Source: Phycisphaerae bacterium (GTDB taxonomy: Bacteria > Planctomycetota > Phycisphaerae > UBA1845). From it: a stretch of DNA of 64,000 nucleotides. Positions within the stretch are counted from its first letter, which is position 1. Each line of letters starts with the position of its first letter. The translations under genes were made by a program, and so were the position numbers. Below, one piece after another: positions 1-64,000 of this stretch. Below the pieces are notes generated by a model. The model had not been told where the DNA came from. It saw only the letters and a program-made list of their open reading frames with translations, and made no database searches. Location: positions 1-64,000 of the forward strand of contig JAJDDP010000162.1 of NCBI GenBank assembly GCA_029260235.1, given 5' to 3'.

Positions 1-46
1 CTCCTCACGGGCGCCTCTGGGTTCGCAACCCCGTCAAAACTTTTTT

Positions 47-58
47 CCCCCCCCCCCC
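47..58. repeat. 12-base C homopolymer
   Basis: A run of six T is followed by twelve C just beyond the 3' end of the minus-strand surface protein gene. No gene is visible in bases 1-91. Such runs are prone to length errors in sequencing, so the exact length is uncertain. Confidence 0.8.
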
Positions 59-91
59 TGGCCCGCAACTAGGTTGAGTATTTTTTGTACC

Positions 92-2128
92 CTAGGCTTG
101 ACGACGGTGCCGCAAGCGGCCCCCCATCCAACCCAGGAGCAGTAGGGGCAGTCCAACTAGCCCGACGCCGTTGAACAGGCCGCAGAGTGATCCAGCTCGA
201 CTTGAGCCACTGCCGGGAACTGCTTGGTTGGTCCCATCCTCCGGCGTCTCGTTGCCAGTCTCACCGCCCTGGGTATCACCCCCATCGGTTGGCGGTGATT
301 GCCCCGCTTCGGAATTATCGTTTTCGTTGGCAGGAGGCGGGTCGTTAGTGTTCTCGTTTTGGTTATCGTTTTGGTTATCGTTTTCGTTTTCGTTGCCGTT
401 GTCATTCGAATTCTCGGGCGGCGTCTCGTCACAGGCATCTCCCACGCCATTGCCATCCGCGTCACTCTGATTGGGGTTGGCCTCTGCCGGGCAATTGTCG
501 CACGAATCGCCGACTCCGTCTCCGTCGCCGTCTGCCTGGGTGCCGTTGGCGATGTCGGGGCAGTTATCACAGGCGTCGCCCCTGCCGTCAGAGTCAGCGT
601 CTGCCTGGGTCAGGTTGGGGGTGGTAACGCAGTTGTCAACATCGTCACAGATCGTGTCGCTGTCAGAATCGGTGCAGACAGGCGTGGAGTTATCGCAAAC
701 ATCGCCCACGCCATTGCCGTTGGCATCTGCCTGGTCCGCATTGGCATCATTGGGGCAGTTGTCGCAGACATCGCCGATGCCGTCGCTGTCGCCATCCACT
801 TGGTCGGCGTTGGCGTTATCGGGGCAATTGTCACAGACATCGCCAACACCATCGGTATCTCCGTCGGCTTGATCCTCGTTGTCGCCAGCTGGACAGTTGT
901 CGCAGGCATCTCCCCACGTGTCAGCGTCCCCATTGGCTTGGTCTGCGTTGGCCAGGCCGAGGCAGTTGTCGCAGGCATCGCCGGAGTCATCTTGATCCTC
1001 ATCAGCCTGATCTTCGTTGTCGTCGCTGGGGCAGTTGTCGCAAGCGTCGCCCAACGTGTCGTTATCGGTGTTGACTTGGCCGCTGTTGGCTACGTCGATG
1101 CAGTTGTCGCAAAGATTGCCAGCATCGTCCTGGTCATCGTCTGCCTGATCCTCATTGTCATCGTCGGGGCAGTTGTCGCAGTCGTCGATGATCGAATCGT
1201 TGTCCGAATTGACTTCAGAGTTGTCGCCATCGTCGACCAAGTTACTGTTGCAATCATTGCAGAGCAATCCGCCCACAGAGTCCACGAGTTCGGCGGCTAG
1301 GCTGTCGAAGCTTACTCCGGCATCAAAGAAGAGGCCGTCCGTGCAGTCAGCCAGTTCCATCATGAGTGATGAACCTTGGTCTGGATTTGCGACCTCGTCC
1401 GGGCCTACATGGATCAGAATCAACTGCACGCCCTGTGCGGCTGCCTCGGCAGCCTTACAGCGAGCGGCACCGGCGGCGCTAGTGTCAAACGGGCCACATG
1501 AGAACAAGGGGGCACCTTGGAAATCGCAGGGTAAGTCTTCGGGTGTGTTTACAATCCCTGTCGAAATGATGATAGCCAGCTTCAGCTTTGCATTTGAATT
1601 GCCCAGGATCTGTGTCGCCAAATCAATGGGGCCAGCCAAGTTAAGTGCACCGGTGCTGACGTTCTCCAATGCCCAAGTGCCGCCAGTGGCGTCTAGGGCT
1701 TGCCTCAATGAGATCGTAGAGATTGGATCGACCGCGTCATAATCGCTCGACAAGGAGCCGATGATTTCCTCGACATCCGGATGCGGCGCGAGGGTTCCGA
1801 ATCCAAATGCTCCCAGGGCTACGCCCGGTTTGGGGCCGGTGCTGGCATCAAACAAGTCCAGCAGCGCATTGCAGGCATCGCTCTCGCTGGTCCGGGCACC
1901 CTCGGTAGCAAAATGTGGAAACGTGCGGTCAAGAAGAAAGACCACATCCGCATCCGCAGGTGCATCGCAAGTTGGCTCACCGGCGTTGGCGATGGCTACG
2001 CCCAGCATTGTTTCGGTATTGCCCGGTGGGTTCTGAAGGTTTGCACAAGGCCCTACCTGCAAGAACGTCAGCAGCAAAGCCGTCTTCCAAGGAACATACT
2101 GACGTACACTCACCCCATTGCTCTTCAT
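92..2128 (-). CDS. Secreted VWA-like protein with thrombospondin type-3 repeats and C-terminal membrane anchor
   Basis: 678 residues. The N-terminus has a hydrophobic export signal. Residues about 55-290 resemble a von Willebrand A fold (DVVFLLDRTFP, with a degenerate MIDAS start, then ALNLAGPIDLATQIL and LAIIISTGI). Residues about 295-590 hold roughly ten Asp-rich calcium-binding repeats of the thrombospondin type-3 kind, each built on CDNCP..AN.DQ.D.D.D. An Asn/Asp/Glu/Gln linker follows, then SLCGLFNG, a hydrophobic helix and RLRHRRQA, a tripartite surface-sorting tail. The start has an AGGAG 11 bases upstream. It is likely a calcium-stiffened cell-envelope protein; the ligand is unknown. 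The anchor resembles Cys-Gly CTERM signals but its sortase was not identified. Confidence 0.8.
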   Translation of the reverse strand: MKSNGVSVRQYVPWKTALLLTFLQVGPCANLQNPPGNTETMLGVAIANAGEPTCDAPADADVVFLLDRTFPHFATEGARTSESDACNALLDLFDASTGPKPGVALGAFGFGTLAPHPDVEEIIGSLSSDYDAVDPISTISLRQALDATGGTWALENVSTGALNLAGPIDLATQILGNSNAKLKLAIIISTGIVNTPEDLPCDFQGAPLFSCGPFDTSAAGAARCKAAEAAAQGVQLILIHVGPDEVANPDQGSSLMMELADCTDGLFFDAGVSFDSLAAELVDSVGGLLCNDCNSNLVDDGDNSEVNSDNDSIIDDCDNCPDDDNEDQADDDQDDAGNLCDNCIDVANSGQVNTDNDTLGDACDNCPSDDNEDQADEDQDDSGDACDNCLGLANADQANGDADTWGDACDNCPAGDNEDQADGDTDGVGDVCDNCPDNANADQVDGDSDGIGDVCDNCPNDANADQADANGNGVGDVCDNSTPVCTDSDSDTICDDVDNCVTTPNLTQADADSDGRGDACDNCPDIANGTQADGDGDGVGDSCDNCPAEANPNQSDADGNGVGDACDETPPENSNDNGNENENDNQNDNQNENTNDPPPANENDNSEAGQSPPTDGGDTQGGETGNETPEDGTNQAVPGSGSSRAGSLCGLFNGVGLVGLPLLLLGWMGGRLRHRRQA
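354..395. repeat. Short tandem repeat encoding the Asn-rich linker
   Basis: Two 12-base units (TCGTTTTGGTTA) are followed by three near-identical 6-base units (TCGTTT/G). Read on the minus strand they encode the alternating Asn/Asp/Glu/Gln linker of the surface protein. This is a site for length change by slippage. Confidence 0.75.
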
Positions 2129-2581
2129 CTCTTGGTGCTCCTACTTATGGAGGCGATTGGTAACACAAACGACTTAGAGACTCTCTCGATCCCTCATCAT
2201 CGGCTGATGCGCCGATCCGCCGAACGACCTCGCCTAACTCATGATTCCACGGACTCAACAGCATAGCCGGACGCTTGGATCGTGTCACGCCCGAACGAAC
2301 TTGGTCGCCCGGGCCGGTTGATCGCGGTTGTTTTTAGCCAGTGGGTCCACCCCATCGGAGGATTCTTCGCACGTCATGTAGTCCTGGCAAGTCTTGTTTC
2401 CAAAAGAAGATAGGGTCAGAGACGTTATTGGACGCGTGGCAAAATTCAAAATAGGGAATTTGGGGCTTGTCATTGATGGGCCAATTCGGATACCATTGAT
2501 GGCGAGAGAGAATTGAGGCTGTGGCGTGCCTGCCTGAAGTTTGGGTGCAGTGTCGCCACAAACTGGAGAGAGAGCGAGAGG
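2129..2581. other. Intergenic region with divergent promoters
   Basis: This 453-base gap separates two divergent secreted-protein genes. The predicted plus-strand promoter at 2467-2496 is listed separately. No further gene or strong inverted repeat is seen. Confidence 0.5.
2467..2496 (+). promoter_or_regulatory. Predicted sigma-70-type promoter of the PEP-CTERM gene
   Basis: TTGTCA at 2467-2472 and TACCAT at 2491-2496 are separated by 18 bases. The start codon lies 85 bases downstream. Prediction by eye. Confidence 0.4.
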
Positions 2582-3265
2582 ATGAAGAATACCTTCCTGC
2601 GCGGCGTTGCCGTGCTGTGGGCCTGTGCTGTTCCGGCACTGGCTGGACCCATTACTATTGATTTTGACGGCACGACCTTCGGTGCGTCCCTCCAGTATCA
2701 CGGCAATGACTCGGACCTGTCGGCGGAATCTGGCGGCGAAGCGCTGGACTTTCCAAATGCCAACAACCTCGCGAACCAGATTTCAGAGGGTGACGGTGGG
2801 ACGGATCAGATTTGGTCTGTCGTAACCAGCCAATCGCCGGATCCACCTCCAGGCGACACAGTTGAGTTGACCTTCGTTTTCGAGCGCCTCTTCGCCGCCC
2901 AGGTGGATGCAGGTTTTCCATTGGCGATCGAATTCCAGAATCTCAACGAGATCAGCAACAAGCCGTTCGTGATCGAAGGCCTGATTACCGGCGAATTCGA
3001 AGGCAACCGCGGCAATGGCGATCCGTTCACTCAAGGCTGGACGCTGCCAAGCTTGCCCACCCTCAGCCATGAAGGTGGCGGAGAGTACATCTTGGCGATG
3101 GACTTTGGGGGGAGCGGGCCTGCTTCAACCGTCGATGGAGTTGTCTCAACCGACAAGATCAGCATCATCACCATCAATGCTACGGTCCGTGCTCTACCCG
3201 AACCTGGCACCCTAGCGATCTTGCTATTGCCCGCAATTCTCCTTCGCCGGCAAGTGAGGCGGTAA
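2582..3265 (+). CDS. PEP-CTERM secreted protein
   Basis: 227 residues. The chosen ATG is preceded by a purine-rich GAGAGCGAGAGG and opens a clear signal peptide (MKNTFLRGVAVLWACAVPAL, then AGP). The C-terminus is a PEP-CTERM sorting signal: LPEPGTLAILLLP, a hydrophobic stretch and RRQVRR. In known systems such tails are cut by an exosortase, and the protein is displayed in, or released with, exopolysaccharide. No exosortase is in this window, but the export locus at 7.9-14.5 kb is close. The middle (about residues 25-200) is acidic and beta-rich with no domain I can name. A TTG further upstream would add 23 residues ahead of the signal and is less likely. Confidence 0.85.
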   Translation: MKNTFLRGVAVLWACAVPALAGPITIDFDGTTFGASLQYHGNDSDLSAESGGEALDFPNANNLANQISEGDGGTDQIWSVVTSQSPDPPPGDTVELTFVFERLFAAQVDAGFPLAIEFQNLNEISNKPFVIEGLITGEFEGNRGNGDPFTQGWTLPSLPTLSHEGGGEYILAMDFGGSGPASTVDGVVSTDKISIITINATVRALPEPGTLAILLLPAILLRRQVRR

Positions 3266-3379
3266 CGTCTAGCTGGCAGGATGCTCAGAGCGGGGCTTTG
3301 TTTTGCCTGCTTGCGAGGGTGGGCTTAGGATTGGTGGGCTTGCCTGATCAAGGCGTATTCTTCCGCAGATAACACGGTG

Positions 3380-5965
3380 TCATTGCTTGGCATCTTCGCC
3401 GACCCTAGGCGGAGCAGCCAAGGACTTATACTTGCCGGCTTGCTCTGGTTGCCCTGCTTCCTCGAACAGCTTGGCCAACATGTTGGCGACTGACCTTGTT
3501 TGCCTATGCGATTGTCCAAGAGAGGTTTTGAGCACGCCATAGCTGTGCAGGAGTTGGGTTTCAGCTTGTTCAAGTTTGCCCAGGGTTCTAAGCGTGTCGG
3601 CGTGGTTTGCCTGTAGGAGTGCTGTTTGCCAGTTGTCCGGGCCCAGAACCGCGGCAGCAATCTTGCTGATTCTCGCTTGTAGCTCTTGGGCTTCTAAGTA
3701 TTTTTCTTGGGAATTTAGCACGGTACTGAGGTTGTTCATCCCTATGAGTGCGGTCAGATTCTGTGCGCCGTGAACTCGCTCCACGATTTCTACCGATCGT
3801 CGCATGATCTTCTCAGCTGCTTCCAGCTTTCCCTGCGATTGCAGGCAGGATCCCAGATTATTCATTACCACGAGAGTGAAGGGATGTTCAGGGCCTAGGT
3901 TGCGCATGCGGGCATCTAGGGCTTCTTCAAAGAACACCTCAGCCTCTTCGTGCCTTCCCCTGACATAAAGCAAGTGACCTAACGTGTTCGTTACGGTCAT
4001 GGTGAGGTCGTGGTCAGTCCCCATGACCCGGCGGCTGGCTGTCAGAACCTCTCTGGTAACGGTTTCAGCCTCAGCGAATCGTTCGAGTTGGGTCAATACC
4101 CCAGCAAGGTTGGCCCGGGCGCGGATGGTATCGGGGTGGTCGGGACCGAGCAGTTGGCTGCGGGCTTCAACAGTGCGGCGAAGCAGTACTTCAGCCTCCT
4201 TGGGGTTGTGCAGGCCTTCGAGCAGAGTTCCCAGGTTGTTCTGCAATGTTGCCAAGGTGAGCGCGTCGTCAGGAAAATGCTCTAGTGTGGCCCTAATGGT
4301 TGTGCGGAATAGCGATTCGGCCTCTTCGAGTTTGCTGAGTTGCTTGAGCAGAACAGCCAAGTTGCCGGCGACTTCGAGCGTCGAGCGGGAATGCTCCCCA
4401 CGCACGCGTTTGGAATTCTCCAGCGCCGCTCGCAAGGTCGTTTCTGCTTCTTCAAGCTTACCCGCACTGGTCAGCAGGACGCCGAGGTTATTCGCGACTG
4501 AGATGGTCAAATCATGGGTGGCGCCGTATTCCTGCTTGCAGATGTCGTATGCCCGCTGGAGATGGTGGCCCGCTTCTTCATAGCGGCTTAAGTTCTGGAA
4601 TACTCGTCCAATGATGACGTCCAGTTCTACAACCACTTGAGGTTGATCCTGCAACTCAGATTCGACACGGGCCGAGGCTTGGCCGAGGACTTCAAGCAAG
4701 ATCGTGACGTCCTTGCCAAGTGCTTTTTCGGGTGTGATGGAGACCAGCATCTCCTGCAGAAACATGCGTATTTGGGTGGCTTTCTGGGTTTCGAGTTGTT
4801 CTTGCTGTCGCGCTACCAGGGCATCTTCCGCCTCGGCCTGGGCGCGAAGACGAGCTGCGTTAGTTTGTTGATAAAGCGTCCAGGCAGTGACCGCAAATAC
4901 CAACGACAGCACCACGCCGGCGGCCAAAGCCCAGGCTGCAAACTGATAACGGCGCAAGGTCTTTCGGACGGCATACCATGCGCTATCTCGCTTGGCTTCG
5001 ATGGGCTCACCGGCCAAGTAACGCCGAATGTCGGTGGCTAGGGCGCCGGCGGTTTGGTATCGGCGATCCGGTTCCTTGGAAAGGCTCTTGAGCAGAATGG
5101 TCTCGACCTCGTTGTCGATCTGGCTGCGGAGGCTGCTCGGCTTGATGGGTGAATCTGCAAGGATGTTGGATAGCACCGTGTGGATGTTTCCCGAGACGTC
5201 ATAAGGGAACTTCCCGGTTAGCATTTGATAGCAAATGACCCCTAGGGCGTAGATGTCGCTGCGTACGTCGATTGCCCGATGGTCGCCTCGGGCCTGCTCG
5301 GGACTTGCCCAGGGTACAGAGCCGAGGAATTGCCCGGTGATCGTCGGGGTGGATACCGCTAGGTGATCTTCGAGTTCGTCGCTTTCCACTTTAGCCAGGC
5401 CGAAGTCGAGGATGTAGGGCTGGTCGTGGGCATCGAGAAGAATGTTGCTCGGCTTTAGATCGCGGTGGATGACGCCGTGCTGGTGCGCGTAATTCACGCC
5501 ATCGCAGATCGCAGCCCAAAGACGCAGAACACGTTTGACATCGAGCAGAGAGTTCTCTGCTTGGGACAGGGGAGACGAGATCCGCTTGATGCCGGCAACC
5601 TCGTCCAAGGGCATGCCGTCGACGTAGGCCATGACGAGGTAGGTTTGCCCGGTCGCGGTGACCCCGCTGTCATACACCGTGACGATGTTCGGGTGACGAA
5701 GCCCAGCCACCAGATCGATTTCTCTGTCGAATCGCAGTCTCGATACAGCCGAGGCCAGTTGGCCGTCGAGCAACACCTTGATGGCCACGCGCCGCCGAGT
5801 CGATCGCTGAATGGCTGTGTAGACGATGCCTTGACCGCCGCGACTCAGTTCCTGGAGTTGATCGTATCCCTCAATCGCCGGTGTATGGCCGTAGCTTCGC
5901 TGCTGTTTTTGAAGTTCCAACTGGAGTTGGGAATCGTCTTGGAACCAATCAGATGAAGATGACAT
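3380..5965 (-). CDS. Transmembrane Ser/Thr protein kinase with C-terminal TPR repeats
   Basis: 861 residues. Residues about 34-316 form a Hanks-type kinase: glycine loop SRGGQGIVY, VAIK lysine (63), HRDLKPSN catalytic loop (Asp169), DFG (187-189) and a PEQARGDHR activation segment; all catalytic residues are present. One membrane helix lies at about 342-365. The rest is a coiled stretch and many tetratricopeptide repeats of the long 42-residue type (EAE..LRRA.E.R...LG..HP.T), placed outside the cytoplasm if the kinase is inside. The gene lies 15 bases downstream of an ECF sigma factor, the standard planctomycete kinase/sigma pairing, so the kinase probably controls that sigma factor. Confidence 0.93.
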   Translation of the reverse strand: MSSSSDWFQDDSQLQLELQKQQRSYGHTPAIEGYDQLQELSRGGQGIVYTAIQRSTRRRVAIKVLLDGQLASAVSRLRFDREIDLVAGLRHPNIVTVYDSGVTATGQTYLVMAYVDGMPLDEVAGIKRISSPLSQAENSLLDVKRVLRLWAAICDGVNYAHQHGVIHRDLKPSNILLDAHDQPYILDFGLAKVESDELEDHLAVSTPTITGQFLGSVPWASPEQARGDHRAIDVRSDIYALGVICYQMLTGKFPYDVSGNIHTVLSNILADSPIKPSSLRSQIDNEVETILLKSLSKEPDRRYQTAGALATDIRRYLAGEPIEAKRDSAWYAVRKTLRRYQFAAWALAAGVVLSLVFAVTAWTLYQQTNAARLRAQAEAEDALVARQQEQLETQKATQIRMFLQEMLVSITPEKALGKDVTILLEVLGQASARVESELQDQPQVVVELDVIIGRVFQNLSRYEEAGHHLQRAYDICKQEYGATHDLTISVANNLGVLLTSAGKLEEAETTLRAALENSKRVRGEHSRSTLEVAGNLAVLLKQLSKLEEAESLFRTTIRATLEHFPDDALTLATLQNNLGTLLEGLHNPKEAEVLLRRTVEARSQLLGPDHPDTIRARANLAGVLTQLERFAEAETVTREVLTASRRVMGTDHDLTMTVTNTLGHLLYVRGRHEEAEVFFEEALDARMRNLGPEHPFTLVVMNNLGSCLQSQGKLEAAEKIMRRSVEIVERVHGAQNLTALIGMNNLSTVLNSQEKYLEAQELQARISKIAAAVLGPDNWQTALLQANHADTLRTLGKLEQAETQLLHSYGVLKTSLGQSHRQTRSVANMLAKLFEEAGQPEQAGKYKSLAAPPRVGEDAKQ

Positions 5966-5980
5966 TGCGGTTGGGGGTCC

Positions 5981-6571
5981 TTAGCCTTCTTCCTCAATCT
6001 GTTGCTCGATCAGTTCAGCCAACCGCTTAATGATCCGCGACTTGGCTTGATAGACTTGATCGATGTTGAGGCCTAGCGCCTCAGCCGTTTCAGCAGCAGC
6101 ACTACCTTGGGAGACATATGCATTGAACGCAGCGATGTCGAGCCGGTTAAATTCGGTGCGGACGACCGACATAGCCAGTCGCAGATGGTACTGCCGCCAC
6201 TCCTCTTCCCACAGGTCTTCGACCTCGGCATCGCTGGCTAGCTCTGTATCAGCCTTCTCAATCTCCACTTGACCACCACCGGCGCGTTTCTGACGGAATC
6301 TTCGAAAAACTGCGCGAACAACGATGGTTTTCAAGTAGGAGCGGAATCGGCCCTTGGCAGGATCATATTGGAACCCCGGCATGTTCTTAGTGAGAATGAC
6401 CAGAACATCCTGGAGGACGTCGTCAATGTCGGAGGGCGGGAGGTTTTGCCGCAGGGCGAAGCGGCGAATCAGGTCGCCATAACGCGTGTGGAAGTCCCGC
6501 CAGGCGGTGGGATCGCTGCCATCGCCAAGGCGAACCAGCAACGAGGCGTGAGTTGTTACGGGATTCATCAT
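5981..6571 (-). CDS. ECF-type RNA polymerase sigma factor
   Basis: 196 residues from the ATG-ATG pair. Region 2 is seen in TAWRDFHTRYGDLIRRFALR and DIDDVLQDVLVIL, followed by KGRFRSYLKTIVVRAVFRRFR. Region 4 follows at EFNRLDIAAFNAYV and AAETAEALGLNIDQVYQAKS, a helix-turn-helix. Length and layout match the planctomycete ECF sigma factors encoded next to Ser/Thr kinases. It is cotranscribed with the kinase downstream, and there is no anti-sigma gene beside it, so phosphorylation is the likely switch. An in-frame GTG about 57 bases upstream would add a non-conserved N-terminus. Confidence 0.9.
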   Translation of the reverse strand: MMNPVTTHASLLVRLGDGSDPTAWRDFHTRYGDLIRRFALRQNLPPSDIDDVLQDVLVILTKNMPGFQYDPAKGRFRSYLKTIVVRAVFRRFRQKRAGGGQVEIEKADTELASDAEVEDLWEEEWRQYHLRLAMSVVRTEFNRLDIAAFNAYVSQGSAAAETAEALGLNIDQVYQAKSRIIKRLAELIEQQIEEEG

Positions 6572-6798
6572 GATCGCCCAGTATGACAACTTCGAAGCGA
6601 ACAGTCGCCGCCTAGAACCCGTCACCACAACAATAGGCAGCGATCCAAGTCAGGACAACCAGCCGCCGGTAAGGGCGGACTGCCGTGATGAATCGCCCGA
6701 GGGTGTTGCCGGCAAGCTGATTCCCAACAACAAGCCCAGCGCTGAGCGGCGATGAAGGCTTGCCTGCTTGCGCCGGACCCGGGGGTAGGCCATCTAGC

Positions 6799-7524
6799 CT
6801 ACATGCCTGGCATCTCCATGACCTCAACACCGGGCGGAGCCTGGAAGACGAAACGGCTCGCGTCGATCTTGAGATTCTTCTTGATGTCGGTCGTATCGGT
6901 TCTAAATACGATCTTGTCGTTCGCATCGTGGCTGATCGCGCGGATGTTCAGGCCTAGATCCTTGGCGAAGAAATTCACGTTTTTGACCATGGGGTTGTTC
7001 TCGGTCTGCTTGGCAGTGGCTTCGATCACATAGCAATCATGGCCATCGACTGTCTCATCCGGCAAGACCTTCAGGTTGTAGGATTCTCGCATCGTTGAGA
7101 AAGCGTACTGCACATCGGCGGACTGGGTTGGATTCGCTTTCATTTTCATCGCCGACTTTTGCCCATTGCTATTCGACAATGTGTAATTGAATTTTCCGTC
7201 GCAGATCATGGTCGATTGGGTCACGCTCTTCATTTCGTTGCCCGAGAAAATCTGGACTGAGTTGGTGTCCGCGTCTATGCGGTACATGGTGACGCCATCC
7301 TCGCGCGACCACTCATAGGTTCCCACCGAGGCCATCTTCGAGCTACTGCCGTCTCCATAAGCCATGTCCTGAGTTGTCTTGACCGTGGCGCTATAGGAGT
7401 GGAGGGCTTTGCTCGCCTTGATCAATTCTTTTTCAATGTCAGCGATCTTGTCCGCCGCTGCCGGAGAAGCGAGAGTGACTAGGAAGAGACAGCATCCGAA
7501 TGCTAGGTGTGTAGACCGAAACAT
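6799..7524 (-). CDS. LolA-like periplasmic protein
   Basis: 241 residues with a signal peptide ending near PAAADKIA. The body has the layout of the LolA/LppX lipoprotein-carrier fold: an N-terminal helix (IEKELIKASKALHSYSATV), alternating beta strands (VGTYEWSREDGVTMYRIDAD, FSGNEMKSV, ICDGKFNYTL) and the C-terminal pattern DGHDCYVIEAT and INFFAKDLGL-like strands. These proteins carry lipids or lipoproteins across the periplasm or act as lipid sensors. The gene stands alone with its own promoter at 7637-7665. The fold is judged from sequence pattern only, and the substrate is unknown. Confidence 0.6.
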   Translation of the reverse strand: MFRSTHLAFGCCLFLVTLASPAAADKIADIEKELIKASKALHSYSATVKTTQDMAYGDGSSSKMASVGTYEWSREDGVTMYRIDADTNSVQIFSGNEMKSVTQSTMICDGKFNYTLSNSNGQKSAMKMKANPTQSADVQYAFSTMRESYNLKVLPDETVDGHDCYVIEATAKQTENNPMVKNVNFFAKDLGLNIRAISHDANDKIVFRTDTTDIKKNLKIDASRFVFQAPPGVEVMEMPGM

Positions 7525-7894
7525 AGTGGTTCTCCCGTGGAAGGTTCTCAGGGGTGGGATTGCGACCTACGTCGGCCCGCATTGCCTGCAATGTTCCGGC
7601 CCCTTGGCGAGCGCCGATCACCCCATGTCAGCTTTAATCATACTCTGGCGATACAGAGTTGAAAACCTCGCGGTGGGGCACCTTCATGCCGTAAGCCCTG
7701 GAGGGTTTTGGTGTGCATGGGGCGGTAATTGCCATCTGGCCGCCCCCATGTCGTCGAGACATCCAGAGATGGGGGCTGGCCTGCTTTCCATGGTCATCCC
7801 GTTGGGGCGACCTAGCAATGAGACTAACCTGAGCACCATGACCCAGTTAAAGAGTTGCAAATGTGATGGCCAGAGATTCAGGCAGCGGTGGAAG
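7525..7894. other. Intergenic region
   Basis: 370 bases between two minus-strand genes. It holds the predicted promoter of the LolA-like gene (7637-7665) and an imperfect inverted repeat near 7725-7755 (CATGGGGCGG against CCGCCCCCATG, one bulge). No gene is seen. Confidence 0.4.
7637..7665 (-). promoter_or_regulatory. Predicted promoter of the LolA-like gene
   Basis: On the minus strand, TTTTCA (7665-7660) and TATGAT (7642-7637) are spaced by 17 bases, about 110 bases ahead of the start codon. Prediction by eye. Confidence 0.4.
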
Positions 7895-9112
7895 TTAGGT
7901 CGGTACTGCGTCAGTAGGTGGCACTGACTCCAAGCCGTTCTGATCGAGTGACGGGCTGGAAAATCTTGCCGGCGTCGCGGCAACAATGGAGGAGAGTCTA
8001 TCGATGACAGTTTCCCAGGATTCATCTGCCAGTCCGGCACTACGCGATCTTCGTTGATCAGGTGCAACTCTTTCGATGGCACGGTCGCAACAAGCTGCGA
8101 ATTCGTCGGCGTCATCGGCAATTAGCACATCCGGTTCATAAAGGGCTGCTTCTGGAAGACGGGTGGAGACGACTGGCAAGCCGGCAGCAAGATACTCTCG
8201 CAGCTTGATAGGATTGATGTTCAGCGTCATCTCGTTGATGCCAAAGGGCAGCAGGGCGGCGTCGAACGCCGCACAGTAGGCTGGAAGCTGCTCGTATTTG
8301 CGGCGCCCGAGGAAATGCACGTTCGGCAGGGCGTCGAGACGGCTAACATCTGCGAGGACATCTCCGATGAGTACAAAAGAGGCGTTCGGGCGTTGGCGGG
8401 CAACGTCTGCGAGTAGTGCCACGTCAAACCAGTGGGACATCAAACCGAAAAATCCATAGATCGGTCTTGGCAAGTCTGCTAATTCAGGCGGAACCTCGAA
8501 AGGCCTGGTTGTTGAGGCGGCAAAGTGTCGCCAATCGACTCCATGACGCACAAGGTGCGTGTTCGGGTGGCGTTTTTTTCGTGATTCAAAGAGCTGGGCT
8601 GATGTGGTCAAGACAACATCGGCTTGATCGATCAGGTAGCGTTCTGCCTGTTGGATTGTCTCGGCGTCGTGATCCTGGAACGCAGCGAATTCGTCAACGC
8701 AATAGTAGATGACGCGCTCTTCGTCGAATCGGCCTGCCAGGAAGCCGACGTCTGGGGCGAAACTCCACAGTTGGATTGGTGCGCTGGGCATCTGGGCCAC
8801 GATCCGCTTGATTTGCCCAACCAGCAGGCGGCGGTTGAGCGACTGGAGCAATTTCGTCGAAGCCCCAGGTATGACCAGCGGTGTCAACTCGACGATATTT
8901 TCATGGACTTGGCGTGGCCCGCGCATCGTTGCTCTGAGGGTCGAAAGCGCAGCGCTCACATCGCGAACGGAAGCTCGGGGTTTTCTGCTGCCCCGGTAGT
9001 TGACCCAAATGATGCGGTTCTTCTTGGAGAGGGACTTCATGATGTGGTGCTTGCCGGTTGGGTCGTAACCCCACCGGCTGGCGATACAAATTATGTTACG
9101 ATCTTGGATCAT
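7895..9112 (-). CDS. Glycosyltransferase, GT-B fold (GT1/GT4-like)
   Basis: 405 residues. The N-terminal half begins with IICIASRWGYDPTGKHH, an acceptor-side Rossmann start. The C-terminal half has the GT4-type nucleotide-sugar region: YGFFGLMSHWFDV, NASFVLIGDV, NVHFLGRRKYEQLPAY, DAALLPF and PIKLREYLAAGLPVVST, including the E of the EX7E-like motif. It should transfer a sugar to a lipid-linked or polymer acceptor at the cytoplasmic face. It is 16 bases downstream of the BY-kinase gene and probably the last gene of the exopolysaccharide operon. Donor and acceptor cannot be told from sequence. Confidence 0.85.
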   Translation of the reverse strand: MIQDRNIICIASRWGYDPTGKHHIMKSLSKKNRIIWVNYRGSRKPRASVRDVSAALSTLRATMRGPRQVHENIVELTPLVIPGASTKLLQSLNRRLLVGQIKRIVAQMPSAPIQLWSFAPDVGFLAGRFDEERVIYYCVDEFAAFQDHDAETIQQAERYLIDQADVVLTTSAQLFESRKKRHPNTHLVRHGVDWRHFAASTTRPFEVPPELADLPRPIYGFFGLMSHWFDVALLADVARQRPNASFVLIGDVLADVSRLDALPNVHFLGRRKYEQLPAYCAAFDAALLPFGINEMTLNINPIKLREYLAAGLPVVSTRLPEAALYEPDVLIADDADEFAACCDRAIERVAPDQRRSRSAGLADESWETVIDRLSSIVAATPARFSSPSLDQNGLESVPPTDAVPT

Positions 9113-9128
9113 AGTAGAGCAGGGCTAT

Positions 9129-10073
9129 TCACCGTCGGCTGGGCTTTGTGGGCTTGCCCTTATTGCTATCAGTGTAGTAGTAGCGATAGTAGTTGTAGTA
9201 GCGGGAATAGCCGTACCCTGGTGCCCGGGCTTCATCTCCGACCATCAGCACCCCGAGGATAGCCACATTGTTGACTTGCAACATGCGAACTGCCCGCTGG
9301 GCGACTGGCTCGGGCGTCTTGTTGAGGCGAACGACCATGATGACGCCGTGGCACCATTTCCCAATGATGCCAACATCGGTCACCGTCGTCGCCGGTGGTG
9401 TATCGATAATGGTGTAGTCGAATTCACGTTGGAATCGCTGGAAGATGGGTCCAGCCCCTTCTTCGCTGAGCAGTTCCGCCGCTCCTCGGCCAGAGGTGGT
9501 TCCTGCCGGCATGCAATAGAGATTGGGGATCTGTGTCTGATATAGCGCTTCCTCAAAGGTGGCGTTGCCCTGCAGGACATTAGCCAGGCCCGGGGACTTG
9601 GGCAGATTCAACATGGTTGCCAGCGACGCTCGTCGAAAATCACCATCGACGACCAGCACCTTCTGATGGCGAATCTCGGCCATGGTCACGGCGGTGTTTA
9701 CCGTACTTACGCTTTTTCCGTCCTTTGGTGTGCTGCTGGTGATGGCAATGATCCGGTTTTCGTTGGCCGGGTTTTGACTCATCAACCGGGTTCGCAGGCC
9801 CCTGTACTGTTCGGCAATGATGCTATTGGGTTCTGAATGGGCGATGATCGAATCGCTCAAACCTTCATTCGGACGATGCTTGGCTGCTGGCGTCCAGGTT
9901 TCGGTGCTGCGGCTCGTAGCTGCCACTTCCACCGCAGTTCTTGAAGGGGGAGCCTCGGTAGAATGGGTGCGTACGTCCAAACCGCTGCTGTCGTCCGCAG
10001 ACGGTTGGGCATGAGTTAGCCTCCCCTCCCGCTCTTCCTCCGCCTTTTTCAATGCCTGGGCAATGCGTCCCAT
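9129..10073 (-). CDS. Bacterial tyrosine autokinase, CpsD/CapB type
   Basis: 314 residues. A P-loop ATPase of the BY-kinase kind: Walker A at about 113-122 (SSTPKDGKSV), Walker A' at 139-148 (KVLVVDGDFRR) and Walker B at about 220-227 (YTIIDTPP). The tail has nine tyrosines between about 287 and 300 (YGYSRYYNYYRYYY), the autophosphorylation cluster that controls polymer length in such systems. The membrane partner that activates it is the Wzz-like protein encoded upstream. The first 70 residues hold MGRIAQALKKAEEERE, a short helix seen in exosortase-linked tyrosine autokinases. Confidence 0.92.
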   Translation of the reverse strand: MGRIAQALKKAEEEREGRLTHAQPSADDSSGLDVRTHSTEAPPSRTAVEVAATSRSTETWTPAAKHRPNEGLSDSIIAHSEPNSIIAEQYRGLRTRLMSQNPANENRIIAITSSTPKDGKSVSTVNTAVTMAEIRHQKVLVVDGDFRRASLATMLNLPKSPGLANVLQGNATFEEALYQTQIPNLYCMPAGTTSGRGAAELLSEEGAGPIFQRFQREFDYTIIDTPPATTVTDVGIIGKWCHGVIMVVRLNKTPEPVAQRAVRMLQVNNVAILGVLMVGDEARAPGYGYSRYYNYYRYYYTDSNKGKPTKPSRR

Positions 10074-10152
10074 TCTGTGTTCCTTATTCTACCATCAACG
10101 CGCAGGTTCTAGCGGATAAGCCGTTGGCTGAGCGGTTCATTGGTGATCGGGT

Positions 10153-11997
10153 TCAAGACCCCGATCCTTCCGTGTCTTCCGATGCGCCCCCGACGAGGTC
10201 CTGACTGCCCGTTGAGATGTCTGCCCAAGTAGATCGCGGCACGCTCATCAACTGATCATACTTATGAGGGTTTGTCAGTGACAGGTAACTCGCACTCCCG
10301 CTGGCAATTACCAGACCGGCCATGCAGGTAATCACGATTGGAACAACCACCGCTTGATGTCTGAAGCGTTTGCGGCGTTGTTGTTCAGTGATGATCTCAC
10401 TCACATTCTCGAGCAGAGGCAGGCCCAGGGCGCGGATGACCTGTGCCGTTGTCCGGAATCGCCGGTCGAACAGTTCAGCCAAGATGACAAACACTGCGCC
10501 TGTCACCAGACCGGCCATGATCGACAATAGCAGCACGGTCTTAGCCATGGGTGAGATGGGGAGCATTGTTTTTCCGGGTAAGTCAACATCGGTGAACAAG
10601 ATGCCACGGTTCTCATTTTCGACGGTCAGGCTCTGATCACATTGAACCACCAGGGTTTGATAGGTTTCCAGCTCGTTCCGCGCACGGTCCAATTCTTCCT
10701 GCATCCGTGCAAAATCCTGCCGGTTATCCAAAAGCTCGCTCTTGAGGTTCACAAACTGCCCCAGGCGGTCACCAAGCTGAGCACTCTCCTCCTTGTTTAG
10801 GCTGAGTTGCTCTTTCTTGGCTGAAAGGTCCATCTCGACCTGCGTCACGGCGGGCATCCACAGCGACTGCATGGGATTGGTCAACACGTCGGCCAAGCCC
10901 ATCATGTCGTTGCTGTCGGCGGGCTGTTCAGTAGCATTACTCGTCAATTCAACGCTGAGCTGCTCACGGTATTTATGCTGGAGCTGTTGCTCAGCCAAGA
11001 TGTCGGGATGGCGCAGCGTCATACCGCGTTCGAGGCGAAGCGATTCAACTCGACGTTCGCTGGCTGAGAGGGCTTGCTTGAGCCAAGCCGCTTGCCCGCT
11101 GTCACCCGGCCTACTCGGTTCGTTCAAGGGTACTGGGAAGGATTTGCTCTTGGTCAAGAAGTCCTCCCGGGCGGCAATCTGAGATTCAAGTCTGGAGTTT
11201 GCACGATTCAGATTAGCGATTTGCGTCTGAATTGAGTTGAGGCCGATGGCGATACTCTCAGGATTGGCTGGATCGATCCCAGGATACTGAAGGCGGATCG
11301 AGGCCACCCGGCCGTCGATCTCCTCAAGCGACGCCCGTTCCACCTCGGCCTGGTCCGCGTACCAATCACGGGCATCGGTCAGTTTCTCAGTTAGCCTGCG
11401 CCGGACGAGCTGCTTATAGCCGCTCTTCATCATATCGAGGAATCGTCCCATGACCGCCCGGTTCGAGCCGACGTACCGGAGTTCGATCCGAGAGGCGAAC
11501 TTGCCCTTGCGCCAAGCAGCGACCTTCACATCGTTGGTGTAGAATTGGGCGATCGCGTCGCGCTGGGTGATTGCCGCTTCTGTCAGTTGGCCGTCAGCAT
11601 CAGTTTCCAATTCGCCTAGCAGGCTCAACGAATTCAAGATGGGGTAGATGACTTCCCCGCTCTTGATGTCCTGTTCCAGCGTACTGAGGAAATAGTCGAA
11701 TGACGAGGTTACCAGGGGCGGTGGAAGGTTCACCGAGACCGGGTCGTTGGTTTGTTCAAAGGTCGTCGTCGCCTCGAACACACGCGGAATGTAATGGCTG
11801 GCTACAAATGCTGCGGTTGTCGCCAGGCAGAACGGCACCATGAAGACCCACCTTCGAAGCACGAGAATACGCAGCACTTCGCCCACAGTCTGGCGTATGT
11901 CGGCTGAGTTGTCCCCAGCCGTCAGCCCAGACCTGGCGTGATGCCCGCCGGGGGGTGGCTTGGTCGTTGGTCGATTTAATGAATGCGTTGGTTCCAC
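10153..11997 (-). CDS. Wzz/GumC-like polysaccharide co-polymerase
   Basis: 614 residues. One membrane helix at about 51-70, a long periplasmic region rich in coiled coil (residues about 200-440), a second helix near 475-500 just after a Pro-rich PGKTMLPISPMAK segment, and a third near 550-572. The first two helices and the coiled coil fit polysaccharide co-polymerases that set chain length; the third helix is an addition. It starts 12 bases after the Wza-like gene and lies about 80 bases before the BY-kinase, so the three are probably one operon. The separate kinase gene makes this the split Wzz plus kinase arrangement. Confidence 0.88.
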   Translation of the reverse strand: MEPTHSLNRPTTKPPPGGHHARSGLTAGDNSADIRQTVGEVLRILVLRRWVFMVPFCLATTAAFVASHYIPRVFEATTTFEQTNDPVSVNLPPPLVTSSFDYFLSTLEQDIKSGEVIYPILNSLSLLGELETDADGQLTEAAITQRDAIAQFYTNDVKVAAWRKGKFASRIELRYVGSNRAVMGRFLDMMKSGYKQLVRRRLTEKLTDARDWYADQAEVERASLEEIDGRVASIRLQYPGIDPANPESIAIGLNSIQTQIANLNRANSRLESQIAAREDFLTKSKSFPVPLNEPSRPGDSGQAAWLKQALSASERRVESLRLERGMTLRHPDILAEQQLQHKYREQLSVELTSNATEQPADSNDMMGLADVLTNPMQSLWMPAVTQVEMDLSAKKEQLSLNKEESAQLGDRLGQFVNLKSELLDNRQDFARMQEELDRARNELETYQTLVVQCDQSLTVENENRGILFTDVDLPGKTMLPISPMAKTVLLLSIMAGLVTGAVFVILAELFDRRFRTTAQVIRALGLPLLENVSEIITEQQRRKRFRHQAVVVPIVITCMAGLVIASGSASYLSLTNPHKYDQLMSVPRSTWADISTGSQDLVGGASEDTEGSGS

Positions 11998-12009
11998 TTT
12001 GATCTCAGC

Positions 12010-12855
12010 TTAGTTGTCACCCGAATCGTCGTTGTACTCGTCGTTTGCATCCTTAAGCTCGGCCGGTCCGGAATACGCTTGGATGACCGGTTGCAGCGGA
12101 TAAAGGACTTCACGGACACGGTGGCCAATCCAGCCGAGTACCGTCGGCGGCACCCAGACCATATCGCCTGGTTCAAGCAAGACGTTGAGTCGGAGGTCGC
12201 CGCCCTTCACCATTTCATCCATATCTACGATGATGGTATGGCTTTCGTCAGGATTTGGGCTTGGCCTGATCACCTTGATCCTGGCCCGCCATGCGGTGAA
12301 CGTTGGCATTGCCGCGCTCAGCGCATCGACCACAGAATCCTTGCCTGTGTAGGGGAAGGGGCCTTTCCTAGCCACATCCCCGAAGACATAGTATTTCTTG
12401 GATAGGTACTGGATGACTTCAACATGCACCTTGGGATCTTCGTAGTAGGGCACGAGTAGCTCTTGGAGCTTGCTGGCGATTTCTCTGGGTGTCATGCCAG
12501 CCACCCTCACCTGTCCCAATAATCGCAGGGACAACTTGCCTTCAACGCCGACGCGTTGGATTACGCCATCAATCTCCAGAACCCGTGGCGCTGAGATTCG
12601 CAACTGGTCGGGAATGCCGACACGGTACTCGGTTGCGGTGGCTAAGTGTTCGTGGTTCTTGAGGAACTGAATCAGATCGCCATGCTGGTTTGAGCATCCT
12701 GCAGCAGCAAAAATTGGATAAACGGCAACCATGCAGCCGAGCATCTTGTTCGACTGACTCTTCAGGGATCGTATGCCTGTACCAGGACTGGTTGATCGTT
12801 GGTTTGCTGTGTAGATCATGCTTCGCTTTCTACCCTTCAAGCCTGGGCTGCTCAT
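12010..12855 (-). CDS. Wza-like polysaccharide export lipoprotein
   Basis: 281 residues. The lipobox is AAAGC with Cys54 after MLGCMVAVYPIF, so the mature protein should be an outer-membrane lipoprotein. The polysaccharide-export domain begins EYRVGIPDQLRISAP and continues VRVAGMTPREIASKLQELL; an SLBB-like strand set follows (KYYVFGDVARKGPFPYTGKD). It is shorter than E. coli Wza and lacks a clear second SLBB and C-terminal helix, so the outer-membrane pore may need a partner. The N-terminus is ambiguous: methionines at 13 and 38 are possible starts, but the longer form supplies positive charge before the signal. Confidence 0.85.
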   Translation of the reverse strand: MSSPGLKGRKRSMIYTANQRSTSPGTGIRSLKSQSNKMLGCMVAVYPIFAAAGCSNQHGDLIQFLKNHEHLATATEYRVGIPDQLRISAPRVLEIDGVIQRVGVEGKLSLRLLGQVRVAGMTPREIASKLQELLVPYYEDPKVHVEVIQYLSKKYYVFGDVARKGPFPYTGKDSVVDALSAAMPTFTAWRARIKVIRPSPNPDESHTIIVDMDEMVKGGDLRLNVLLEPGDMVWVPPTVLGWIGHRVREVLYPLQPVIQAYSGPAELKDANDEYNDDSGDN

Positions 12856-13135
12856 GCCCGACGCTGGCGCTCCCTAGGTCACGCCCGATAGGCTTCTGTT
12901 GCCGGTTTATCGGGAGAAAACAGTCGCCCCTGAATTATCGCACCCAAAAACGGGCAGAATCGTCCAACTTGCCCGCAGACGTGACATGTCGCCATTCTTG
13001 GGGGATTTTCTCGGGCGATCAGTTACCGGTCATCGTTATACGGACTTAAAGGAGGGCCCTTGACGGACCGATAGCCGTAGCAGGACGTCGTTTGAAGGTC
13101 CGAAACGGTGCAGACACTCTGTCTGGAAATATGCG

Positions 13136-14539
13136 ATGTATGCTGAGTTTTTTGCATTACGCCAAGCCCCTTTCAACAACACGCCCGATCCGCGGTTTTT
13201 CTTTCCAACGTCTGATCACGAAGAAGCGCTGGCTAGCCTGATTTATGCGGTGGAAGAACTCAAAGGCTATGTGTTGCTGACTGGCGAAGTGGGGAGCGGC
13301 AAGACGCTGATCACCCGGGTGATGTTGCGACAATTCAAAGACCGCATTGCTTCGGGCGTGATCACGAACACAGCCATGAGTTCCAACGAGCTTCTGCTTT
13401 CCATCTGTTCAGAGTTTGGCGTAGATGCCGATCACGACGCTCCGCGGCTAGACCACCTGCATGCATTCCAGGAATTCCTGCTTCGGCAGTTTGCAGCCAA
13501 TGTACCTGTCGTCTTGATCATCGATGAGGCTCAAAACCTTTCGGACGCTGCCTTTGAACAGCTACGCATGATTGGAAACCTCGAAGCTGATGATACCAAA
13601 CTGCTTCAGATGATCATTGTGGGCCAGCCCGAGCTTCGCGAGCGGTTCAACGCTTATCATCTCCGCCAACTGAAGCAACGCATGTTTCGCAGCTTCCACC
13701 TCCCCAACCTCTCTCGAACGGACTGCGTGAGATACATCAACCATCGTTTGACAGTGGCTGGCTTCGATCACGGCGCTGATTCGAGCAAAGAGACTGCCTG
13801 GAGCCGCTACTTCGACTCCGAGGCAATAGACGTCATCTACCAATATAGCGGTGGACTCCCCCGATTGATCAACTCCCTTTGCGATAACAGCATGGTCAAT
13901 GCATATGCAGAGGGTCGGTCTTTCATCGATGGGCGACTCATGGCTGAGGTTGCTATTGAATTGATCGGGTATGATGAACCATCCAGTCAATATGTGCCGG
14001 TGGCGAAGTTGGAGGAGAGTGAGGCAAGCGAGCTAGAGGTCGTCACCGCGGACGAGAAACCCGTCGTTACAACAGACGCATCGCCGGCCGACGTGGCGCC
14101 GACGGTGGAGGATGAGCAGGTACCTGAGGTGTCAGACATCGGCACTGTGGATGAATTGCCGCCGCTGACCCCGCTCAGCGAAACCCGGGTTGCGTCCGAG
14201 GCAGCGTGGTGCTTTGAAGACTGCCGCTTGGCAGATATGCGACAGAACGCCGATGCCAGCTACGAGAGGCTGATCCATCACTTGGCTGACATCCAGGTGC
14301 CATTCGAGCGATCTAGTAGTAGCCAACTGAGTGGAACAGATCGGCTCGGAGCACCTCGCCAATTGACCGAACCTCAAGTCAGCAACAAGCCCGCCGATCA
14401 ACTAGTGCAAATGCTCGAAGACAGCCGCTCAAGCCTAGACACCCTGCGTCAGCTAGTATCCAGAAGGCCACCCGGCCGAGTTTGCAAGTCGCACCTTGCA
14501 ACTGAATGGGCGAGCGCAGGAACCCACGCAACTTCCTAG
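13136..14539 (+). CDS. ExeA/GspA-type AAA ATPase of the polysaccharide locus
   Basis: 467 residues. It opens with the family signature MYAEFFALRQAPFNNTPDPR. Walker A is GEVGSGKT (50-57), Walker B VVLIIDEAQN (about 125-134), and a sensor region SRTDCVRYINHRL follows. The ATPase part ends near 280; the remaining ~190 residues are acidic, poorly conserved and predicted disordered. Such ATPases accompany exosortase/exopolysaccharide loci as well as type II secretion. It is divergent from the Wza-like gene, about 280 bases away, so the two may share control. It is cytoplasmic, with no membrane segment. Confidence 0.88.
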   Translation: MYAEFFALRQAPFNNTPDPRFFFPTSDHEEALASLIYAVEELKGYVLLTGEVGSGKTLITRVMLRQFKDRIASGVITNTAMSSNELLLSICSEFGVDADHDAPRLDHLHAFQEFLLRQFAANVPVVLIIDEAQNLSDAAFEQLRMIGNLEADDTKLLQMIIVGQPELRERFNAYHLRQLKQRMFRSFHLPNLSRTDCVRYINHRLTVAGFDHGADSSKETAWSRYFDSEAIDVIYQYSGGLPRLINSLCDNSMVNAYAEGRSFIDGRLMAEVAIELIGYDEPSSQYVPVAKLEESEASELEVVTADEKPVVTTDASPADVAPTVEDEQVPEVSDIGTVDELPPLTPLSETRVASEAAWCFEDCRLADMRQNADASYERLIHHLADIQVPFERSSSSQLSGTDRLGAPRQLTEPQVSNKPADQLVQMLEDSRSSLDTLRQLVSRRPPGRVCKSHLATEWASAGTHATS

Positions 14540-14605
14540 CGGTTAGTTCTGACCAAAGTTGTGACTGCTTGTGGTGGGTTTAGTTCCTTAACCCCGTATA
14601 GAAGA

Positions 14606-15529
14606 TCAATTGGGCGGATTTGGTTGCCCGTCTTTGCCTTGGCCTTTGCTCCTGCTTTGGCCCGCCTGTCGTCCTTTTGATCGCTGGCCGCCCCGACGGT
14701 TTTTCTGGCCGTTGACACCTCGCTGATTGGAATTACTCTGCTCAGCTTTTTCGAAGGCGGCCCGCTGTTCGGCAGTGAGCAGGGCTAAGATTTCTTTCTT
14801 GAAGCCCTCAACAATGCGCGTGACAGCCTCTCTTCCCTGCTCGCGTGCTTTCCTCATCCCGGGCTTCAATTGTTTGAACAGGTCGTCGGTGGCCTTTTTT
14901 TGCTCGGGGCTGAGTTGGAGCGTTTCCAACGTCTTGCGCAAGGATTGCAAGCCGCGCAACCCTCCCCCGGCACGTTGTCCTCGGGGCTGCATCGCGTCTT
15001 GGTACATGGGCATGAACTGCGTGCTTTGCGAAGCGTCCAATTCAGCAAGAATGCTATCCCGCAAATGAGCGTGATCCATCCCTGGTTGCCCGCCGGATTC
15101 AAGTTGCCTCCGTCTTGAGGCGAGTTTGCCCAGCGCCTGCCGGTCTCCTGCTGCTCGGGCTTTGGCGATCTGTCCATCCAATTCTTTCATCTGGGTGCTG
15201 TTTTCGGCCGGTGAAGACGGCGCTGCTGTTCGCTGCTTGCGCATCGAAGCAAGATGCTCATCGAACATCTTGCAGATCTTCCGCGCTTTCTCCGGCGCCA
15301 AGTTCAACCCACTTAGGGTTAGTCGCTTGAGTCGCATGATTCGAACGGTGTCAGCATTCATCCCGGCCTGCTTGGCAGTCGCTGATTCGGAGGATCGACC
15401 TGGTTGCTTCCCGCTTGCACCCTTGTCTGTTGAAGGTTGCTGGGCGGCAACTATGGCTACGTTGAGCAGCATGGCCAGACCTATGCTCGCCCGGAAGTAG
15501 TCTCGGCTTGTCGGAGTGTTTCTTCTCAT
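14606..15529 (-). CDS. Periplasmic LTXXQ/Spy-like helical protein
   Basis: 307 residues. The ATG at 15529 follows an AGGAGA eight bases upstream and starts a signal peptide ending near IVAAQQ. The mature part is almost all charged helix. The repeated pattern LQLSPEQKKATDDLFKQL and ILALLTAEQRAAFEKAE matches the LTxxQ motif of Spy/CpxP proteins, which are periplasmic chaperones or stress sensors. The C-terminus is very basic and Gln/Gly/Arg/Lys rich, perhaps contacting nucleic acid or envelope polymer. It is divergent from the M48 protease across a 16-bp palindrome. Function is inferred from pattern only. Confidence 0.6.
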   Translation of the reverse strand: MRRNTPTSRDYFRASIGLAMLLNVAIVAAQQPSTDKGASGKQPGRSSESATAKQAGMNADTVRIMRLKRLTLSGLNLAPEKARKICKMFDEHLASMRKQRTAAPSSPAENSTQMKELDGQIAKARAAGDRQALGKLASRRRQLESGGQPGMDHAHLRDSILAELDASQSTQFMPMYQDAMQPRGQRAGGGLRGLQSLRKTLETLQLSPEQKKATDDLFKQLKPGMRKAREQGREAVTRIVEGFKKEILALLTAEQRAAFEKAEQSNSNQRGVNGQKNRRGGQRSKGRQAGQSRSKGQGKDGQPNPPN

Positions 15530-15599
15530 CCTACGATTCTCCTGGTACAAGGATCAACGGTGCGGCGTTTTATCAGCCGATCAACTGGGGTAGTCTATC

Positions 15600-15628
15600 C
15601 TGACAAACGTTTGTCAGCGAAGAATATT
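15600..15628 (+). promoter_or_regulatory. Perfect 16-bp palindrome overlapping a predicted promoter
   Basis: TGACAAACGTTTGTCA at 15601-15616 is a perfect inverted repeat. It overlaps a possible -35 (CTGACA, 15600-15605) and the spacer before AATATT (15623-15628), 17 bases apart. It sits between the divergent LTXXQ-like and M48 genes. This is where a dimeric repressor would bind; the regulator is not recognised. Confidence 0.55.
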
Positions 15629-15699
15629 CGCGGCGGGCCTCCGACCAGCGCCAAGTGTCGCCCTGTGGGGCTTTACCAAGGAACCGGCCTCTACATCTA

Positions 15700-17298
15700 A
15701 TGCACCTGCACGTAATCATTGCCTTCGCCCTGGTCATTTGGTGGCCCGACAAGCCGCCGGTGGCGGTGTGGGTGGAATCTGAAGCCTGGACCTACGTCCT
15801 GGCCTTGATTCAGGCGCCGCTCTTGGGGCTTCTTGCCTGGGCCGCATCCCGAATCGCCATGCGGCGTCTCAATCGCGGACCTTCATTCGCCAATGGTGCC
15901 CAGCACTTTTTTCATGTGGCTACAACGGTTCTGCGGTTGACCTCGCTCCTGTTCCTCGGCGGCCTGCTGGGCTTGACAGGTTGGGTGGGTCAAGTTCAGA
16001 GCATTTCGTTCTTGGCCGGTGTCCCAGGATTGGCAAGCTCGGTGGTGATCTTGCCCTTTCTCTGCGGAGTCTGCTTGTTGTTCATCGGCCTCTATCCAAT
16101 GGACCAAGCGATCCACCAAGCAATGCTGGATAATCGCACTTGGGACGGCACTTCCCCGTCCGCGGCTGCCTGGAGTTTGGGGCAGTACCTAAATTTCAAT
16201 CTACGCCATCACCTGCTCGTGGTGGCTGTCCCTATGCTCTTGATCTCGATCTCCTTCAAGCTGGCAGATCGGTATGAGGAGTGGCTCATCGGTGTCTTCC
16301 GCTTCCCATGGGCAGCAGAGGCAGCCCCTGGGATCGCGGCGGGGGTCGTGTTTGTGATTGCCCCGCTCCTGCTACGTCGAATCTGGACGACTGAATCATT
16401 GCCTGACGGACCACTCCGAAAGGAGTTGGAGAGGATCTGCGGTCGCGTTGGGATGAGCTACCGCGACATCCTCATTTGGAGAAGCGGCGGCATGATGATC
16501 AATGCAGCCGTCATGGGCCTGTTCCCGCGCGTTCGCTACATCATGCTGTCTGATGGCTTGTTGGAGTCGATGTCCGCCGAGCAGGTCGAAGGCGTATTTG
16601 GACATGAGATAGGACACGTCCGGCACCGGCACATTCAGTTCTTCCTTCTCTTTGCGGTGTGCAGCATGCTGTTCCTGTCGGGCGTCGTGGAATTGCTGCG
16701 CCTTGGTGTCGAGGCGGGCATCTTTCAGCTGAGCATCCCCATGATGCAGGGTATCGGGCTGGTGTCTGCCATGGCTGCCTGGGGTGTGGGCTTTGGATGG
16801 GTTTCAAGGCGTTTCGAACGGCAAGCTGACGTGTACGGGGCTCATTGCATCACGCGCGATGCCGATCAATCCTGCGGATTGCCATGCAGTATCCACAACA
16901 ATCAACCTGGGCTTAGTCCGCCGCCGATGGCTGTCTGTGCCAAGGCTGCCCAAGTGTTTACTTCCGCATTGGATCGTGTAGCCATTCTCAACGGGATCCC
17001 CCATGAAGAGCGCAGCTGGCGCCACTCGTCCATCGCTAGCCGCATTCGTTTCTTGACGTCTCTTTCAGGCGATCCAGCCAGGGCGAGTCGGTTCGATCAA
17101 ACGGTGCGACGGATCAAGCGAACACTGCTAATACTTACGGCGGGTGGTTTGGCATTCACCGGGTATTATGTGTGGGACCACGATGTTTACGGCATCAGCG
17201 CGGCAGGGCAGCCGGACTCGCCAGCTGAAGCCAGTCAACCTCCAAGACCTCTTCTGCGCCTATCTTCAACCCACAAGAATGGTCCCGCACCGCCTTAG
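15700..17298 (+). CDS. Membrane-bound M48 family zinc metalloprotease
   Basis: 532 residues from the ATG. The zinc site is HEIGH at about 302-306 (VEGVFGHEIGHVRHRHIQFF), with FERQADVYG as the third-ligand motif about 80 residues later; both match M48 (HtpX/Ste24-like) peptidases. There are several membrane helices before and after the site (residues about 1-190, 315-375 and a last one near 480-500). It probably degrades misfolded membrane proteins. A GTG at 15655 would add 15 residues. The palindrome upstream and the divergent chaperone-like gene suggest envelope-stress control, which is inference. Confidence 0.88.
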   Translation: MHLHVIIAFALVIWWPDKPPVAVWVESEAWTYVLALIQAPLLGLLAWAASRIAMRRLNRGPSFANGAQHFFHVATTVLRLTSLLFLGGLLGLTGWVGQVQSISFLAGVPGLASSVVILPFLCGVCLLFIGLYPMDQAIHQAMLDNRTWDGTSPSAAAWSLGQYLNFNLRHHLLVVAVPMLLISISFKLADRYEEWLIGVFRFPWAAEAAPGIAAGVVFVIAPLLLRRIWTTESLPDGPLRKELERICGRVGMSYRDILIWRSGGMMINAAVMGLFPRVRYIMLSDGLLESMSAEQVEGVFGHEIGHVRHRHIQFFLLFAVCSMLFLSGVVELLRLGVEAGIFQLSIPMMQGIGLVSAMAAWGVGFGWVSRRFERQADVYGAHCITRDADQSCGLPCSIHNNQPGLSPPPMAVCAKAAQVFTSALDRVAILNGIPHEERSWRHSSIASRIRFLTSLSGDPARASRFDQTVRRIKRTLLILTAGGLAFTGYYVWDHDVYGISAAGQPDSPAEASQPPRPLLRLSSTHKNGPAPP

Positions 17299-17310
17299 CC
17301 AGCGCAGCAC

Positions 17311-17493
17311 TCAAGGCAATAGCCTGGGCCAGCGGCGCTTGTCTCGCCCTTTGTATCGATTCACAATGAAGCAGTGCTTTTGATAAGCGGCTTGCTGGGC
17401 CTGCGAATCAAGCTTCTCTTGCTGCTGCACTTTCTTGAAGAAGTCTGCTATCGAGGAGCCCAGGAAGCCAGTTTTTTCGGAGGACTTTTTCGT
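17311..17493 (-). CDS. Possible small basic protein with a non-ATG start
   Basis: An open frame of 60 codons ends just after the convergent M48 gene. It reads TKKSSEKTGFLGSSIADFFK, then KVQQQEKLDSQAQQAAYQKH, then a basic tail ending RRWPRLLP. A strong AAGGAG (minus strand, 17504-17499) lies five bases ahead of an ACG; the only other start-like codon in the open frame is CTG at 17508. Codon use looks coding. It could be a real small gene with a rare start, one with a substituted start codon, or a remnant. No homologue is recognised. Confidence 0.35.
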   Translation of the reverse strand, partial: TKKSSEKTGFLGSSIADFFKKVQQQEKLDSQAQQAAYQKHCFIVNRYKGRDKRRWPRLLP

Positions 17494-17905
17494 TGTAACT
17501 CCTTCCAGAACATGTCAAGATGACCACCGACCACTTGTCACGCGATCCCAAGGTGTAGCGGGGCTGTCATTGCCGGAGGACCGTCGTAGCAGAGCCGTGA
17601 TCGCGCCTTAGAGGAATGCAGTTCTCTCTCGGGTCAACCAAGCGGACAAGTAAACTTGAGGACAGATCGAAGCCCAAACGGAGGGGTGGAATCCATGTTC
17701 ACGGGCCCATTTGACATCGCGAGAACCCCGCTGCGCGGCGCCGGGGTCGCGTGCATTTGCTGCTTCGGCACGTTTCCGCGCCAGATTGGTTGTCGAGGTC
17801 GGGCTAGTTCTTATAGATCACACCATGGGAAACGCGCATACCGTCATCAATCAGGGCGGCGCTGCAGTTCTGTCAAGTCTAGTTCGAGCTTTGGAAGGAT
17901 TACTG
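17494..17905. other. Intergenic region
   Basis: About 410 bases ahead of the IPTL-type gene. It contains the predicted promoter at 17790-17817. Longer in-frame extensions of the downstream gene into this region are possible but lack a signal peptide and are not favoured. Confidence 0.4.
17790..17817 (+). promoter_or_regulatory. Predicted promoter of the IPTL-type surface protein
   Basis: TTGTCG (17790-17795) and TATAGA (17812-17817) are 16 bases apart, about 90 bases ahead of the start codon. Prediction by eye. Confidence 0.35.
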
Positions 17906-19408
17906 ATGAAATCCACGAAAATCATTGCGCTGTGTTTGATTGCCCCATTCCTCGTGGCCGGGCCTGTCGAAGCAGCCCGCTACAAATGTCCCTGCGTCAG
18001 GGGGCCTTATCCCAAGCCCGCGAAGGTCAAGGGAAAGCCTTATAAGGATAAGAAGGGCGGCATTTGGACGCTAACTTGCACGAACGAGTCTAAGTCGGGC
18101 GATTTCGTGTGGACCTACCAAGCTGCGGCGGGTGCCAAGAAGAAGACCATCGGCCGATGTATCTATGTCGGCGGGCAAAACAAGACCGGGGCATCAAGGG
18201 ACGCCGCTGGCAACATAAAGATATGGTGGCACACCTGCCGAAAGCCGGGCACAAACAAGGCCATCTTAGACGTCTTCGACAAGACCGCCTGCAAATCCAC
18301 GCAGCGAGACTTGAGGCACCAGAACGGGCGTTGGGAGGAAGTGTCACGGCGGGACACTTCCAACGCGCTCTATGCTGCCTTCAGCGATGTGGATGCCAAC
18401 GGCGACACCATACCAGATGAAAATTTTGCTTATCTCACCGCTGGGATCTACGACGTGACCCCGCCCCTGCTGGCCGAATATGAAACGCGGGTTACCCTTG
18501 AAGTTGACTTCATTGGCGGGGCCAACAACATCTCCTGGGACATCGGTGAGATGACTCCGACGCTCAACATCGGCGACGAGATCGTATTTAGCGATCTGGC
18601 GCTGTCTATGGCGGCATTTATCGATCCGCGATTCCTGCCCCTAGACACGATCGAAGGGCTGGCATTGACCGCGATCGTGCCGATCACGCCGGCCACCGGT
18701 GAGATTCTTGCATCGTTCGTGCCGCCGGGTCCAGGTCCGATCGAGACCCGTTGGGCAATTGTCGATCAGGATGCAGAACCGTTTTGGAGCAGCATTTTTG
18801 ACAGTCCAAGTCCCATTGAGGATCTCGGATTCTCCCTCTTGCTCGATCTCTCCGACATGCCCGGCTACGACGGGAGTGCCGGCGACTTCGTCGTGCTGTT
18901 TGACGGTGGCCCGTGCTGCCTTCCAGATAACACATGCAGCTCGATGGCGGAGATCGACTGTACCGACGCGGGAGGCATTTTTCTTGGCCTTAGCACACCG
19001 GGCGATCCGCTCACCTGTGCCGACAGTGATTGCGACGGCGACGGAACCTTCCAGCCGCTGGACAACTGCCCAGAAAGCGCCAACGGTGGACAACTCGATT
19101 CGGATCTTGATCTCGTCGGTGATGATTGTGACGGTTGTCCTTTGGATCCTGACAAGATTGTCGAAGGCATCTGCGGGTGTGGTCTAGCCGACGTCGGTGA
19201 TGATGACGGCGACGAATGGCTGAATTGCGTTGATCAGTGCCCAGGCGAGGACGACAGCGTTGACGTCAACGGCAATGGCGTCGCCGACTGCCTAGAGCCA
19301 GCTATTCCTACGGTCTCTGAATGGGGAGTGATTCTCATGACACTGCTACTCGTTGTAGCCGGGATGGTCGTGCTCAGCCAGCGACGCAGACCTTCGGCGG
19401 CTGATTGA
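17906..19408 (+). CDS. Secreted protein with IPTL-CTERM-type sorting signal
   Basis: 500 residues. The ATG follows GGAAGG by eight bases and opens a signal peptide ending near PVEAARYKC. The N-terminal 100 residues are Lys/Cys rich. A beta-rich middle part follows, then a Cys-rich segment (CCLPDNTCSSMAEIDC) and two or three Asp-rich calcium repeats (DSDCDGDGTFQPLDNCPE, DVNGNGVADC). The end is IPTVSEWGVILM, a hydrophobic helix and SQRRRPSAAD, a good match to the IPTL-CTERM signal. It should be exported and processed at the cell surface. It is the third type of C-terminal sorting tail in this window. Confidence 0.85.
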   Translation: MKSTKIIALCLIAPFLVAGPVEAARYKCPCVRGPYPKPAKVKGKPYKDKKGGIWTLTCTNESKSGDFVWTYQAAAGAKKKTIGRCIYVGGQNKTGASRDAAGNIKIWWHTCRKPGTNKAILDVFDKTACKSTQRDLRHQNGRWEEVSRRDTSNALYAAFSDVDANGDTIPDENFAYLTAGIYDVTPPLLAEYETRVTLEVDFIGGANNISWDIGEMTPTLNIGDEIVFSDLALSMAAFIDPRFLPLDTIEGLALTAIVPITPATGEILASFVPPGPGPIETRWAIVDQDAEPFWSSIFDSPSPIEDLGFSLLLDLSDMPGYDGSAGDFVVLFDGGPCCLPDNTCSSMAEIDCTDAGGIFLGLSTPGDPLTCADSDCDGDGTFQPLDNCPESANGGQLDSDLDLVGDDCDGCPLDPDKIVEGICGCGLADVGDDDGDEWLNCVDQCPGEDDSVDVNGNGVADCLEPAIPTVSEWGVILMTLLLVVAGMVVLSQRRRPSAAD

Positions 19409-19495
19409 GTCGGAATGCTGTAGGATTCTTTGAATAGCGCGAGGCGCTCTGCTCGATCGGCAGGGTGCCTCGTGTTCGTTACATCCGCCTTGGGC

Positions 19496-19942
19496 TTATG
19501 CGGGTGGAGGCTGCTCGCCTGATTGGGGCTTATGTTTGGGTGGATCGACCTTGACCACCATGAGCCTGGCATCTCGGAGCGGATTTTCTTGGCAATTGAG
19601 TTGCACGCGGTACTCACCGGCTTCGGGGAAGGTTAGTCCCTGGAATTGCAGGGCGAGGTTGGCGATGGCTCGGGGGTTCTTGAAGTCGACAAACCCGTCG
19701 CCCTCGACGATGGGAGGGCGGGCATCGTTGGCATCGGCGATGCGAATGGTCAGGGGCGTCTTGCCTCGGCCCTCAGTCAGTGCAACGTAAACGCAAAGGT
19801 GCGGATGTGTGACCGGGAATCGCCAAGCGTGCAGCGTGGTGAAGATGCCGATCAGCGACTGCTTGCCGGTGATCCTGTCGGTGATGATCTGGTCGCAGAC
19901 CAGCAAAGACAGTACGTCGGGGATGGCTACATAGTCGCTCAT
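19496..19942 (-). CDS. Conserved hypothetical protein (DUF6941-like)
   Basis: 148 residues, cytoplasmic, no signal or membrane segment. The opening LSLLVCDQIITDRITGKQSL and LIGIFTTLHAWRFP resemble a short conserved family I recall as DUF6941, common in Planctomycetota and Verrucomicrobiota, with a beta-sandwich look (strands CVYVALTEG, LTIRIADA, YRVQLNCQ). The tail is Pro/Lys rich. No function is known to me. It is convergent with the IPTL-type gene. Confidence 0.6.
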   Translation of the reverse strand: MSDYVAIPDVLSLLVCDQIITDRITGKQSLIGIFTTLHAWRFPVTHPHLCVYVALTEGRGKTPLTIRIADANDARPPIVEGDGFVDFKNPRAIANLALQFQGLTFPEAGEYRVQLNCQENPLRDARLMVVKVDPPKHKPQSGEQPPPA

Positions 19943-20182
19943 AGTTGGATGTCATTTCTCAAGTCGAAGCTGGCGGGGGCTGGGCAGCCTCACTCGCCGG
20001 AACCTTGTCTCGCGACGATCATACCGCCAATCTCGCTGCAGGCCGAGTTCTGCTGGCACAGTTTTATCCGGGCATGAGAATTGACGTGGCTGCATCTCTC
20101 AACCAAAATCTACTGCCGCTTGATGCATGCGTTTGCTTGGCAGGATGGCCAAGGCCGGCTGCAAATCACAAACCTCGCTCGG

Positions 20183-21469
20183 ATGGAGCCTCGTATCTTG
20201 AAGGTACTCATGCTTGGATGGGAGTTCCCGCCAGAGATTTCCGGCGGGCTGGGCGTTGCCTGTTTTGGTCTGACCAAAGCGCTGGCTGCCGCCGGGGTGG
20301 AGGTCAGCATGGTGCTGCCTCGCAACAGATCAGTTTCGCCAAATGCCCATCTGCGATTCTTGACACCGGCCAAAGAGGCTGATGTTGGTAGCTCGTCGCC
20401 CCCGTCGAGCGGCATTCGGGCGATTCCAGTTGAATCGGCTCTAAGACCCTATGATCGGCCCTCCTCGTTTGCCGACGAACCTGCCGCCAGAGGAATCCCC
20501 ACCTCAGCCACGATTGACCAAGCTTGGTCCAGCCCGGGCGCCGATTACAACGGAGATCTTTTTGCGGAGGTCACTCGGTATACAGATCGCGTCTTAGCAG
20601 CGGCTGGGCACGAATCCTTCGACGTGATTCATGCCCACGATTGGATGACTTTCCCAGCTGGCATCGAGCTGGCGTCGCGAACGGGGAAGCCGCTGGTCGT
20701 ACACGTCCATTCAACCGAATTCGACAGGACGGCCCAACGCATCGATCGTCGCATTTACCTGATCGAACGCGACGGCCTTCACCAAGCCGATGCAGTGGTC
20801 GCCGTGAGCCATCTGACGCGGACCATTATCATGGCCAACTACGGGCTGGAGCAGAAAAGCATCGAAGTCGTATACAACGGCATCGAACTGGAAGATGCCC
20901 GCCGGCAAGCGGCGCCTCGGTTGAACCAAGAACGCGAAAAAGTCGTCCTGTTCCTGGGCCGCGTAACAGTCCAAAAGGGGCCTGAGTACTTCATCAGGGC
21001 AGCCCGCCGCGTCTTGGATGTGATGGGCAACGTCCGTTTCATCGTGGCTGGTGCCGGCGACCTGATTGAGAAAACCATCGCTCTCTCCAAGAAACTGGGC
21101 CTGGACCAAAAAGTCCTCTTCACCGGATTCTTGCGCGGGCAGGAAGTGGAGCGCGTTTACAAAAGCGCGGATGTATTTGTGATGCCCAGCATTTCAGAGC
21201 CTTTCGGCTTGGCTGCGCTCGAGGCGATCAGCAATGATGTGCCGGTCATCGTCTCGCGGCAGTCGGGGGTGGCTGAGGTGCTGGACCATGTGCTCAAGGT
21301 TGATTTTTGGAACATTGATGACCTCGCCGACCGAATCGTGGCTGTGCTGCGACACGAGCCTCTGAGTGACATGCTCCGGGAACACGGTAGTTTTGAGGTC
21401 CAGAAGCTGACCTGGGCGGAGTCTGCCCACCGATGCACAAAAATCTATGATCGGCTGGGATCAAGCTAA
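20183..21469 (+). CDS. Glycosyltransferase, glycogen/starch-synthase-like GT4
   Basis: 428 residues from the ATG that opens MEPRILKVLMLGWEFPPEIS. GGLG right after it is the ADP-glucose-synthase-type glycine loop. Further motifs are DVIHAHDWMT, GKPLVVHVHSTEFDR, VVAVSHLTR, VVYNGIEL, the GT-B donor region FLGRVTVQKGPEYFI, and PSISEPFGLAALEAI containing the two catalytic-site glutamates. Upstream in-frame codons exist but are not conserved. It lies about 100 bases before a GH57-like gene on the same strand; this pairing is seen in bacterial alpha-glucan metabolism, so glycogen or a related glucan is the likely product. Confidence 0.85.
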   Translation: MEPRILKVLMLGWEFPPEISGGLGVACFGLTKALAAAGVEVSMVLPRNRSVSPNAHLRFLTPAKEADVGSSSPPSSGIRAIPVESALRPYDRPSSFADEPAARGIPTSATIDQAWSSPGADYNGDLFAEVTRYTDRVLAAAGHESFDVIHAHDWMTFPAGIELASRTGKPLVVHVHSTEFDRTAQRIDRRIYLIERDGLHQADAVVAVSHLTRTIIMANYGLEQKSIEVVYNGIELEDARRQAAPRLNQEREKVVLFLGRVTVQKGPEYFIRAARRVLDVMGNVRFIVAGAGDLIEKTIALSKKLGLDQKVLFTGFLRGQEVERVYKSADVFVMPSISEPFGLAALEAISNDVPVIVSRQSGVAEVLDHVLKVDFWNIDDLADRIVAVLRHEPLSDMLREHGSFEVQKLTWAESAHRCTKIYDRLGSS

Positions 21470-21572
21470 CCGGATACCCAAAGGTGCGCCCCCGACGGCC
21501 TCACAAGTCTTGATGGCTTGGGCATCGGGTGCCTGGACGAAATTGCGGCTTGGCCGTTCGGTGACCGAATAG

Positions 21573-22757
21573 ATGGCTCCCATTGTTTTTTGCTTCGTAG
21601 TTCACCATCCGTGGCCATTGCGGGCATACACCACCTTTGATAGGAGCGGCCGCTACTTCGACGAAAGTGCGGCCAGGGCATGGTGCCGTTCTTCTATTGA
21701 GGGGCATCACCTGCCAATTGCCAATGAGCTGCTCGCTCTGATCGCCAAAGCCCCGACTCGATTCGGAGCCAGTTACTTGATCTCCGGCGTCTGCCTCGAG
21801 CAGTTGCAGGCTTTTTGCCCACAGATGATTGATGCACTTCGAAAACTTCACGACACGGGCTGCATTGACTTTGTCGCAGAGAGTTATCATCACAGCTTCG
21901 CCCTGGGTTCTGACCAAGATGAGTTTTGCGAGCAGGTCGCGTTGCATCGCGAGCTACTGCACGAGCTATTCGGCACCACGCCCAGAGTTTTTTGCCCGAC
22001 GGATCGGGTCCTATCGTCTCCGGCGGTCGCGATTGCCCAGGCAACCAACCACGCAGGCTTCTTGTGCCAATCGTGTGACAACACTCGCTCGCTTCATGCT
22101 GAAACGACAAACCGCGATAACGCCGGGGAAAGTAGCTTGGCCATCTTCGAGGGGGAGTCTCAACTCGACCGCTTAGTCTGCGGATCGCTCTATACCTCAG
22201 ACGGCGCCCGTACAACACATTTGGAGGAGAAACTAGCGAGCGCTGCCAGTCGGCGGCCATCGAATGATCCTCTGGTGGTGATGCTCGATAGTCCCACTGC
22301 CGAAGAAAAAACAGCCCGATCGATGCCCAGTAGCCACGGAGCCGCCTCGCCAGTGCAGTTGATGGCGGAGACCTCTGCACTGGCAGACGCCATCGTGTTC
22401 AAATCGGCAGGGATGTGCCTAGCCCTACCCCTGACCACAACGTCATGTGGAGCGGATTCGCCAGACATTCAGGTGCCGCCCGCCGTCGGGGGCAATCGAT
22501 TGCAAATTGATGCAGCCGACGCAATCTTGAAATTGGGCGCCGCAGCCCGAGAATCGGGGTCAGACGCGCTATTGGCGTGTTGGCGGCGGCTTCAGTGTGC
22601 GGACTATCTTGCTGCTATGGGCGACCAACCCACCAAGAGCTCCCTGCCGCAGGAGTTGAGCAAGAAAATTGGCAACTATGACTACTACATCCGCGCCATG
22701 AATATCGTTGAAGATCTCGCCCGACGCTGCAAGCAATTGGCTGACAGCTCCAGATAA
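21573..22757 (+). CDS. GH57-like alpha-glucan enzyme with altered catalytic motif
   Basis: 394 residues. The N-terminal ~190 residues follow bacterial GH57 alpha-amylases: VVHHPWPLRAYTTFD, LISGVCLEQLQAFCP, and FVAESYHHSFAL, which carries the nucleophile Glu. The C-terminal ~80 residues also match (DALLACWRRLQCADYL, IRAMNIVEDLARR). The centre does not: where family members have a D-Y-E-x-F-G-E-H motif with the acid/base Asp, this protein has VVMLDSPTAEEKTARS, keeping at most the Asp. It may be a non-catalytic regulator or a diverged enzyme of the glucan pathway set by the upstream synthase-like gene. Confidence 0.7.
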   Translation: MAPIVFCFVVHHPWPLRAYTTFDRSGRYFDESAARAWCRSSIEGHHLPIANELLALIAKAPTRFGASYLISGVCLEQLQAFCPQMIDALRKLHDTGCIDFVAESYHHSFALGSDQDEFCEQVALHRELLHELFGTTPRVFCPTDRVLSSPAVAIAQATNHAGFLCQSCDNTRSLHAETTNRDNAGESSLAIFEGESQLDRLVCGSLYTSDGARTTHLEEKLASAASRRPSNDPLVVMLDSPTAEEKTARSMPSSHGAASPVQLMAETSALADAIVFKSAGMCLALPLTTTSCGADSPDIQVPPAVGGNRLQIDAADAILKLGAAARESGSDALLACWRRLQCADYLAAMGDQPTKSSLPQELSKKIGNYDYYIRAMNIVEDLARRCKQLADSSR

Positions 22758-22814
22758 TCGCATCATAACTAGTTTGTAAATATAAAGTTATGACTCTTTC
22801 GTGTTGGCGGACAG

Positions 22815-22838
22815 GCCTCTCGCAAGAGGCGTTTTCTC
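22815..22838 (+). terminator. Intrinsic terminator of the glucan gene pair
   Basis: GCCTCT-CGCA-AGAGGC forms a 6-bp perfect stem with a 4-base loop, followed by GTTTTCTC. It lies 58 bases after the GH57-like stop codon. Confidence 0.65.
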
Positions 22839-23033
22839 TTGGATTTACGCTTGATCCTGCCAAGAGGAGGCTCTAGGGGCTATTTGCTTGATATAGTGGC
22901 CCCCGCAAAATCCTCAAGAGTGCCTCCCAGACGGACCGATAGCGAGATGACGAGGCTGTCTTAGTTCCAAGCCTCGAGTTGCCCGTAAGTTGTAGCCGTG
23001 GCGGGTGTACCGGGCATTTTTCGGATTTGGGTG

Positions 23034-23061
23034 TTGACTTCAAAGTGCCAACATCTACAAT
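23034..23061 (+). promoter_or_regulatory. Strong predicted promoter of the surface lipoprotein gene
   Basis: TTGACT (23034-23039) and TACAAT (23056-23061) are 16 bases apart, each one base off consensus. The implied 5' leader is about 390 bases. Confidence 0.55.
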
Positions 23062-23329
23062 TCGCCCGCGATAGACAAAGCTGCAAGCGGCACTTATGGC
23101 CGCTTCTGTGGCCCAGAAAAGAATGGCAGGCGCTTTGGGACCGAGTTGGCGCGTACTCGGATCAACAAACGCCGGGGCCATTGAGGCACAACTGAACTAT
23201 CAAGAGGACTCGCACGGTTGCCGTTGCTGCCCCCACGGGGCAATAGTGGTAGGTTCGATCTTTTTTGATTATTGATGTGTAATTCTGGAATGCTTTTGCT
23301 TCTCTTAGGTTTCAGACGGCAGTAAATCG

Positions 23330-23430
23330 GTCGGCATCTCGTGATGTTGCCGACTGTCGAGGAATTTTCAGTACATTAGGGACTGAAAAACGGGTTTCTT
23401 TTCGTTGCTGCGTGGCGGGGGGACGCCACG
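23330..23430 (+). promoter_or_regulatory. Three tandem hairpins in the 5' leader of the surface lipoprotein gene
   Basis: Hairpin 1 is GTCGGCA / TGCCGAC (23330-23354, 11-base loop). Hairpin 2 is TTTTCAGT / ACTGAAAA (23365-23389, 9-base loop). Hairpin 3 is CGTGGCG / CGCCACG (23411-23430, 6-base loop). All stems are perfect. The ribosome site GGAGGT follows hairpin 3. They may stabilise the mRNA or regulate translation. Confidence 0.55.
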
Positions 23431-23455
23431 GGAATTGGACTGGAGGTCACGGATA

Positions 23456-26400
23456 ATGACATCAGGATTTGAAAAACTGGACGCGGGCATCTGTCGCTCT
23501 TTCGGGCGAGGAGCTCTGCACTTTGGATTGGCGTTGAGCGTGGTAACGCTCTTCACCTTGGTACCTGGCTGTCCTTCCACCGGTGGCGGTGGTGGCGACA
23601 GCGAGCCGAACCCGTGTGCGGGCGACGCTTGTGACGACGGCATGGAATGCACGGACGACTCATGTGAAGTCGTTGACGGCGAAGCCTCTTGCACCAACGC
23701 AGTAAACTGTGCGGACGGCGAAGAGTGCGGCGACGACGGCACTTGCGGGGAGATTCCTGATCCGTGTGCCGACGTCGATTGTGACGACGGCCTCGACTGC
23801 ACCGACGACTCCTGTGCGGATGGCAACTGCACCAACGCTGACAACTGTCCCGAAGGCGAAGTCTGCGGCGATGACGGCGCTTGTGCCAGCACGTCGAACG
23901 ACGACCTGTCGGGCGCTAACCCAGCAGGCACTTTTGATGATCTGGAAGTCGGCGACACCATCACCGTCAGTCCTCCAGAGCCCGCAGCAGCTGAGGGTGC
24001 AAGCGTCCGTCAGTTTGAGGACTGCGTCTGTGCATGGAGCGTTGAGCCTTCCACCGCTGGTAGCTTCAGCGATGCCGATGCATGCACCACCGACTTCACC
24101 CTCGCAGAAGCTGGCGATTTCACGCTTTCCGTCACGACGACCTGTGGTGATGGCGAAGCTGAGACGTTCGACCAGGATGCCACGGCATCTGAGGCGGCTG
24201 TCGTTGATTGCACCACCGATGGTGACTGCGATGACGGCGATGTCTGCACGGACGACTTCTGTGACGTTGGTACGGACGGTTCGGGCAGCTGTGCGAGCAC
24301 CCCGGCTGACTGTGACGATGGCGATGCCTGCACGGTTGATACCTGCGGTGTTGGTACCGATGGTTTGGCTGAATGCACCAGCGAGCCCATGGATTGTGGC
24401 ACGAACGGCATCTGCATTGATGGCGTCTGCTCCGACACCTGCACCGTGGACGGCGATTGTGACGACGGCCTCTTCTGCAATGGTACTGAAACCTGCACCG
24501 ACATCGGCACCGACGGCACTGGCAACTGCTCAGCTGGCACGTCACCATGTGCGGATGACCAGACCTGCGACGAAGATGCAGATTCCTGTGCAAGTCCAAG
24601 CGGTACTACGTTTGATTTGACGCTTGCTCAGGACACCGGCCCCTCCTTCACGGGTGGGAGTGGTGACGACACCTTCAACGCCAACTTGGCGTTCAATGCT
24701 CCGACCGGGACCAACATCCCGACGCTGCAGACCGGCGATTCGCTGGCCGGCGGTTTGGGCTCCGACGTTCTGAACGCAACGTTCAATTTCGTCGCCGCAA
24801 CAACAGTTTCACCGGCGATGAGCAGCATCGATGCGTTGAATGTGACTGACTTTGGTACTTTTGCCACCACAATCGCAGGTACGGCCGTTTCCGGTCTAAC
24901 CGATGTTGGCATCATGAATAGCACCAACACGAATGTCTTGACCGTCGGAACTGCCGGTAATCCTCTGCCAAGCTTGGTGGATCTGAGCATCTCGAATCAA
25001 GGGATTGGTGCGACGTTCAACTTCGCTACTGCCTCGGCGACGGGTGCCAGTGACACAGTCAATGTCACTTTCTCAAATGTGACCGGCACGCCGGGCCTGA
25101 CCCTTACCTACGAGGTTCAAGGGTCTACCAACGGTGCTGAGATTCTGAACATCACGTCGATGGGCGGAGCCAACACGGTCAACGACTTTGCTACGACGGA
25201 TACTTCCCTCACTACAGTGAACATCGGTGGTGACACCAGCTTCAAGCTGACCACTTCGTTCGACGCGGGCGTAACGACTTGCGATGCCAGCGGGAACGGT
25301 GCGGGCGTTTCGGTCACGCAGAACAACAACAACCTGTTTAACTTTACCGGCGGTGCCGGCGACGACAGCATCGTCATGGGCGGCAGCTATGGGACCACCG
25401 ACATCCTAAATGGCGGTGAAGGTTCGGGCGACACCTTGGGCGGCACAAGCGCCGTCATCGGTGGAACCACTGCGAACCAGACCAATGCCACCAACTTCGA
25501 GGGCCTTCGGGTCTCCAATGCTCACACCACAGCCATCAACGTGGCACACTGGGGTGGTGGAGTTAATCAAGTAACCTTGGATCTTGGTTCCAATAACGGC
25601 AGCATTACCAACGCACCTAGCGGGGTCCTTGTTGACTTGGGCACCAACGGTGGTAACCCGGCCGGCGCCGGCACACTGGCAGTGACCCTCAGTGGTACGG
25701 GCACGTCAGACTCGGCGACCTTGACTCTGAACGACTGCGATCAGACTGGCCTGGTCACCACTACCGGAGCTGAGACGCTGAACTTGGTTTCCAATCTTGA
25801 CCTCAACGGGTCTGCTGCTGGAGGTGGTACGGCAGGCGTCAACACCCTGACGGGCGGCCTGACCATGACAGACACCGCTGCCAGCGAGAAAATCGTCGTC
25901 ACTGGTACCGAGTCATTGACTTTTGGTGCGGCTACGACCTGCAACGAGTTGGATGCCAGTGCATTTACCGAGGTCTTGATCATGAGTGCCGCAAACACCC
26001 TTGCCGGAATCACGGTTAGTGGTGGAGCTGGTGCTGACACGCTCTTCGCCTCAGCCGGTGCGGACATCGTCAACGGTAACGCGGGTAACGACATCATCAA
26101 CCCACTTGCCGGAGCTGACATCGTATCGGGTGGTACGGGTGCTGATACCTTCCGTCAGAGCATCGCCACCGCAGCCGGCGTTGATCGACAAACCATCACC
26201 GACTTCGATGACACGGTCACCACTGGTGATATTTTCAACCTGAACTCGGGCCTGGCAACGCTCACTGGTACGGATAACTTCGCCACCAGCGCATCGTTGC
26301 AGACGCACTCAGCCTCGGGCAACCTCACCGGCAATGCTGCCGCCGAGGTGATCCGGGTAACTTCTGGCACGGTCTCAGACTTCACCACGGCCAACTCGCT

Positions 26401-26632
26401 CAACGGCACGAACCTGCTGGTCGCTGTCGGCGGTACGATTACCGGTGCGGTTGGTGGTCAGAACGACTTCCTGATCTTGGTCGCCGATACCAATGGCAAC
26501 GTTGGTGTTTACTATGCCACGTCGGCGAACAACGCGATAATCAATACTGAGATCACGCTGGTCGGCGTCCTGCAAGGCAGCGCTGCTGTCATTGGCGACA
26601 TGGTGTTCAACAACTTCGCCAACGGCGCCTAA
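23456..26632 (+). CDS. Large surface lipoprotein with Cys-rich and RTX-like repeats (S-layer-like)
   Basis: 1058 residues. The ATG is eight bases after GGAGGT. Signal peptide and lipobox LVPGC place the lipidated Cys at 39. Residues about 45-165 and 270-395 contain Cys-rich units of the form DGD.CT.D.C..GTDG. The rest is Gly/Thr/Asn/Ser rich with strand-turn repeats like those of S-layer and RTX proteins, including GGAGADTLFASAGADIV and NGNAGNDIINPLAGADIV (glycine-rich calcium-binding nonapeptides) near 870-905. A promoter, structured leader and strong terminator point to high expression. It is probably a main envelope protein held by its lipid anchor. Assigning it as an S-layer protein is inference. 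Confidence 0.75.
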   Translation: MTSGFEKLDAGICRSFGRGALHFGLALSVVTLFTLVPGCPSTGGGGGDSEPNPCAGDACDDGMECTDDSCEVVDGEASCTNAVNCADGEECGDDGTCGEIPDPCADVDCDDGLDCTDDSCADGNCTNADNCPEGEVCGDDGACASTSNDDLSGANPAGTFDDLEVGDTITVSPPEPAAAEGASVRQFEDCVCAWSVEPSTAGSFSDADACTTDFTLAEAGDFTLSVTTTCGDGEAETFDQDATASEAAVVDCTTDGDCDDGDVCTDDFCDVGTDGSGSCASTPADCDDGDACTVDTCGVGTDGLAECTSEPMDCGTNGICIDGVCSDTCTVDGDCDDGLFCNGTETCTDIGTDGTGNCSAGTSPCADDQTCDEDADSCASPSGTTFDLTLAQDTGPSFTGGSGDDTFNANLAFNAPTGTNIPTLQTGDSLAGGLGSDVLNATFNFVAATTVSPAMSSIDALNVTDFGTFATTIAGTAVSGLTDVGIMNSTNTNVLTVGTAGNPLPSLVDLSISNQGIGATFNFATASATGASDTVNVTFSNVTGTPGLTLTYEVQGSTNGAEILNITSMGGANTVNDFATTDTSLTTVNIGGDTSFKLTTSFDAGVTTCDASGNGAGVSVTQNNNNLFNFTGGAGDDSIVMGGSYGTTDILNGGEGSGDTLGGTSAVIGGTTANQTNATNFEGLRVSNAHTTAINVAHWGGGVNQVTLDLGSNNGSITNAPSGVLVDLGTNGGNPAGAGTLAVTLSGTGTSDSATLTLNDCDQTGLVTTTGAETLNLVSNLDLNGSAAGGGTAGVNTLTGGLTMTDTAASEKIVVTGTESLTFGAATTCNELDASAFTEVLIMSAANTLAGITVSGGAGADTLFASAGADIVNGNAGNDIINPLAGADIVSGGTGADTFRQSIATAAGVDRQTITDFDDTVTTGDIFNLNSGLATLTGTDNFATSASLQTHSASGNLTGNAAAEVIRVTSGTVSDFTTANSLNGTNLLVAVGGTITGAVGGQNDFLILVADTNGNVGVYYATSANNAIINTEITLVGVLQGSAAVIGDMVFNNFANGA

Positions 26633-26650
26633 TATCGCAGTTACGCTGTA

Positions 26651-26671
26651 GGTCCGGCTGCTGGCCGGACC
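26651..26671 (+). other. Hairpin after the surface lipoprotein gene
   Basis: GGTCCGGC-TGCTG-GCCGGACC, a perfect 8-bp stem 18 bases after the stop codon. There is no T tract, so it is more likely an RNA 3'-end stabiliser than a terminator; a true terminator follows at 26701. Confidence 0.55.
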
Positions 26672-26700
26672 TGCAGAAGAAGAATTGACCTATCATAGAA

Positions 26701-26733
26701 GCCCGGCGGGAACTCCCGCCGGGCTTCTTCTTT
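26701..26733 (+). terminator. Strong intrinsic terminator
   Basis: GCCCGGCGGG-AACT-CCCGCCGGGC is a perfect 10-bp stem with a 4-base loop (26701-26724), followed by TTCTTCTTT. It ends the surface lipoprotein transcript. Confidence 0.85.
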
Positions 26734-27004
26734 ATCCAAACATCGTTGAAGGTAGGTTTTACTTGGGCCTCTCTGTCGTTCCCAAAGGCGGGAGGGTGGA
26801 GGATCAGGGTCTTGACCCGACAGGGTGGCAGGACGTCGGAGAGGGTCCACATCTCGTTGCGGTCGTGTGCGGCGAGATATCTTGACAGCTCAGGCTGTAC
26901 TGCCCACGGCGTGGTTCCAATGATCTTGGTCAATGCTAAGCGAATCTCGATGGTTAGTTGCTACTGGCAGGCTTGTGGCAGTGCGAGAGGAGTCGACAGC
27001 TCCG
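26734..27004. other. Intergenic region, convergent genes
   Basis: About 270 bases between the terminator and the 3' end of asd. Short open frames on both strands show no coding character or ribosome sites. Nothing else is seen. Confidence 0.4.
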
Positions 27005-28009
27005 TCAGGCTGAGATCAGTTCGGCTATCTGAATGGCGTTTAGGGCTGCCCCTTTTCGGATCTGATCTCCGCAGACGAACAGGTCAATGCCTCGGCCATC
27101 TGGCTGGGAAACATCCTGGCGGATTCGCCCGACCAGGCAATCGTCGATGCCGCTGGCTTCGATGGGCATGGGGAAGTGCTGGGGGTCGCGTTGATCCACA
27201 ACCGTCACGCCGCGGGAATTCTGCAATAGCTCACGGGCTTCATCTGGGGTCATGGGGCGCTCGAAGGTGAGGTTGATCGATTCGCTATGGGCACGGAAGA
27301 CGGGTACTCGCACGCAGGTCGCAGTGATGCGGATCGAGTTGTCGCCGAAGATTTTGTGAGTCTCCTTGATCATTTTGATCTCTTCGGTGTTATAGCCCGA
27401 ATCGTCGATGGCAGAATTGTGGTTGAAGAGGTTAAAAGCAACCTGGAACGGTAGCACTTGAGGCTTGGCATCTTTGCCGTCCAGGACGTCCTGCGATTGG
27501 GTCTCCAGCTCATGCATGGCCGCTGCCCCGGCTCCGCTGGCAGCCTGGTAGGTGCTCACCACCATCCGGGTGACCGGGTTGACTCGATGCAACGGCCAAA
27601 CCGCCATGGCCATGATGATGGTCGAGCAGTTGGGATTCGCAATGATACCCCGATGCTTCTTGGCTGCCTGGGGATTGATCTCGGGAATGACCAACGGCAC
27701 GTTATCGTCCATACGGAAGGCCGACGAGTTGTCGATCACCGCGGCGCCAGCCTTAACGGCGGCGGGTGCGTATTTCTGGCTGATGTTCCCGCCAGCGCTG
27801 AACAGGGCTAAATCTACGCCAGCGAATGAACCGGCGGTCAATTCTGACACGGTGCAATCGGTGCTGCCCACCTTGATTTTCTGGCCTGCACTGCGGGCAG
27901 AGGCTAACAGGGTGATTTTCTTAGAGGCAAGATTTCGGTGGGAGATGAGATCGATGAATTCTCGGCCTACGGCCCCGGTGGCACCTACCACGGCAATGTG
28001 TTCAGGCAT
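27005..28009 (-). CDS. asd: Aspartate-semialdehyde dehydrogenase
   Basis: 334 residues, full length. It reduces aspartyl phosphate to aspartate semialdehyde with NADPH, the branch point to lysine/diaminopimelate, threonine and methionine. The NADP loop is VVGATGAVGREF (8-19). The active-site Cys128 is in IIANPNCSTI; the acid/base His is in RVPVFRAHSESI, and the family motif GYNTEEIKMIKETHKI is present. GGAG lies upstream of the ATG. The gene is divergent from the ATP synthase operon across 287 bases and stands alone. Confidence 0.97.
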   Translation of the reverse strand: MPEHIAVVGATGAVGREFIDLISHRNLASKKITLLASARSAGQKIKVGSTDCTVSELTAGSFAGVDLALFSAGGNISQKYAPAAVKAGAAVIDNSSAFRMDDNVPLVIPEINPQAAKKHRGIIANPNCSTIIMAMAVWPLHRVNPVTRMVVSTYQAASGAGAAAMHELETQSQDVLDGKDAKPQVLPFQVAFNLFNHNSAIDDSGYNTEEIKMIKETHKIFGDNSIRITATCVRVPVFRAHSESINLTFERPMTPDEARELLQNSRGVTVVDQRDPQHFPMPIEASGIDDCLVGRIRQDVSQPDGRGIDLFVCGDQIRKGAALNAIQIAELISA

Positions 28010-28146
28010 GGGGAATCGGCTCCGTCGGCTTCAACTTCCAATCCACCTTACACGCTAGGGAAACAGCCCGTCTATGTCAATTCTGGCGGTTTTCTTGATC
28101 GGTTATTGGACGCACTCAGCGCAGCAAAACATGTAGAAATCAGTGC

Positions 28147-28176
28147 TTGACGCAGGCTTGTAGGGATTGCTAGACT
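28147..28176 (+). promoter_or_regulatory. Predicted promoter of the ATP synthase operon
   Basis: TTGACG (28147-28152) and TAGACT (28171-28176) are 18 bases apart, about 120 bases ahead of the first operon gene. Prediction by eye. Confidence 0.45.
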
Positions 28177-28296
28177 GCCTGCCCCTCGGTTCGAGAGAGT
28201 GTTCCAATCCTCGGGCGTAGGGCAGCCGTTGAGGGTTCTTTCCGCTGCTTGGGAGGGGCTTTGGCGCGACGAGCGACACATGCCGCGGGGCGACCA

Positions 28297-28554
28297 ATGG
28301 AACCTAACGCTGGCAAGCCGAAACCGAGCCTGTCGCGTTTCGCAGGCATGGGCTTGGAATTGGCCGGTGCGGTCTTGGGCTTCTGCCTGTTGGGCATGTG
28401 GATTGACCATCGATACAAGACGAGTCCCAATGGCACGTTAGTCTGTGCCCTGCTAGGGCTGGTTGGCGGGATGTACAACTTCATTCGCCAGTCGATGCAG
28501 ATGACCAAGGAACAATGGCCTGACCCGCCCAAGCACGAGGATAAGAATCCGTGA
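28297..28554 (+). CDS. atpZ: AtpZ/AtpI family protein of the ATP synthase operon
   Basis: 85 residues from the ATG that opens MEPNAGKPKPSLSRFAGMG. Two membrane helices: GLELAGAVLGFCLLGMWIDH and TLVCALLGLVGGMYNFIRQS, with the family signature WIDHRY between them. Members sit at the head of atp operons and are thought to help c-ring assembly or Mg/Ca supply. The stop overlaps the GTG start of the next gene by four bases (GTGA), implying coupled translation. A longer frame from 28249 has no support. Confidence 0.85.
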   Translation: MEPNAGKPKPSLSRFAGMGLELAGAVLGFCLLGMWIDHRYKTSPNGTLVCALLGLVGGMYNFIRQSMQMTKEQWPDPPKHEDKNP

Positions 28555-28955
28555 GCGCGGGCCGACGTTGGCTGTTTCCTTTTGCATCTAGCTTAGTAGT
28601 CGTGGGATTGGCGGCCGCAGCAGGATATCTGGCTACGCAACGTTTGGCCGGACCCGAAGGCGTGCCAGCAATGGCGGCAGGCTGTGTAGTAGGACTGCTT
28701 GCACATTGGTGCGGTTTGGCGGTATTGATCGTCGCCGGCTTTGACGATCTGAATCGACGTGCGACCGCCACGTTGATGGCCATGGCAGTCCGGTTGGGCG
28801 CGGTGGTGATGCTCGGGGCAGCAGCGGCGCTGTCCGGGATGTTTGGCATTAGTCCGCTACTGATCTGGATCGTGATTAGCCATTTGGTGGCCTTATTTGT
28901 CGACACGTTGTGGCTATTGAACGTCGAACGTAATCAAACAGAGAAGACTTCATGA
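28551..28955 (+). CDS. ATP synthase subunit I-like membrane protein
   Basis: 134 residues starting at GTG. Four hydrophobic segments are visible (residues about 8-28, 40-62, 70-95 and 100-122). Position, size and layout fit AtpI, an assembly factor for the c-ring, though sequence similarity within AtpI is low and the call relies on context. It overlaps atpZ by four bases and atpB by four bases (ATGA), so the three are translationally coupled. Confidence 0.65.
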   Translation: MSAGRRWLFPFASSLVVVGLAAAAGYLATQRLAGPEGVPAMAAGCVVGLLAHWCGLAVLIVAGFDDLNRRATATLMAMAVRLGAVVMLGAAAALSGMFGISPLLIWIVISHLVALFVDTLWLLNVERNQTEKTS

Positions 28956-29809
28956 CCGCGTATACAGTCTTGGCCAGTTCCAACCCCATTCACCATGTGG
29001 TGGATCACGTTTTCTTTAAGAGCAATGGGCTGACGGTGGTTTCCAACCACATGCTCATGCAAATTACAGCTGCTTTGCTCTTGATGCTGATCCTCCCGAT
29101 GGTATTCAAGTTGCGTCAGACCGGCGACGAAGTGTCGGACCTGACCCCGCACGGATTGGGAAACTTCTTCGAATCTATTTGCAGTTACTTGCGTACCGAA
29201 GTGGCTAGACCCGCGCTGGGGAAATATACCGACGGGTTCATTCCTTATATTTGGACGGTGTTCTTCTTCGTGCTGTTCTGCAACTTGCTGGGCTTGTTGC
29301 CTTTGCCAGCCGTTACCAAGTGGCTGTTCGGCGTCGGCATCGGAGGTGCTGCGACCGGCAATATCTGGGTTACTGCGACGCTGGCCATCTGTACCCTGTT
29401 TATGATCGTCGTTAATGGGTTGAGAGAAAACGGGATCTACTACATCAAGCACTTCTTCATGGGGCCTGCCTTGATTGCTCCTCTGATTGCGGTCCTTGAG
29501 GTGATTGGCCTGTTCGCCAAGACCTTCGCCTTGGCTGTTCGACTGTTCGCCAACATGATTGCTGGCCACATTCTGCTAGCTGTGCTGCTTAGCTTCATCG
29601 GCATGGCTGGCGCCAACAGTGCGGGGCTGGGCTTTGCTATTGCTGTACCGGTGGTCTTGGGCAGCGTCGCGATCAATATGCTGGAGTTGTTTGTTGCCTT
29701 TTTGCAGGCATTCATCTTTACGTTCTTGACCGTCATCTTTATCAGCCAAGCCGTGGTCATTCATCACGACGAGCACGGGCACGAAGGTGATGCGGAAGTG
29801 GCCCACTGA
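28952..29809 (+). CDS. atpB: F0F1 ATP synthase subunit a
   Basis: 285 residues. The membrane stator that forms the proton half-channels against the c-ring. The key arginine is in FALAVRLFANMIAGHILL, the family's most conserved segment; the last helices VFLQAFIFTFLTVIFIS-like (FVAFLQAFIFTFLTVIFISQ) close the channel. Five to six membrane helices are visible. The C-terminal HHDEHGHEGDAEVAH is His/Asp/Glu rich, which could bind metal. It overlaps the previous gene by four bases. Confidence 0.96.
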   Translation: MTAYTVLASSNPIHHVVDHVFFKSNGLTVVSNHMLMQITAALLLMLILPMVFKLRQTGDEVSDLTPHGLGNFFESICSYLRTEVARPALGKYTDGFIPYIWTVFFFVLFCNLLGLLPLPAVTKWLFGVGIGGAATGNIWVTATLAICTLFMIVVNGLRENGIYYIKHFFMGPALIAPLIAVLEVIGLFAKTFALAVRLFANMIAGHILLAVLLSFIGMAGANSAGLGFAIAVPVVLGSVAINMLELFVAFLQAFIFTFLTVIFISQAVVIHHDEHGHEGDAEVAH

Positions 29810-29937
29810 TTTTGATGTGGGCAGCACGAAAAAAGTTTATCAATCGCCATGCCCGGAAGCTGTGGGGCAAACGGGTCGCGAGGCGTGACTGCGATGGCGA
29901 TTCTCGAGCGGTTCGACCCCACCGGGCTGCAAAGTGA

Positions 29938-30300
<363 letters not shown>

Positions 30301-30323
30301 GCTCAACAAGAATGTGGCGCCCG

Positions 30324-30350
30324 GCGGACGGGCCTGGTAGGTCCGTCCGC
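30324..30350 (+). promoter_or_regulatory. Hairpin between atpE and atpF
   Basis: An 11-bp stem (one G-U pair) with a 5-base loop: GCGGACGGGCC pairs with GGTCCGTCCGC. It starts 24 bases after the atpE stop and has no T tract. Such hairpins after atpE can protect the upstream message and raise c-subunit output, which is inference here. Confidence 0.5.
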
Positions 30351-30389
30351 ACCGGTGCCTGGATGATTTTGGCTCGCCTGGCTGAGAAA

Positions 30390-30989
30390 ATGACTATGAC
30401 GGCTCGACTATCCCATTGGGCGTTTCTTGCAGCAGCACTAGTGCCTGCCAGCCTTGTCTTGGCAGAGGGCGACGCCCACAGTGAATCGGTATCGCTGTTT
30501 GCCGGAGACTTCGGTAACGCGATCTGGACTTTGGCTATCTTTGCGCTCCTGCTGATCGTTCTGGGCAAGTTTGCCTGGGGCCCGATCTTGAAGGCGCTGC
30601 AGCAGCGGGAGTCGTTCATTCACGATTCGCTCTCGCAGGCCAAGAAGGACCGGTTGGATGCTGAGGCACGCCTCAAAGATCTGGATGCCCGTCTGGCTTC
30701 GGCCAGGGATGAGGCAACCGGCATCGTCAACGAAGGCCGCAAGGACGCCGAAGCATTGAAGCGGAAGATCGAGCATGATGCCCGACAAGAGGCCGACGCC
30801 ATGGTTGAGCGTGCCAAGCGGGAGATTGGCTTGGCACGGGACAGCGCCGTCAATGAGATTTACAGTTTGACGGCTGCGTTGGCGACTTCGGCTGCGGGCA
30901 AGATCATCGCCAAAGAGATAGACCCGCAACGGCACGAACAGCTGATCACCGATTCGATTGCAGAATTATCCAAAGGTGCCAGCAACTAA
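30390..30989 (+). CDS. atpF: F0F1 ATP synthase subunit b with signal-like N-terminus
   Basis: 199 residues from ATG 30390. The first 26 (MTMTARLSHWAFLAAALVPA, SLVLAEG) look like a signal peptide; a second hydrophobic helix (AIWTLAIFALLLIVLGKFAW, about 44-63) is the usual b-subunit anchor. A long charged helix follows (KKDRLDAEARLKDLDARLAS), the peripheral stalk. Upstream ATGs at 30312 and 30363 are possible but would bury the signal. Like subunit c, it carries an extra export-type N-terminus. Confidence 0.93.
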   Translation: MTMTARLSHWAFLAAALVPASLVLAEGDAHSESVSLFAGDFGNAIWTLAIFALLLIVLGKFAWGPILKALQQRESFIHDSLSQAKKDRLDAEARLKDLDARLASARDEATGIVNEGRKDAEALKRKIEHDARQEADAMVERAKREIGLARDSAVNEIYSLTAALATSAAGKIIAKEIDPQRHEQLITDSIAELSKGASN

Positions 30990-31064
30990 TCTTCTGGCTC
31001 ATTATGAGCGAGGTAGGGGGCTTACGCTGCTGGTTAAGCCTGCTGCCCGCCAAGTGGACGAAAC

Positions 31065-31676
31065 ATGCCCCAGACAGACGACATCTTGATCGCCGACTCA
31101 TACGCTGTTGCCTTGCTCGAACTCACCGAATCCAAGGGAGTATCAGCCGAGGTCTTGGAAGAGTTGGGCGAGTTAGTTTCGGGCATGGACCGGGAACCGG
31201 CCCTACGTGATCTCTTGACGAGTCCGACCGTGGACGATGAGGGTCGATCCAAAGTGATGGAATCGGCCTTCCGCGGGCGAATGAGCGACTTGTTGCTGAA
31301 CACGCTGTTGGTCATGAATGACAAGGGTCGCTTGGCAATCGTCGAGACGTTGTTAGAGCGTTTTAGGTTGGCCATTGGACGTGCCCGGGGGCAGGTTGAT
31401 GTGCGGGTGACGTCTGCGGTGGCACTCTCAGCCGGCGGACGAAGTGAGCTTAGCGCAGCATTGGAAAAAATCACCGGGAAAACCCCGATCTTGGTCGAGC
31501 GGATTGACGCTTCGCTCTTGGGCGGACTGGTCATCCAGATTGGTGACAAAAAGCTGGATGGCAGTGTGGCCACCCGGCTTGCAAATTTGCGGGCAGCGTT
31601 GGCTGATCGGGCCTCACGGGAGGTTCATTCCGGCAAAGAGTATGTCGAAGGTATGGAAGCGTGGTCTGGCAATTAA
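31065..31676 (+). CDS. atpH: F0F1 ATP synthase subunit delta
   Basis: 203 residues. It links the b stalk to the top of F1. The N-terminal helical bundle opens DDILIADSYAVALLELTESK, and the C-terminal part has the family end LVIQIGDKKLDGSVATRLAN. Length is slightly above the usual 180 because of extra residues at both ends. It lies 75 bases after atpF. Confidence 0.93.
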   Translation: MPQTDDILIADSYAVALLELTESKGVSAEVLEELGELVSGMDREPALRDLLTSPTVDDEGRSKVMESAFRGRMSDLLLNTLLVMNDKGRLAIVETLLERFRLAIGRARGQVDVRVTSAVALSAGGRSELSAALEKITGKTPILVERIDASLLGGLVIQIGDKKLDGSVATRLANLRAALADRASREVHSGKEYVEGMEAWSGN

Positions 31677-31706
31677 CGGCCGTTTTGTAGTCTCAAAGGT
31701 ACGAAC

Positions 31707-33362
31707 ATGAAATTCAAGGTCGATGAAATCTCGTCGGTTATCCGTCAGGAAATTCAGAACTACCAGAGCGAGATGGATATCTCCGAGGTGGGCAAGGTTC
31801 TTGAGGTTGGCGACGGTATTGCCCGGATCTACGGGCTGGGCAATGCGATGGCCGGTGAGCAGGTCGAGTTCTCCAACGGCGCGTTTGGCCAAGTGTTGAA
31901 CTTGGAAGAAAACTCGGCCGGCGCCGTGATTCTGGGCGACTACTTGGGCATCAAGGAAGGCGATGAGGTCAAGCGTACGGGCCAATTGCTTTCGGTGCCG
32001 GTGGGCGAGCAGATGATTGGCCGGGTCGTTGATCCGCTGGGTAGGCCGTTGGACGGCCGTGGCGTGATCGAGTCGTCGAAGCGACGGGCATTGGACACCA
32101 TTGCTCCTGGTATCGCCGAGCGTCAGCCGGTTACCCAACCCCTGCAGACGGGCATCAAAGCCATTGACAGCATGATCCCTGTGGGTCGAGGTCAACGAGA
32201 GTTGATCATCGGCGACCGCAAGACGGGCAAGACTGCCGTAGCGATCGATGCCATCATCAATCAAAAGGGCGGCGACGTGATTTGCGTCTACGTCGCTATA
32301 GGCCAAAAGGACTCCACGGTCGCCAGCGTGGTCGAAACGCTCCGAGACAATGGTGCGATGGACTACACCATTGTCGTGGTTTCTTCCTCGTCTACGGCTG
32401 CTCCGCTGCAGTACATTGCTCCGTACGCGGGGTGTGCCATGGCAGAGTATTTCATGTATGAGAATGGCAGGCACACGCTTTGTGTTTATGACGACCTCTC
32501 CAAGCAAGCCCAGGCGTATCGCCAATTGTCGCTACTACTCAGGCGTCCTCCTGGCCGCGAGGCGTACCCGGGTGACGTGTTCTACCTGCACAGTCGCCTG
32601 CTCGAGCGATCTTGTAAGCTTGCCGAGCGCCGGGCTGTGGTGAAGAAGGGCGACCCCTTTACCGAGGGCGGAGTTAGTGGCAAGAAGTACACCGGCGTCC
32701 CGGGGAAGTGGGACTCTGCGAAAGATCTTGCAGCCATGCCCGACAAGGACAGCCACGAAGTAGTGGTCGATCCCAAATCGGGCGGCTCTTTGACCGCTTT
32801 GCCAATCATCGAAACGTTGGAGGGTGAAGTTTCTGCCTACATCCCGACCAACGTGATCAGCATTACCGACGGACAGATCTATCTGGAACCGGATCTGTTC
32901 TTTGCGGGGGTTCGACCGGCTATTAACGTCGGCATCAGCGTCTCGCGTGTCGGCGGTAACGCCCAAGTCAAAGCGATGAAGAAGATCGCCGGCTCGTTGC
33001 GGCTGGACTTGGCTGCATTCCGCGAATTGGAAGCCTTTGCTCAGCTGGGCACCGATCTGGATGTCGCGACCCAGCGTCAGTTAGACCGGGGCAAGCGGCT
33101 TGTCGAGTTGCTCAAGCAGCCGCAGTACCGTCCGTACAGTGTGGTCGATCAGGTGATCAGCATCTTGGCCGGTACGCGTGGGTACATGGACGACCTCGAT
33201 TTGGACCGCGTAATTGAGTTCGAAGAGGCCATGCTCAAGCGGTTCAACGACGAGCATCCCGAAATCCCCGAAGAGATTCGCAAGACCGGGGCGATGAGTG
33301 ACGAGTTGGCTGAGAAGGTCAAGAAGGTAATCCTAGAGGCCAAAGAGGCATTCTTGGCCTAG
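31707..33362 (+). CDS. atpA: F0F1 ATP synthase subunit alpha with a 46-residue insertion
   Basis: 551 residues against about 505 usually. Walker A is GDRKTGKT (about 169-176); the conserved [20 protein letters not shown] and [20 protein letters not shown] are intact, and the C-terminal helical domain is normal. The extra length lies between AVVKKGDPF (about 311) and [14 protein letters not shown] (about 357): a Lys/Asp-rich segment containing [16 protein letters not shown], at the place where shorter homologues go straight to GGGSLTALP. In structures this loop faces outward on F1. An intrinsic terminator follows the stop. Confidence 0.96.
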
Positions 33363-33383
33363 CCCTTCAATTGGGAATTGTGC

Positions 33384-33406
33384 CGCTGGCTCTTAGCCGG
33401 CGTTTT
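33384..33406 (+). terminator. Intrinsic terminator inside the ATP synthase operon
   Basis: CGCTGGCT-CTT-AGCCGGCG, an 8-bp stem with one G-U pair and a 3-base loop, followed by TTTT. It is 22 bases after the atpA stop and before the glycosyltransferase gene. It may attenuate transcription into the second half of the operon. Confidence 0.55.
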
Positions 33407-33460
33407 CACCGACAAGGTGCCGGTGTTTGTTTGAGGATTTGATGTTCGGAACCTGCCAAC

Positions 33461-35119
33461 ATGGCCACAGCCGCCCCATCTTTGCCGGGAGGGCGCGAGG
33501 AACCACTAGCCGTTCCAGCGCTGATCGACTGGTGGCGGTGGGTACGCCTGCATTGGATCTGGCTGGCCCTGTTGGGTTTGGCTGCGGCGCTTCGATTGGC
33601 AGGTATCGCCACCACAAGCTTGTGGCACGACGAGATAGTCAGCATCCAAGTCGCCCGGATGGGAGTCCACGATCAGATTTTCCGCATGGTCGTAGCCGAC
33701 AATCAGCCGCCGTTGTACATGCTGCTTCTGAAACTGTGGGCAGTCGTATCTTGGCATCCAATTTGGTTGCGTCTGTTATCGGTGGGGCTATCACTGCTGG
33801 GTGTGGTCTACGCGATCCGATGGGGTCGTCTTCGGGATGCACGGTGCGGATGGGCAGCGGGTCTGCTGGTGGCTACTTCGCCATTGATGGTTCACTACGC
33901 CCAGGAAATCCGCACCTACGCGCTGCTCTACACTTGCACGCTGGCGGGGTTGTACTACGGCGAGCGATTTGCCCAGGCCAACGAACGGCGTTGGCGGGTC
34001 GGGTTGCTAATCTCGATCGCGCTGATCGGTTATGCGCATTATACCGGCCTGATGATCGTGGCGATGCTGTTGGGTTATGCTTTGCTCCGCGGGGCGGGCA
34101 AGTGGCGGTTGGCGGTCGTCGCTGCTGCCTGGCTGGCGATGACAGCCCCGATCTTCGTACTGGGGTTGCAGCATTCCGCCCAAAAGCTCGACGTCGGCTA
34201 CTGGATTCAGCCGCTGGACTTGGAACGAGCAGCCGAGTTGCTACGGACTTGGACCGGTCACCACGCGCTGAGAATTTGGGAAACAGCTGGCGCGACCGTC
34301 ACTCGGTCTTGGGCTGCCTGGGGACTAGGGACGGCGCTGAGCCTCGCCTTGGTCGTAGCCGGGATTCTGGCCTTGGTCACGGCGGACAAGCTTCGGCAAA
34401 AGATTATCCTCGCTTTGTTGGCTGTCAGCCTGCTGCACATTGTGTTGATATTCGCCTTCTGCCTGGCCGTGGTGCCGATAGCATTACAACGCACGACCTT
34501 CCCCGCTTTCATCCCACTGATTCTGGTACTAGCGCTTTCGGCTTGCGGCGGGAACGCCAAGCAGCAGTTACTCCGGGGTACATTGGGTTGGTGGGCATGC
34601 ATCGTTATTTCAACCTGCTGGGCGACGACTTGGATCACGCGGGTTCGCAGTTCAGTGGAGCGTCGTCCCGCAGTCGAGTGCATCTTTCAACCCATCGCGG
34701 AACAGATGATGTCGGGCGACGCAGTCGTGGTTTTTCCCGCGACCATGCAGGTCAGTGCGGGCTACATGCTGGGCAAGAGTACACGGGCAGATCAAATTCA
34801 CTGCGCGGAAGTATCCAGGCTAGGCGATTCAGCCACGGGATTGAGGTTGTTGCCCATCCCGCGAACGGCCGACGAGGCCTGGTTCGGCGACTTCGTCCTG
34901 GCTGTGCAGCGGTTAAGGCAGCATCACCCCGATCAGCACGGAATTTGGGTCGTCGATATGGGCATCCGGTCTGCGGGCGATCCGAATCGGCAGAAAGTGC
35001 TAGATTGGCTGGGGTCAGAATACATCAGGGATCAGCAGGTCGAGTGCGGAGTGCACTGGACCTTCCATGCCCGTCGTTACACGCTACGGGGGCGCGAAGA
35101 GCAGGGGCCTTTCAGGTAG
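33461..35119 (+). CDS. Membrane glycosyltransferase, GT-C fold, inside the ATP synthase operon
   Basis: 552 residues. After a basic N-terminus come about ten to twelve membrane helices up to residue ~390, then a soluble domain of ~160 residues. The first periplasmic loop has SLWHDEI and VVADNQPPLYMLLLKLW, the acidic catalytic loop and proline pattern of GT-C enzymes (ArnT/PMT/GT39-GT83-like) that use polyprenyl-phosphate sugars. It should glycosylate an exported acceptor. It starts about 100 bases after atpA and ends 18 bases before atpG, where such a gene is not expected. A 572-codon frame overlapping it in another register is a shadow. Confidence 0.8.
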   Translation: MATAAPSLPGGREEPLAVPALIDWWRWVRLHWIWLALLGLAAALRLAGIATTSLWHDEIVSIQVARMGVHDQIFRMVVADNQPPLYMLLLKLWAVVSWHPIWLRLLSVGLSLLGVVYAIRWGRLRDARCGWAAGLLVATSPLMVHYAQEIRTYALLYTCTLAGLYYGERFAQANERRWRVGLLISIALIGYAHYTGLMIVAMLLGYALLRGAGKWRLAVVAAAWLAMTAPIFVLGLQHSAQKLDVGYWIQPLDLERAAELLRTWTGHHALRIWETAGATVTRSWAAWGLGTALSLALVVAGILALVTADKLRQKIILALLAVSLLHIVLIFAFCLAVVPIALQRTTFPAFIPLILVLALSACGGNAKQQLLRGTLGWWACIVISTCWATTWITRVRSSVERRPAVECIFQPIAEQMMSGDAVVVFPATMQVSAGYMLGKSTRADQIHCAEVSRLGDSATGLRLLPIPRTADEAWFGDFVLAVQRLRQHHPDQHGIWVVDMGIRSAGDPNRQKVLDWLGSEYIRDQQVECGVHWTFHARRYTLRGREEQGPFR

Positions 35120-35137
35120 GGATTCACGGACTAAATC

Positions 35138-36019
35138 ATGGCTAATCCACGCGAATTAACAAAGCGGCGCAAGGCATCCCGGAATATCCGCAAGATCACG
35201 CGGACCATGCAGTTGATTGCCACGTCCCGATTTCAAAAGGCGCTCACGCAAGCGACGGCGAGCAAGCCGTACGCCGAGCGGATCACTGAATTGGTTTCGG
35301 AACTCAGTTCAGCCGGATCCGCGTCGGATCATCCGTTGCTGCGCAAGAATGCTGATGCCAAAAAGTCGGTCCTCTTGGTGATTACCTCGAATCGAGGGCT
35401 GTGTGGCGGTTACAATAGTGGTTTGCTTCGGCTCACGCAGGAGAAGTTGCAATCATTGGCCGGGCCGGTCGAGTTGCACATGGTGGGCAAGAAGGGCGTT
35501 GGGTACTTCAAGTTTCTGGGGCGGGAAATGGCCCGACAGGTGACTGACTTCCCAGACACGCCGCAGTTTAGTGATGTGGATCCTTTCGCCAGTGAGTTCA
35601 TGGAGCGATACTCCACCGGTGAGTACTCGGCTGTCCATGTGGTCTTCATGCAGTTCATCAGTGCGGCCAAGCAGGTGCCGACTTGCATTCAACTGCTGCC
35701 ACTGAGCAAGGACGATGAGGACGGCAGCGAGTCAGAGGCTAGCAGCTCATCCACGAGTGAGACACAGTACGACTTCAGCCCCAACCCTGAGCAGTTGCTA
35801 GCTGAGCTATTGCCGGTGACGGTTAAGATTCGGATGTTCCAGTGTTTTACCGAAGCAAACGTTAGCGAGCAGGTTTCTAGAATGGTGGCTATGAAAGCCG
35901 CCACCGACGCCGCTGATGACATGATCAAGATGTTGAGCAGGCAGTACAACCGAGCACGGCAATCGCAGATTACCAACGAATTGCTGGACATCATCGGAGG
36001 TGCTGAGGCGATCGCCTAG
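35138..36019 (+). CDS. atpG: F0F1 ATP synthase subunit gamma
   Basis: 293 residues. The rotor shaft of F1. The N-terminal helix LTKRRKASRNIRKITRTMQL and the C-terminal helix SRMVAMKAATDAADDMIKML pack into the coiled coil; SNRGLCGGYNSGLLRLTQ is the conserved Rossmann-like middle. An acidic Ser-rich insert (DDEDGSESEASSSSTSETQY) at about 190-210 is not in typical gamma subunits. The start is 18 bases after the inserted glycosyltransferase gene. Confidence 0.95.
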   Translation: MANPRELTKRRKASRNIRKITRTMQLIATSRFQKALTQATASKPYAERITELVSELSSAGSASDHPLLRKNADAKKSVLLVITSNRGLCGGYNSGLLRLTQEKLQSLAGPVELHMVGKKGVGYFKFLGREMARQVTDFPDTPQFSDVDPFASEFMERYSTGEYSAVHVVFMQFISAAKQVPTCIQLLPLSKDDEDGSESEASSSSTSETQYDFSPNPEQLLAELLPVTVKIRMFQCFTEANVSEQVSRMVAMKAATDAADDMIKMLSRQYNRARQSQITNELLDIIGGAEAIA

Positions 36020-36054
36020 CCGCAGGAGTGCGGGGTGGGCATTGTCCTTGATGA

Positions 36055-37605
<1,551 letters not shown>

Positions 37606-37707
37606 TCAGTGCAATTGATGTCCTTGTGCGGTATCGCCTTGGGGCTGATACCGTCGAGGGCATGAGGGATTATCATCAGCCTGCCCCCGGCAGGAGGCGA
37701 AACAACG

Positions 37708-38112
37708 ATGGCTAATACTGATCAACTGCGATGCCAACTAATCACCCCTGACCGCCAAGTCTTCGACCTGGAGGCTGACTCGGTGATCTTCCCTGCCCAT
37801 GATGGCGAGGTCGGCATCTTGAAGAATCGCTCGCCCTTGTTGCATAAGTTGGGCATAGGCATTTGCCGAGTCGGAACTGGGCAGTCTCTGAAGCGGTATT
37901 ATGTCGATGGTGGTTTTGCCCACATGCTGGACAACACATTGACCCTGCTCACCGAAAATGCCCAGGGCCAAGACGAAATCGACACGGCCCAGGTAGAAGA
38001 AGAGCTGACCAAGGCTGAGTCGTTGCCGGGCGGGAGTCTCAGCGAGATCGAAGGCCGCAGCAAAGCCATTCTGCGGGCCAAGACCAAGCTGCAGCTTGCC
38101 CGCCGAAATTGA
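37708..38112 (+). CDS. atpC: F0F1 ATP synthase subunit epsilon
   Basis: 134 residues. N-terminal beta-sandwich with VFDLEADSVIFPAHDGEVGI and the motif NRSPLLHKLGIG; C-terminal helices contain SEIEGRSKAILRAKTKLQLA, with enough length to inhibit F1 in its extended form. It is the last gene of the operon; a long inverted repeat follows at 38204-38235. Confidence 0.95.
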   Translation: MANTDQLRCQLITPDRQVFDLEADSVIFPAHDGEVGILKNRSPLLHKLGIGICRVGTGQSLKRYYVDGGFAHMLDNTLTLLTENAQGQDEIDTAQVEEELTKAESLPGGSLSEIEGRSKAILRAKTKLQLARRN

Positions 38113-38203
38113 ACATCAAACTTCTAGGGCCGCTTTAGAAAGCCTAGCCTGATCGGGTTCTAGCCTCGATGTAGCAAAAAATACCTAGAATCAACATCGA
38201 ATA

Positions 38204-38235
38204 AGGCCGACACAGTCGAGCGACTGTGCCGGCCT
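38204..38235 (+). terminator. Inverted repeat after the ATP synthase operon
   Basis: A long stem, with left arm at 38204-38218 and right arm at 38221-38235, pairs at 14 of 15 positions (one A-C mismatch) with almost no loop. It has no clear T tract, so it could be a weak or bidirectional terminator or a 3'-end stabiliser, 91 bases after the atpC stop. Confidence 0.45.
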
Positions 38236-38435
38236 CGTTCATGCTAAGGGTGCGGTACCGATGGGTCGGGGATTGCAGGGGAATATCAGCACCGCCCCCC
38301 GAAAATAGCCTGATCAACAAGCTATCTGTAGTCATCATCGCCTCTCCACGGCCAAAGCTCCATTGGGTACATTCCCCAATTCATTCCAATACTTCCAGGT
38401 ACACTTTCAACTGTGTGATGGCGCGTTGTCGGGGA

Positions 38436-38474
38436 TTGACATGTGTTTTTGGAGGCACTACCCTTGGGTATAGT
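38436..38474 (+). promoter_or_regulatory. Predicted promoter of the small RNA or leader
   Basis: TTGACA (38436-38441, perfect -35) is followed 17 bases later by TACCCT (38459-38464). A second -10-like TATAGT lies at 38469-38474 without its own good -35. Either gives a start near 38471-38481. Confidence 0.45.
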
Positions 38475-38544
38475 CTACTCGCCGACCCGCCCCCCCATGG
38501 GTCGGCTCCCCCAAGGCCCGGTCCACCCCACCGGGCCTCTTTTT
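38471..38544 (+). ncRNA. Candidate small RNA or attenuator with two hairpins
   Basis: Hairpin A is GCCGACCC / GGGTCGGC (38481-38506, perfect 8 bp, 10-base loop). Hairpin B is GGCCCGGT / ACCGGGCC (38515-38537, perfect 8 bp, 7-base loop) followed by TCTTTTT, a standard terminator. With the promoter just upstream this defines a transcript of about 75 bases, 58 bases ahead of the next gene. It may be a free small RNA or an attenuator for the zinc-ribbon gene. No known family is recognised. Confidence 0.45.
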
Positions 38545-38602
38545 ATGGGTCTGTATTAGGGCTACTTGGACCTCCACTGAGGTTCCTGTTAGCTTTGCAG
38601 CG

Positions 38603-39490
38603 ATGCAACGGACATGTCCCACTTGTTACCATACGGTCGATGTGCCCGATGCGGTTTCGGATCAGTCTTGTCGCTGCCCGAATTGTGGCGTGTGGGTTGA
38701 AGTATCGCCCCCGGTTGCACCTCTGACTACTCCTACGGCGAATGCGCGGTCAGCACGTCATCCAGGAGAGGGAGCAGCCGTCGCTTCGCTGATCTGTTCG
38801 CTGATCTTCTGCGTGCCCGTGCTGGCTCAAGTAGTGGCCATCGCAGCGGGTGTCGCAGCCCTGGTGCAGATGAGGCATGAGGGGCGTCGCAAAGGCTTGG
38901 CCGTCGCAGGAATCATGCTTGGGCTATTGTTTTTGGGTGGGTGGGTCTTCTTGATCGGCAAAGCCGGTTGGCCTGGCACGACTTCGATTGCGACCAGGAC
39001 CTACATCACCTCTACAGGCCGGCAGACTGAGGTATATGAGGACGTTGATGCTGAGCAGCTTCGCGCAAGCCTCGAACGACTTTCGGCTGCCGTTCATGCG
39101 TATCGAAGAGATATGGGACGCTGGCCAGCGCGCATGGATGCTCTCTCGCCTACCTATCTGAACTTGGCAGTTCTTGATCAAATCGATCCGGATCGAGCTC
39201 CCACCGCAAACCGGCTGGTAACTTTTGAAGCCGATGTTGATCCGCTGCATGATCGGCCTGACCGGGTGGTGGCTTGGTCGGTTGAATGGGAATTCGATGA
39301 GTTTGGGAACCAAGTGGAAGAACCTCTGCGGTGGGTCATGCTGCTTAACGGCGAAGTGAAGACGAGGCCATCAAGTGAGCTGGAGCTGAATCAAGAGAGC
39401 GAGACAGCAGAGCCTGACAAGCGCGGTGGTCGAAACGGTGGTGTCGGTGAATCTGAGCTGGGGATCCCCCCGCTGCAGAGCAAGGGCTGA
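38603..39490 (+). CDS. Membrane protein with zinc ribbon, DUF4190-like helices and pseudopilin-like domain
   Basis: 295 residues. Residues 1-33 form a zinc ribbon (CPTCYHTVDVP and CRCPNCGVW). Two membrane helices at about 55-80 and 92-113 have the DUF4190 look (GEGAAVASLICSLIFCVPVL, RRKGLAVAGIMLGLLF). The rest, outside the membrane, resembles the C-terminal part of a type II secretion pseudopilin (RLSAAVHAYRRDMGRWPARM, then DALSPTYL). No clear ribosome site precedes the ATG, and a terminator lies 58 bases upstream, so output may be controlled there. Function unknown. Confidence 0.65.
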   Translation: MQRTCPTCYHTVDVPDAVSDQSCRCPNCGVWVEVSPPVAPLTTPTANARSARHPGEGAAVASLICSLIFCVPVLAQVVAIAAGVAALVQMRHEGRRKGLAVAGIMLGLLFLGGWVFLIGKAGWPGTTSIATRTYITSTGRQTEVYEDVDAEQLRASLERLSAAVHAYRRDMGRWPARMDALSPTYLNLAVLDQIDPDRAPTANRLVTFEADVDPLHDRPDRVVAWSVEWEFDEFGNQVEEPLRWVMLLNGEVKTRPSSELELNQESETAEPDKRGGRNGGVGESELGIPPLQSKG

Positions 39491-39622
39491 GGCCCGGCGG
39501 ATGCATGATCGATTTTCTTGGGCTACAATAAGCAAGGGGGCTGCCCAGGGCATCGTCCAAGCGAGCAAGTCCGTCGGCAGACGTTGAGGGGTCAGACCTA
39601 TCATGGTCAAGGAGATGCGGTG

Positions 39623-40504
39623 ATGTTGACTCTGACTTTCTTGGGTGTGGGGAGTGCTTTTGCCAAGAGAAACGATCAGTCCAACGTTCTGATCGAGGCC
39701 TGGTCTGAGGGGCCTGAACATCAGGATGAACCGGATGACACGCTGCTGATCGATTTTGGTACGACTGGCCCTCGTGCTTTGCACGCACTGAAGGACAAGC
39801 CGGGGTTCGAATATCTGGATCGCGAGGGGATGATTTACTACCCCAGCATCCGACGCATCTTCGTGACCCATCAACATGCCGACCACATCGGAGGCCTGGA
39901 AGAATTGGCCCTGATGGATACGTTCGTTCACATCGATGCCGAGACGGGCAAGGGCTTTAAGCCGCAAATTATCAGTTCGATTAGTATCCTGGTGAACTTG
40001 TGGGACCATTCGCTCAAGGGTGGGCTGACCACCATCCCCGGGCGGTATGCCCTATTGCAGGATTACTTCTTCATCCTCGCCCTGCGGCCTAGCGACCCTG
40101 ACCATGATCATTTTTCTTTGCTGAAACGCTACCGATTCGATCCGTTCGCCACCGACCACATTCACATCGAACGCAAATACGATTGGCCTTCGTATGGTCT
40201 GACCATAACCGATACACAGAGCGGCGAGTCCGTGTTCTACTCAGGTGACAGCCGGCTCGATCTGGAGGCAACTTCTCAGCGGATGGCTGAGGCCAAGATT
40301 TGTTTCCAGGACGTTCAGCTGGCTGAAGCGGAAAACACCGTGCATGCCTTGATGAGCGAAGTCCGCACTCTCCCCGAAGAGGTTCGACGAAAAACCCACC
40401 TCTACCACTACGGCGACAACTGGGATAGCGGTTCTTTCGATTTTGTCGATCAGGAATTCGCCGGTTTCGCTAAGCCCCAGCAGCGCTACGTGCTATTCGA
40501 TTGA
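39623..40504 (+). CDS. MBL-fold metallohydrolase (RNase Z/phosphodiesterase-like)
   Basis: 293 residues. The ATG is eight bases after AAGGAG and opens MLTLTFLGVGSAFAKRNDQS, the usual beta-lactamase-fold start. The metal motif HQHADHIGG is complete, and YSGDSRLD supplies the later bridging Asp. Sequence order fits the RNase Z / class II cyclic-nucleotide phosphodiesterase side of the superfamily, but the exosite of RNase Z is not seen, so the substrate is open. It overlaps the convergent YbaK-like gene by 12 bases. Confidence 0.8.
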   Translation: MLTLTFLGVGSAFAKRNDQSNVLIEAWSEGPEHQDEPDDTLLIDFGTTGPRALHALKDKPGFEYLDREGMIYYPSIRRIFVTHQHADHIGGLEELALMDTFVHIDAETGKGFKPQIISSISILVNLWDHSLKGGLTTIPGRYALLQDYFFILALRPSDPDHDHFSLLKRYRFDPFATDHIHIERKYDWPSYGLTITDTQSGESVFYSGDSRLDLEATSQRMAEAKICFQDVQLAEAENTVHALMSEVRTLPEEVRRKTHLYHYGDNWDSGSFDFVDQEFAGFAKPQQRYVLFD

Positions 40505-41017
40505 CCTGGGCTTGGTATCTTCACGTTTTTGTAGAGGCGCTGCGAAGCGCCCCAGGGTTGGATTCTCAACGGAAACGTAGTCCTCAAATGCAATGCTGAC
40601 TGAGACGGTATGTACTCCGGCGTTGAAATTGATGTCCTGATTGTCTGCCAATGCTTGGTCGCAGTAGGTGGCGAGACCAAACAGGCTGCCGAATGGCGGG
40701 ATGGCTCCGGGGGTTAACGACGTGATGTGGGCTACTTCTTCACGGTTGGCAAACCGGCAGGATTTTGTGCCCAGCTGTTTCTTGATTGCTTTGCTGTCCA
40801 AGGAGAGGTCTGCGGGCAAGGCGACCATGACGAACTGGTCTTTCAGTTTGAGGATCAGGGCTTTGGCGCCGCTATGCAGAGCGACCCCGCGTGCAGCCGC
40901 AGCTTCGGCACTGGTGTAGACTGCTTGGTGCCTGCTGACTGAGTAGGCTACACCGGCGCTGTCCAGACGGTCGATCAAGGATAGAAATATCGGGCCTTCA
41001 TCGCCTGGGCTGGTCAT
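40493..41017 (-). CDS. YbaK-type aminoacyl-tRNA deacylase domain protein
   Basis: 174 residues. The YbaK/ProX editing domain is seen in YSVSRHQAVYTSAEAAAARG, ALILKLKDQFVMVALPADL, SLDSKAIKKQLG and HITSLTPGAIPPFGSLFG, with the conserved Lys and the GxIPPFG loop. Family members free tRNA from wrongly attached amino acids, such as Cys or Ala on tRNA-Pro. It is a stand-alone single-domain form, cytoplasmic. The 3' end overlaps the convergent MBL gene by 12 bases. Confidence 0.88.
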   Translation of the reverse strand: MTSPGDEGPIFLSLIDRLDSAGVAYSVSRHQAVYTSAEAAAARGVALHSGAKALILKLKDQFVMVALPADLSLDSKAIKKQLGTKSCRFANREEVAHITSLTPGAIPPFGSLFGLATYCDQALADNQDINFNAGVHTVSVSIAFEDYVSVENPTLGRFAAPLQKREDTKPRSIE

Positions 41018-41140
41018 GTCGATCCCTTCTGTTGTGCGCCCACGGGGACAGCTTCCAAACGGCTCTTGAAATTTTGGCGGTTTGTTGCCAAGGTATCAAG
41101 TCGATGGTCGGACCATTGAAGTAGTTTAAGGAGATTTACC

Positions 41141-41812
41141 ATCAACCAGTCAGTCGACGTAATTGATTCGCCCCAGGAGAAAGCTCCAAAGGTAGCATCG
41201 TGGCATCTTCATCGCCGCTTGTACGATTGGATCCTCGCCTGGGCGGAGACGCCGTATGGATCGCCAGCCTTGTTCCTGCTGGCCTTGGCTGAGTCGAGCT
41301 TTTTCCCTGTGCCGCCGGACGTATTGTTGGCCCCGCTAGTCTTGGGCAATCGCAAGAAGTGGGTTCGGTTTGCGTTGTCTTGTTCGGTGGCATCGGTCCT
41401 GGGGGGAGTTTTGGGCTACGTCATCGGCATGACGGTTTGGCCCCAAATTGCTGACACCGTATTCGCGTGGCACCTTCCGGGTATCGGCGAAGCAAATTTC
41501 ACCAAGGTCGCCAACCTGTTCGAGGAGTATGATTTCTGGATCGTATTTGTGGCTGGGTTCACGCCGATCCCCTACAAAGTCATTACCATATCTGCTGGTG
41601 TTTTCTTTGTGGGGAAGGGCTGGAATCCGTTCCTGGTGTTCTTGCTGGCGTCAGCCGTCAGCAGATCCGCCCGCTTCTTTATGGTCGCAGGTTTGATGGG
41701 CGTTGTAGGCCCTACGATTCAACCGATCCTGGATAAATACTTCAACTTGGCCTGCGTTCTCTTGGTGGCTCTGTTGATCGCCGGTTTTGCGGTCATCAAG
41801 TACGTCCTCTAA
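41141..41812 (+). CDS. DedA-family membrane protein, probable ATC start
   Basis: 223 residues if started at ATC 41141. A perfect AAGGAG (41128-41133) lies seven bases ahead of that ATC. There is no ATG, GTG or TTG in frame between the upstream stop (41117) and a TTG at 41219, which has no ribosome site and would cut into the conserved region RRLYDWILAWAETPYG. The family core is present: ALFLLALAESSFFPVPPDVL, GYVIGM and GFTPIPYKVITISAG, with about five helices. DedA proteins act in undecaprenyl-phosphate or lipid flipping. Either a true rare start or a G-to-C change at the start codon. Confidence 0.85.
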   Translation: MNQSVDVIDSPQEKAPKVASWHLHRRLYDWILAWAETPYGSPALFLLALAESSFFPVPPDVLLAPLVLGNRKKWVRFALSCSVASVLGGVLGYVIGMTVWPQIADTVFAWHLPGIGEANFTKVANLFEEYDFWIVFVAGFTPIPYKVITISAGVFFVGKGWNPFLVFLLASAVSRSARFFMVAGLMGVVGPTIQPILDKYFNLACVLLVALLIAGFAVIKYVL

Positions 41813-41853
41813 ACTTGCAGCCTGCTAAGCTGGCTAGCAATGAGTTCACAGCG

Positions 41854-42405
41854 ATGATGACGCCCGGACAGCGCAAGGCCGTCCTGAGAATTGCCCGGGC
41901 TGCGCTGCGCCGGGAGATGAAATCCGAATCGAGCCGCCAGTATCCAGGCACACCGCTCCCGGGAGATTTTGGCGGCTGCTTCGTCACGCTGCGATCAGCC
42001 AACGGCAGGCTTCGTGGTTGCATGGGGAGCTTCAAGCCTCTCGGTACGATGGCTGAGACGGTGGATCGGGTCGCGCGGATGTCCTTAACCGAGGATTCGC
42101 GATTCAAGGATCATCGAATTGCTCCGAACGAATTGGATGGCTTGCTGATTGAGGTTTCGGTACTTGAGGAGCCGCAGGTTACGGATAATCCGGCTGGGTT
42201 GCGGGTAGGGCGGCACGGCATCTTGATCAAACAGGGTAAACAGCAAGGCTGCCTCCTGCCCCAGGTGGCCGTCGAGCGCGGCTGGTCTGCCGAGGAGTTC
42301 TTGTCTCAGTGCTGCGTTCTCAAGGCTGGGCTGCCGAAGGATGCGTGGCGGAATGAGGCTGAAGTGTATCTCTTCAAAACAGAGATCGTAGGCCACGAAG
42401 ATTGA
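41854..42405 (+). CDS. AMMECR1-domain protein (AmmeMemoRadiSam system A type)
   Basis: 183 residues from the ATG-ATG pair; a TTG at 41815 would add 13 residues. The family signature GGCFVTLRSANGRLRGCMGS is clear, then ALTEDSRF-like MSLTEDSRFKDHR, LLIEVSVLEEPQ and the ending AWRNEAEVYLFKTEI. The domain is widespread and often encoded beside Memo and radical-SAM genes; neither is here. Biochemical role is not settled. It follows the DedA gene by about 40 bases and may be cotranscribed. Confidence 0.88.
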   Translation: MMTPGQRKAVLRIARAALRREMKSESSRQYPGTPLPGDFGGCFVTLRSANGRLRGCMGSFKPLGTMAETVDRVARMSLTEDSRFKDHRIAPNELDGLLIEVSVLEEPQVTDNPAGLRVGRHGILIKQGKQQGCLLPQVAVERGWSAEEFLSQCCVLKAGLPKDAWRNEAEVYLFKTEIVGHED

Positions 42406-42451
42406 GCCGGTCACACGGACCAGGCGGGCCTGGGTTAGGGCGTTGCAAACT

Positions 42452-42910
42452 ATGCGACCCAGTCAAATACAAGCGGTAGACCACATCGTCATGGAGGCCC
42501 ACCCCAGCACTCAGGAGGGCCTGATTTGGTTTTATCGAGACTTGGTAGGCTTGGAGCTGTCAGCGGATTATGCAGAAGGGCTGATGCTCAGTTTCCAATC
42601 CGCCCGCATCAGACTGGAGATTCGCCTGATGGAATCGCCCAGGGTCCATGAAAACGGCTGTCGACTAGTCGTGTCAGTTCGGGATCTGGAGTGGGTTGGC
42701 AAAGTGTTGGAGGCGGAGCGGATCGCCTATCAGCCCCTCTCGGGGATGACCTGGACTGATCGTCGCCTGACTCTGCTTGACCCTGGCGGGAACCGGGTGG
42801 AGCTGAAGCAGGAATGGCGGCGGGGTGTCTTTTCGGGCGATCCTCCGGTGCAGCCCGCCACAATCCCGCCTGCCCCCAAGGCCCCGAAAAAACATCAAAA
42901 AGGTGGCTGA
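42452..42910 (+). CDS. VOC (glyoxalase/dioxygenase fold) protein
   Basis: 152 residues. The paired beta-alpha-beta-beta-beta units of the VOC fold are visible: AVDHIVMEAHPSTQEGLIWF, YRDLVGLELSADY, and the second half with VRDLEWVGKVLEAERIAYQP and LTLLDPGGNRVELKQEW. His in VDHIVM and Glu in VELKQ are at metal-ligand positions. The tail is Pro/Lys rich. The substrate cannot be told. It is 46 bases after the AMMECR1 gene on the same strand. Confidence 0.82.
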   Translation: MRPSQIQAVDHIVMEAHPSTQEGLIWFYRDLVGLELSADYAEGLMLSFQSARIRLEIRLMESPRVHENGCRLVVSVRDLEWVGKVLEAERIAYQPLSGMTWTDRRLTLLDPGGNRVELKQEWRRGVFSGDPPVQPATIPPAPKAPKKHQKGG

Positions 42911-42935
42911 CACAGATGAGGTCGGCTGGTATAGT
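42907..42935 (+). promoter_or_regulatory. Strong predicted sigma-70-type promoter
   Basis: CTGACA (42907-42912) and TATAGT (42930-42935) are 17 bases apart, each one base off consensus. The -35 overlaps the stop codon of the VOC gene. It would drive the candidate RNA below and/or coaE. Confidence 0.55.
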
Positions 42936-43037
42936 GGGGGGCACACCAGTCGTGTTGGCCAGGAAGTGTTGGCCTGCCGACGCCACTCAACTGTCTGATC
43001 CCCGCGTTTGGGAGTGTTGACAACGCGGTGCCCCCTT
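42936..43037 (+). ncRNA. Candidate structured RNA upstream of coaE
   Basis: The ends close on each other: GGGGGCAC (42937-42944) pairs with GTGCCCCC (43028-43035), then after a 6-base bulge CGTGTTG (42951-42957) pairs with CAACGCG (43021-43027, one G-U). Inside are two hairpins, GGCCA / TGGCC near 42957-42974 and CACTC / GAGTG at 42984-43016; the first shares one base with the outer stem. The strong promoter sits immediately upstream, closer than usual to the stem. It lacks the signal-recognition RNA, tmRNA and RNase P signatures I know, so it is unassigned. Confidence 0.45.
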
Positions 43038-43231
43038 CCCGGTATGACCGATCTGTGACCGAGAGATTGCGGACCGCGTTTACCAGAAGGACTTCCGTAG
43101 GGCGATGCAGTTACTGGGGTCGGGACAAAGTATCCTCGCCAATCTGGTCGTGCTGCATTCTCAGTGATTGCTAAGCAGCAGCATGTTCCGCCTTGGGCAC
43201 TGTCTGTCGCCGTAGGGGATTCCCGTAAGAC

Positions 43232-43858
43232 GTGTGCAACAGGACTGGACAACTGGTCGTAGGCTTGGTGGGTGGCGTTGGTTCTGGAAAGTCAACCGTT
43301 GCTGCTCTGCTCGCGGGTCACGGCGTGGCGGTCATCGATTCTGATCGTCTGAGTCGTCGGGAACTGTCTCAGCCCGATGTCGTGGATTTGCTTGTGGAAT
43401 GGTACGGATCAGGCATTTGCGGGAGTGATGGCCAGGTCCGCCGGAACAAGCTGGCTGAGATCGTGTTTGGAGATCCGGCTGAACGAGCACGACTTGAGGG
43501 GTTACTGCATCCACGGATTGAGGATCGCCGCCGCCAGTTGATGGCGGAGTATGCCAAAGATCCAGAGATCCGGATGATTGCCCTGGACAGCCCCTTGCTA
43601 TTTGAGGCGGGGCTTGACGCCGCCTGTGACGCAGTTATTTTTGTAGATTCGCCTCGTGAGGCCCGGCTTGGCCGGGTTCGTGCAGAACGAAAATGGAGTG
43701 GTGAGGAGCTGTCCCGAAGAGAAAATTCGCAGCTGCCTCTGGACGAGAAGAAGCGAAGAGCCGATCATATAGTGATCAACAATTCCGGGCTTGATGACCT
43801 TCGTACTAGAGTCGATCGGCTCCTCTCCAAATTGCTTGCACAAGCTACCGATGCATAA
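43232..43858 (+). CDS. coaE: Dephospho-CoA kinase
   Basis: 208 residues starting at GTG. It phosphorylates dephospho-CoA, the last step of coenzyme A synthesis. P-loop GLVGGVGSGKSTVA (residues 11-24), then AVIDSDRLSRREL with the catalytic Asp, LHPRIEDRRR, LDSPLLFEAGLD, and the lid/adenine region ERKWSGEELSRRENSQLPLD. Length is normal. The 320-base region upstream holds a candidate RNA. Confidence 0.95.
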   Translation: MCNRTGQLVVGLVGGVGSGKSTVAALLAGHGVAVIDSDRLSRRELSQPDVVDLLVEWYGSGICGSDGQVRRNKLAEIVFGDPAERARLEGLLHPRIEDRRRQLMAEYAKDPEIRMIALDSPLLFEAGLDAACDAVIFVDSPREARLGRVRAERKWSGEELSRRENSQLPLDEKKRRADHIVINNSGLDDLRTRVDRLLSKLLAQATDA

Positions 43859-43990
43859 GGTGTTCAGCATCTGTTTTGATAACCATAATCGTTGAAGGAT
43901 AGTCTTTCACTTCCAGATTCCACTTTCAGACAATCGACGCCCGCCCTTGAGTGTGGGTTGATTCCAAAGGATTGCAGGAGGATCCATTCC

Positions 43991-45481
43991 ATGGCCAAGG
44001 CCACAACCAAGAAGGCCGGCACCTCGAAGAGGAAAAGTACTTCGACACGAAGAAGCCCGTCCTCAGAGAGTTCCTCGAACAAGAAATCTTCCGAAGGCAA
44101 CAGTGTTGCCGTGGCGGAGAATCGTGCAGACGATGCGGCTGTAAGCAAGGCGGACACCGCCATCGATGCCGAAACGCATGCAAAGTATGAGGAAGTGAAG
44201 CGCGGCGATACGCATATCACCGAACTGCAAAGAATGTCGGTGATGGAACTGCACGAGGTCGCCAAGGCGGAGGGGTTGGTGGAATTCACCGGCCTCAAGA
44301 AGCAGGACTTGATTTTCCAGATCCTAAAAGAACGCATCAACCGCAACGGGCTGATGTACGGGGAGGGCGTTCTTGAGATCCTGCCGGATGGCTTTGGATT
44401 CTTGAGAAGTCCCGAATACAACTACCTGCCATGCCCGGACGATATTTATGTGTCGCCGTCGCAGATTCGCCGGTTCGGGCTGCGGACGGGCCACGTCGTC
44501 GCTGGCCAGATTAGACCACCCAAGGAATCCGAGCGCTACTTCGCCCTGTTGCGGGTCGAGGCTATCAATTATGAAGATCCTGAGGTCGTTACCGACAAGA
44601 CGAACTTTGAGGATCTTACGCCGCTGCATCCCGGTGACGAGCACAATCCTGGCCAGGGCCGACTGTACTTGGAGGCGACCCGCGATGAGTTGAATATGCG
44701 CATCGTCGATTTGGTGACCCCCATCGGCATGGGCCAACGCATGCTGATTGTGGCCCCTCCTCGAACGGGCAAGACCGTCCTGCTCCGCAAGATGGCCAAT
44801 TCCATCACCCATAACCATCCTGACTGTTACGTCTTTGTGCTTCTGATCGATGAGCGGCCTGAAGAGGTTACCGAGATGGAGCGAAGCACATCGGCTGAAG
44901 TGGTCAGCTCCACGTTTGATGAGCCGTCTTCGCGGCACATCCAGGTGACTGAGATGGTCATCGAGAAGGCTAAGCGGATGGTCGAGTACGGTAAGGATGT
45001 TGTCATCCTGCTCGATTCGATCACGCGATTAGCCCGAGCGTACAACACCGAGGTTCCCCATTCCGGCAAGATTCTCTCCGGTGGTGTCGATGCCAATGCT
45101 CTCCAGAAACCGAAGCGTTTCTTCGGTGCGGCCCGCAAGCTCGAGGAGGGCGGATCCCTGACCATCATCGGTACGGCTTTGGTCGATACCGGCAGCAAGA
45201 TGGATGAAGTGATCTTTGAAGAGTTCAAAGGCACGGGTAACAGCGAGCTACACCTTGACCGCCGGTTGGTTGAGAAGCGCGTCTACCCAGCTATCGACGT
45301 AGCCGCCAGCGGCACACGGAAGGAAGAATGGCTGATGGACGCCAAGGAATTGGAGTTGGTCTATCGCCTGCGACGCGTGCTTAGCGACATGAATGTCGTC
45401 GAAGCGATCGAGTTGCTGCGAGGTCGGCTTGAGAAAGTTAAGACCAATGCCGAATTCTTGATGACCATGAACCTTGCCTGA
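43991..45481 (+). CDS. rho: Transcription termination factor Rho
   Basis: 496 residues. The ATG is nine bases after AGGAGG. Residues 1-60 are a Lys/Ser/Thr-rich disordered extension, common in Rho outside enterobacteria. Then come the N-terminal helix bundle ([20 protein letters not shown]), the RNA-binding cold-shock domain ([20 protein letters not shown]), Walker [11 protein letters not shown] (about 256-265), [16 protein letters not shown], the Q-loop region and the R-loop [11 protein letters not shown]. It is an RNA-driven hexameric helicase that ends transcription. A GGCGGT / ACCGCC hairpin at 45492-45506 follows the gene. Confidence 0.97.
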
Positions 45482-45645
45482 TCAGAATCGGGGCGGTCCG
45501 ACCGCCGAAGCATTCTCAACGGGGGGTGTTCGAGGGGAAGGCCTCCTTCTGGCAGGGCCGGGAGGATGCATCGCGATTGCTGCAATAAACCTCCGCTCGG
45601 GCCGTAGGGGACAGTTGGTACAAATGATCGCAAGGACGAGGCTTG

Positions 45646-46368
45646 ATGAAACGAGCTAGGCGGTGGCGCTGGTTGAGGCGCACCGCCGTAGTGGTGGCCT
45701 TGGTTGGCATCCTCGGCGGGGCGGGTGTCTGGCTGGCGGTCATACACATTCCCTCGTGGTACCATCCACTTGAGGTTCCAGCCGATCAGCTTCAGCGTGT
45801 CCGTGACGGCTTGGCTGAGCGTTTTGGCTTTATCAGCGATCAAATGGTCAGGAAGCAACCGTTTGAGGTGATCCTGAACGACCAGATGATCACCGAATGG
45901 GTTGTTGCTCGGGGGGACATCTGGCCCGATGCGGACGGATGGCTGCCCTCATGGGTGGTAGAGCCTGTCGTCGCGTTGGTTCCGGGGTACATCGTGCTTG
46001 CGGCTCATCTGAGATACGATGGGTGGGAATCCATCGTCGGCATTCACTTCGCGGTAGCAATTGAAGGCGATGACATCATTCTAAGTCTTGAGCGTGTCAC
46101 AGCCGGAGCCTTGCCGCTTCCCCTGTCGTCGTTGGCAGAGCCACTGGATAGGTTGATCAATAACGAGGATCGCCTCGATGTGGAAATCCTGCCGCCTGAA
46201 ATGGGCCGGGCCATCACCAAGCTTCGCCAAGGGTCTGCTCTGGACTTCCTGAAGAAGGGACAGCGTCTGCGGGGTCCGCTGATTTGGAAAAACGGTGATC
46301 GCCCGTACCGATTCGTGGACATTCAAATCGGTGAGGGATGGATCAAGGCAATCATCGAGCCGCTATAG
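45646..46368 (+). CDS. Membrane-anchored protein of unknown function
   Basis: 240 residues. After a basic start (MKRARRWRWLRRT) there is one membrane helix (about 14-34); the rest should lie outside the cytoplasm. The body has alternating strands and Trp-rich loops (ITEWVVARGDIWPDADGWLP, IIEPL at the end) and a LEPLDRLIN-type helix region. No catalytic motif or family is recognised. It follows rho by 165 bases on the same strand and is convergent with cheV. Confidence 0.6.
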   Translation: MKRARRWRWLRRTAVVVALVGILGGAGVWLAVIHIPSWYHPLEVPADQLQRVRDGLAERFGFISDQMVRKQPFEVILNDQMITEWVVARGDIWPDADGWLPSWVVEPVVALVPGYIVLAAHLRYDGWESIVGIHFAVAIEGDDIILSLERVTAGALPLPLSSLAEPLDRLINNEDRLDVEILPPEMGRAITKLRQGSALDFLKKGQRLRGPLIWKNGDRPYRFVDIQIGEGWIKAIIEPL

Positions 46369-46404
46369 CGTGTGGAAGTGCGGCCTACGCCGTGTTGTTG
46401 CCAC

Positions 46405-47358
46405 CTAGAAGTCAGTCTGGTCGCCCGAAGCGAACTCTCCCGGCGCAGAACCCGATAGCAGATCATCCAGAATTTCGACCACCTCGGCCAGTTGGGGCTT
46501 GGTGCAGGCGGCATTTGCCCCCACGGCCTTGCACTTGTCCAGGCCCGCGTCTGACACGAGCGAGCTGAAGACCAACACGGGCGTGGACTTAAGGTCGGCG
46601 TGCTCTTTGATCCGCTTGCATAAGTGCAGGCCATCCATCCGGGGCATCTCGATGTCGGTTATGATCGCATCGAAGCGATTGGACGAATCATTCTCGACAG
46701 TAGCTTCGATCAAATCCCACGCTTCTTGGCCGTCACCTGCAGAAGTCAGGTTGGTGTAACCGGATTCTGCCAAACGCCTCATGATGGCTTCACGAATCGT
46801 AGGTGAATCATCGGCAAGCACGATGCGTTTGGCTGAACGATCAAAGTCAACGTTTCCAGTGTGAATCTGGCCACTGAAGGCGTTGTTGTCGCTGATGTCA
46901 AAGGCGATTTTTTCAAAATCGACCATCATGACCAAGCCGCCTTCGATCTCGCACACCGACGTAATCACCGTGCTTGACGAACCTTGGACGCTGGGCATGG
47001 GCCTTACATCTGTCCACTCCAGGCGGTGTATTCGATCGACCCCACCAACTTGAAAGCCGATCTGCATATCATTGAATTCCATAACGATCACATGGCCAGT
47101 CGCTTCTCCGCCATCCTCACCAGAAGCGAAGTATGATCGCAATGCAATGAGAGGTAGAACCTCCTCGCGAAGTTGGAACATGCCGACCATAGCCGGGTGC
47201 GACTTTGGAACGGGTATTGAATCGACTTCCCCAATGACCTCACGAACCTTAGCCACGTTGACGCCATAACGCACATCACCAATGGAGAACACGAGAACCT
47301 CGAGTTCATTGGTGCCTGATTCGAGGAGGATCGTTGACTGAGCGGATTCTGTTGTCAT
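46405..47358 (-). CDS. cheV: CheV-type chemotaxis coupling protein (CheW plus receiver domain)
   Basis: 317 residues from the ATG with GGAG eight bases upstream. The first ~150 residues are a CheW domain (VLVFSIGDVRYGVNVAKVRE, VGMFQLREEVLPLIALRSYF, VMEFNDMQIGFQVGGVDRIH). Residues about 185-310 are a response-regulator receiver: RIVLADDSPTIREAIMRRLA, the phosphorylated Asp in IITDIEMPRMDGL, and Ser/Lys near VLVFSSL and TKPQLAEV. It couples receptors to CheA with phosphorylation control. No other chemotaxis gene is in the window, so it is an orphan here. Confidence 0.9.
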   Translation of the reverse strand: MTTESAQSTILLESGTNELEVLVFSIGDVRYGVNVAKVREVIGEVDSIPVPKSHPAMVGMFQLREEVLPLIALRSYFASGEDGGEATGHVIVMEFNDMQIGFQVGGVDRIHRLEWTDVRPMPSVQGSSSTVITSVCEIEGGLVMMVDFEKIAFDISDNNAFSGQIHTGNVDFDRSAKRIVLADDSPTIREAIMRRLAESGYTNLTSAGDGQEAWDLIEATVENDSSNRFDAIITDIEMPRMDGLHLCKRIKEHADLKSTPVLVFSSLVSDAGLDKCKAVGANAACTKPQLAEVVEILDDLLSGSAPGEFASGDQTDF

Positions 47359-47573
47359 GGCGCGACTCCAGTAAGGGATTTGCGGCTTAGCAAGGGTCTG
47401 CATGCTGTATCGGAAGAACGTGGTGATCGCCTTAGCGTCTGCTGGCGTCAGACATGCGCCCACGAGGCGTGAGGCAAGAGCAGATCGGCTGTCGCGCTTA
47501 GACTGCGCTCCGGCGCTCGCTGGTCTGATAGTTATCGGCAGTATGCGGTGAACCTTGTGTGTGTGGGCCCTGC

Positions 47574-48725
47574 CTAGAGGGCAGCTTCATAGAGAGCCAT
47601 CAGGTCCGCGATACCAACCGGGTGAGGATTGAACCTTGCGGTCCATTGCTCAGCCGCAGATTCCGCCAGTTCGGGTATTGCAATTTTGGGTACATCCAGC
47701 TCGGTCAGGCTCTGTTTCAGTCCGGCGGCGCTCAACATTTCTTCCAACCGAGAGGCCAGTTGTTCTGCATCAGGACAGAGATCGGCGTAGGGGTTGCCGC
47801 CTGAGTTGCCCGCATTGAATCGGACCACCCAAGGCAGCATCAGCCCGACGGCCTGTCCATGAGCGACACCAAATCTAGCGGTGAGGGGATTGGCGCAGGC
47901 ATGGGCGGCCCCAAGCATCGAGTGCTCGATGGCAGCGCCCGCCAGATGGGCGCCGATGAGCATGTCAACGCGCGCTTCACTATTATCAGACGCGCTCAGC
48001 GCTGGCTCGAAGGATCGATCAAGCCGGGTCCACGCTTGGTGAGAGAATTTTCGGGATAGCTCGTTGCGGCAGTTTGTGCCGGCGGTCTCGACGGCATGGG
48101 ATACCGCGTCGATCGCCGATGCGCCGGCAACCGCAGGAGGTTGCGTACGCGTAAGGTCTGGATCCAAGATGGCGATCCGCGGGCGAAGCCCTCCCTGTGT
48201 GGGCAATCTCCGATCTCCACAGGCCATCTTGCAGTGTGCCACAGGGTCCGAAATGAGGGCAAAAGATTGTGCTTCACTACCGGTACCAGCCGTGGCGGGC
48301 ACGAGGATCATGGGCAGCAACGGCTCGGATGTCTTGTCGCAACCCCAGTAGTCGGTGATCTGGCCTCCGTTGGTCAAGAGAATGTTGATGCCCTTGGCAC
48401 AGTCCATGGCGCTGCCGCCGCCCAGACCGATGACCGCGTCAATCTGGCTCTTCTGAGCAAACTTGACGCCGGCGATGATGTCGTGGGTTGTCGGGTTTTG
48501 ATGAGCGCCATCGAACAGGAAGACGTTCAAGCCTTCTTGGATCAACGATTGGCGAGCGCGGTCGACATGTCCGGCTTGAACGATGCCAGGGTCGGTCACC
48601 AGCAGGATGCACCGAAACCCTTCAGCACGGGCTAGGGCGCCGAGATCAGAGACCTTTCCCGGCCCAACTACGATCCGGACAGGTGATTGACTCAGGCATT
48701 CGGGCAAAAGGCTGGGATCGATCAT
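47574..48725 (-). CDS. Iron-containing alcohol dehydrogenase
   Basis: 383 residues, the usual length of group III alcohol dehydrogenases. NAD(P) site GLGGGSAMDCAKGINILLTN and VPATAGTGSEAQSFALIS; metal ligands are Asp and His in SAIDAVSHAVE, then His in IEHSMLGAAHACANPLTARF and GVAHGQAVGLMLPW. It reduces an aldehyde to an alcohol or the reverse. Its ATG overlaps the stop of the aldehyde dehydrogenase gene (ATGA), so it is the last of a three-gene translationally coupled set. Confidence 0.92.
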   Translation of the reverse strand: MIDPSLLPECLSQSPVRIVVGPGKVSDLGALARAEGFRCILLVTDPGIVQAGHVDRARQSLIQEGLNVFLFDGAHQNPTTHDIIAGVKFAQKSQIDAVIGLGGGSAMDCAKGINILLTNGGQITDYWGCDKTSEPLLPMILVPATAGTGSEAQSFALISDPVAHCKMACGDRRLPTQGGLRPRIAILDPDLTRTQPPAVAGASAIDAVSHAVETAGTNCRNELSRKFSHQAWTRLDRSFEPALSASDNSEARVDMLIGAHLAGAAIEHSMLGAAHACANPLTARFGVAHGQAVGLMLPWVVRFNAGNSGGNPYADLCPDAEQLASRLEEMLSAAGLKQSLTELDVPKIAIPELAESAAEQWTARFNPHPVGIADLMALYEAAL

Positions 48726-50146
48726 GCGGCAGGCTCGATCTGGAAGGCCCGCTGGCGGTACAAGTGCTCAAAAAGATTGCCCTCGTGCGGCTGATCCCAG
48801 CTGAGACGATAGGTCGGGATCGCCCCTATGTTCAGCCGATCAATGTCGGGTGATGCCATCAGTGCGTCGGCAAAGGCATGATGCTGAGTGATGGCTGTTA
48901 CTACCAGGGAAGGGCCGATGGCGTCGGGCATCTCGGCTACGGGGCACTCGACGACACTAGCAAAAGGGAATAGGAATTCGCGGTTTGACAAAGCGTGGTC
49001 GCGGTCGTCGCAGTGGATGACCGTCGGCAAGAGGTAGGACACCCGTCCGTTTTCGACCAGTCGACTGCTGCCACGATGCTTCTCAGTGAGATCAGTTGCG
49101 CCCTGCCCGGAAAGTCCTTGATTGATGGCTGCATTGATACTCTGGGCGACGGCCGGGTTGGCAAAGGCGGCTAATTCTGCATGAGGGTCGTCGGCTGGGA
49201 GTGCTTGAACTGCTGCGAACTTCAGGGCGAGGGCATCAGCGATCTCGCGAGCGTGTGATGGCGTCCAGACGGCTGATGCGTTGATGCAAGAACGCCCGCC
49301 GTTGGCCAAGATGGACGAAGCGATGACCTCGACATGCTGCTCCCAGTTTGCGGCGGCATCTTCATCCAGCAGGACCTTGCTGTACCCAGGCCCGTGGAGC
49401 TCGACGTTTGGATCATCGCGGTAGGGGCGGGTGGTGGCTCTGCCGCCAAAGAGCATCGAACGATCAACGTTCTGCAGCAATGCCCCGGCGCCGGCGTGGC
49501 CTGTCGGGTAGAAGCCCATCGCTTCTGGCGGAATGCCAGCCGCAGCGAAGGCTTGTATGAGGCGGTAGGGTGTCCACGGTTCCTCGCGACCGGGTTTTAG
49601 CACGATGGGCGCCTTGAGTGCGATGGCTGGGACCCACAGTGAGTGAACGCCGGGCGAATTGCTGGGCAGCACGGCTCCGAAGATTCGTCCCGCTCGGTAG
49701 AAGCTCAACGTGCGATCATCATCGCGGCCATGGCCCTTATCGAGAATGGACAAGTCGAATCCTCGGGTAAGGCCCGCGATCACCTTGTCAATGTCATCCA
49801 ACACGCTGTGAATCTTGGCGGCGTTGCTTCGGCAATAGGTGATTGGCATGCCAGTGGTGGCTGAGAGTTGGCCGATGTAGTCATCAAATGATTGGGAGTC
49901 CTCGCCCAAAGGCAGATCGGCCGACATGAATAAAGCGGCTGCCTTCTTGGTCATAGCCATCAATTCTGCCAGCGAGAAACTTTCCAGGACGGTATCGTCC
50001 ATGCGCTTGATATCGCGAGACACCAAGCCGGAGTTGGCTAGGCTAAGTTGGGCAATCGGTTCGCCAGTGAGGTGATGCACCAACTCGGTCTTCTCAACGC
50101 TCTCGTACGGTTGACCCTGTCTCAAGATCGGTATGTGTAACATCAA
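48722..50146 (-). CDS. Aldehyde dehydrogenase-superfamily protein, possibly acyl-CoA reductase
   Basis: 474 residues. Fold motifs: FGAVLPSNSPGVHSLWVPAI (Asn of the active site), LKAPIVLKPGREEPWTP (NAD(P)-binding Lys), VELHGPGYSKVLLDEDAA in the place of the ELGG region, and the catalytic Cys in NGGRSCINASAVW. The altered ELGG region and the partners upstream (adenylate-forming enzyme) and downstream (alcohol dehydrogenase) suggest it reduces an activated acyl group to aldehyde, as LuxC does, rather than oxidising aldehydes. It overlaps both neighbours by four bases. Confidence 0.8.
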   Translation of the reverse strand: MMLHIPILRQGQPYESVEKTELVHHLTGEPIAQLSLANSGLVSRDIKRMDDTVLESFSLAELMAMTKKAAALFMSADLPLGEDSQSFDDYIGQLSATTGMPITYCRSNAAKIHSVLDDIDKVIAGLTRGFDLSILDKGHGRDDDRTLSFYRAGRIFGAVLPSNSPGVHSLWVPAIALKAPIVLKPGREEPWTPYRLIQAFAAAGIPPEAMGFYPTGHAGAGALLQNVDRSMLFGGRATTRPYRDDPNVELHGPGYSKVLLDEDAAANWEQHVEVIASSILANGGRSCINASAVWTPSHAREIADALALKFAAVQALPADDPHAELAAFANPAVAQSINAAINQGLSGQGATDLTEKHRGSSRLVENGRVSYLLPTVIHCDDRDHALSNREFLFPFASVVECPVAEMPDAIGPSLVVTAITQHHAFADALMASPDIDRLNIGAIPTYRLSWDQPHEGNLFEHLYRQRAFQIEPAA

Positions 50147-51237
50147 TACACCCCTTCAACCACCGGCGTGGCGAAACCTGAAAACGGTCTGACGTTGGCG
50201 ACTCCATCCCATGGGTACGCTTGGCACGGCTTGGTGCGCTCAGCTTCGTCGCGCTCCAGGAACCGGGGCATGAAGAATTCCTTGGTTAAGGTGGTCAATC
50301 TTGTTCTTCCGGTTTGGCCGTAGTCTGCGATTCTCTTGTAATCATCCGGATCTACGACCTCGACCATCGCCCGCGGCTGGGGTGGGTGGTAGATCACGTC
50401 GTAGTTGTCGGCTGGGTCGAACGGTTTGTGGCAGGCTAAGCCCATCAGCGTGTTGCCGTAGGTGGGCACGAATTCGCTGACGCCTTCGAGCAATTCTTCA
50501 CGGGCGAAGCGGTGAAATTGCGGGGTCATTTGAGTTCCGCCACAGAAGACGCCGCCGATGCCAGCCTTGGGGATCGAGATTCGTTCGGCCAGGGCTTCGA
50601 GCAACTTGGGCGTGGTAAACAGGCATCGGATATTGTCGTGGGCACGCAGCAGGGTCAGCCCCTGATTGATGATGTGGTCCTTGTACTCCAATGCTTCGCG
50701 CACCCGGCCTTGCTTGGTGAGCTTAACGACCCATCGCGGATCAAGATCGACGTGGAAGGAAATACCGCCACGATGCTGGGCGAGGTGTTCGACGGCGAGG
50801 CGGAGCCTTCGAGGGCCGGTTGGCCCTAGCATCAGCCAGTCGGCGCCCTTGGGGAAATACTCGTCGTTCAGCGTTTGGCTGAACATTTCGTAGTCGATGC
50901 GAAAGTCACCGATGTTGATGCGGCTCTTGGGCACGCCGGTGCTGCCGCCGGTTTCAAACACATAGATGGGTTTGTCAGCCAGCGCCTTGGGCACCCATCG
51001 GCGAACCGGTCCTCCTCGAAGCCACTCGTCCTCGAAGCCGTCGAACTTGTCCAGGTCGGCGTAGGATTTGATTTCCTTCCGCGGATCCCAGGGCAAGCCA
51101 GCTGCGTATTCCAACCAAAACGGGCAACCGCTGGCAGGATCGAAGTGCCAGGCTACCATCGCGCGGGTTTGTTCATCCAGCTTGGCTTTTGCTTCTGTGA
51201 TCTGCTGATCGGTTGGTTCGTTTTGTTCTTTGGTCAT
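50143..51237 (-). CDS. Adenylate-forming (ANL) enzyme, LuxE/EhpF-like
   Basis: 364 residues. The adenylation P-loop is FETGGSTGVPKSR (about 94-106); the aromatic motif VPTYGNTLMG replaces the usual YGxTE, and a DPDDYKRIADYGQTGRTRLT segment stands for the hinge region. It lacks a full C-terminal lid domain, like LuxE acyl-protein synthetases and the EhpF group. It probably activates a carboxylic acid as the acyl-AMP for the reductase encoded next. First gene of the coupled trio; a GxxExxY cassette lies just upstream. Confidence 0.75.
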   Translation of the reverse strand: MTKEQNEPTDQQITEAKAKLDEQTRAMVAWHFDPASGCPFWLEYAAGLPWDPRKEIKSYADLDKFDGFEDEWLRGGPVRRWVPKALADKPIYVFETGGSTGVPKSRINIGDFRIDYEMFSQTLNDEYFPKGADWLMLGPTGPRRLRLAVEHLAQHRGGISFHVDLDPRWVVKLTKQGRVREALEYKDHIINQGLTLLRAHDNIRCLFTTPKLLEALAERISIPKAGIGGVFCGGTQMTPQFHRFAREELLEGVSEFVPTYGNTLMGLACHKPFDPADNYDVIYHPPQPRAMVEVVDPDDYKRIADYGQTGRTRLTTLTKEFFMPRFLERDEAERTKPCQAYPWDGVANVRPFSGFATPVVEGVY

Positions 51238-51290
51238 GACGGCGATCTTCTCTTGCTTGGGGTTGTTCAGAAACAGCCAAAGACACAGCG

Positions 51291-51327
51291 AAAGGCTGAA
51301 CCACTAAGACACGAAGACACTAAGGAA
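51291..51327 (+). repeat. Left inverted repeat of the GxxExxY cassette
   Basis: Begins AAAGGCTGAACCAC and ends GACACTAAGGAA. It matches the reverse complement of 51816-51852 at 33 of 37 positions, with no gap. Confidence 0.85.
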
Positions 51328-51361
51328 TCTCGTTTTCTCGTTCAGCGACCCCTCTGAGGCA

Positions 51362-51805
51362 TCATAGTGCAAACCTTTGAATTCCGTCTTTGATTAGCGG
51401 TACGTTGAAGTTGATCAAGAAGCCCAAGCGCTTGTTGGCCAATCGCAGATACGACAACAGCTGGGCTTGGTGGACTGCTTGGATCGTTGCTACGGCCTTG
51501 AGTTCTACAATGATGCTGTTTTCTACCAGTAAGTCGATACGCAGGCCTTCTTCAAACTGAATCCCATCGTACACGATTGGCAAAGCCACTTGTCGCTGAA
51601 CAGAAAGCTGACGCTTCTCGCATTCATAACCCAAGCAGCGCTCATAGACACTTTCCAAAAGTCCAGGCCCCAGTGCCTTGTGGACAGTGTAGGCGGCATC
51701 GACGACCACTTTAGAAATCGAGTTCATCTCATCCGAAATCGGCCTTTGGGCTCCCCCGATGTTCGTGACGGCTGCCTCCTGCACCGAAGAATGAGTATCT
51801 ACCAT
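51362..51805 (-). CDS. GxxExxY protein
   Basis: 147 residues from the ATG at 51805; a later methionine at residue 27 is also possible. The family motif is GPGLLESVYERCLGYE; next come VPIV-type LPIVYDGIQFEEGLRIDLLV, VENSIIVELKAVATIQ and LGFLINFNVPLIKDGIQRFA. The D...ELK pattern is that of a PD-(D/E)XK nuclease fold. The role of the family is unknown to me. It is enclosed by inverted repeats and interrupts a minus-strand gene cluster. Confidence 0.88.
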   Translation of the reverse strand: MVDTHSSVQEAAVTNIGGAQRPISDEMNSISKVVVDAAYTVHKALGPGLLESVYERCLGYECEKRQLSVQRQVALPIVYDGIQFEEGLRIDLLVENSIIVELKAVATIQAVHQAQLLSYLRLANKRLGFLINFNVPLIKDGIQRFAL

Positions 51806-51815
51806 AGCGGGTGCT

Positions 51816-51852
51816 TTTCTTAGTGTCTTGGTGCCTTCGTGGTTCAGCCTTT
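51816..51852 (-). repeat. Right inverted repeat of the GxxExxY cassette
   Basis: Reverse-complement partner of 51291-51327, 33 of 37 identical. It ends nine bases before the stop codon of the PQQ-propeller gene. Confidence 0.85.
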
Positions 51853-51861
51853 GCTTAGCCT

Positions 51862-53331
51862 TTACTTTGTAGGTGCGGCGATAGCGAACAGGGCCTTGCG
51901 GTTGGTGATGTACAAGGTGCCGTTGGCTACCACCGGCGTGGTGTAGACGGCGTTCATCATGTCGTAGGTGCCGATTTCTTCGAGCTTCTTGCCATGCTTC
52001 AGGACCACAACCTCTCCTTCTTCGTCGCCGAGCAGGACTTTGCCATCCACGACAAACGGTGAGCCCCAGATAGCGGCGAAGGTGTCGTACTTCCAATGCT
52101 GCTTGCCGGTCTTTACATCGAGGCAATAGAGGAAGCCGCTTAGGTCAGATGCGTAGCAGAGTCCGTCAGCAATGGCCACCGTAGACATTGACCGATGGTA
52201 TGCCTCGTCGCCGAAGTGCCAGACGCTTCCGGTCTCGGTGATGTCGCCGCGCTTGGTTCCATCAATGCAGAAGAGGTGGCCTGGGCCTTCGCCGTGCTCG
52301 GGATCCTGCCCAACGCAGAGGAAGATTTTGTTGTCGTAGATGACCGGTGTAGCGATGATGTTGTTCTTGGTTCCACGGCCGCCGAGTACCCACTTTGTTC
52401 CCTTGGGGTTCAAGTCAAATTTCCAGAGCAGCTTGCCGGTCTTTGGCTCGAAAGAATAACACCAGCCGTCGCCGCCGGGCATGATCACCTGGGGAACATT
52501 GCCGATGATGCCGTAGGCCGGAGATGCCCATTGGCCGTGCAGAATGTTCTCGCCGGGCAAATCTGATTCCCAGGCAATTTCACCCGTCTTCTTATTCACC
52601 GCGATGAATGAGGCTGCATCGGGGACGGGAAGGTTCAGATGGCCCTCGTCAACCCCGGTTGACGTCAACACGAAGATCAGGTCTCCACCCGGGACCGGTG
52701 ACGAGGTGGCTAGATTATGTGGAAAGGAGCCGAACTCCTCGATCATGTCGAGTACCCAGACATAATCGCCATCCTGTTTCTCTTTGTACTTTTCATCCTT
52801 GAAGGGGCCGTCATTTTCGCCATCGAGGAAGCCTTCGGTGTCGGCACAGACCAGCTCGCAGCGATTGCTGACGTACCACATGCGATTCCCCTCGACGACT
52901 GGCGAAGAGCAGATACCCTGCTCAGGCCAATCGTTGACCCTGCCGGTGGGCAGCTTGTCGTGCGTTGCTTGCCAGAGAAGTTTGCCCGTCTTTTCGTCCA
53001 GGCAAACGATGCAGCCCTTGTCCCCTTTGATGTTCGGGCGGAGCGTGCCACCGTTGTTGGTGCCGATGAATATCTTACCATCGACCACGACGGGGTTGCC
53101 GTAGGTTTGCGAACCCAAGGGCGCAATCCACTTGATGTTTTTCTTCGAGGGGACATCCCATTCGGATGGAATCCCTTTGGCATCGGAGACCATGTTGCGA
53201 TCTGCGGATCCGCCCCACATAGGCCAATCGCCGACCTTCGGGCCTCGAGGATCGCCAGCCTCGGCGGCTGTGGTCCAGAAGCCCAGAATTGCCAAACCCA
53301 AGACAGTATCAATCCGTCGCCTATTGCTCAT
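51862..53331 (-). CDS. Secreted PQQ-like beta-propeller protein
   Basis: 489 residues with a signal peptide ending near TTAAEAGDP. Repeated blades follow, each with a Trp-docking pattern such as VDGKIFIGTNNGGTLRP, CLDEKTGKLLWQATHDKL, VVEGNRMWYVSN and FEPKTGKLLWKFDLNP. These define a PQQ-type eight-blade propeller, but the PQQ and calcium ligands of true quinoprotein dehydrogenases are not evident, so it may be a binding or scaffold protein in the periplasm. Its start overlaps the end of the second propeller gene by 11 bases. Confidence 0.82.
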   Translation of the reverse strand: MSNRRRIDTVLGLAILGFWTTAAEAGDPRGPKVGDWPMWGGSADRNMVSDAKGIPSEWDVPSKKNIKWIAPLGSQTYGNPVVVDGKIFIGTNNGGTLRPNIKGDKGCIVCLDEKTGKLLWQATHDKLPTGRVNDWPEQGICSSPVVEGNRMWYVSNRCELVCADTEGFLDGENDGPFKDEKYKEKQDGDYVWVLDMIEEFGSFPHNLATSSPVPGGDLIFVLTSTGVDEGHLNLPVPDAASFIAVNKKTGEIAWESDLPGENILHGQWASPAYGIIGNVPQVIMPGGDGWCYSFEPKTGKLLWKFDLNPKGTKWVLGGRGTKNNIIATPVIYDNKIFLCVGQDPEHGEGPGHLFCIDGTKRGDITETGSVWHFGDEAYHRSMSTVAIADGLCYASDLSGFLYCLDVKTGKQHWKYDTFAAIWGSPFVVDGKVLLGDEEGEVVVLKHGKKLEEIGTYDMMNAVYTTPVVANGTLYITNRKALFAIAAPTK

Positions 53332-55597
53332 TGCGTGTCACCTGGAAATTGTCAAAGAAGGAAGCAGGCCCATCGTTCTTGGCCGTAGTGCCTGTTGAGT
53401 AACTGTAGATTCCCGCACTGCCCTCGAGGTTGGGCGTCGAGTCGTCGGCAGACAGGGTCCATTCTTCTGGTTCGGTTTCGCCCTTGGGCCAAACCTTCAT
53501 CCGGCAGACGGCTTTGTCGCCGACGAGGTGAACGTCGAACTTGACGCTGTACCAAGAATCGGCATTCCAGGAGAAGGGCAAATCATGCCTAAACCGAGGA
53601 ACGGGCGACCAGGATTCGATGCGTAGCTTGCCTTCTCGTCCTCGCTTGGGGTCGCCTCCGAGCATGATGCAGCGGTAGCGGGCATTGATCAGGCCCATTT
53701 CAGGAATGTAGCTGCGGCGTTTCTTGGCCTTGATTTCGCTCCTCATGTCGCATTGCACGGTGTAGCCCGTAGCCAGTGATGGGGTTGCATAGGCCCGCAT
53801 GCGCATATTTGGCGGGTTGGGGAATTTCTTGTCGGCATTCTTCATCAGCACTTTGTTGCCGTCCAAGTCGACCACCTTCGCTTTGCGGCCTAGGCCCACC
53901 CATCCCGGGACCGGCTTGTTGGCGGCGTAAGATTCGAAGTCATCCTGAATGGGCAAACTCGGACTGATGCGGACCCGGGCGGCGCCCTTAAGTCCTTGCC
54001 ACTCCATGGTGATCGCCCCAGCTGCGAATTGATTCTTGTCGCTGGCGGTGAAAGTTCCATCGCCGGAAATCGTCCCAGAGAAACCTGCCATCTTCCAGGT
54101 CGAGGCGCCACCGGCTTGTTTGAGGGCGTCGGGTAACTCTTGACCAACGCTGTTGAACGCGTGCCCGACGAACCGGACGGTTTCTCCGGGCGCCAGAGTT
54201 ACTTCAGCCGGTTGCAACATGAGGGTCGATGGCTTGCTGTCAGTGAGCGCCATCTCAGGCGGTGATTTTGGCGCGTTAGCTGTTTTAGCGTCGGGCGAGC
54301 CTTTGCCGAGGCAGAAGATGTTGTAGCGGGTCATGAAGTAGAGTCGGCCATTCGCCACCGCTGGCGAGCCGAAAATCTCATCGACCAGACCGTCGGCCCG
54401 GGCAAACTCGTAACGGCTTAGCGAGGTGCACTTGTCGCCTTCGTCCTTGAGCATGTGGAACACGCCGGTCTGTTCTCCGACGTAAATCGTGCCGTCTTCC
54501 ATCACCACCGGCGATCCCTTGCCTACACGGCCCAGGTCAAATTCCCAAATCGTCTTGCCCGTTTTGGCATCGAAGCAGTGCAGTGTGGCATTGTTGTTGA
54601 CGCAGTAAAGCCGGCCGTGGATGACACTCGGGGAGGCGTAGCCAATGGTGTACCCATCGTGTCGCCAGACGGTGCCTGACTCGGTTATGTCGCCGGTCAA
54701 AGAGGCATCGATGCACACCACCGCACCCATGTCGGTCGTGGCTAGGTTTTCTTCGCTGTGGCAGATGTAGACGTACTTGCCCATCACTGCCGGAGAGCAG
54801 TTCAGGCCTCGTTTGGCCAAGCGGTAGCTCCACACTTTCTTTCCGGTCCGCGCTTCCATGGCATAGACGTGGCCATCGGCGTTGGGTGCAATCAGCAAGC
54901 GCCGACCATCAACAACCACGGCCACGGGGCAGGCGTAGGTGGTGTCCAGCGGTTTTTCACCAGGCGCCGCCCACCAGAGCACGACTCCAGTCTTCTTGTC
55001 GAACGCAACGTAGCGGTGTAGCGGCTTGGCCAGTGGTCCCCAGCTTGAGCTGAGGTAGCTAACAATCACGCGGTTTTCATCAACCATCGGAGTCATCAGC
55101 CTGCCGCCATATCCGCTGATGCGGCCATACTCCTCGCTCATGGAGTGCTTCCAGAGAATCTTCCCATCGCGGTCGAAGCAAAACATGTCTCCGCCAGTGC
55201 CGTGGCAGTAGATATTGCCAGTCTCCGGATCGCCGACCAAAGCTGTCCAGCCTACGCGGTTTTCAACGATGTCGGTGTGGAAGACGTTGAATCGGTACTC
55301 CCAGAGGGTCTTGCCGCTCTTGGCATCGAGGCAGATCACCCGTTCTCGGCTGCTCTCGCCTTGTCCGACCGGGCCGTTGAAGAACATGCGGCCGTCCATG
55401 ATCACCGGCGTGGTTCGGCCACCGAACTCCTGGTGCCATAAGACGTTGGTGCCCTCCGGCGACCAATCAGCCACCGGCCCGTTTTCGCGAGAGATGCCGT
55501 TTTGCTCCGGTCCTCGCCAGTAGGGCCAATCACCCGCCGATGCTGTCATAGAGGCCAGCAGAAAAAATCCGACCACCCTTGCGGTGTGCTGCGTCAT
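53321..55597 (-). CDS. Secreted PQQ-like beta-propeller protein with C-terminal jelly-roll-like domain
   Basis: 758 residues from the ATG behind GGAAAGG. Signal peptide ending SMTASAGDWP; WPYWRGPEQNGIS is the typical planctomycete opening of this family. Residues about 30-430 are propeller blades (CLDAKSGKTLWEYRFN, CFDAKTGKTIWEFDLG). A linker with Ig-like features (VTLAPGETVRFVGHAF) precedes a ~200-residue domain resembling a laminin-G/DUF1080 fold (IQDDFESYAANKPVPGWVGL, ending FFDNFQVTRNEQ), often carbohydrate-related. The gene overlaps the next propeller gene by 11 bases. Confidence 0.82.
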   Translation of the reverse strand: MTQHTARVVGFFLLASMTASAGDWPYWRGPEQNGISRENGPVADWSPEGTNVLWHQEFGGRTTPVIMDGRMFFNGPVGQGESSRERVICLDAKSGKTLWEYRFNVFHTDIVENRVGWTALVGDPETGNIYCHGTGGDMFCFDRDGKILWKHSMSEEYGRISGYGGRLMTPMVDENRVIVSYLSSSWGPLAKPLHRYVAFDKKTGVVLWWAAPGEKPLDTTYACPVAVVVDGRRLLIAPNADGHVYAMEARTGKKVWSYRLAKRGLNCSPAVMGKYVYICHSEENLATTDMGAVVCIDASLTGDITESGTVWRHDGYTIGYASPSVIHGRLYCVNNNATLHCFDAKTGKTIWEFDLGRVGKGSPVVMEDGTIYVGEQTGVFHMLKDEGDKCTSLSRYEFARADGLVDEIFGSPAVANGRLYFMTRYNIFCLGKGSPDAKTANAPKSPPEMALTDSKPSTLMLQPAEVTLAPGETVRFVGHAFNSVGQELPDALKQAGGASTWKMAGFSGTISGDGTFTASDKNQFAAGAITMEWQGLKGAARVRISPSLPIQDDFESYAANKPVPGWVGLGRKAKVVDLDGNKVLMKNADKKFPNPPNMRMRAYATPSLATGYTVQCDMRSEIKAKKRRSYIPEMGLINARYRCIMLGGDPKRGREGKLRIESWSPVPRFRHDLPFSWNADSWYSVKFDVHLVGDKAVCRMKVWPKGETEPEEWTLSADDSTPNLEGSAGIYSYSTGTTAKNDGPASFFDNFQVTRNEQ

Positions 55598-55684
55598 GCG
55601 ATTTACCTTTCCACCATCATCAACTTCAGGATGCATCAAGCTATGCCTAATTCGATGTTTCAAACGGTTGCCGATCCAGCTCGA

Positions 55685-56971
55685 TCATCTGTCGGACTGA
55701 ATAACACGCTTTGCCTTCATTTCAAAACGGGGCAAGGTGCCCGGAGCTGCCAGCCGCACGACAGGTCTAAAGTGGAGTTGATCTCGGACGGCTATGGCCA
55801 GGCGCTCTGCTAAGCGATCGGGCTTGGCGTCGGGTTGCGGCTCCACCTCAATGTCCAGCTCGGTAAGGGATGCAGCTTTGTAAACGTGAAGGCGATACTC
55901 AGCCACCTCCTCGAAGCTGCGGATGATCCCCTCAATCGTGGAGGGAAAGACGTTGTTCCCCCTAATGATGAGCATGTCATCGACCCGCCCAAGGATACCA
56001 CCATCCAGCCGAGCGAACCAGCGCTGCCCCGCCCGCCGATCATGCGTCAGTCGAACTTGATCGCCGGTTCGATATCGAATCAGCGGGCTGCCTAGCCGGC
56101 CTAGATTGGTCAGCACCAACTCGCCGGATTCGCCTTCGCCTACGGTTTCACCGGTAACGGGGTTCACCACCTCGGCAATGAATTCACTCTCGATGATGTA
56201 CATGCCGGTGTGGTCTTCTGGACACTGAAAGCCCCAAGGGCCTATTTCTGTCATGCCGGCGTGATCGAAGACCGCGGCACCCCATGCGGATTCGATCAGC
56301 TTCCGCGTTTGTGGAATCGAGCCTCCCGGTTCACCAGCGACGATCAATTTTGCCACGCTTGAGGAGGCTAGATCGATGCCTTCCGCGGTGGCGACCTCAG
56401 CCATTCGAAGTGCGTAGGTAGGCGTACAGCCGATTGCCGTAACCCCGTTCTCTAGAAAGTAACGCAGCCTGGCTGAAGTGGTCATACCGCCCGCAGAGAG
56501 GCAGAAATTGCCCAGGGATGTTGCCGCTTCAAAAGCAGCCCAGAACCCGATGAAAGGACCGAATGAAAAGGGAAAGGCGAAGCGATCAGATTGGGTAATG
56601 ACAGCTGCCCGGTAGATGATTCACCAGCACTTGATAAACCAAGCCCAGCTTTCGGAAGTGTCCTGCCAGCGAACGGGTCCCCCTGAACTCCCGGAACTCT
56701 GGTGCATCCGCACGTACTCTATTGCCGGCTGCGTGAGGTTACTCCCGTAGGGGGGGTGATCGGCTTGGTCTTTCTGTATTTCCTCCCGGGTGGTAAATGG
56801 CAGATCGGCCACAGACGCACAGAGCGGATCAAAGTCGATTTCCCTGAGTTTGGCTTGGTAGAAAGGATTGTGTGCCCGTACCTCCGTCAAGAGCTGCGCA
56901 AGCTTTCGGCGCTGGAGCTGTGCCAACGCATCTCTGCCCAGCAATTCCTCATCCGGGGCGAAATAAACCAT
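55685..56971 (-). pseudogene. Phenylacetate-CoA-ligase-like ANL gene interrupted by one in-frame TGA
   Basis: The frame reads as one protein of 428 codons except for a TGA at 56623-56621 (codon 117). Before it: LAQLLTEVRAHNPFYQAKL, HQSSGSSGGPVRW (the P-loop), ESWAWFIKCW. After it, in the same frame: IIYRAAVITQSDRFAFPFSF, GPFIGFWAAFEAATSLGNF, then AGMTEIGPWGFQCPEDHTGM, RTGDQVRL and DDMLIIRGNNVFPSTIE, all as expected for PaaK-type ligases. Nothing else is lost. The stop could be a recent nonsense mutation (CGA to TGA fits Arg at this place in relatives as I recall them), a sequencing error, or readthrough. It heads the minus-strand locus of propellers and reductases. Confidence 0.85.
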
Positions 56972-57378
56972 GGAAGATTGCCAAACTCCCGCCTTGCGGC
57001 TCCAAACTCCCTGTGCGACAAGATCAAGGGGCCCATGTTAGTCGGTTGAGGCGTGCCATTCCAGGGTGTCCGCTTGATTTACGCGCGTCGACGGCTGTGC
57101 CTGCTGTAAAAAATTGTCTCTGTAGATCGCCCAGGTTGCCAAGGAACTCACGGAATCTGGGAATAGGCTGGGCTGTTGTATGTTCTTGTTGAATTGAGGT
57201 AGTTGCCCAAAGCCGCCTTGCCCGCGCGGGCGAAGCGGTGGTATCATCTTGCTTTCGATTCGGGAATCGTCGGGCATTCAACCTGGCGACGTAGATACAT
57301 TTGAGAACCGTATGCGATGCACGGGTTCGGGTTGCGGCCAGCCCTTACCTGAATCCTCGCCCAAAAGGAGCAAGCATT
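56972..57378. other. Intergenic region between divergent genes
   Basis: About 400 bases. It contains the promoter-embedded inverted repeat at 57213-57247. No other gene or hairpin of note is seen. Confidence 0.4.
57213..57247 (+). promoter_or_regulatory. Inverted repeat filling the spacer of a predicted promoter
   Basis: GCCCGCGCGGGC (57220-57231) is a perfect palindrome extended outwards by CCGC / GCGG. It overlaps TTGCCC (57218-57223, -35-like) and fills the 18-base spacer to TATCAT (57242-57247, -10). A regulator binding here would block the promoter of the secreted protein gene. Confidence 0.4.
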
Positions 57379-58320
57379 ATGCTTACAAGCGCAGCAGCGA
57401 TCATTCGTCGTTTTCCAAGTTCACGTCAAGCTACCATCGCATCAACCCTGGCGGTTGTGTTGATGTCGACCGCTCAGTCGTGGGCTGCCCCGAGACTTAT
57501 TGATGCACAAAATGATCCGGAGATTTCGAGCAGCTTCACGCTGGACATTCCTGCTTTCGCGTTTCAGCGGGCAGCCATGATCACCCAAACAGAGATCCGC
57601 TTCCGCATCGATCCGCAGACGACGGAGGCTGGTTTTGTCAGCTACTACCAAGATGTCGATGAACTGTTCATGCCCAATCCTGTCCAGGGCGAAGCCGACA
57701 TCAGCACCGGTCCATTGGTGATTCAGATCATTCCTGGTTTCTCGAGTGGTAGCTACGATGAAGAGACGGGCGTCTTTAGCACCGTTGATACGTTCTCTGT
57801 CTCCTTTGACAGCGAGCTCGGCGACGCATTCGCTTCGATTTATGGCATCGAGTCGCCTCAGATTCTTCCCGACGTCGTGTCCAGCGGAATTGTCGTCTTT
57901 GACACTCGGCGGACAGGAACGCTCAACTTGGCTTGGATCGGCAGTGACTTGCTAGCAACGTCTTTCGGCGATTTCCCTTTCAGCTATACCTGCAACGTCA
58001 ACACCAAGTTTGTCCCAGTCTTGGTTACCAATGTGGAATTCGCGGCACTGGACGGGGCGATCCATGCCACTGAAACCGATCCGACTACCAAGGGCGAGCT
58101 CCTGGGGTCTCTCAACGATGTGATCGAAGCCATGGCGTCTGCCGGCGACGGGTCGCTCATCGCAGTGCTCGACTCGTTCATCGATTTTGTTGAGCAGCAG
58201 CGCGGTGACACCATCTACGACGTAGATGCCGACGCCTTGGTCGAAGCGGCTGAGTCAATGATCGACGCCGCCCAGCCCAATACCAGCTCTAAGGAACTGA
58301 TTTTCTCGGGTAGGCGCTAG
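57379..58320 (+). CDS. Secreted protein of unknown function
   Basis: 313 residues. AGGAG lies eight bases before the ATG. A signal peptide ends near AQSWAAPRLI. The mature part is acidic and beta-rich up to about residue 225 (VGVFSTVDTFSVSF-like GVFSTVDTFSVSFDSELG, GTLNLAWIGSDLL), then helical (LGSLNDVIEAMASAGDGSLI). No family is recognised and there is no C-terminal anchor. A strong terminator follows, so it is a single-gene unit. Confidence 0.7.
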   Translation: MLTSAAAIIRRFPSSRQATIASTLAVVLMSTAQSWAAPRLIDAQNDPEISSSFTLDIPAFAFQRAAMITQTEIRFRIDPQTTEAGFVSYYQDVDELFMPNPVQGEADISTGPLVIQIIPGFSSGSYDEETGVFSTVDTFSVSFDSELGDAFASIYGIESPQILPDVVSSGIVVFDTRRTGTLNLAWIGSDLLATSFGDFPFSYTCNVNTKFVPVLVTNVEFAALDGAIHATETDPTTKGELLGSLNDVIEAMASAGDGSLIAVLDSFIDFVEQQRGDTIYDVDADALVEAAESMIDAAQPNTSSKELIFSGRR

Positions 58321-58388
58321 CAGCCGCTCATAGCACAGACCTGGTTGATGCCCCATGCAATGGCATCGACGTTTAATCAAGCAGCACC

Positions 58389-58420
58389 AAGCCCAGGAGC
58401 GAGAGCTCCTGGGCTTCTTT
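58389..58420 (+). terminator. Strong intrinsic terminator
   Basis: AAGCCCAGGAGC-GAGA-GCTCCTGGGCTT, a perfect 12-bp stem with a 4-base loop (58389-58416), then CTTT. It ends the secreted-protein transcript. Confidence 0.85.
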
Positions 58421-58500
58421 ATAAGCTGGCCTGCTCCTCCAAAGCCTCATAGGGTATCCTTCTTGAACACAGGGAGTTGCGAACCAAGAAGGGCGCAGAG

Positions 58501-59796
58501 ATGAAGGTTGTTTCATTGGCTGCCGGGGCTGGGGGCATGTTTTGCGGCAGCTGCCTGCGCGACAATCGACTCGCGGCTACGCTAGTTGCTCAGGGCCGGG
58601 ATCTGACTCTGATTCCACTCTACACGCCCCTGCGCTCAGACGAATCAGTTGCCAGCTCCGGGGCAGTCTATTACGGAGGCATCAACGTCTACCTCCACCA
58701 GCAGTCCGCCATCCTTCGACACCTGCCTTCGGTTGTAGAACGCTGGTTGGATTCCCCCAGATTGCTTCGCCGCATCGACCGCTTGGCTGGCAAAACCCGC
58801 ATCCAAGACCTGGGCGCCCTGACCGTATCAATCCTCCGCGGCGAGCAAGGCCATCAGCGCAGAGACCTGGAGAACCTCATCTCCGCCCTAAAAGATGCCA
58901 AGCCCGACGTGGTCAATCTGCCCAATCTGATGTTCACCGGTATCGCAGCTCAACTTCAAGATCAACTCGATGCTGCCATCGTTTGCACGCTTAGTGGGGA
59001 AGACATTTTTGTCGATCAACTGCCCCAGCCGTACAAGGGCCAAGCCATGGCACTGATTAAGTTGGCTGCCGCACACATTGACGGTTTCATATCACTGACG
59101 CGATACTACGCCAAGCATGCGTCGGATCATTTCGGATTGCCGGCAGGTCGAATTCACTATGTGCCGATGGGCTTAGCCAAGGAAGATCTTGCTGGTGTGG
59201 CTAACCCGCCCGACCAGCCGTTTACGATCGGCTACCTCGGTCGGATCTGTCCTGAGAAGGGCTTGGCCAATCTCTGCGATGCCCTGGGGCGGCTGGTCGA
59301 GCGAGGCTACGATTGCCGCCTTCAAACGGCCGGTTATTTGGGCGAAATCGACCGACCCTACTTCAATAGCGTCTGCGACTCGATCCGCGAGAAGGGCTTG
59401 CAGGACCGCTTCGACTACCGGGGCGAGGTGGACAAAGCCGGCAAGCACCGCTTCCTCAGTGGCTTGCACGCGTTCTCGTTGCCCACCGACTACCACGAGG
59501 CCAAGGGCTTCCCGGTTCTCGAGGCGATGGCTGCGGGCGTGCCGGTGGTTCAGCCCAGCCACGGTTCATTTCCTGAACTTATCGAAGCAACACAAGGGGG
59601 AGTGCTTTACGACCCTGCTGATCCAGAGGCCCTCAGCAATGGGCTGGCGAGTCTGATGGATAACGCCGAACTACGCAGCCAACTAGGTGCGCAGGGCAGA
59701 GCTGCTGTGGCTGATTCGTTCACTGCTGAGTTGATGGCTGAGGCATGTTGGGCCTGCTACGAACGCATCCTCAAGTGCCGACCTTCAAACGCCTGA
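58501..59796 (+). CDS. Glycosyltransferase, GT4 type
   Basis: 431 residues from the ATG after AAGGGCGCAGAG. It opens VVSLAAGAGGMFCGSCLRDN, followed by LIPLYTPLRSDESV and YYGGINVYLHQQ, a pattern I associate with a planctomycete GT4 group. The donor half has IGYLGRICPEKGLANLCDAL, the loop FSLPTDYHEAKGFPVLEAMA with both conserved Glu residues, and GVPVVQPSHGSFPELIEA. Substrate unknown; no polysaccharide gene is next to it. Confidence 0.87.
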   Translation: MKVVSLAAGAGGMFCGSCLRDNRLAATLVAQGRDLTLIPLYTPLRSDESVASSGAVYYGGINVYLHQQSAILRHLPSVVERWLDSPRLLRRIDRLAGKTRIQDLGALTVSILRGEQGHQRRDLENLISALKDAKPDVVNLPNLMFTGIAAQLQDQLDAAIVCTLSGEDIFVDQLPQPYKGQAMALIKLAAAHIDGFISLTRYYAKHASDHFGLPAGRIHYVPMGLAKEDLAGVANPPDQPFTIGYLGRICPEKGLANLCDALGRLVERGYDCRLQTAGYLGEIDRPYFNSVCDSIREKGLQDRFDYRGEVDKAGKHRFLSGLHAFSLPTDYHEAKGFPVLEAMAAGVPVVQPSHGSFPELIEATQGGVLYDPADPEALSNGLASLMDNAELRSQLGAQGRAAVADSFTAELMAEACWACYERILKCRPSNA

Positions 59797-59871
59797 CGCC
59801 TATCCGCTTAGCCGGCGCACTGGTGCTGTCTTGCGCTTGGGGGTAAGCTGGTCGGCGCGCGGTCTAGGAAT

Positions 59872-62232
59872 GTGATTACAAACATGGACGTTGATTCCTT
59901 CCTGGACAGCCTGCGCAATTCCCGACACTATCATGACCAGATCGTCCGAGTGGAGCAGATACCGGCTAGGCCCGCCCGTTTCGCCACGCCTGCGATCAAG
60001 CTACAGCCCGCTCTGCAAAGCGCGCTGCAGAATCTGGGCATCAAGGAACTTTACACCCACCAGGCTGAGGCGGTCGATGCGGTCGCCAGCCGAGAAGATA
60101 CGGTCATCGTGACCTCGACTGCCTCGGGCAAGACCCTTTGCTACAATCTGCCGGTGATCAACACCTTGCTGGCTGATCCCACTGCGACGGCGCTCTACAT
60201 TTTTCCCACCAAGGCGCTGGCTCAGGACCAAGCGGGGGCGCTGCAGCAGTTGTTTGCTGCCGATTCGCGATTGGCTCATATCAAGGTATCGACCTACGAC
60301 GGCGACACGCCGCGGAGCCGGCGAAAAGTCGCCCGGACGGGCGCATCCATCATCCTGACCAACCCCGATATGCTGCACAGCACCATCTTGCCCCAGCATG
60401 GTCGATGGTCGCGCGAAGGCTTCTTGCGGAACTTGCGGTATGTGGTCATCGACGAGCTGCACACCTACCGTGGCATTTTCGGCTCGCATGTGGGCAGCGT
60501 CCTTCGCCGACTTCGCCGGGTTTGTCAGCCCGACTGCGAGCCGACATTCATTTGTTGTAGCGCCACCATCGCCAACCCTGCCGAATTGGCGGCTACCCTC
60601 ATCGGCAAGGAGGTGCGGGTGATCGACGACGACGGCTCGCCCCGAGGTCGAAAACACTTCGTGCTGTGGAATCCGCCATTTGTAGGGCGGGACAATCTCG
60701 AGCGACGATCAGCCAACGTCGAAGCTCAGTACCTCATGCACGACTTGATGAAGCTGAAGGTGCCGACCATCACCTTCGCCAAGACCCGCGTAGCTGCCGA
60801 GCTCATCTACAAGTATCTCTACGAATCGCTCGAACGCCGGCATCCGGAATTGGCCCGCAGAATCAAACCCTACCGAGGGGGGTATCTGCCGAACGAACGG
60901 CGGGCCATCGAACAGCAGCTGTTCAGCGGCGAGTTGCTCGGTGTCTGCAGCACCAATGCGCTGGAGTTGGGCATCGACGTTGGATCGCTCGATGCCGCCA
61001 TTGTGGTCGGTTATCCAGGCACGGTGTGCAGCACTTGGCAACAGGTGGGCAGGGCGGGCCGGCGGAGTGAAGATTCTCTCTGTGTGCTCATCGCCTACAA
61101 CGAAGCGATCGATCAATACCTGATGCGCAATCCGAGCTACTTCTTCGGCCAGTCTCCCGAACACGCTTCGCTGGACCCCTTCAACCAGCAGATCTTTGCA
61201 GGCCAACTTCGATGTGCGGCGGCGGAACTTCCTGTTGGCCCGGATGACGAAGCCTACTTCGGGCCAGGCGTGACCCGGCGATGTCAAGAATTGATGCAGA
61301 CGCAATCGGGAGACGAATCGTGGTACCGCTTTGAATCTGGGGACACCTACCGCTTTGGGCTGACCAGCGGCGCCCTGCCTCACCATCAGCTCGATCTGCG
61401 CATGATTGGCCACGAAACCTACAGCATCGTTGATACATCAGAAGGAACCGAACCGCAAACGATTGGCCAAGTCGATTCGATTTCCGCCCTTGAGCTTGTG
61501 TACCCCCACGCAATCTATCTGCATGAGGGTCAGAACTACTTTGTCCGGCATCTCGATCTCGACGCCAACATCGCCCGGGTCGAAAAAACCGATCTTGATT
61601 ACTACACGCAGGTCGTGCTCTCATCGAACGCGCGGGTCATCGAAACGCTGAAATCCGAGCCCTACAACGGGGGGATGAAGCATTTCGGAGGGTTGGACAT
61701 CGCCTGGCAGTCGGTCGGTTTCAAGAAAATCAAATACCACACCCTGGAGAACATTGGTCAAGAATCGCTCGATCTTCCAGCCCTGAACTTCGTGACGACG
61801 GGGCTATGGGTGGTACCGCCCGAGTCGGCCATGAATCAGGTGGCTGCCGCAGGCGAGCAGCCAGTCGAAGGATTGGTGGGTATTCGCAATTTGCTCTTGG
61901 TCACCTTGCCCATGCTGGCGATGTGCGATCCGCGCGATGTGTCGGGGCTTCTTGATTCTTCCAACTTGGGTTGTCGGGCGATGTTTGTCTATGACCGCTA
62001 TCAGGGCGGACTAGGTTATGCCAAGAAGGGTTTTCAATTCTTCGGCGAACTGCTCGGCGTCTGTCTCGAGATGGTAGAGCAATGCCCGTGCGCTTCTGGC
62101 TGCCCGTCTTGCGTTGGGTTGCCGAATCTTCGACCTCCGTTGCAGCACGATCCCGACTTGACGGGCGGCTATGCCATTCCCAGCAAGGCAGCTACTACCT
62201 TGCTGCTTCAGGAGTGGACGCGTCCTACTTGA
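59872..62232 (+). CDS. DEAD/DEAH-box helicase with DUF1998 domain (YprA/MrfA-like)
   Basis: 786 residues from GTG; an ATG at 59884 is equally possible. Helicase motifs: I TSTASGKTLCYNLP, II VIDELHTYRG (DELH box), III CCSATIANP, V STNALELGIDVGSLDAAIVV, VI QQVGRAGRRS. The C-terminal DUF1998 zinc site is CPCASGCPSCVG. This architecture matches B. subtilis MrfA, a 3'-5' helicase for mitomycin-type DNA damage; the MrfB exonuclease partner is not next to it. The 3' end overlaps the convergent gene by eight bases. Confidence 0.92.
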   Translation: MITNMDVDSFLDSLRNSRHYHDQIVRVEQIPARPARFATPAIKLQPALQSALQNLGIKELYTHQAEAVDAVASREDTVIVTSTASGKTLCYNLPVINTLLADPTATALYIFPTKALAQDQAGALQQLFAADSRLAHIKVSTYDGDTPRSRRKVARTGASIILTNPDMLHSTILPQHGRWSREGFLRNLRYVVIDELHTYRGIFGSHVGSVLRRLRRVCQPDCEPTFICCSATIANPAELAATLIGKEVRVIDDDGSPRGRKHFVLWNPPFVGRDNLERRSANVEAQYLMHDLMKLKVPTITFAKTRVAAELIYKYLYESLERRHPELARRIKPYRGGYLPNERRAIEQQLFSGELLGVCSTNALELGIDVGSLDAAIVVGYPGTVCSTWQQVGRAGRRSEDSLCVLIAYNEAIDQYLMRNPSYFFGQSPEHASLDPFNQQIFAGQLRCAAAELPVGPDDEAYFGPGVTRRCQELMQTQSGDESWYRFESGDTYRFGLTSGALPHHQLDLRMIGHETYSIVDTSEGTEPQTIGQVDSISALELVYPHAIYLHEGQNYFVRHLDLDANIARVEKTDLDYYTQVVLSSNARVIETLKSEPYNGGMKHFGGLDIAWQSVGFKKIKYHTLENIGQESLDLPALNFVTTGLWVVPPESAMNQVAAAGEQPVEGLVGIRNLLLVTLPMLAMCDPRDVSGLLDSSNLGCRAMFVYDRYQGGLGYAKKGFQFFGELLGVCLEMVEQCPCASGCPSCVGLPNLRPPLQHDPDLTGGYAIPSKAATTLLLQEWTRPT

Positions 62233-63499
62233 GATTGAAACGGGCGACGACCGGATTGTGGTCCGAACCGCTGCTGGTTACCGAGCCCTGAACGATTTTG
62301 TAAGAGCCGTCGATATACGCCTTGGCCATCGCGGGTGAACCTAGAATGAAGTCGATCATCGTGCGGTATGGTTCCTTATTGTAGGAAACGCGCTCCGCCT
62401 CGGGCAGACTGCCGAAGAAAGTCGTCATCTTGGTCTCGCCACTGCCTAGAATTGCCTTGAGCGGTTCGCTATCGATTGTGTCGTTGTAGTCGCCGCAGAG
62501 CACAAATCGTGCCTTAGGATCGTGGGCGAGAATGTCTTCGAAGATCTTGTGGACTTCGCGCGCTTCGCCCAACCGGATGGCCAGTGATCTTGCCGAATCT
62601 CCCCCCTTGCTCTTCAAGTGGATGACAAAGACGTCGAAGGGCAGGCCGCCCTCTGGTTCAATCCTGGCCCGGAGTAGATCGCGGCGGAAGGACATGGGCT
62701 TGCCGTTGCCATCGGGAAACTTGAGGTGGCGATAGGAGGTCACAGGCCCCACTGGTAAGCGGGACAGAATGGCTACGTCGATACCTCGGTAATCGTTGCC
62801 CTCCAGCAGGACGGTGTGTGCATAACCCATATCGGGCAGCATGGCTTTGACAAATCGTTCGAGGTAGCCGCGGTTCTCGACTTCCTGCAATGCAATGACG
62901 TCAGCATCGATACGCCGGATGGTGTCAGCAAGTCGCTCAAGCTGCTCGCGAGGCTTGGCTGGTGTCGTCTCATCGCCGTGGTAAGGATTGTCCACGTCGT
63001 CGAACAGATTCAGCGCGTTGTAGCTAGCAATGGTGAAGGTGCCGTCCGATGTGCGCTTCTTGACCGGCGCATTTGGAGTGGCTGCGGGCGTAGCCGGGGC
63101 GTCTGCCAGCGTCTTGCCGATGACGATCTTGGCTGGTTTGCAGACGATGATCTCGGGCTTCCCCTTGTACTCAACCACTCGGCCGGTAACAGCGATCTCC
63201 TTGCCGTCGAACAAGGAGGCGGGCGATTCCGAAAAATTGTCGAAGCAGTCGCTGGGGATAGCCACGGTGAAGGTGGTGCGGTAATCAGCATCGAAGTTGA
63301 GGAAGCACCAGCGCTGAAGCGTCTTGGTCTGGGTGACCTTCCCATAGACGGTGCAGTCTTGGTTGTAGTATTTTGCGGCATCCTCCCAGCTAATCTGTGC
63401 TGCGGCATCTGCGGCTGGCAAAGGGGGGGTGTCAGCCCATGCCCAAGAGGTAGTTATTCCGAGCAGGCAGCAAACAGCAAGTCGCAAACGCACATTCAT
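62225..63499 (-). CDS. Secreted endonuclease/exonuclease/phosphatase-fold protein
   Basis: 424 residues. The ATG with GGAG eight bases upstream opens a signal peptide (MNVRLRLAVCCLLGITTSWA). Residues about 25-130 form an OB-like strand domain (DCTVYGKVTQTKTLQRWCFL, EIAVTGRVVEYKGKPEIIVC). The EEP domain follows with the full set: FTIASYNALNLFDD, IALQEVENRGYLERF, DVFVIHLKSKGGDS, VLCGDYNDTIDSEPL and GSDHNPVVARF. It should be an exported Mg-dependent nuclease or phosphodiesterase, perhaps for nutrient scavenging. The fused N-terminal nucleic-acid-binding-like domain supports nuclease activity. Confidence 0.85.
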   Translation of the reverse strand: MNVRLRLAVCCLLGITTSWAWADTPPLPAADAAAQISWEDAAKYYNQDCTVYGKVTQTKTLQRWCFLNFDADYRTTFTVAIPSDCFDNFSESPASLFDGKEIAVTGRVVEYKGKPEIIVCKPAKIVIGKTLADAPATPAATPNAPVKKRTSDGTFTIASYNALNLFDDVDNPYHGDETTPAKPREQLERLADTIRRIDADVIALQEVENRGYLERFVKAMLPDMGYAHTVLLEGNDYRGIDVAILSRLPVGPVTSYRHLKFPDGNGKPMSFRRDLLRARIEPEGGLPFDVFVIHLKSKGGDSARSLAIRLGEAREVHKIFEDILAHDPKARFVLCGDYNDTIDSEPLKAILGSGETKMTTFFGSLPEAERVSYNKEPYRTMIDFILGSPAMAKAYIDGSYKIVQGSVTSSGSDHNPVVARFNLK

Positions 63500-63688
63500 C
63501 TCGATTCTCCGTGGAAGGTCAACATTTTCGGACCCATGATAGTCATGAGCCAGCCTGTTGTCACCTCCTGCGGCTGATACTAAAGCCCTCTGCAGGCTGT
63601 GCCGAAATCTCAGGTACGTGTTCTGATTCCTGTTGGGGGCAAGGGTTCTTCTCCGCGGCGGGGCCTGACGAATATGGGAAGGGCTGCT

Positions 63689-64000
63689 ATGGCACAGAAA
63701 CCTACCGAATACCAAAACCTGATTCGCCAATGCAGAACCCGAAAACGGGCTCCGATGTCGCCTGAGCAGCAGCTGGATGCTCTGCTGGTGACCAAGCAGC
63801 GGCTGGAGAAGGAAAGAAGCGTCAAGGCGGGCCGGGCTGATTCTGCTGCGGCGGCCTTAAGCGATTTGCGTGGGCAGTTTCGCGATGAACTAGCGCCCGT
63901 TTTTTCAGACTTGCAGAGCAAGTATGAATCCGCCGGAGTTGATATGGCTATGGATGCCGAGCCGTTCTTAAGCGGGGGGACAGAGTTGCTCATCGAAGTT
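63689..64000 (+). CDS. Partial gene, helical protein of unknown function
   Basis: The first 104 codons of a gene that runs off the window. The ATG has GGAAGGG upstream; an in-frame ATG five codons earlier is possible. The visible part is MAQKPTEYQNLIRQCRTRKR, then PEQQLDALLVTKQRLEKERS and a coiled-coil-like stretch up to KYESAGVDMAMDAE. No family is recognised. Confidence 0.6.
   Translation, partial: MAQKPTEYQNLIRQCRTRKRAPMSPEQQLDALLVTKQRLEKERSVKAGRADSAAAALSDLRGQFRDELAPVFSDLQSKYESAGVDMAMDAEPFLSGGTELLIEV

Follow-up and report, generated by a model that had tools for sequence, protein, structure and literature searches.

A 562-bp cassette of a Phycisphaerae bacterium, in which one PD-(D/E)XK nuclease gene of the GxxExxY family lies between inverted arrays of short spaced units, is in our judgement (probability about 0.6) a member of a pan-bacterial, REPtron-like selfish system made up of the nuclease gene, its cognate inverted arrays and gene-free palindromes. 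Enzyme type predicts repeat type, an indication that the system is selfish, REP-like and so far undescribed. The common but uncharacterised GxxExxY family gains a testable substrate, and the system would account for a large body of unexplained intergenic repeats common to unrelated bacteria. It also suggests that an unrelated nuclease has taken up a lifestyle like that of REP-RAYT. Repeat spacing together with protein type would form a natural code, whose recognition mechanism is directly testable.

The cassette and its locus

The window is the whole stretch of 64,000 nucleotides that was analysed. Its relevant features are:

51291-51852, minus strand: whole cassette (arm, gene, arm), 562 bp, not present between the orthologues of the flanking genes in 20 relatives
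51291-51327, plus strand: left inverted arm, three units at 8-bp spacing
51302-51309, 51310-51317 and 51318-51324: left-arm units CACTAAGA, CACGAAGA and CACTAAG, preceded by AAAGGCTGAAC
51816-51852, minus strand: right inverted arm, upstream of the GxxExxY gene start
51841 down to 51819, minus strand: right-arm units CACGAAGG, CACCAAGA and CACTAAG, preceded by AAAGGCTGAAC
51362-51805, minus strand: GxxExxY gene, 147 aa, PD-(D/E)XK nuclease family
50143-51237, minus strand: flanking host gene, 364 aa, AMP-binding-like with a score below the Pfam cut-off
51862-53331, minus strand: flanking host gene, 489-aa PQQ/BamB-like beta-propeller protein

The arms are 37 nt each, complementary at 33 of 37 positions (89%), separated by 488 nt and built of three CACNAAG units at 8-bp spacing. 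GxxExxY is the only gene that they enclose, and profile searches found no known transposase inside. The neighbouring genes bound a gap of 624 bp (51237 to 51862), which leaves 62 bp when the 562-bp cassette is subtracted. A preliminary description of this DNA had reported the inverted ends, the single PD-(D/E)XK-like gene and an insertion between genes otherwise about 62 bases apart, and was right on each. It had also proposed a search for empty sites. In 20 relatives of the same family only 11-314 bp separate the orthologues of the PQQ-propeller and AMP-binding-like genes, with no GxxExxY between them, so that insertion in the window lineage is the simplest account of the cassette, which is not a fixture of this site in all relatives.

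The window genome has a single GxxExxY gene and 13 three-unit arrays (up to 3 mismatches), two of them within the cassette. A reversed control pattern gave none, and the repeats, far from occurring only once, are thus present beyond chance. Many of the 11 arrays outside the cassette are accompanied, at a distance of up to about 120 bp, by another partial arm in convergent orientation; those with a partner arm are short palindromic solos in intergenic DNA. In genome G149 the gap orthologous to 51238-51861 (L168) holds gene-free arrays of other types (CGCAGATT, CACAGAG and CGCAAAG), and the gap between the PQQ and AMP-binding-like genes is possibly an insertion hot spot. The orthologous gap of G227 (L154) measures 844 bp and carries an unrelated insertion, possibly a nucleotidyltransferase-like gene.

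Arm architecture across the GxxExxY family

We gathered 222 GxxExxY loci from relatives, members of the window's class and the best 80 nearest relatives among 84,980 species genomes. Across 221 loci from many phyla the arms consist of three tandem units with the core CRCNRA, which a motif scorer found at spacings of 8-8, 8-9, 9-9, 9-10 or 10-10. The two arms of a locus are almost always convergent (inward) and share the same spacing signature. Three unit types have the following consensus arms:

AAG type: tttwgC, then CACnAAGr CaCnAAGa CaCaAAG
GAG type: tTtcAC, then CgCrGAGg CgCrgAGra CgCaGAG
GAT type: tttAaC, then CaCaGATgaA CaCnGATgna CaCrGAT

With a cut-off of 46, picked after the scores were seen but with no control reaching 41, the motif scorer accepted 159 of the 221 GxxExxY loci, none of 60 random stretches (maximum 40.1) and none of 24 Y1 transposase genes. 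A motif-free score based on inverted identity and periodicity placed 188 of 221 loci above the 95% null. Inverted repeats between 400-bp flanks (E<=1e-3) were detected in 43 of 116 cases, against 2 of 186 control stretches from the same loci. Chance and assembly artefact as sources of the arms were rejected on the basis of these control stretches, the motif-free null and the scorer controls. About 20% of GxxExxY genes have no clear arms. A first typing by regular expression left 48 of 226 loci untyped, most of which are variants with a 9- or 10-bp period. Where the spacings of a typed locus are unequal, the wider one almost always comes second (8-9, 9-10) and rarely first.

The GxxExxY protein

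The window protein is a clear family member, matching TIGR04256 (E=2e-43; 147.3 bits against a cut-off of 35) and, as its sole Pfam match, PF13366 (PDDEXK_3; E=2e-42; 144.6 bits against a cut-off of 22). Its catalytic set (E51, D91, E101-x-K103 and Q115) is intact, as are the catalytic residues of 221 of 226 GxxExxY relatives. Rates of 0.106/0.033/0.29 at the three codon positions amount to a purifying pattern. An AlphaFold2 model (mean pLDDT 87) gives a confident PD-(D/E)XK fold; among solved structures its closest matches are Cas4 SSO0001 (Z 9.4, with 100 aligned and an rmsd of 4.4) and Hjc (Z 6.9), middling Z values that indicate the fold only. Searches of PHROGs profiles gave no match and of PDB sequences no relative.

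Gene-free solos and dispersed arrays

GxxExxY was found in 119 of 198 genomes of the window's class, with up to 11 matches per genome. Arrays of the 8-8 type occur in 66 of these 119 genomes against 12 of the 79 without the gene (p=9e-9; 1171 versus 78 copies), and 10-10 arrays in 43 of 119 against 8 of 79 (p=3e-5). Genomes with a typed 10-10 protein carry 10-10 arrays in 85% of cases, compared with 37% of the rest (p=2e-4); for 8-8 arrays the figures are 92% with the matching protein type and 51% otherwise (p=0.005). Tests of array type against the other protein type were not significant. The 12 genomes that hold 8-8 arrays and no detected GxxExxY may be drafts, of which the set contains some, or may have lost the gene.

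Array matches reach 118 per genome. The solos of G043 and G136, examined at full length, are about 75-130 bp long and have convergent three-unit arms, and paired array matches in other genomes extend to about 200 bp. Flavobacterium genomes contain 4-60 arrays each and Azospirillum 73, the control giving 0. The repeats had been suggested as a query with and without the gene, and the search returned both gene-bearing loci and gene-free solos, in the window genome and in others. The three-unit spaced architecture, its generality in the family and the type-specific solos go beyond the preliminary description. In G136 two near-identical stretches of about 1.3 kb (L281 and L282) lie at different chromosomal places, each with the same solo.

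Protein type and repeat type

The association was mapped on the protein tree for 92 loci of the window's class, the confidently typed subset. Spacing requires 28 changes, compared with 50 under free shuffling and 42.6 under shuffling confined to host families; the corresponding figures for unit type are 18, 45 and 37. In each test 0 of 500 shuffles reached the observed value. Among window-like proteins from over a dozen phyla, 61 of 63 carry 8-8 arrays. It is the protein tree, and not host taxonomy, that repeat type tracks. A C-terminal marker at position 134 is G in 24 of 25 GAT-type proteins and mostly N in the AAG and GAG types.

Linkage alone, the arms and gene being inherited as one block, explains part of this co-evolution, and gene conversion among copies may help to keep the arms alike. 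At an orthologous Flavobacterium locus, however, unit positions 1, 3, 5, 6 and 7 are nearly fixed (C.C.AAG) in both arms while positions 2, 4 and 8 vary, a constraint which shows that the arms are also under selection, beyond linkage in one mobile block. At the free positions, agreement between the two arms is no better than chance (0.34 versus 0.39 shuffled), so the constraint acts on each double-stranded array and not on hairpin pairing.

Mobility and long residence

Similarity ends at the arm edges both between paralogues in one genome (L127/L185 and L139/L221) and between copies in different deltaproteobacteria (L076/L110 and L036/L096). Two species carry a gene-bearing element at the groEL-dnaJ site and two congeners do not, and G173 seems to lack two of the solos that its congener G136 has. 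Neither a target-site duplication nor a fresh transposition event was found; with species-level sampling the closest empty sites are only about 70-90% identical, which puts exact junctions out of reach. At one orthologous intergenic site G136 has a 10-10 solo (L286) and G173 an 8-8 solo (L316), a difference that suggests either a preference for the site or the replacement of one element by another.

Long residence is possible as well, since one GxxExxY copy is orthologous and at a fixed site across Flavobacterium. The genomes of this genus have 4-11 GxxExxY matches each, decayed ones among them, and such numerous and decayed copies are typical of selfish turnover.

The preliminary description had taken the locus for a small mobile cassette, mobilised either in trans or by its own GxxExxY protein. 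Mobility is supported by the empty sites, by paralogues alike only within the arms and by the solos. The identity of the mover is a matter of likelihood: mobilisation by the nuclease itself is the likeliest mechanism, favoured by the co-evolution of protein and repeat.

Comparison with known systems

The system shares several traits with the REP/REPIN-RAYT systems (REPtrons) and TIRtrons: a nuclease gene on the chromosome is enclosed by inverted repeats, these repeats also occupy intergenic regions, nuclease types are specific to their repeats, and persistence is vertical. The RAYT protein is an HUH tyrosine transposase, and REPs are marked by a GTAG or CGTC tag (PMC3733652, PMC3686654). GxxExxY, in contrast, is a PD-(D/E)XK protein, the window protein matching only PF13366 and no Y1/HUH profile (PF01797), and its arms are three spaced CRCNRA units without GTAG or CGTC tags. 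It is therefore not a REPtron, its nuclease being unrelated and its repeats lacking REP tags; in architecture and population biology it works like one.

Cas4/RecB-type nucleases and Hjc resolvases have the closest folds and share the E, D, ExK and Q set, a motif which we take to correspond to that of GxxExxY. Unlike them, GxxExxY is smaller, has no cysteine cluster and is accompanied by no CRISPR or recombination partner within the cassette. It does not belong to Cas4: PADLOC returned only weak Cas4 matches (E=0.006), and in place of the four-cysteine Fe-S cluster the window protein has a single Cys57, semi-conserved to variable across the family. The solos resemble MITEs of DDE or HUH insertion sequences as short, non-autonomous copies bounded by inverted repeats, but their partner gene is neither a DDE nor a HUH transposase.

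Proposed mechanism and alternative explanations

GxxExxY very probably recognises the arrays, and we infer that it binds them directly. Its protomers would read double-stranded DNA. The 8-10 bp of a unit come to roughly one helical turn, a size that suggests an oligomer in which each protomer reads one unit: a trimer or other oligomer on each arm would contact three successive units, with specificity set by spacing plus unit sequence. The nuclease would cut at or near the arms, or at a junction formed by the paired arms. The excised segment might then be re-inserted elsewhere, or break repair might copy the element into other arrays; either route would mobilise elements with the gene and, acting in trans, the solos of 75-200 bp. 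To our knowledge strand joining is not an evident activity of a lone PD-(D/E)XK nuclease, which counts against this explanation, as do the lack of any target-site duplication or fresh transposition among the sites compared, the share of co-evolution due to linkage, the 8-8 arrays in 12 genomes with no detected GxxExxY, the GxxExxY genes that have no clear arms and the middling Z of the fold matches. We hold it possible, if somewhat short of probable, that these elements form a new class of mobile DNA, in which a stand-alone PD-(D/E)XK nuclease with a specificity code of spacing (8-8 to 10-10) and unit (AAG, GAG, GAT) mobilises itself and tiny non-autonomous palindromes across many phyla.

A homing variant, in which gene-free solos are cleaved by the nuclease and acquire a copy of the gene during repair, would make the solos empty homing sites rather than products of transposition. 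Gene-bearing copies do resemble solos that have a gene at their centre, and solos far outnumber genes. Homing by itself leaves the spread of solos unexplained, however, and no paired solo and gene-bearing allele was seen at one site, the groEL-dnaJ site of G055 having neither; we consider it unlikely. Slightly less credit is due to the view that GxxExxY is a resident genome-maintenance or defence nuclease, with the arrays as its genome-wide sites (self markers, or sites of recombination or processing) rather than transposons, and the adjacent arms autoregulating or licensing the gene. Vertical inheritance at one Flavobacterium site, the constrained arms, the purifying codon pattern and a chromosomal distribution (8 of 72,556 plasmid records, no phages, no confirmed viral contigs) would all suit such a role, but the patchy presence within the class, the multiple and decayed copies in each Flavobacterium genome, the many types within one genome, the empty sites and the solos of different type at one site in sister species do not.

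It is more doubtful still that the repeats are MITE-like and moved by an unrelated transposase, with GxxExxY as passenger cargo. Short, convergent, intergenic solos are what MITEs would look like, and Y1-family transposases are common in the window's class, yet none of the 24 Y1 genes has arms, only GxxExxY was seen between arms in the loci examined, repeat type goes with the GxxExxY protein both between phyla and inside host families, and array counts follow the presence and type of GxxExxY. As for RNA elements or bidirectional terminators selected as hairpins, their palindromic form and intergenic position, often between co-directional genes, are all that arms and solos have to recommend this account. 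The periodic double-stranded core is conserved and the pairing between arms is not, which at the Flavobacterium locus speaks against an RNA hairpin; Rfam has no match at the window locus or at the solos, and the association with one protein family would go unexplained, so that this account can hardly be correct.

Occurrence on other replicons and in the literature

Several of the plasmid copies are on very large replicons, and single-gene insertions such as fabD-GxxExxY-fabG are among them. Phages gave no GxxExxY match and viral contigs no confirmed relative, and both were rejected as vehicles on this ground. Two open-access papers retrieved by family name mention GxxExxY, both in passing, and flanking repeats do not appear in those passages; searches by repeat string gave nothing relevant, short strings matching unrelated text and longer strings none. 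In Sphingomonas parapaucimobilis (NZ_CP155749; L353) GxxExxY lies between fabD and fabG and has only degenerate arrays upstream.
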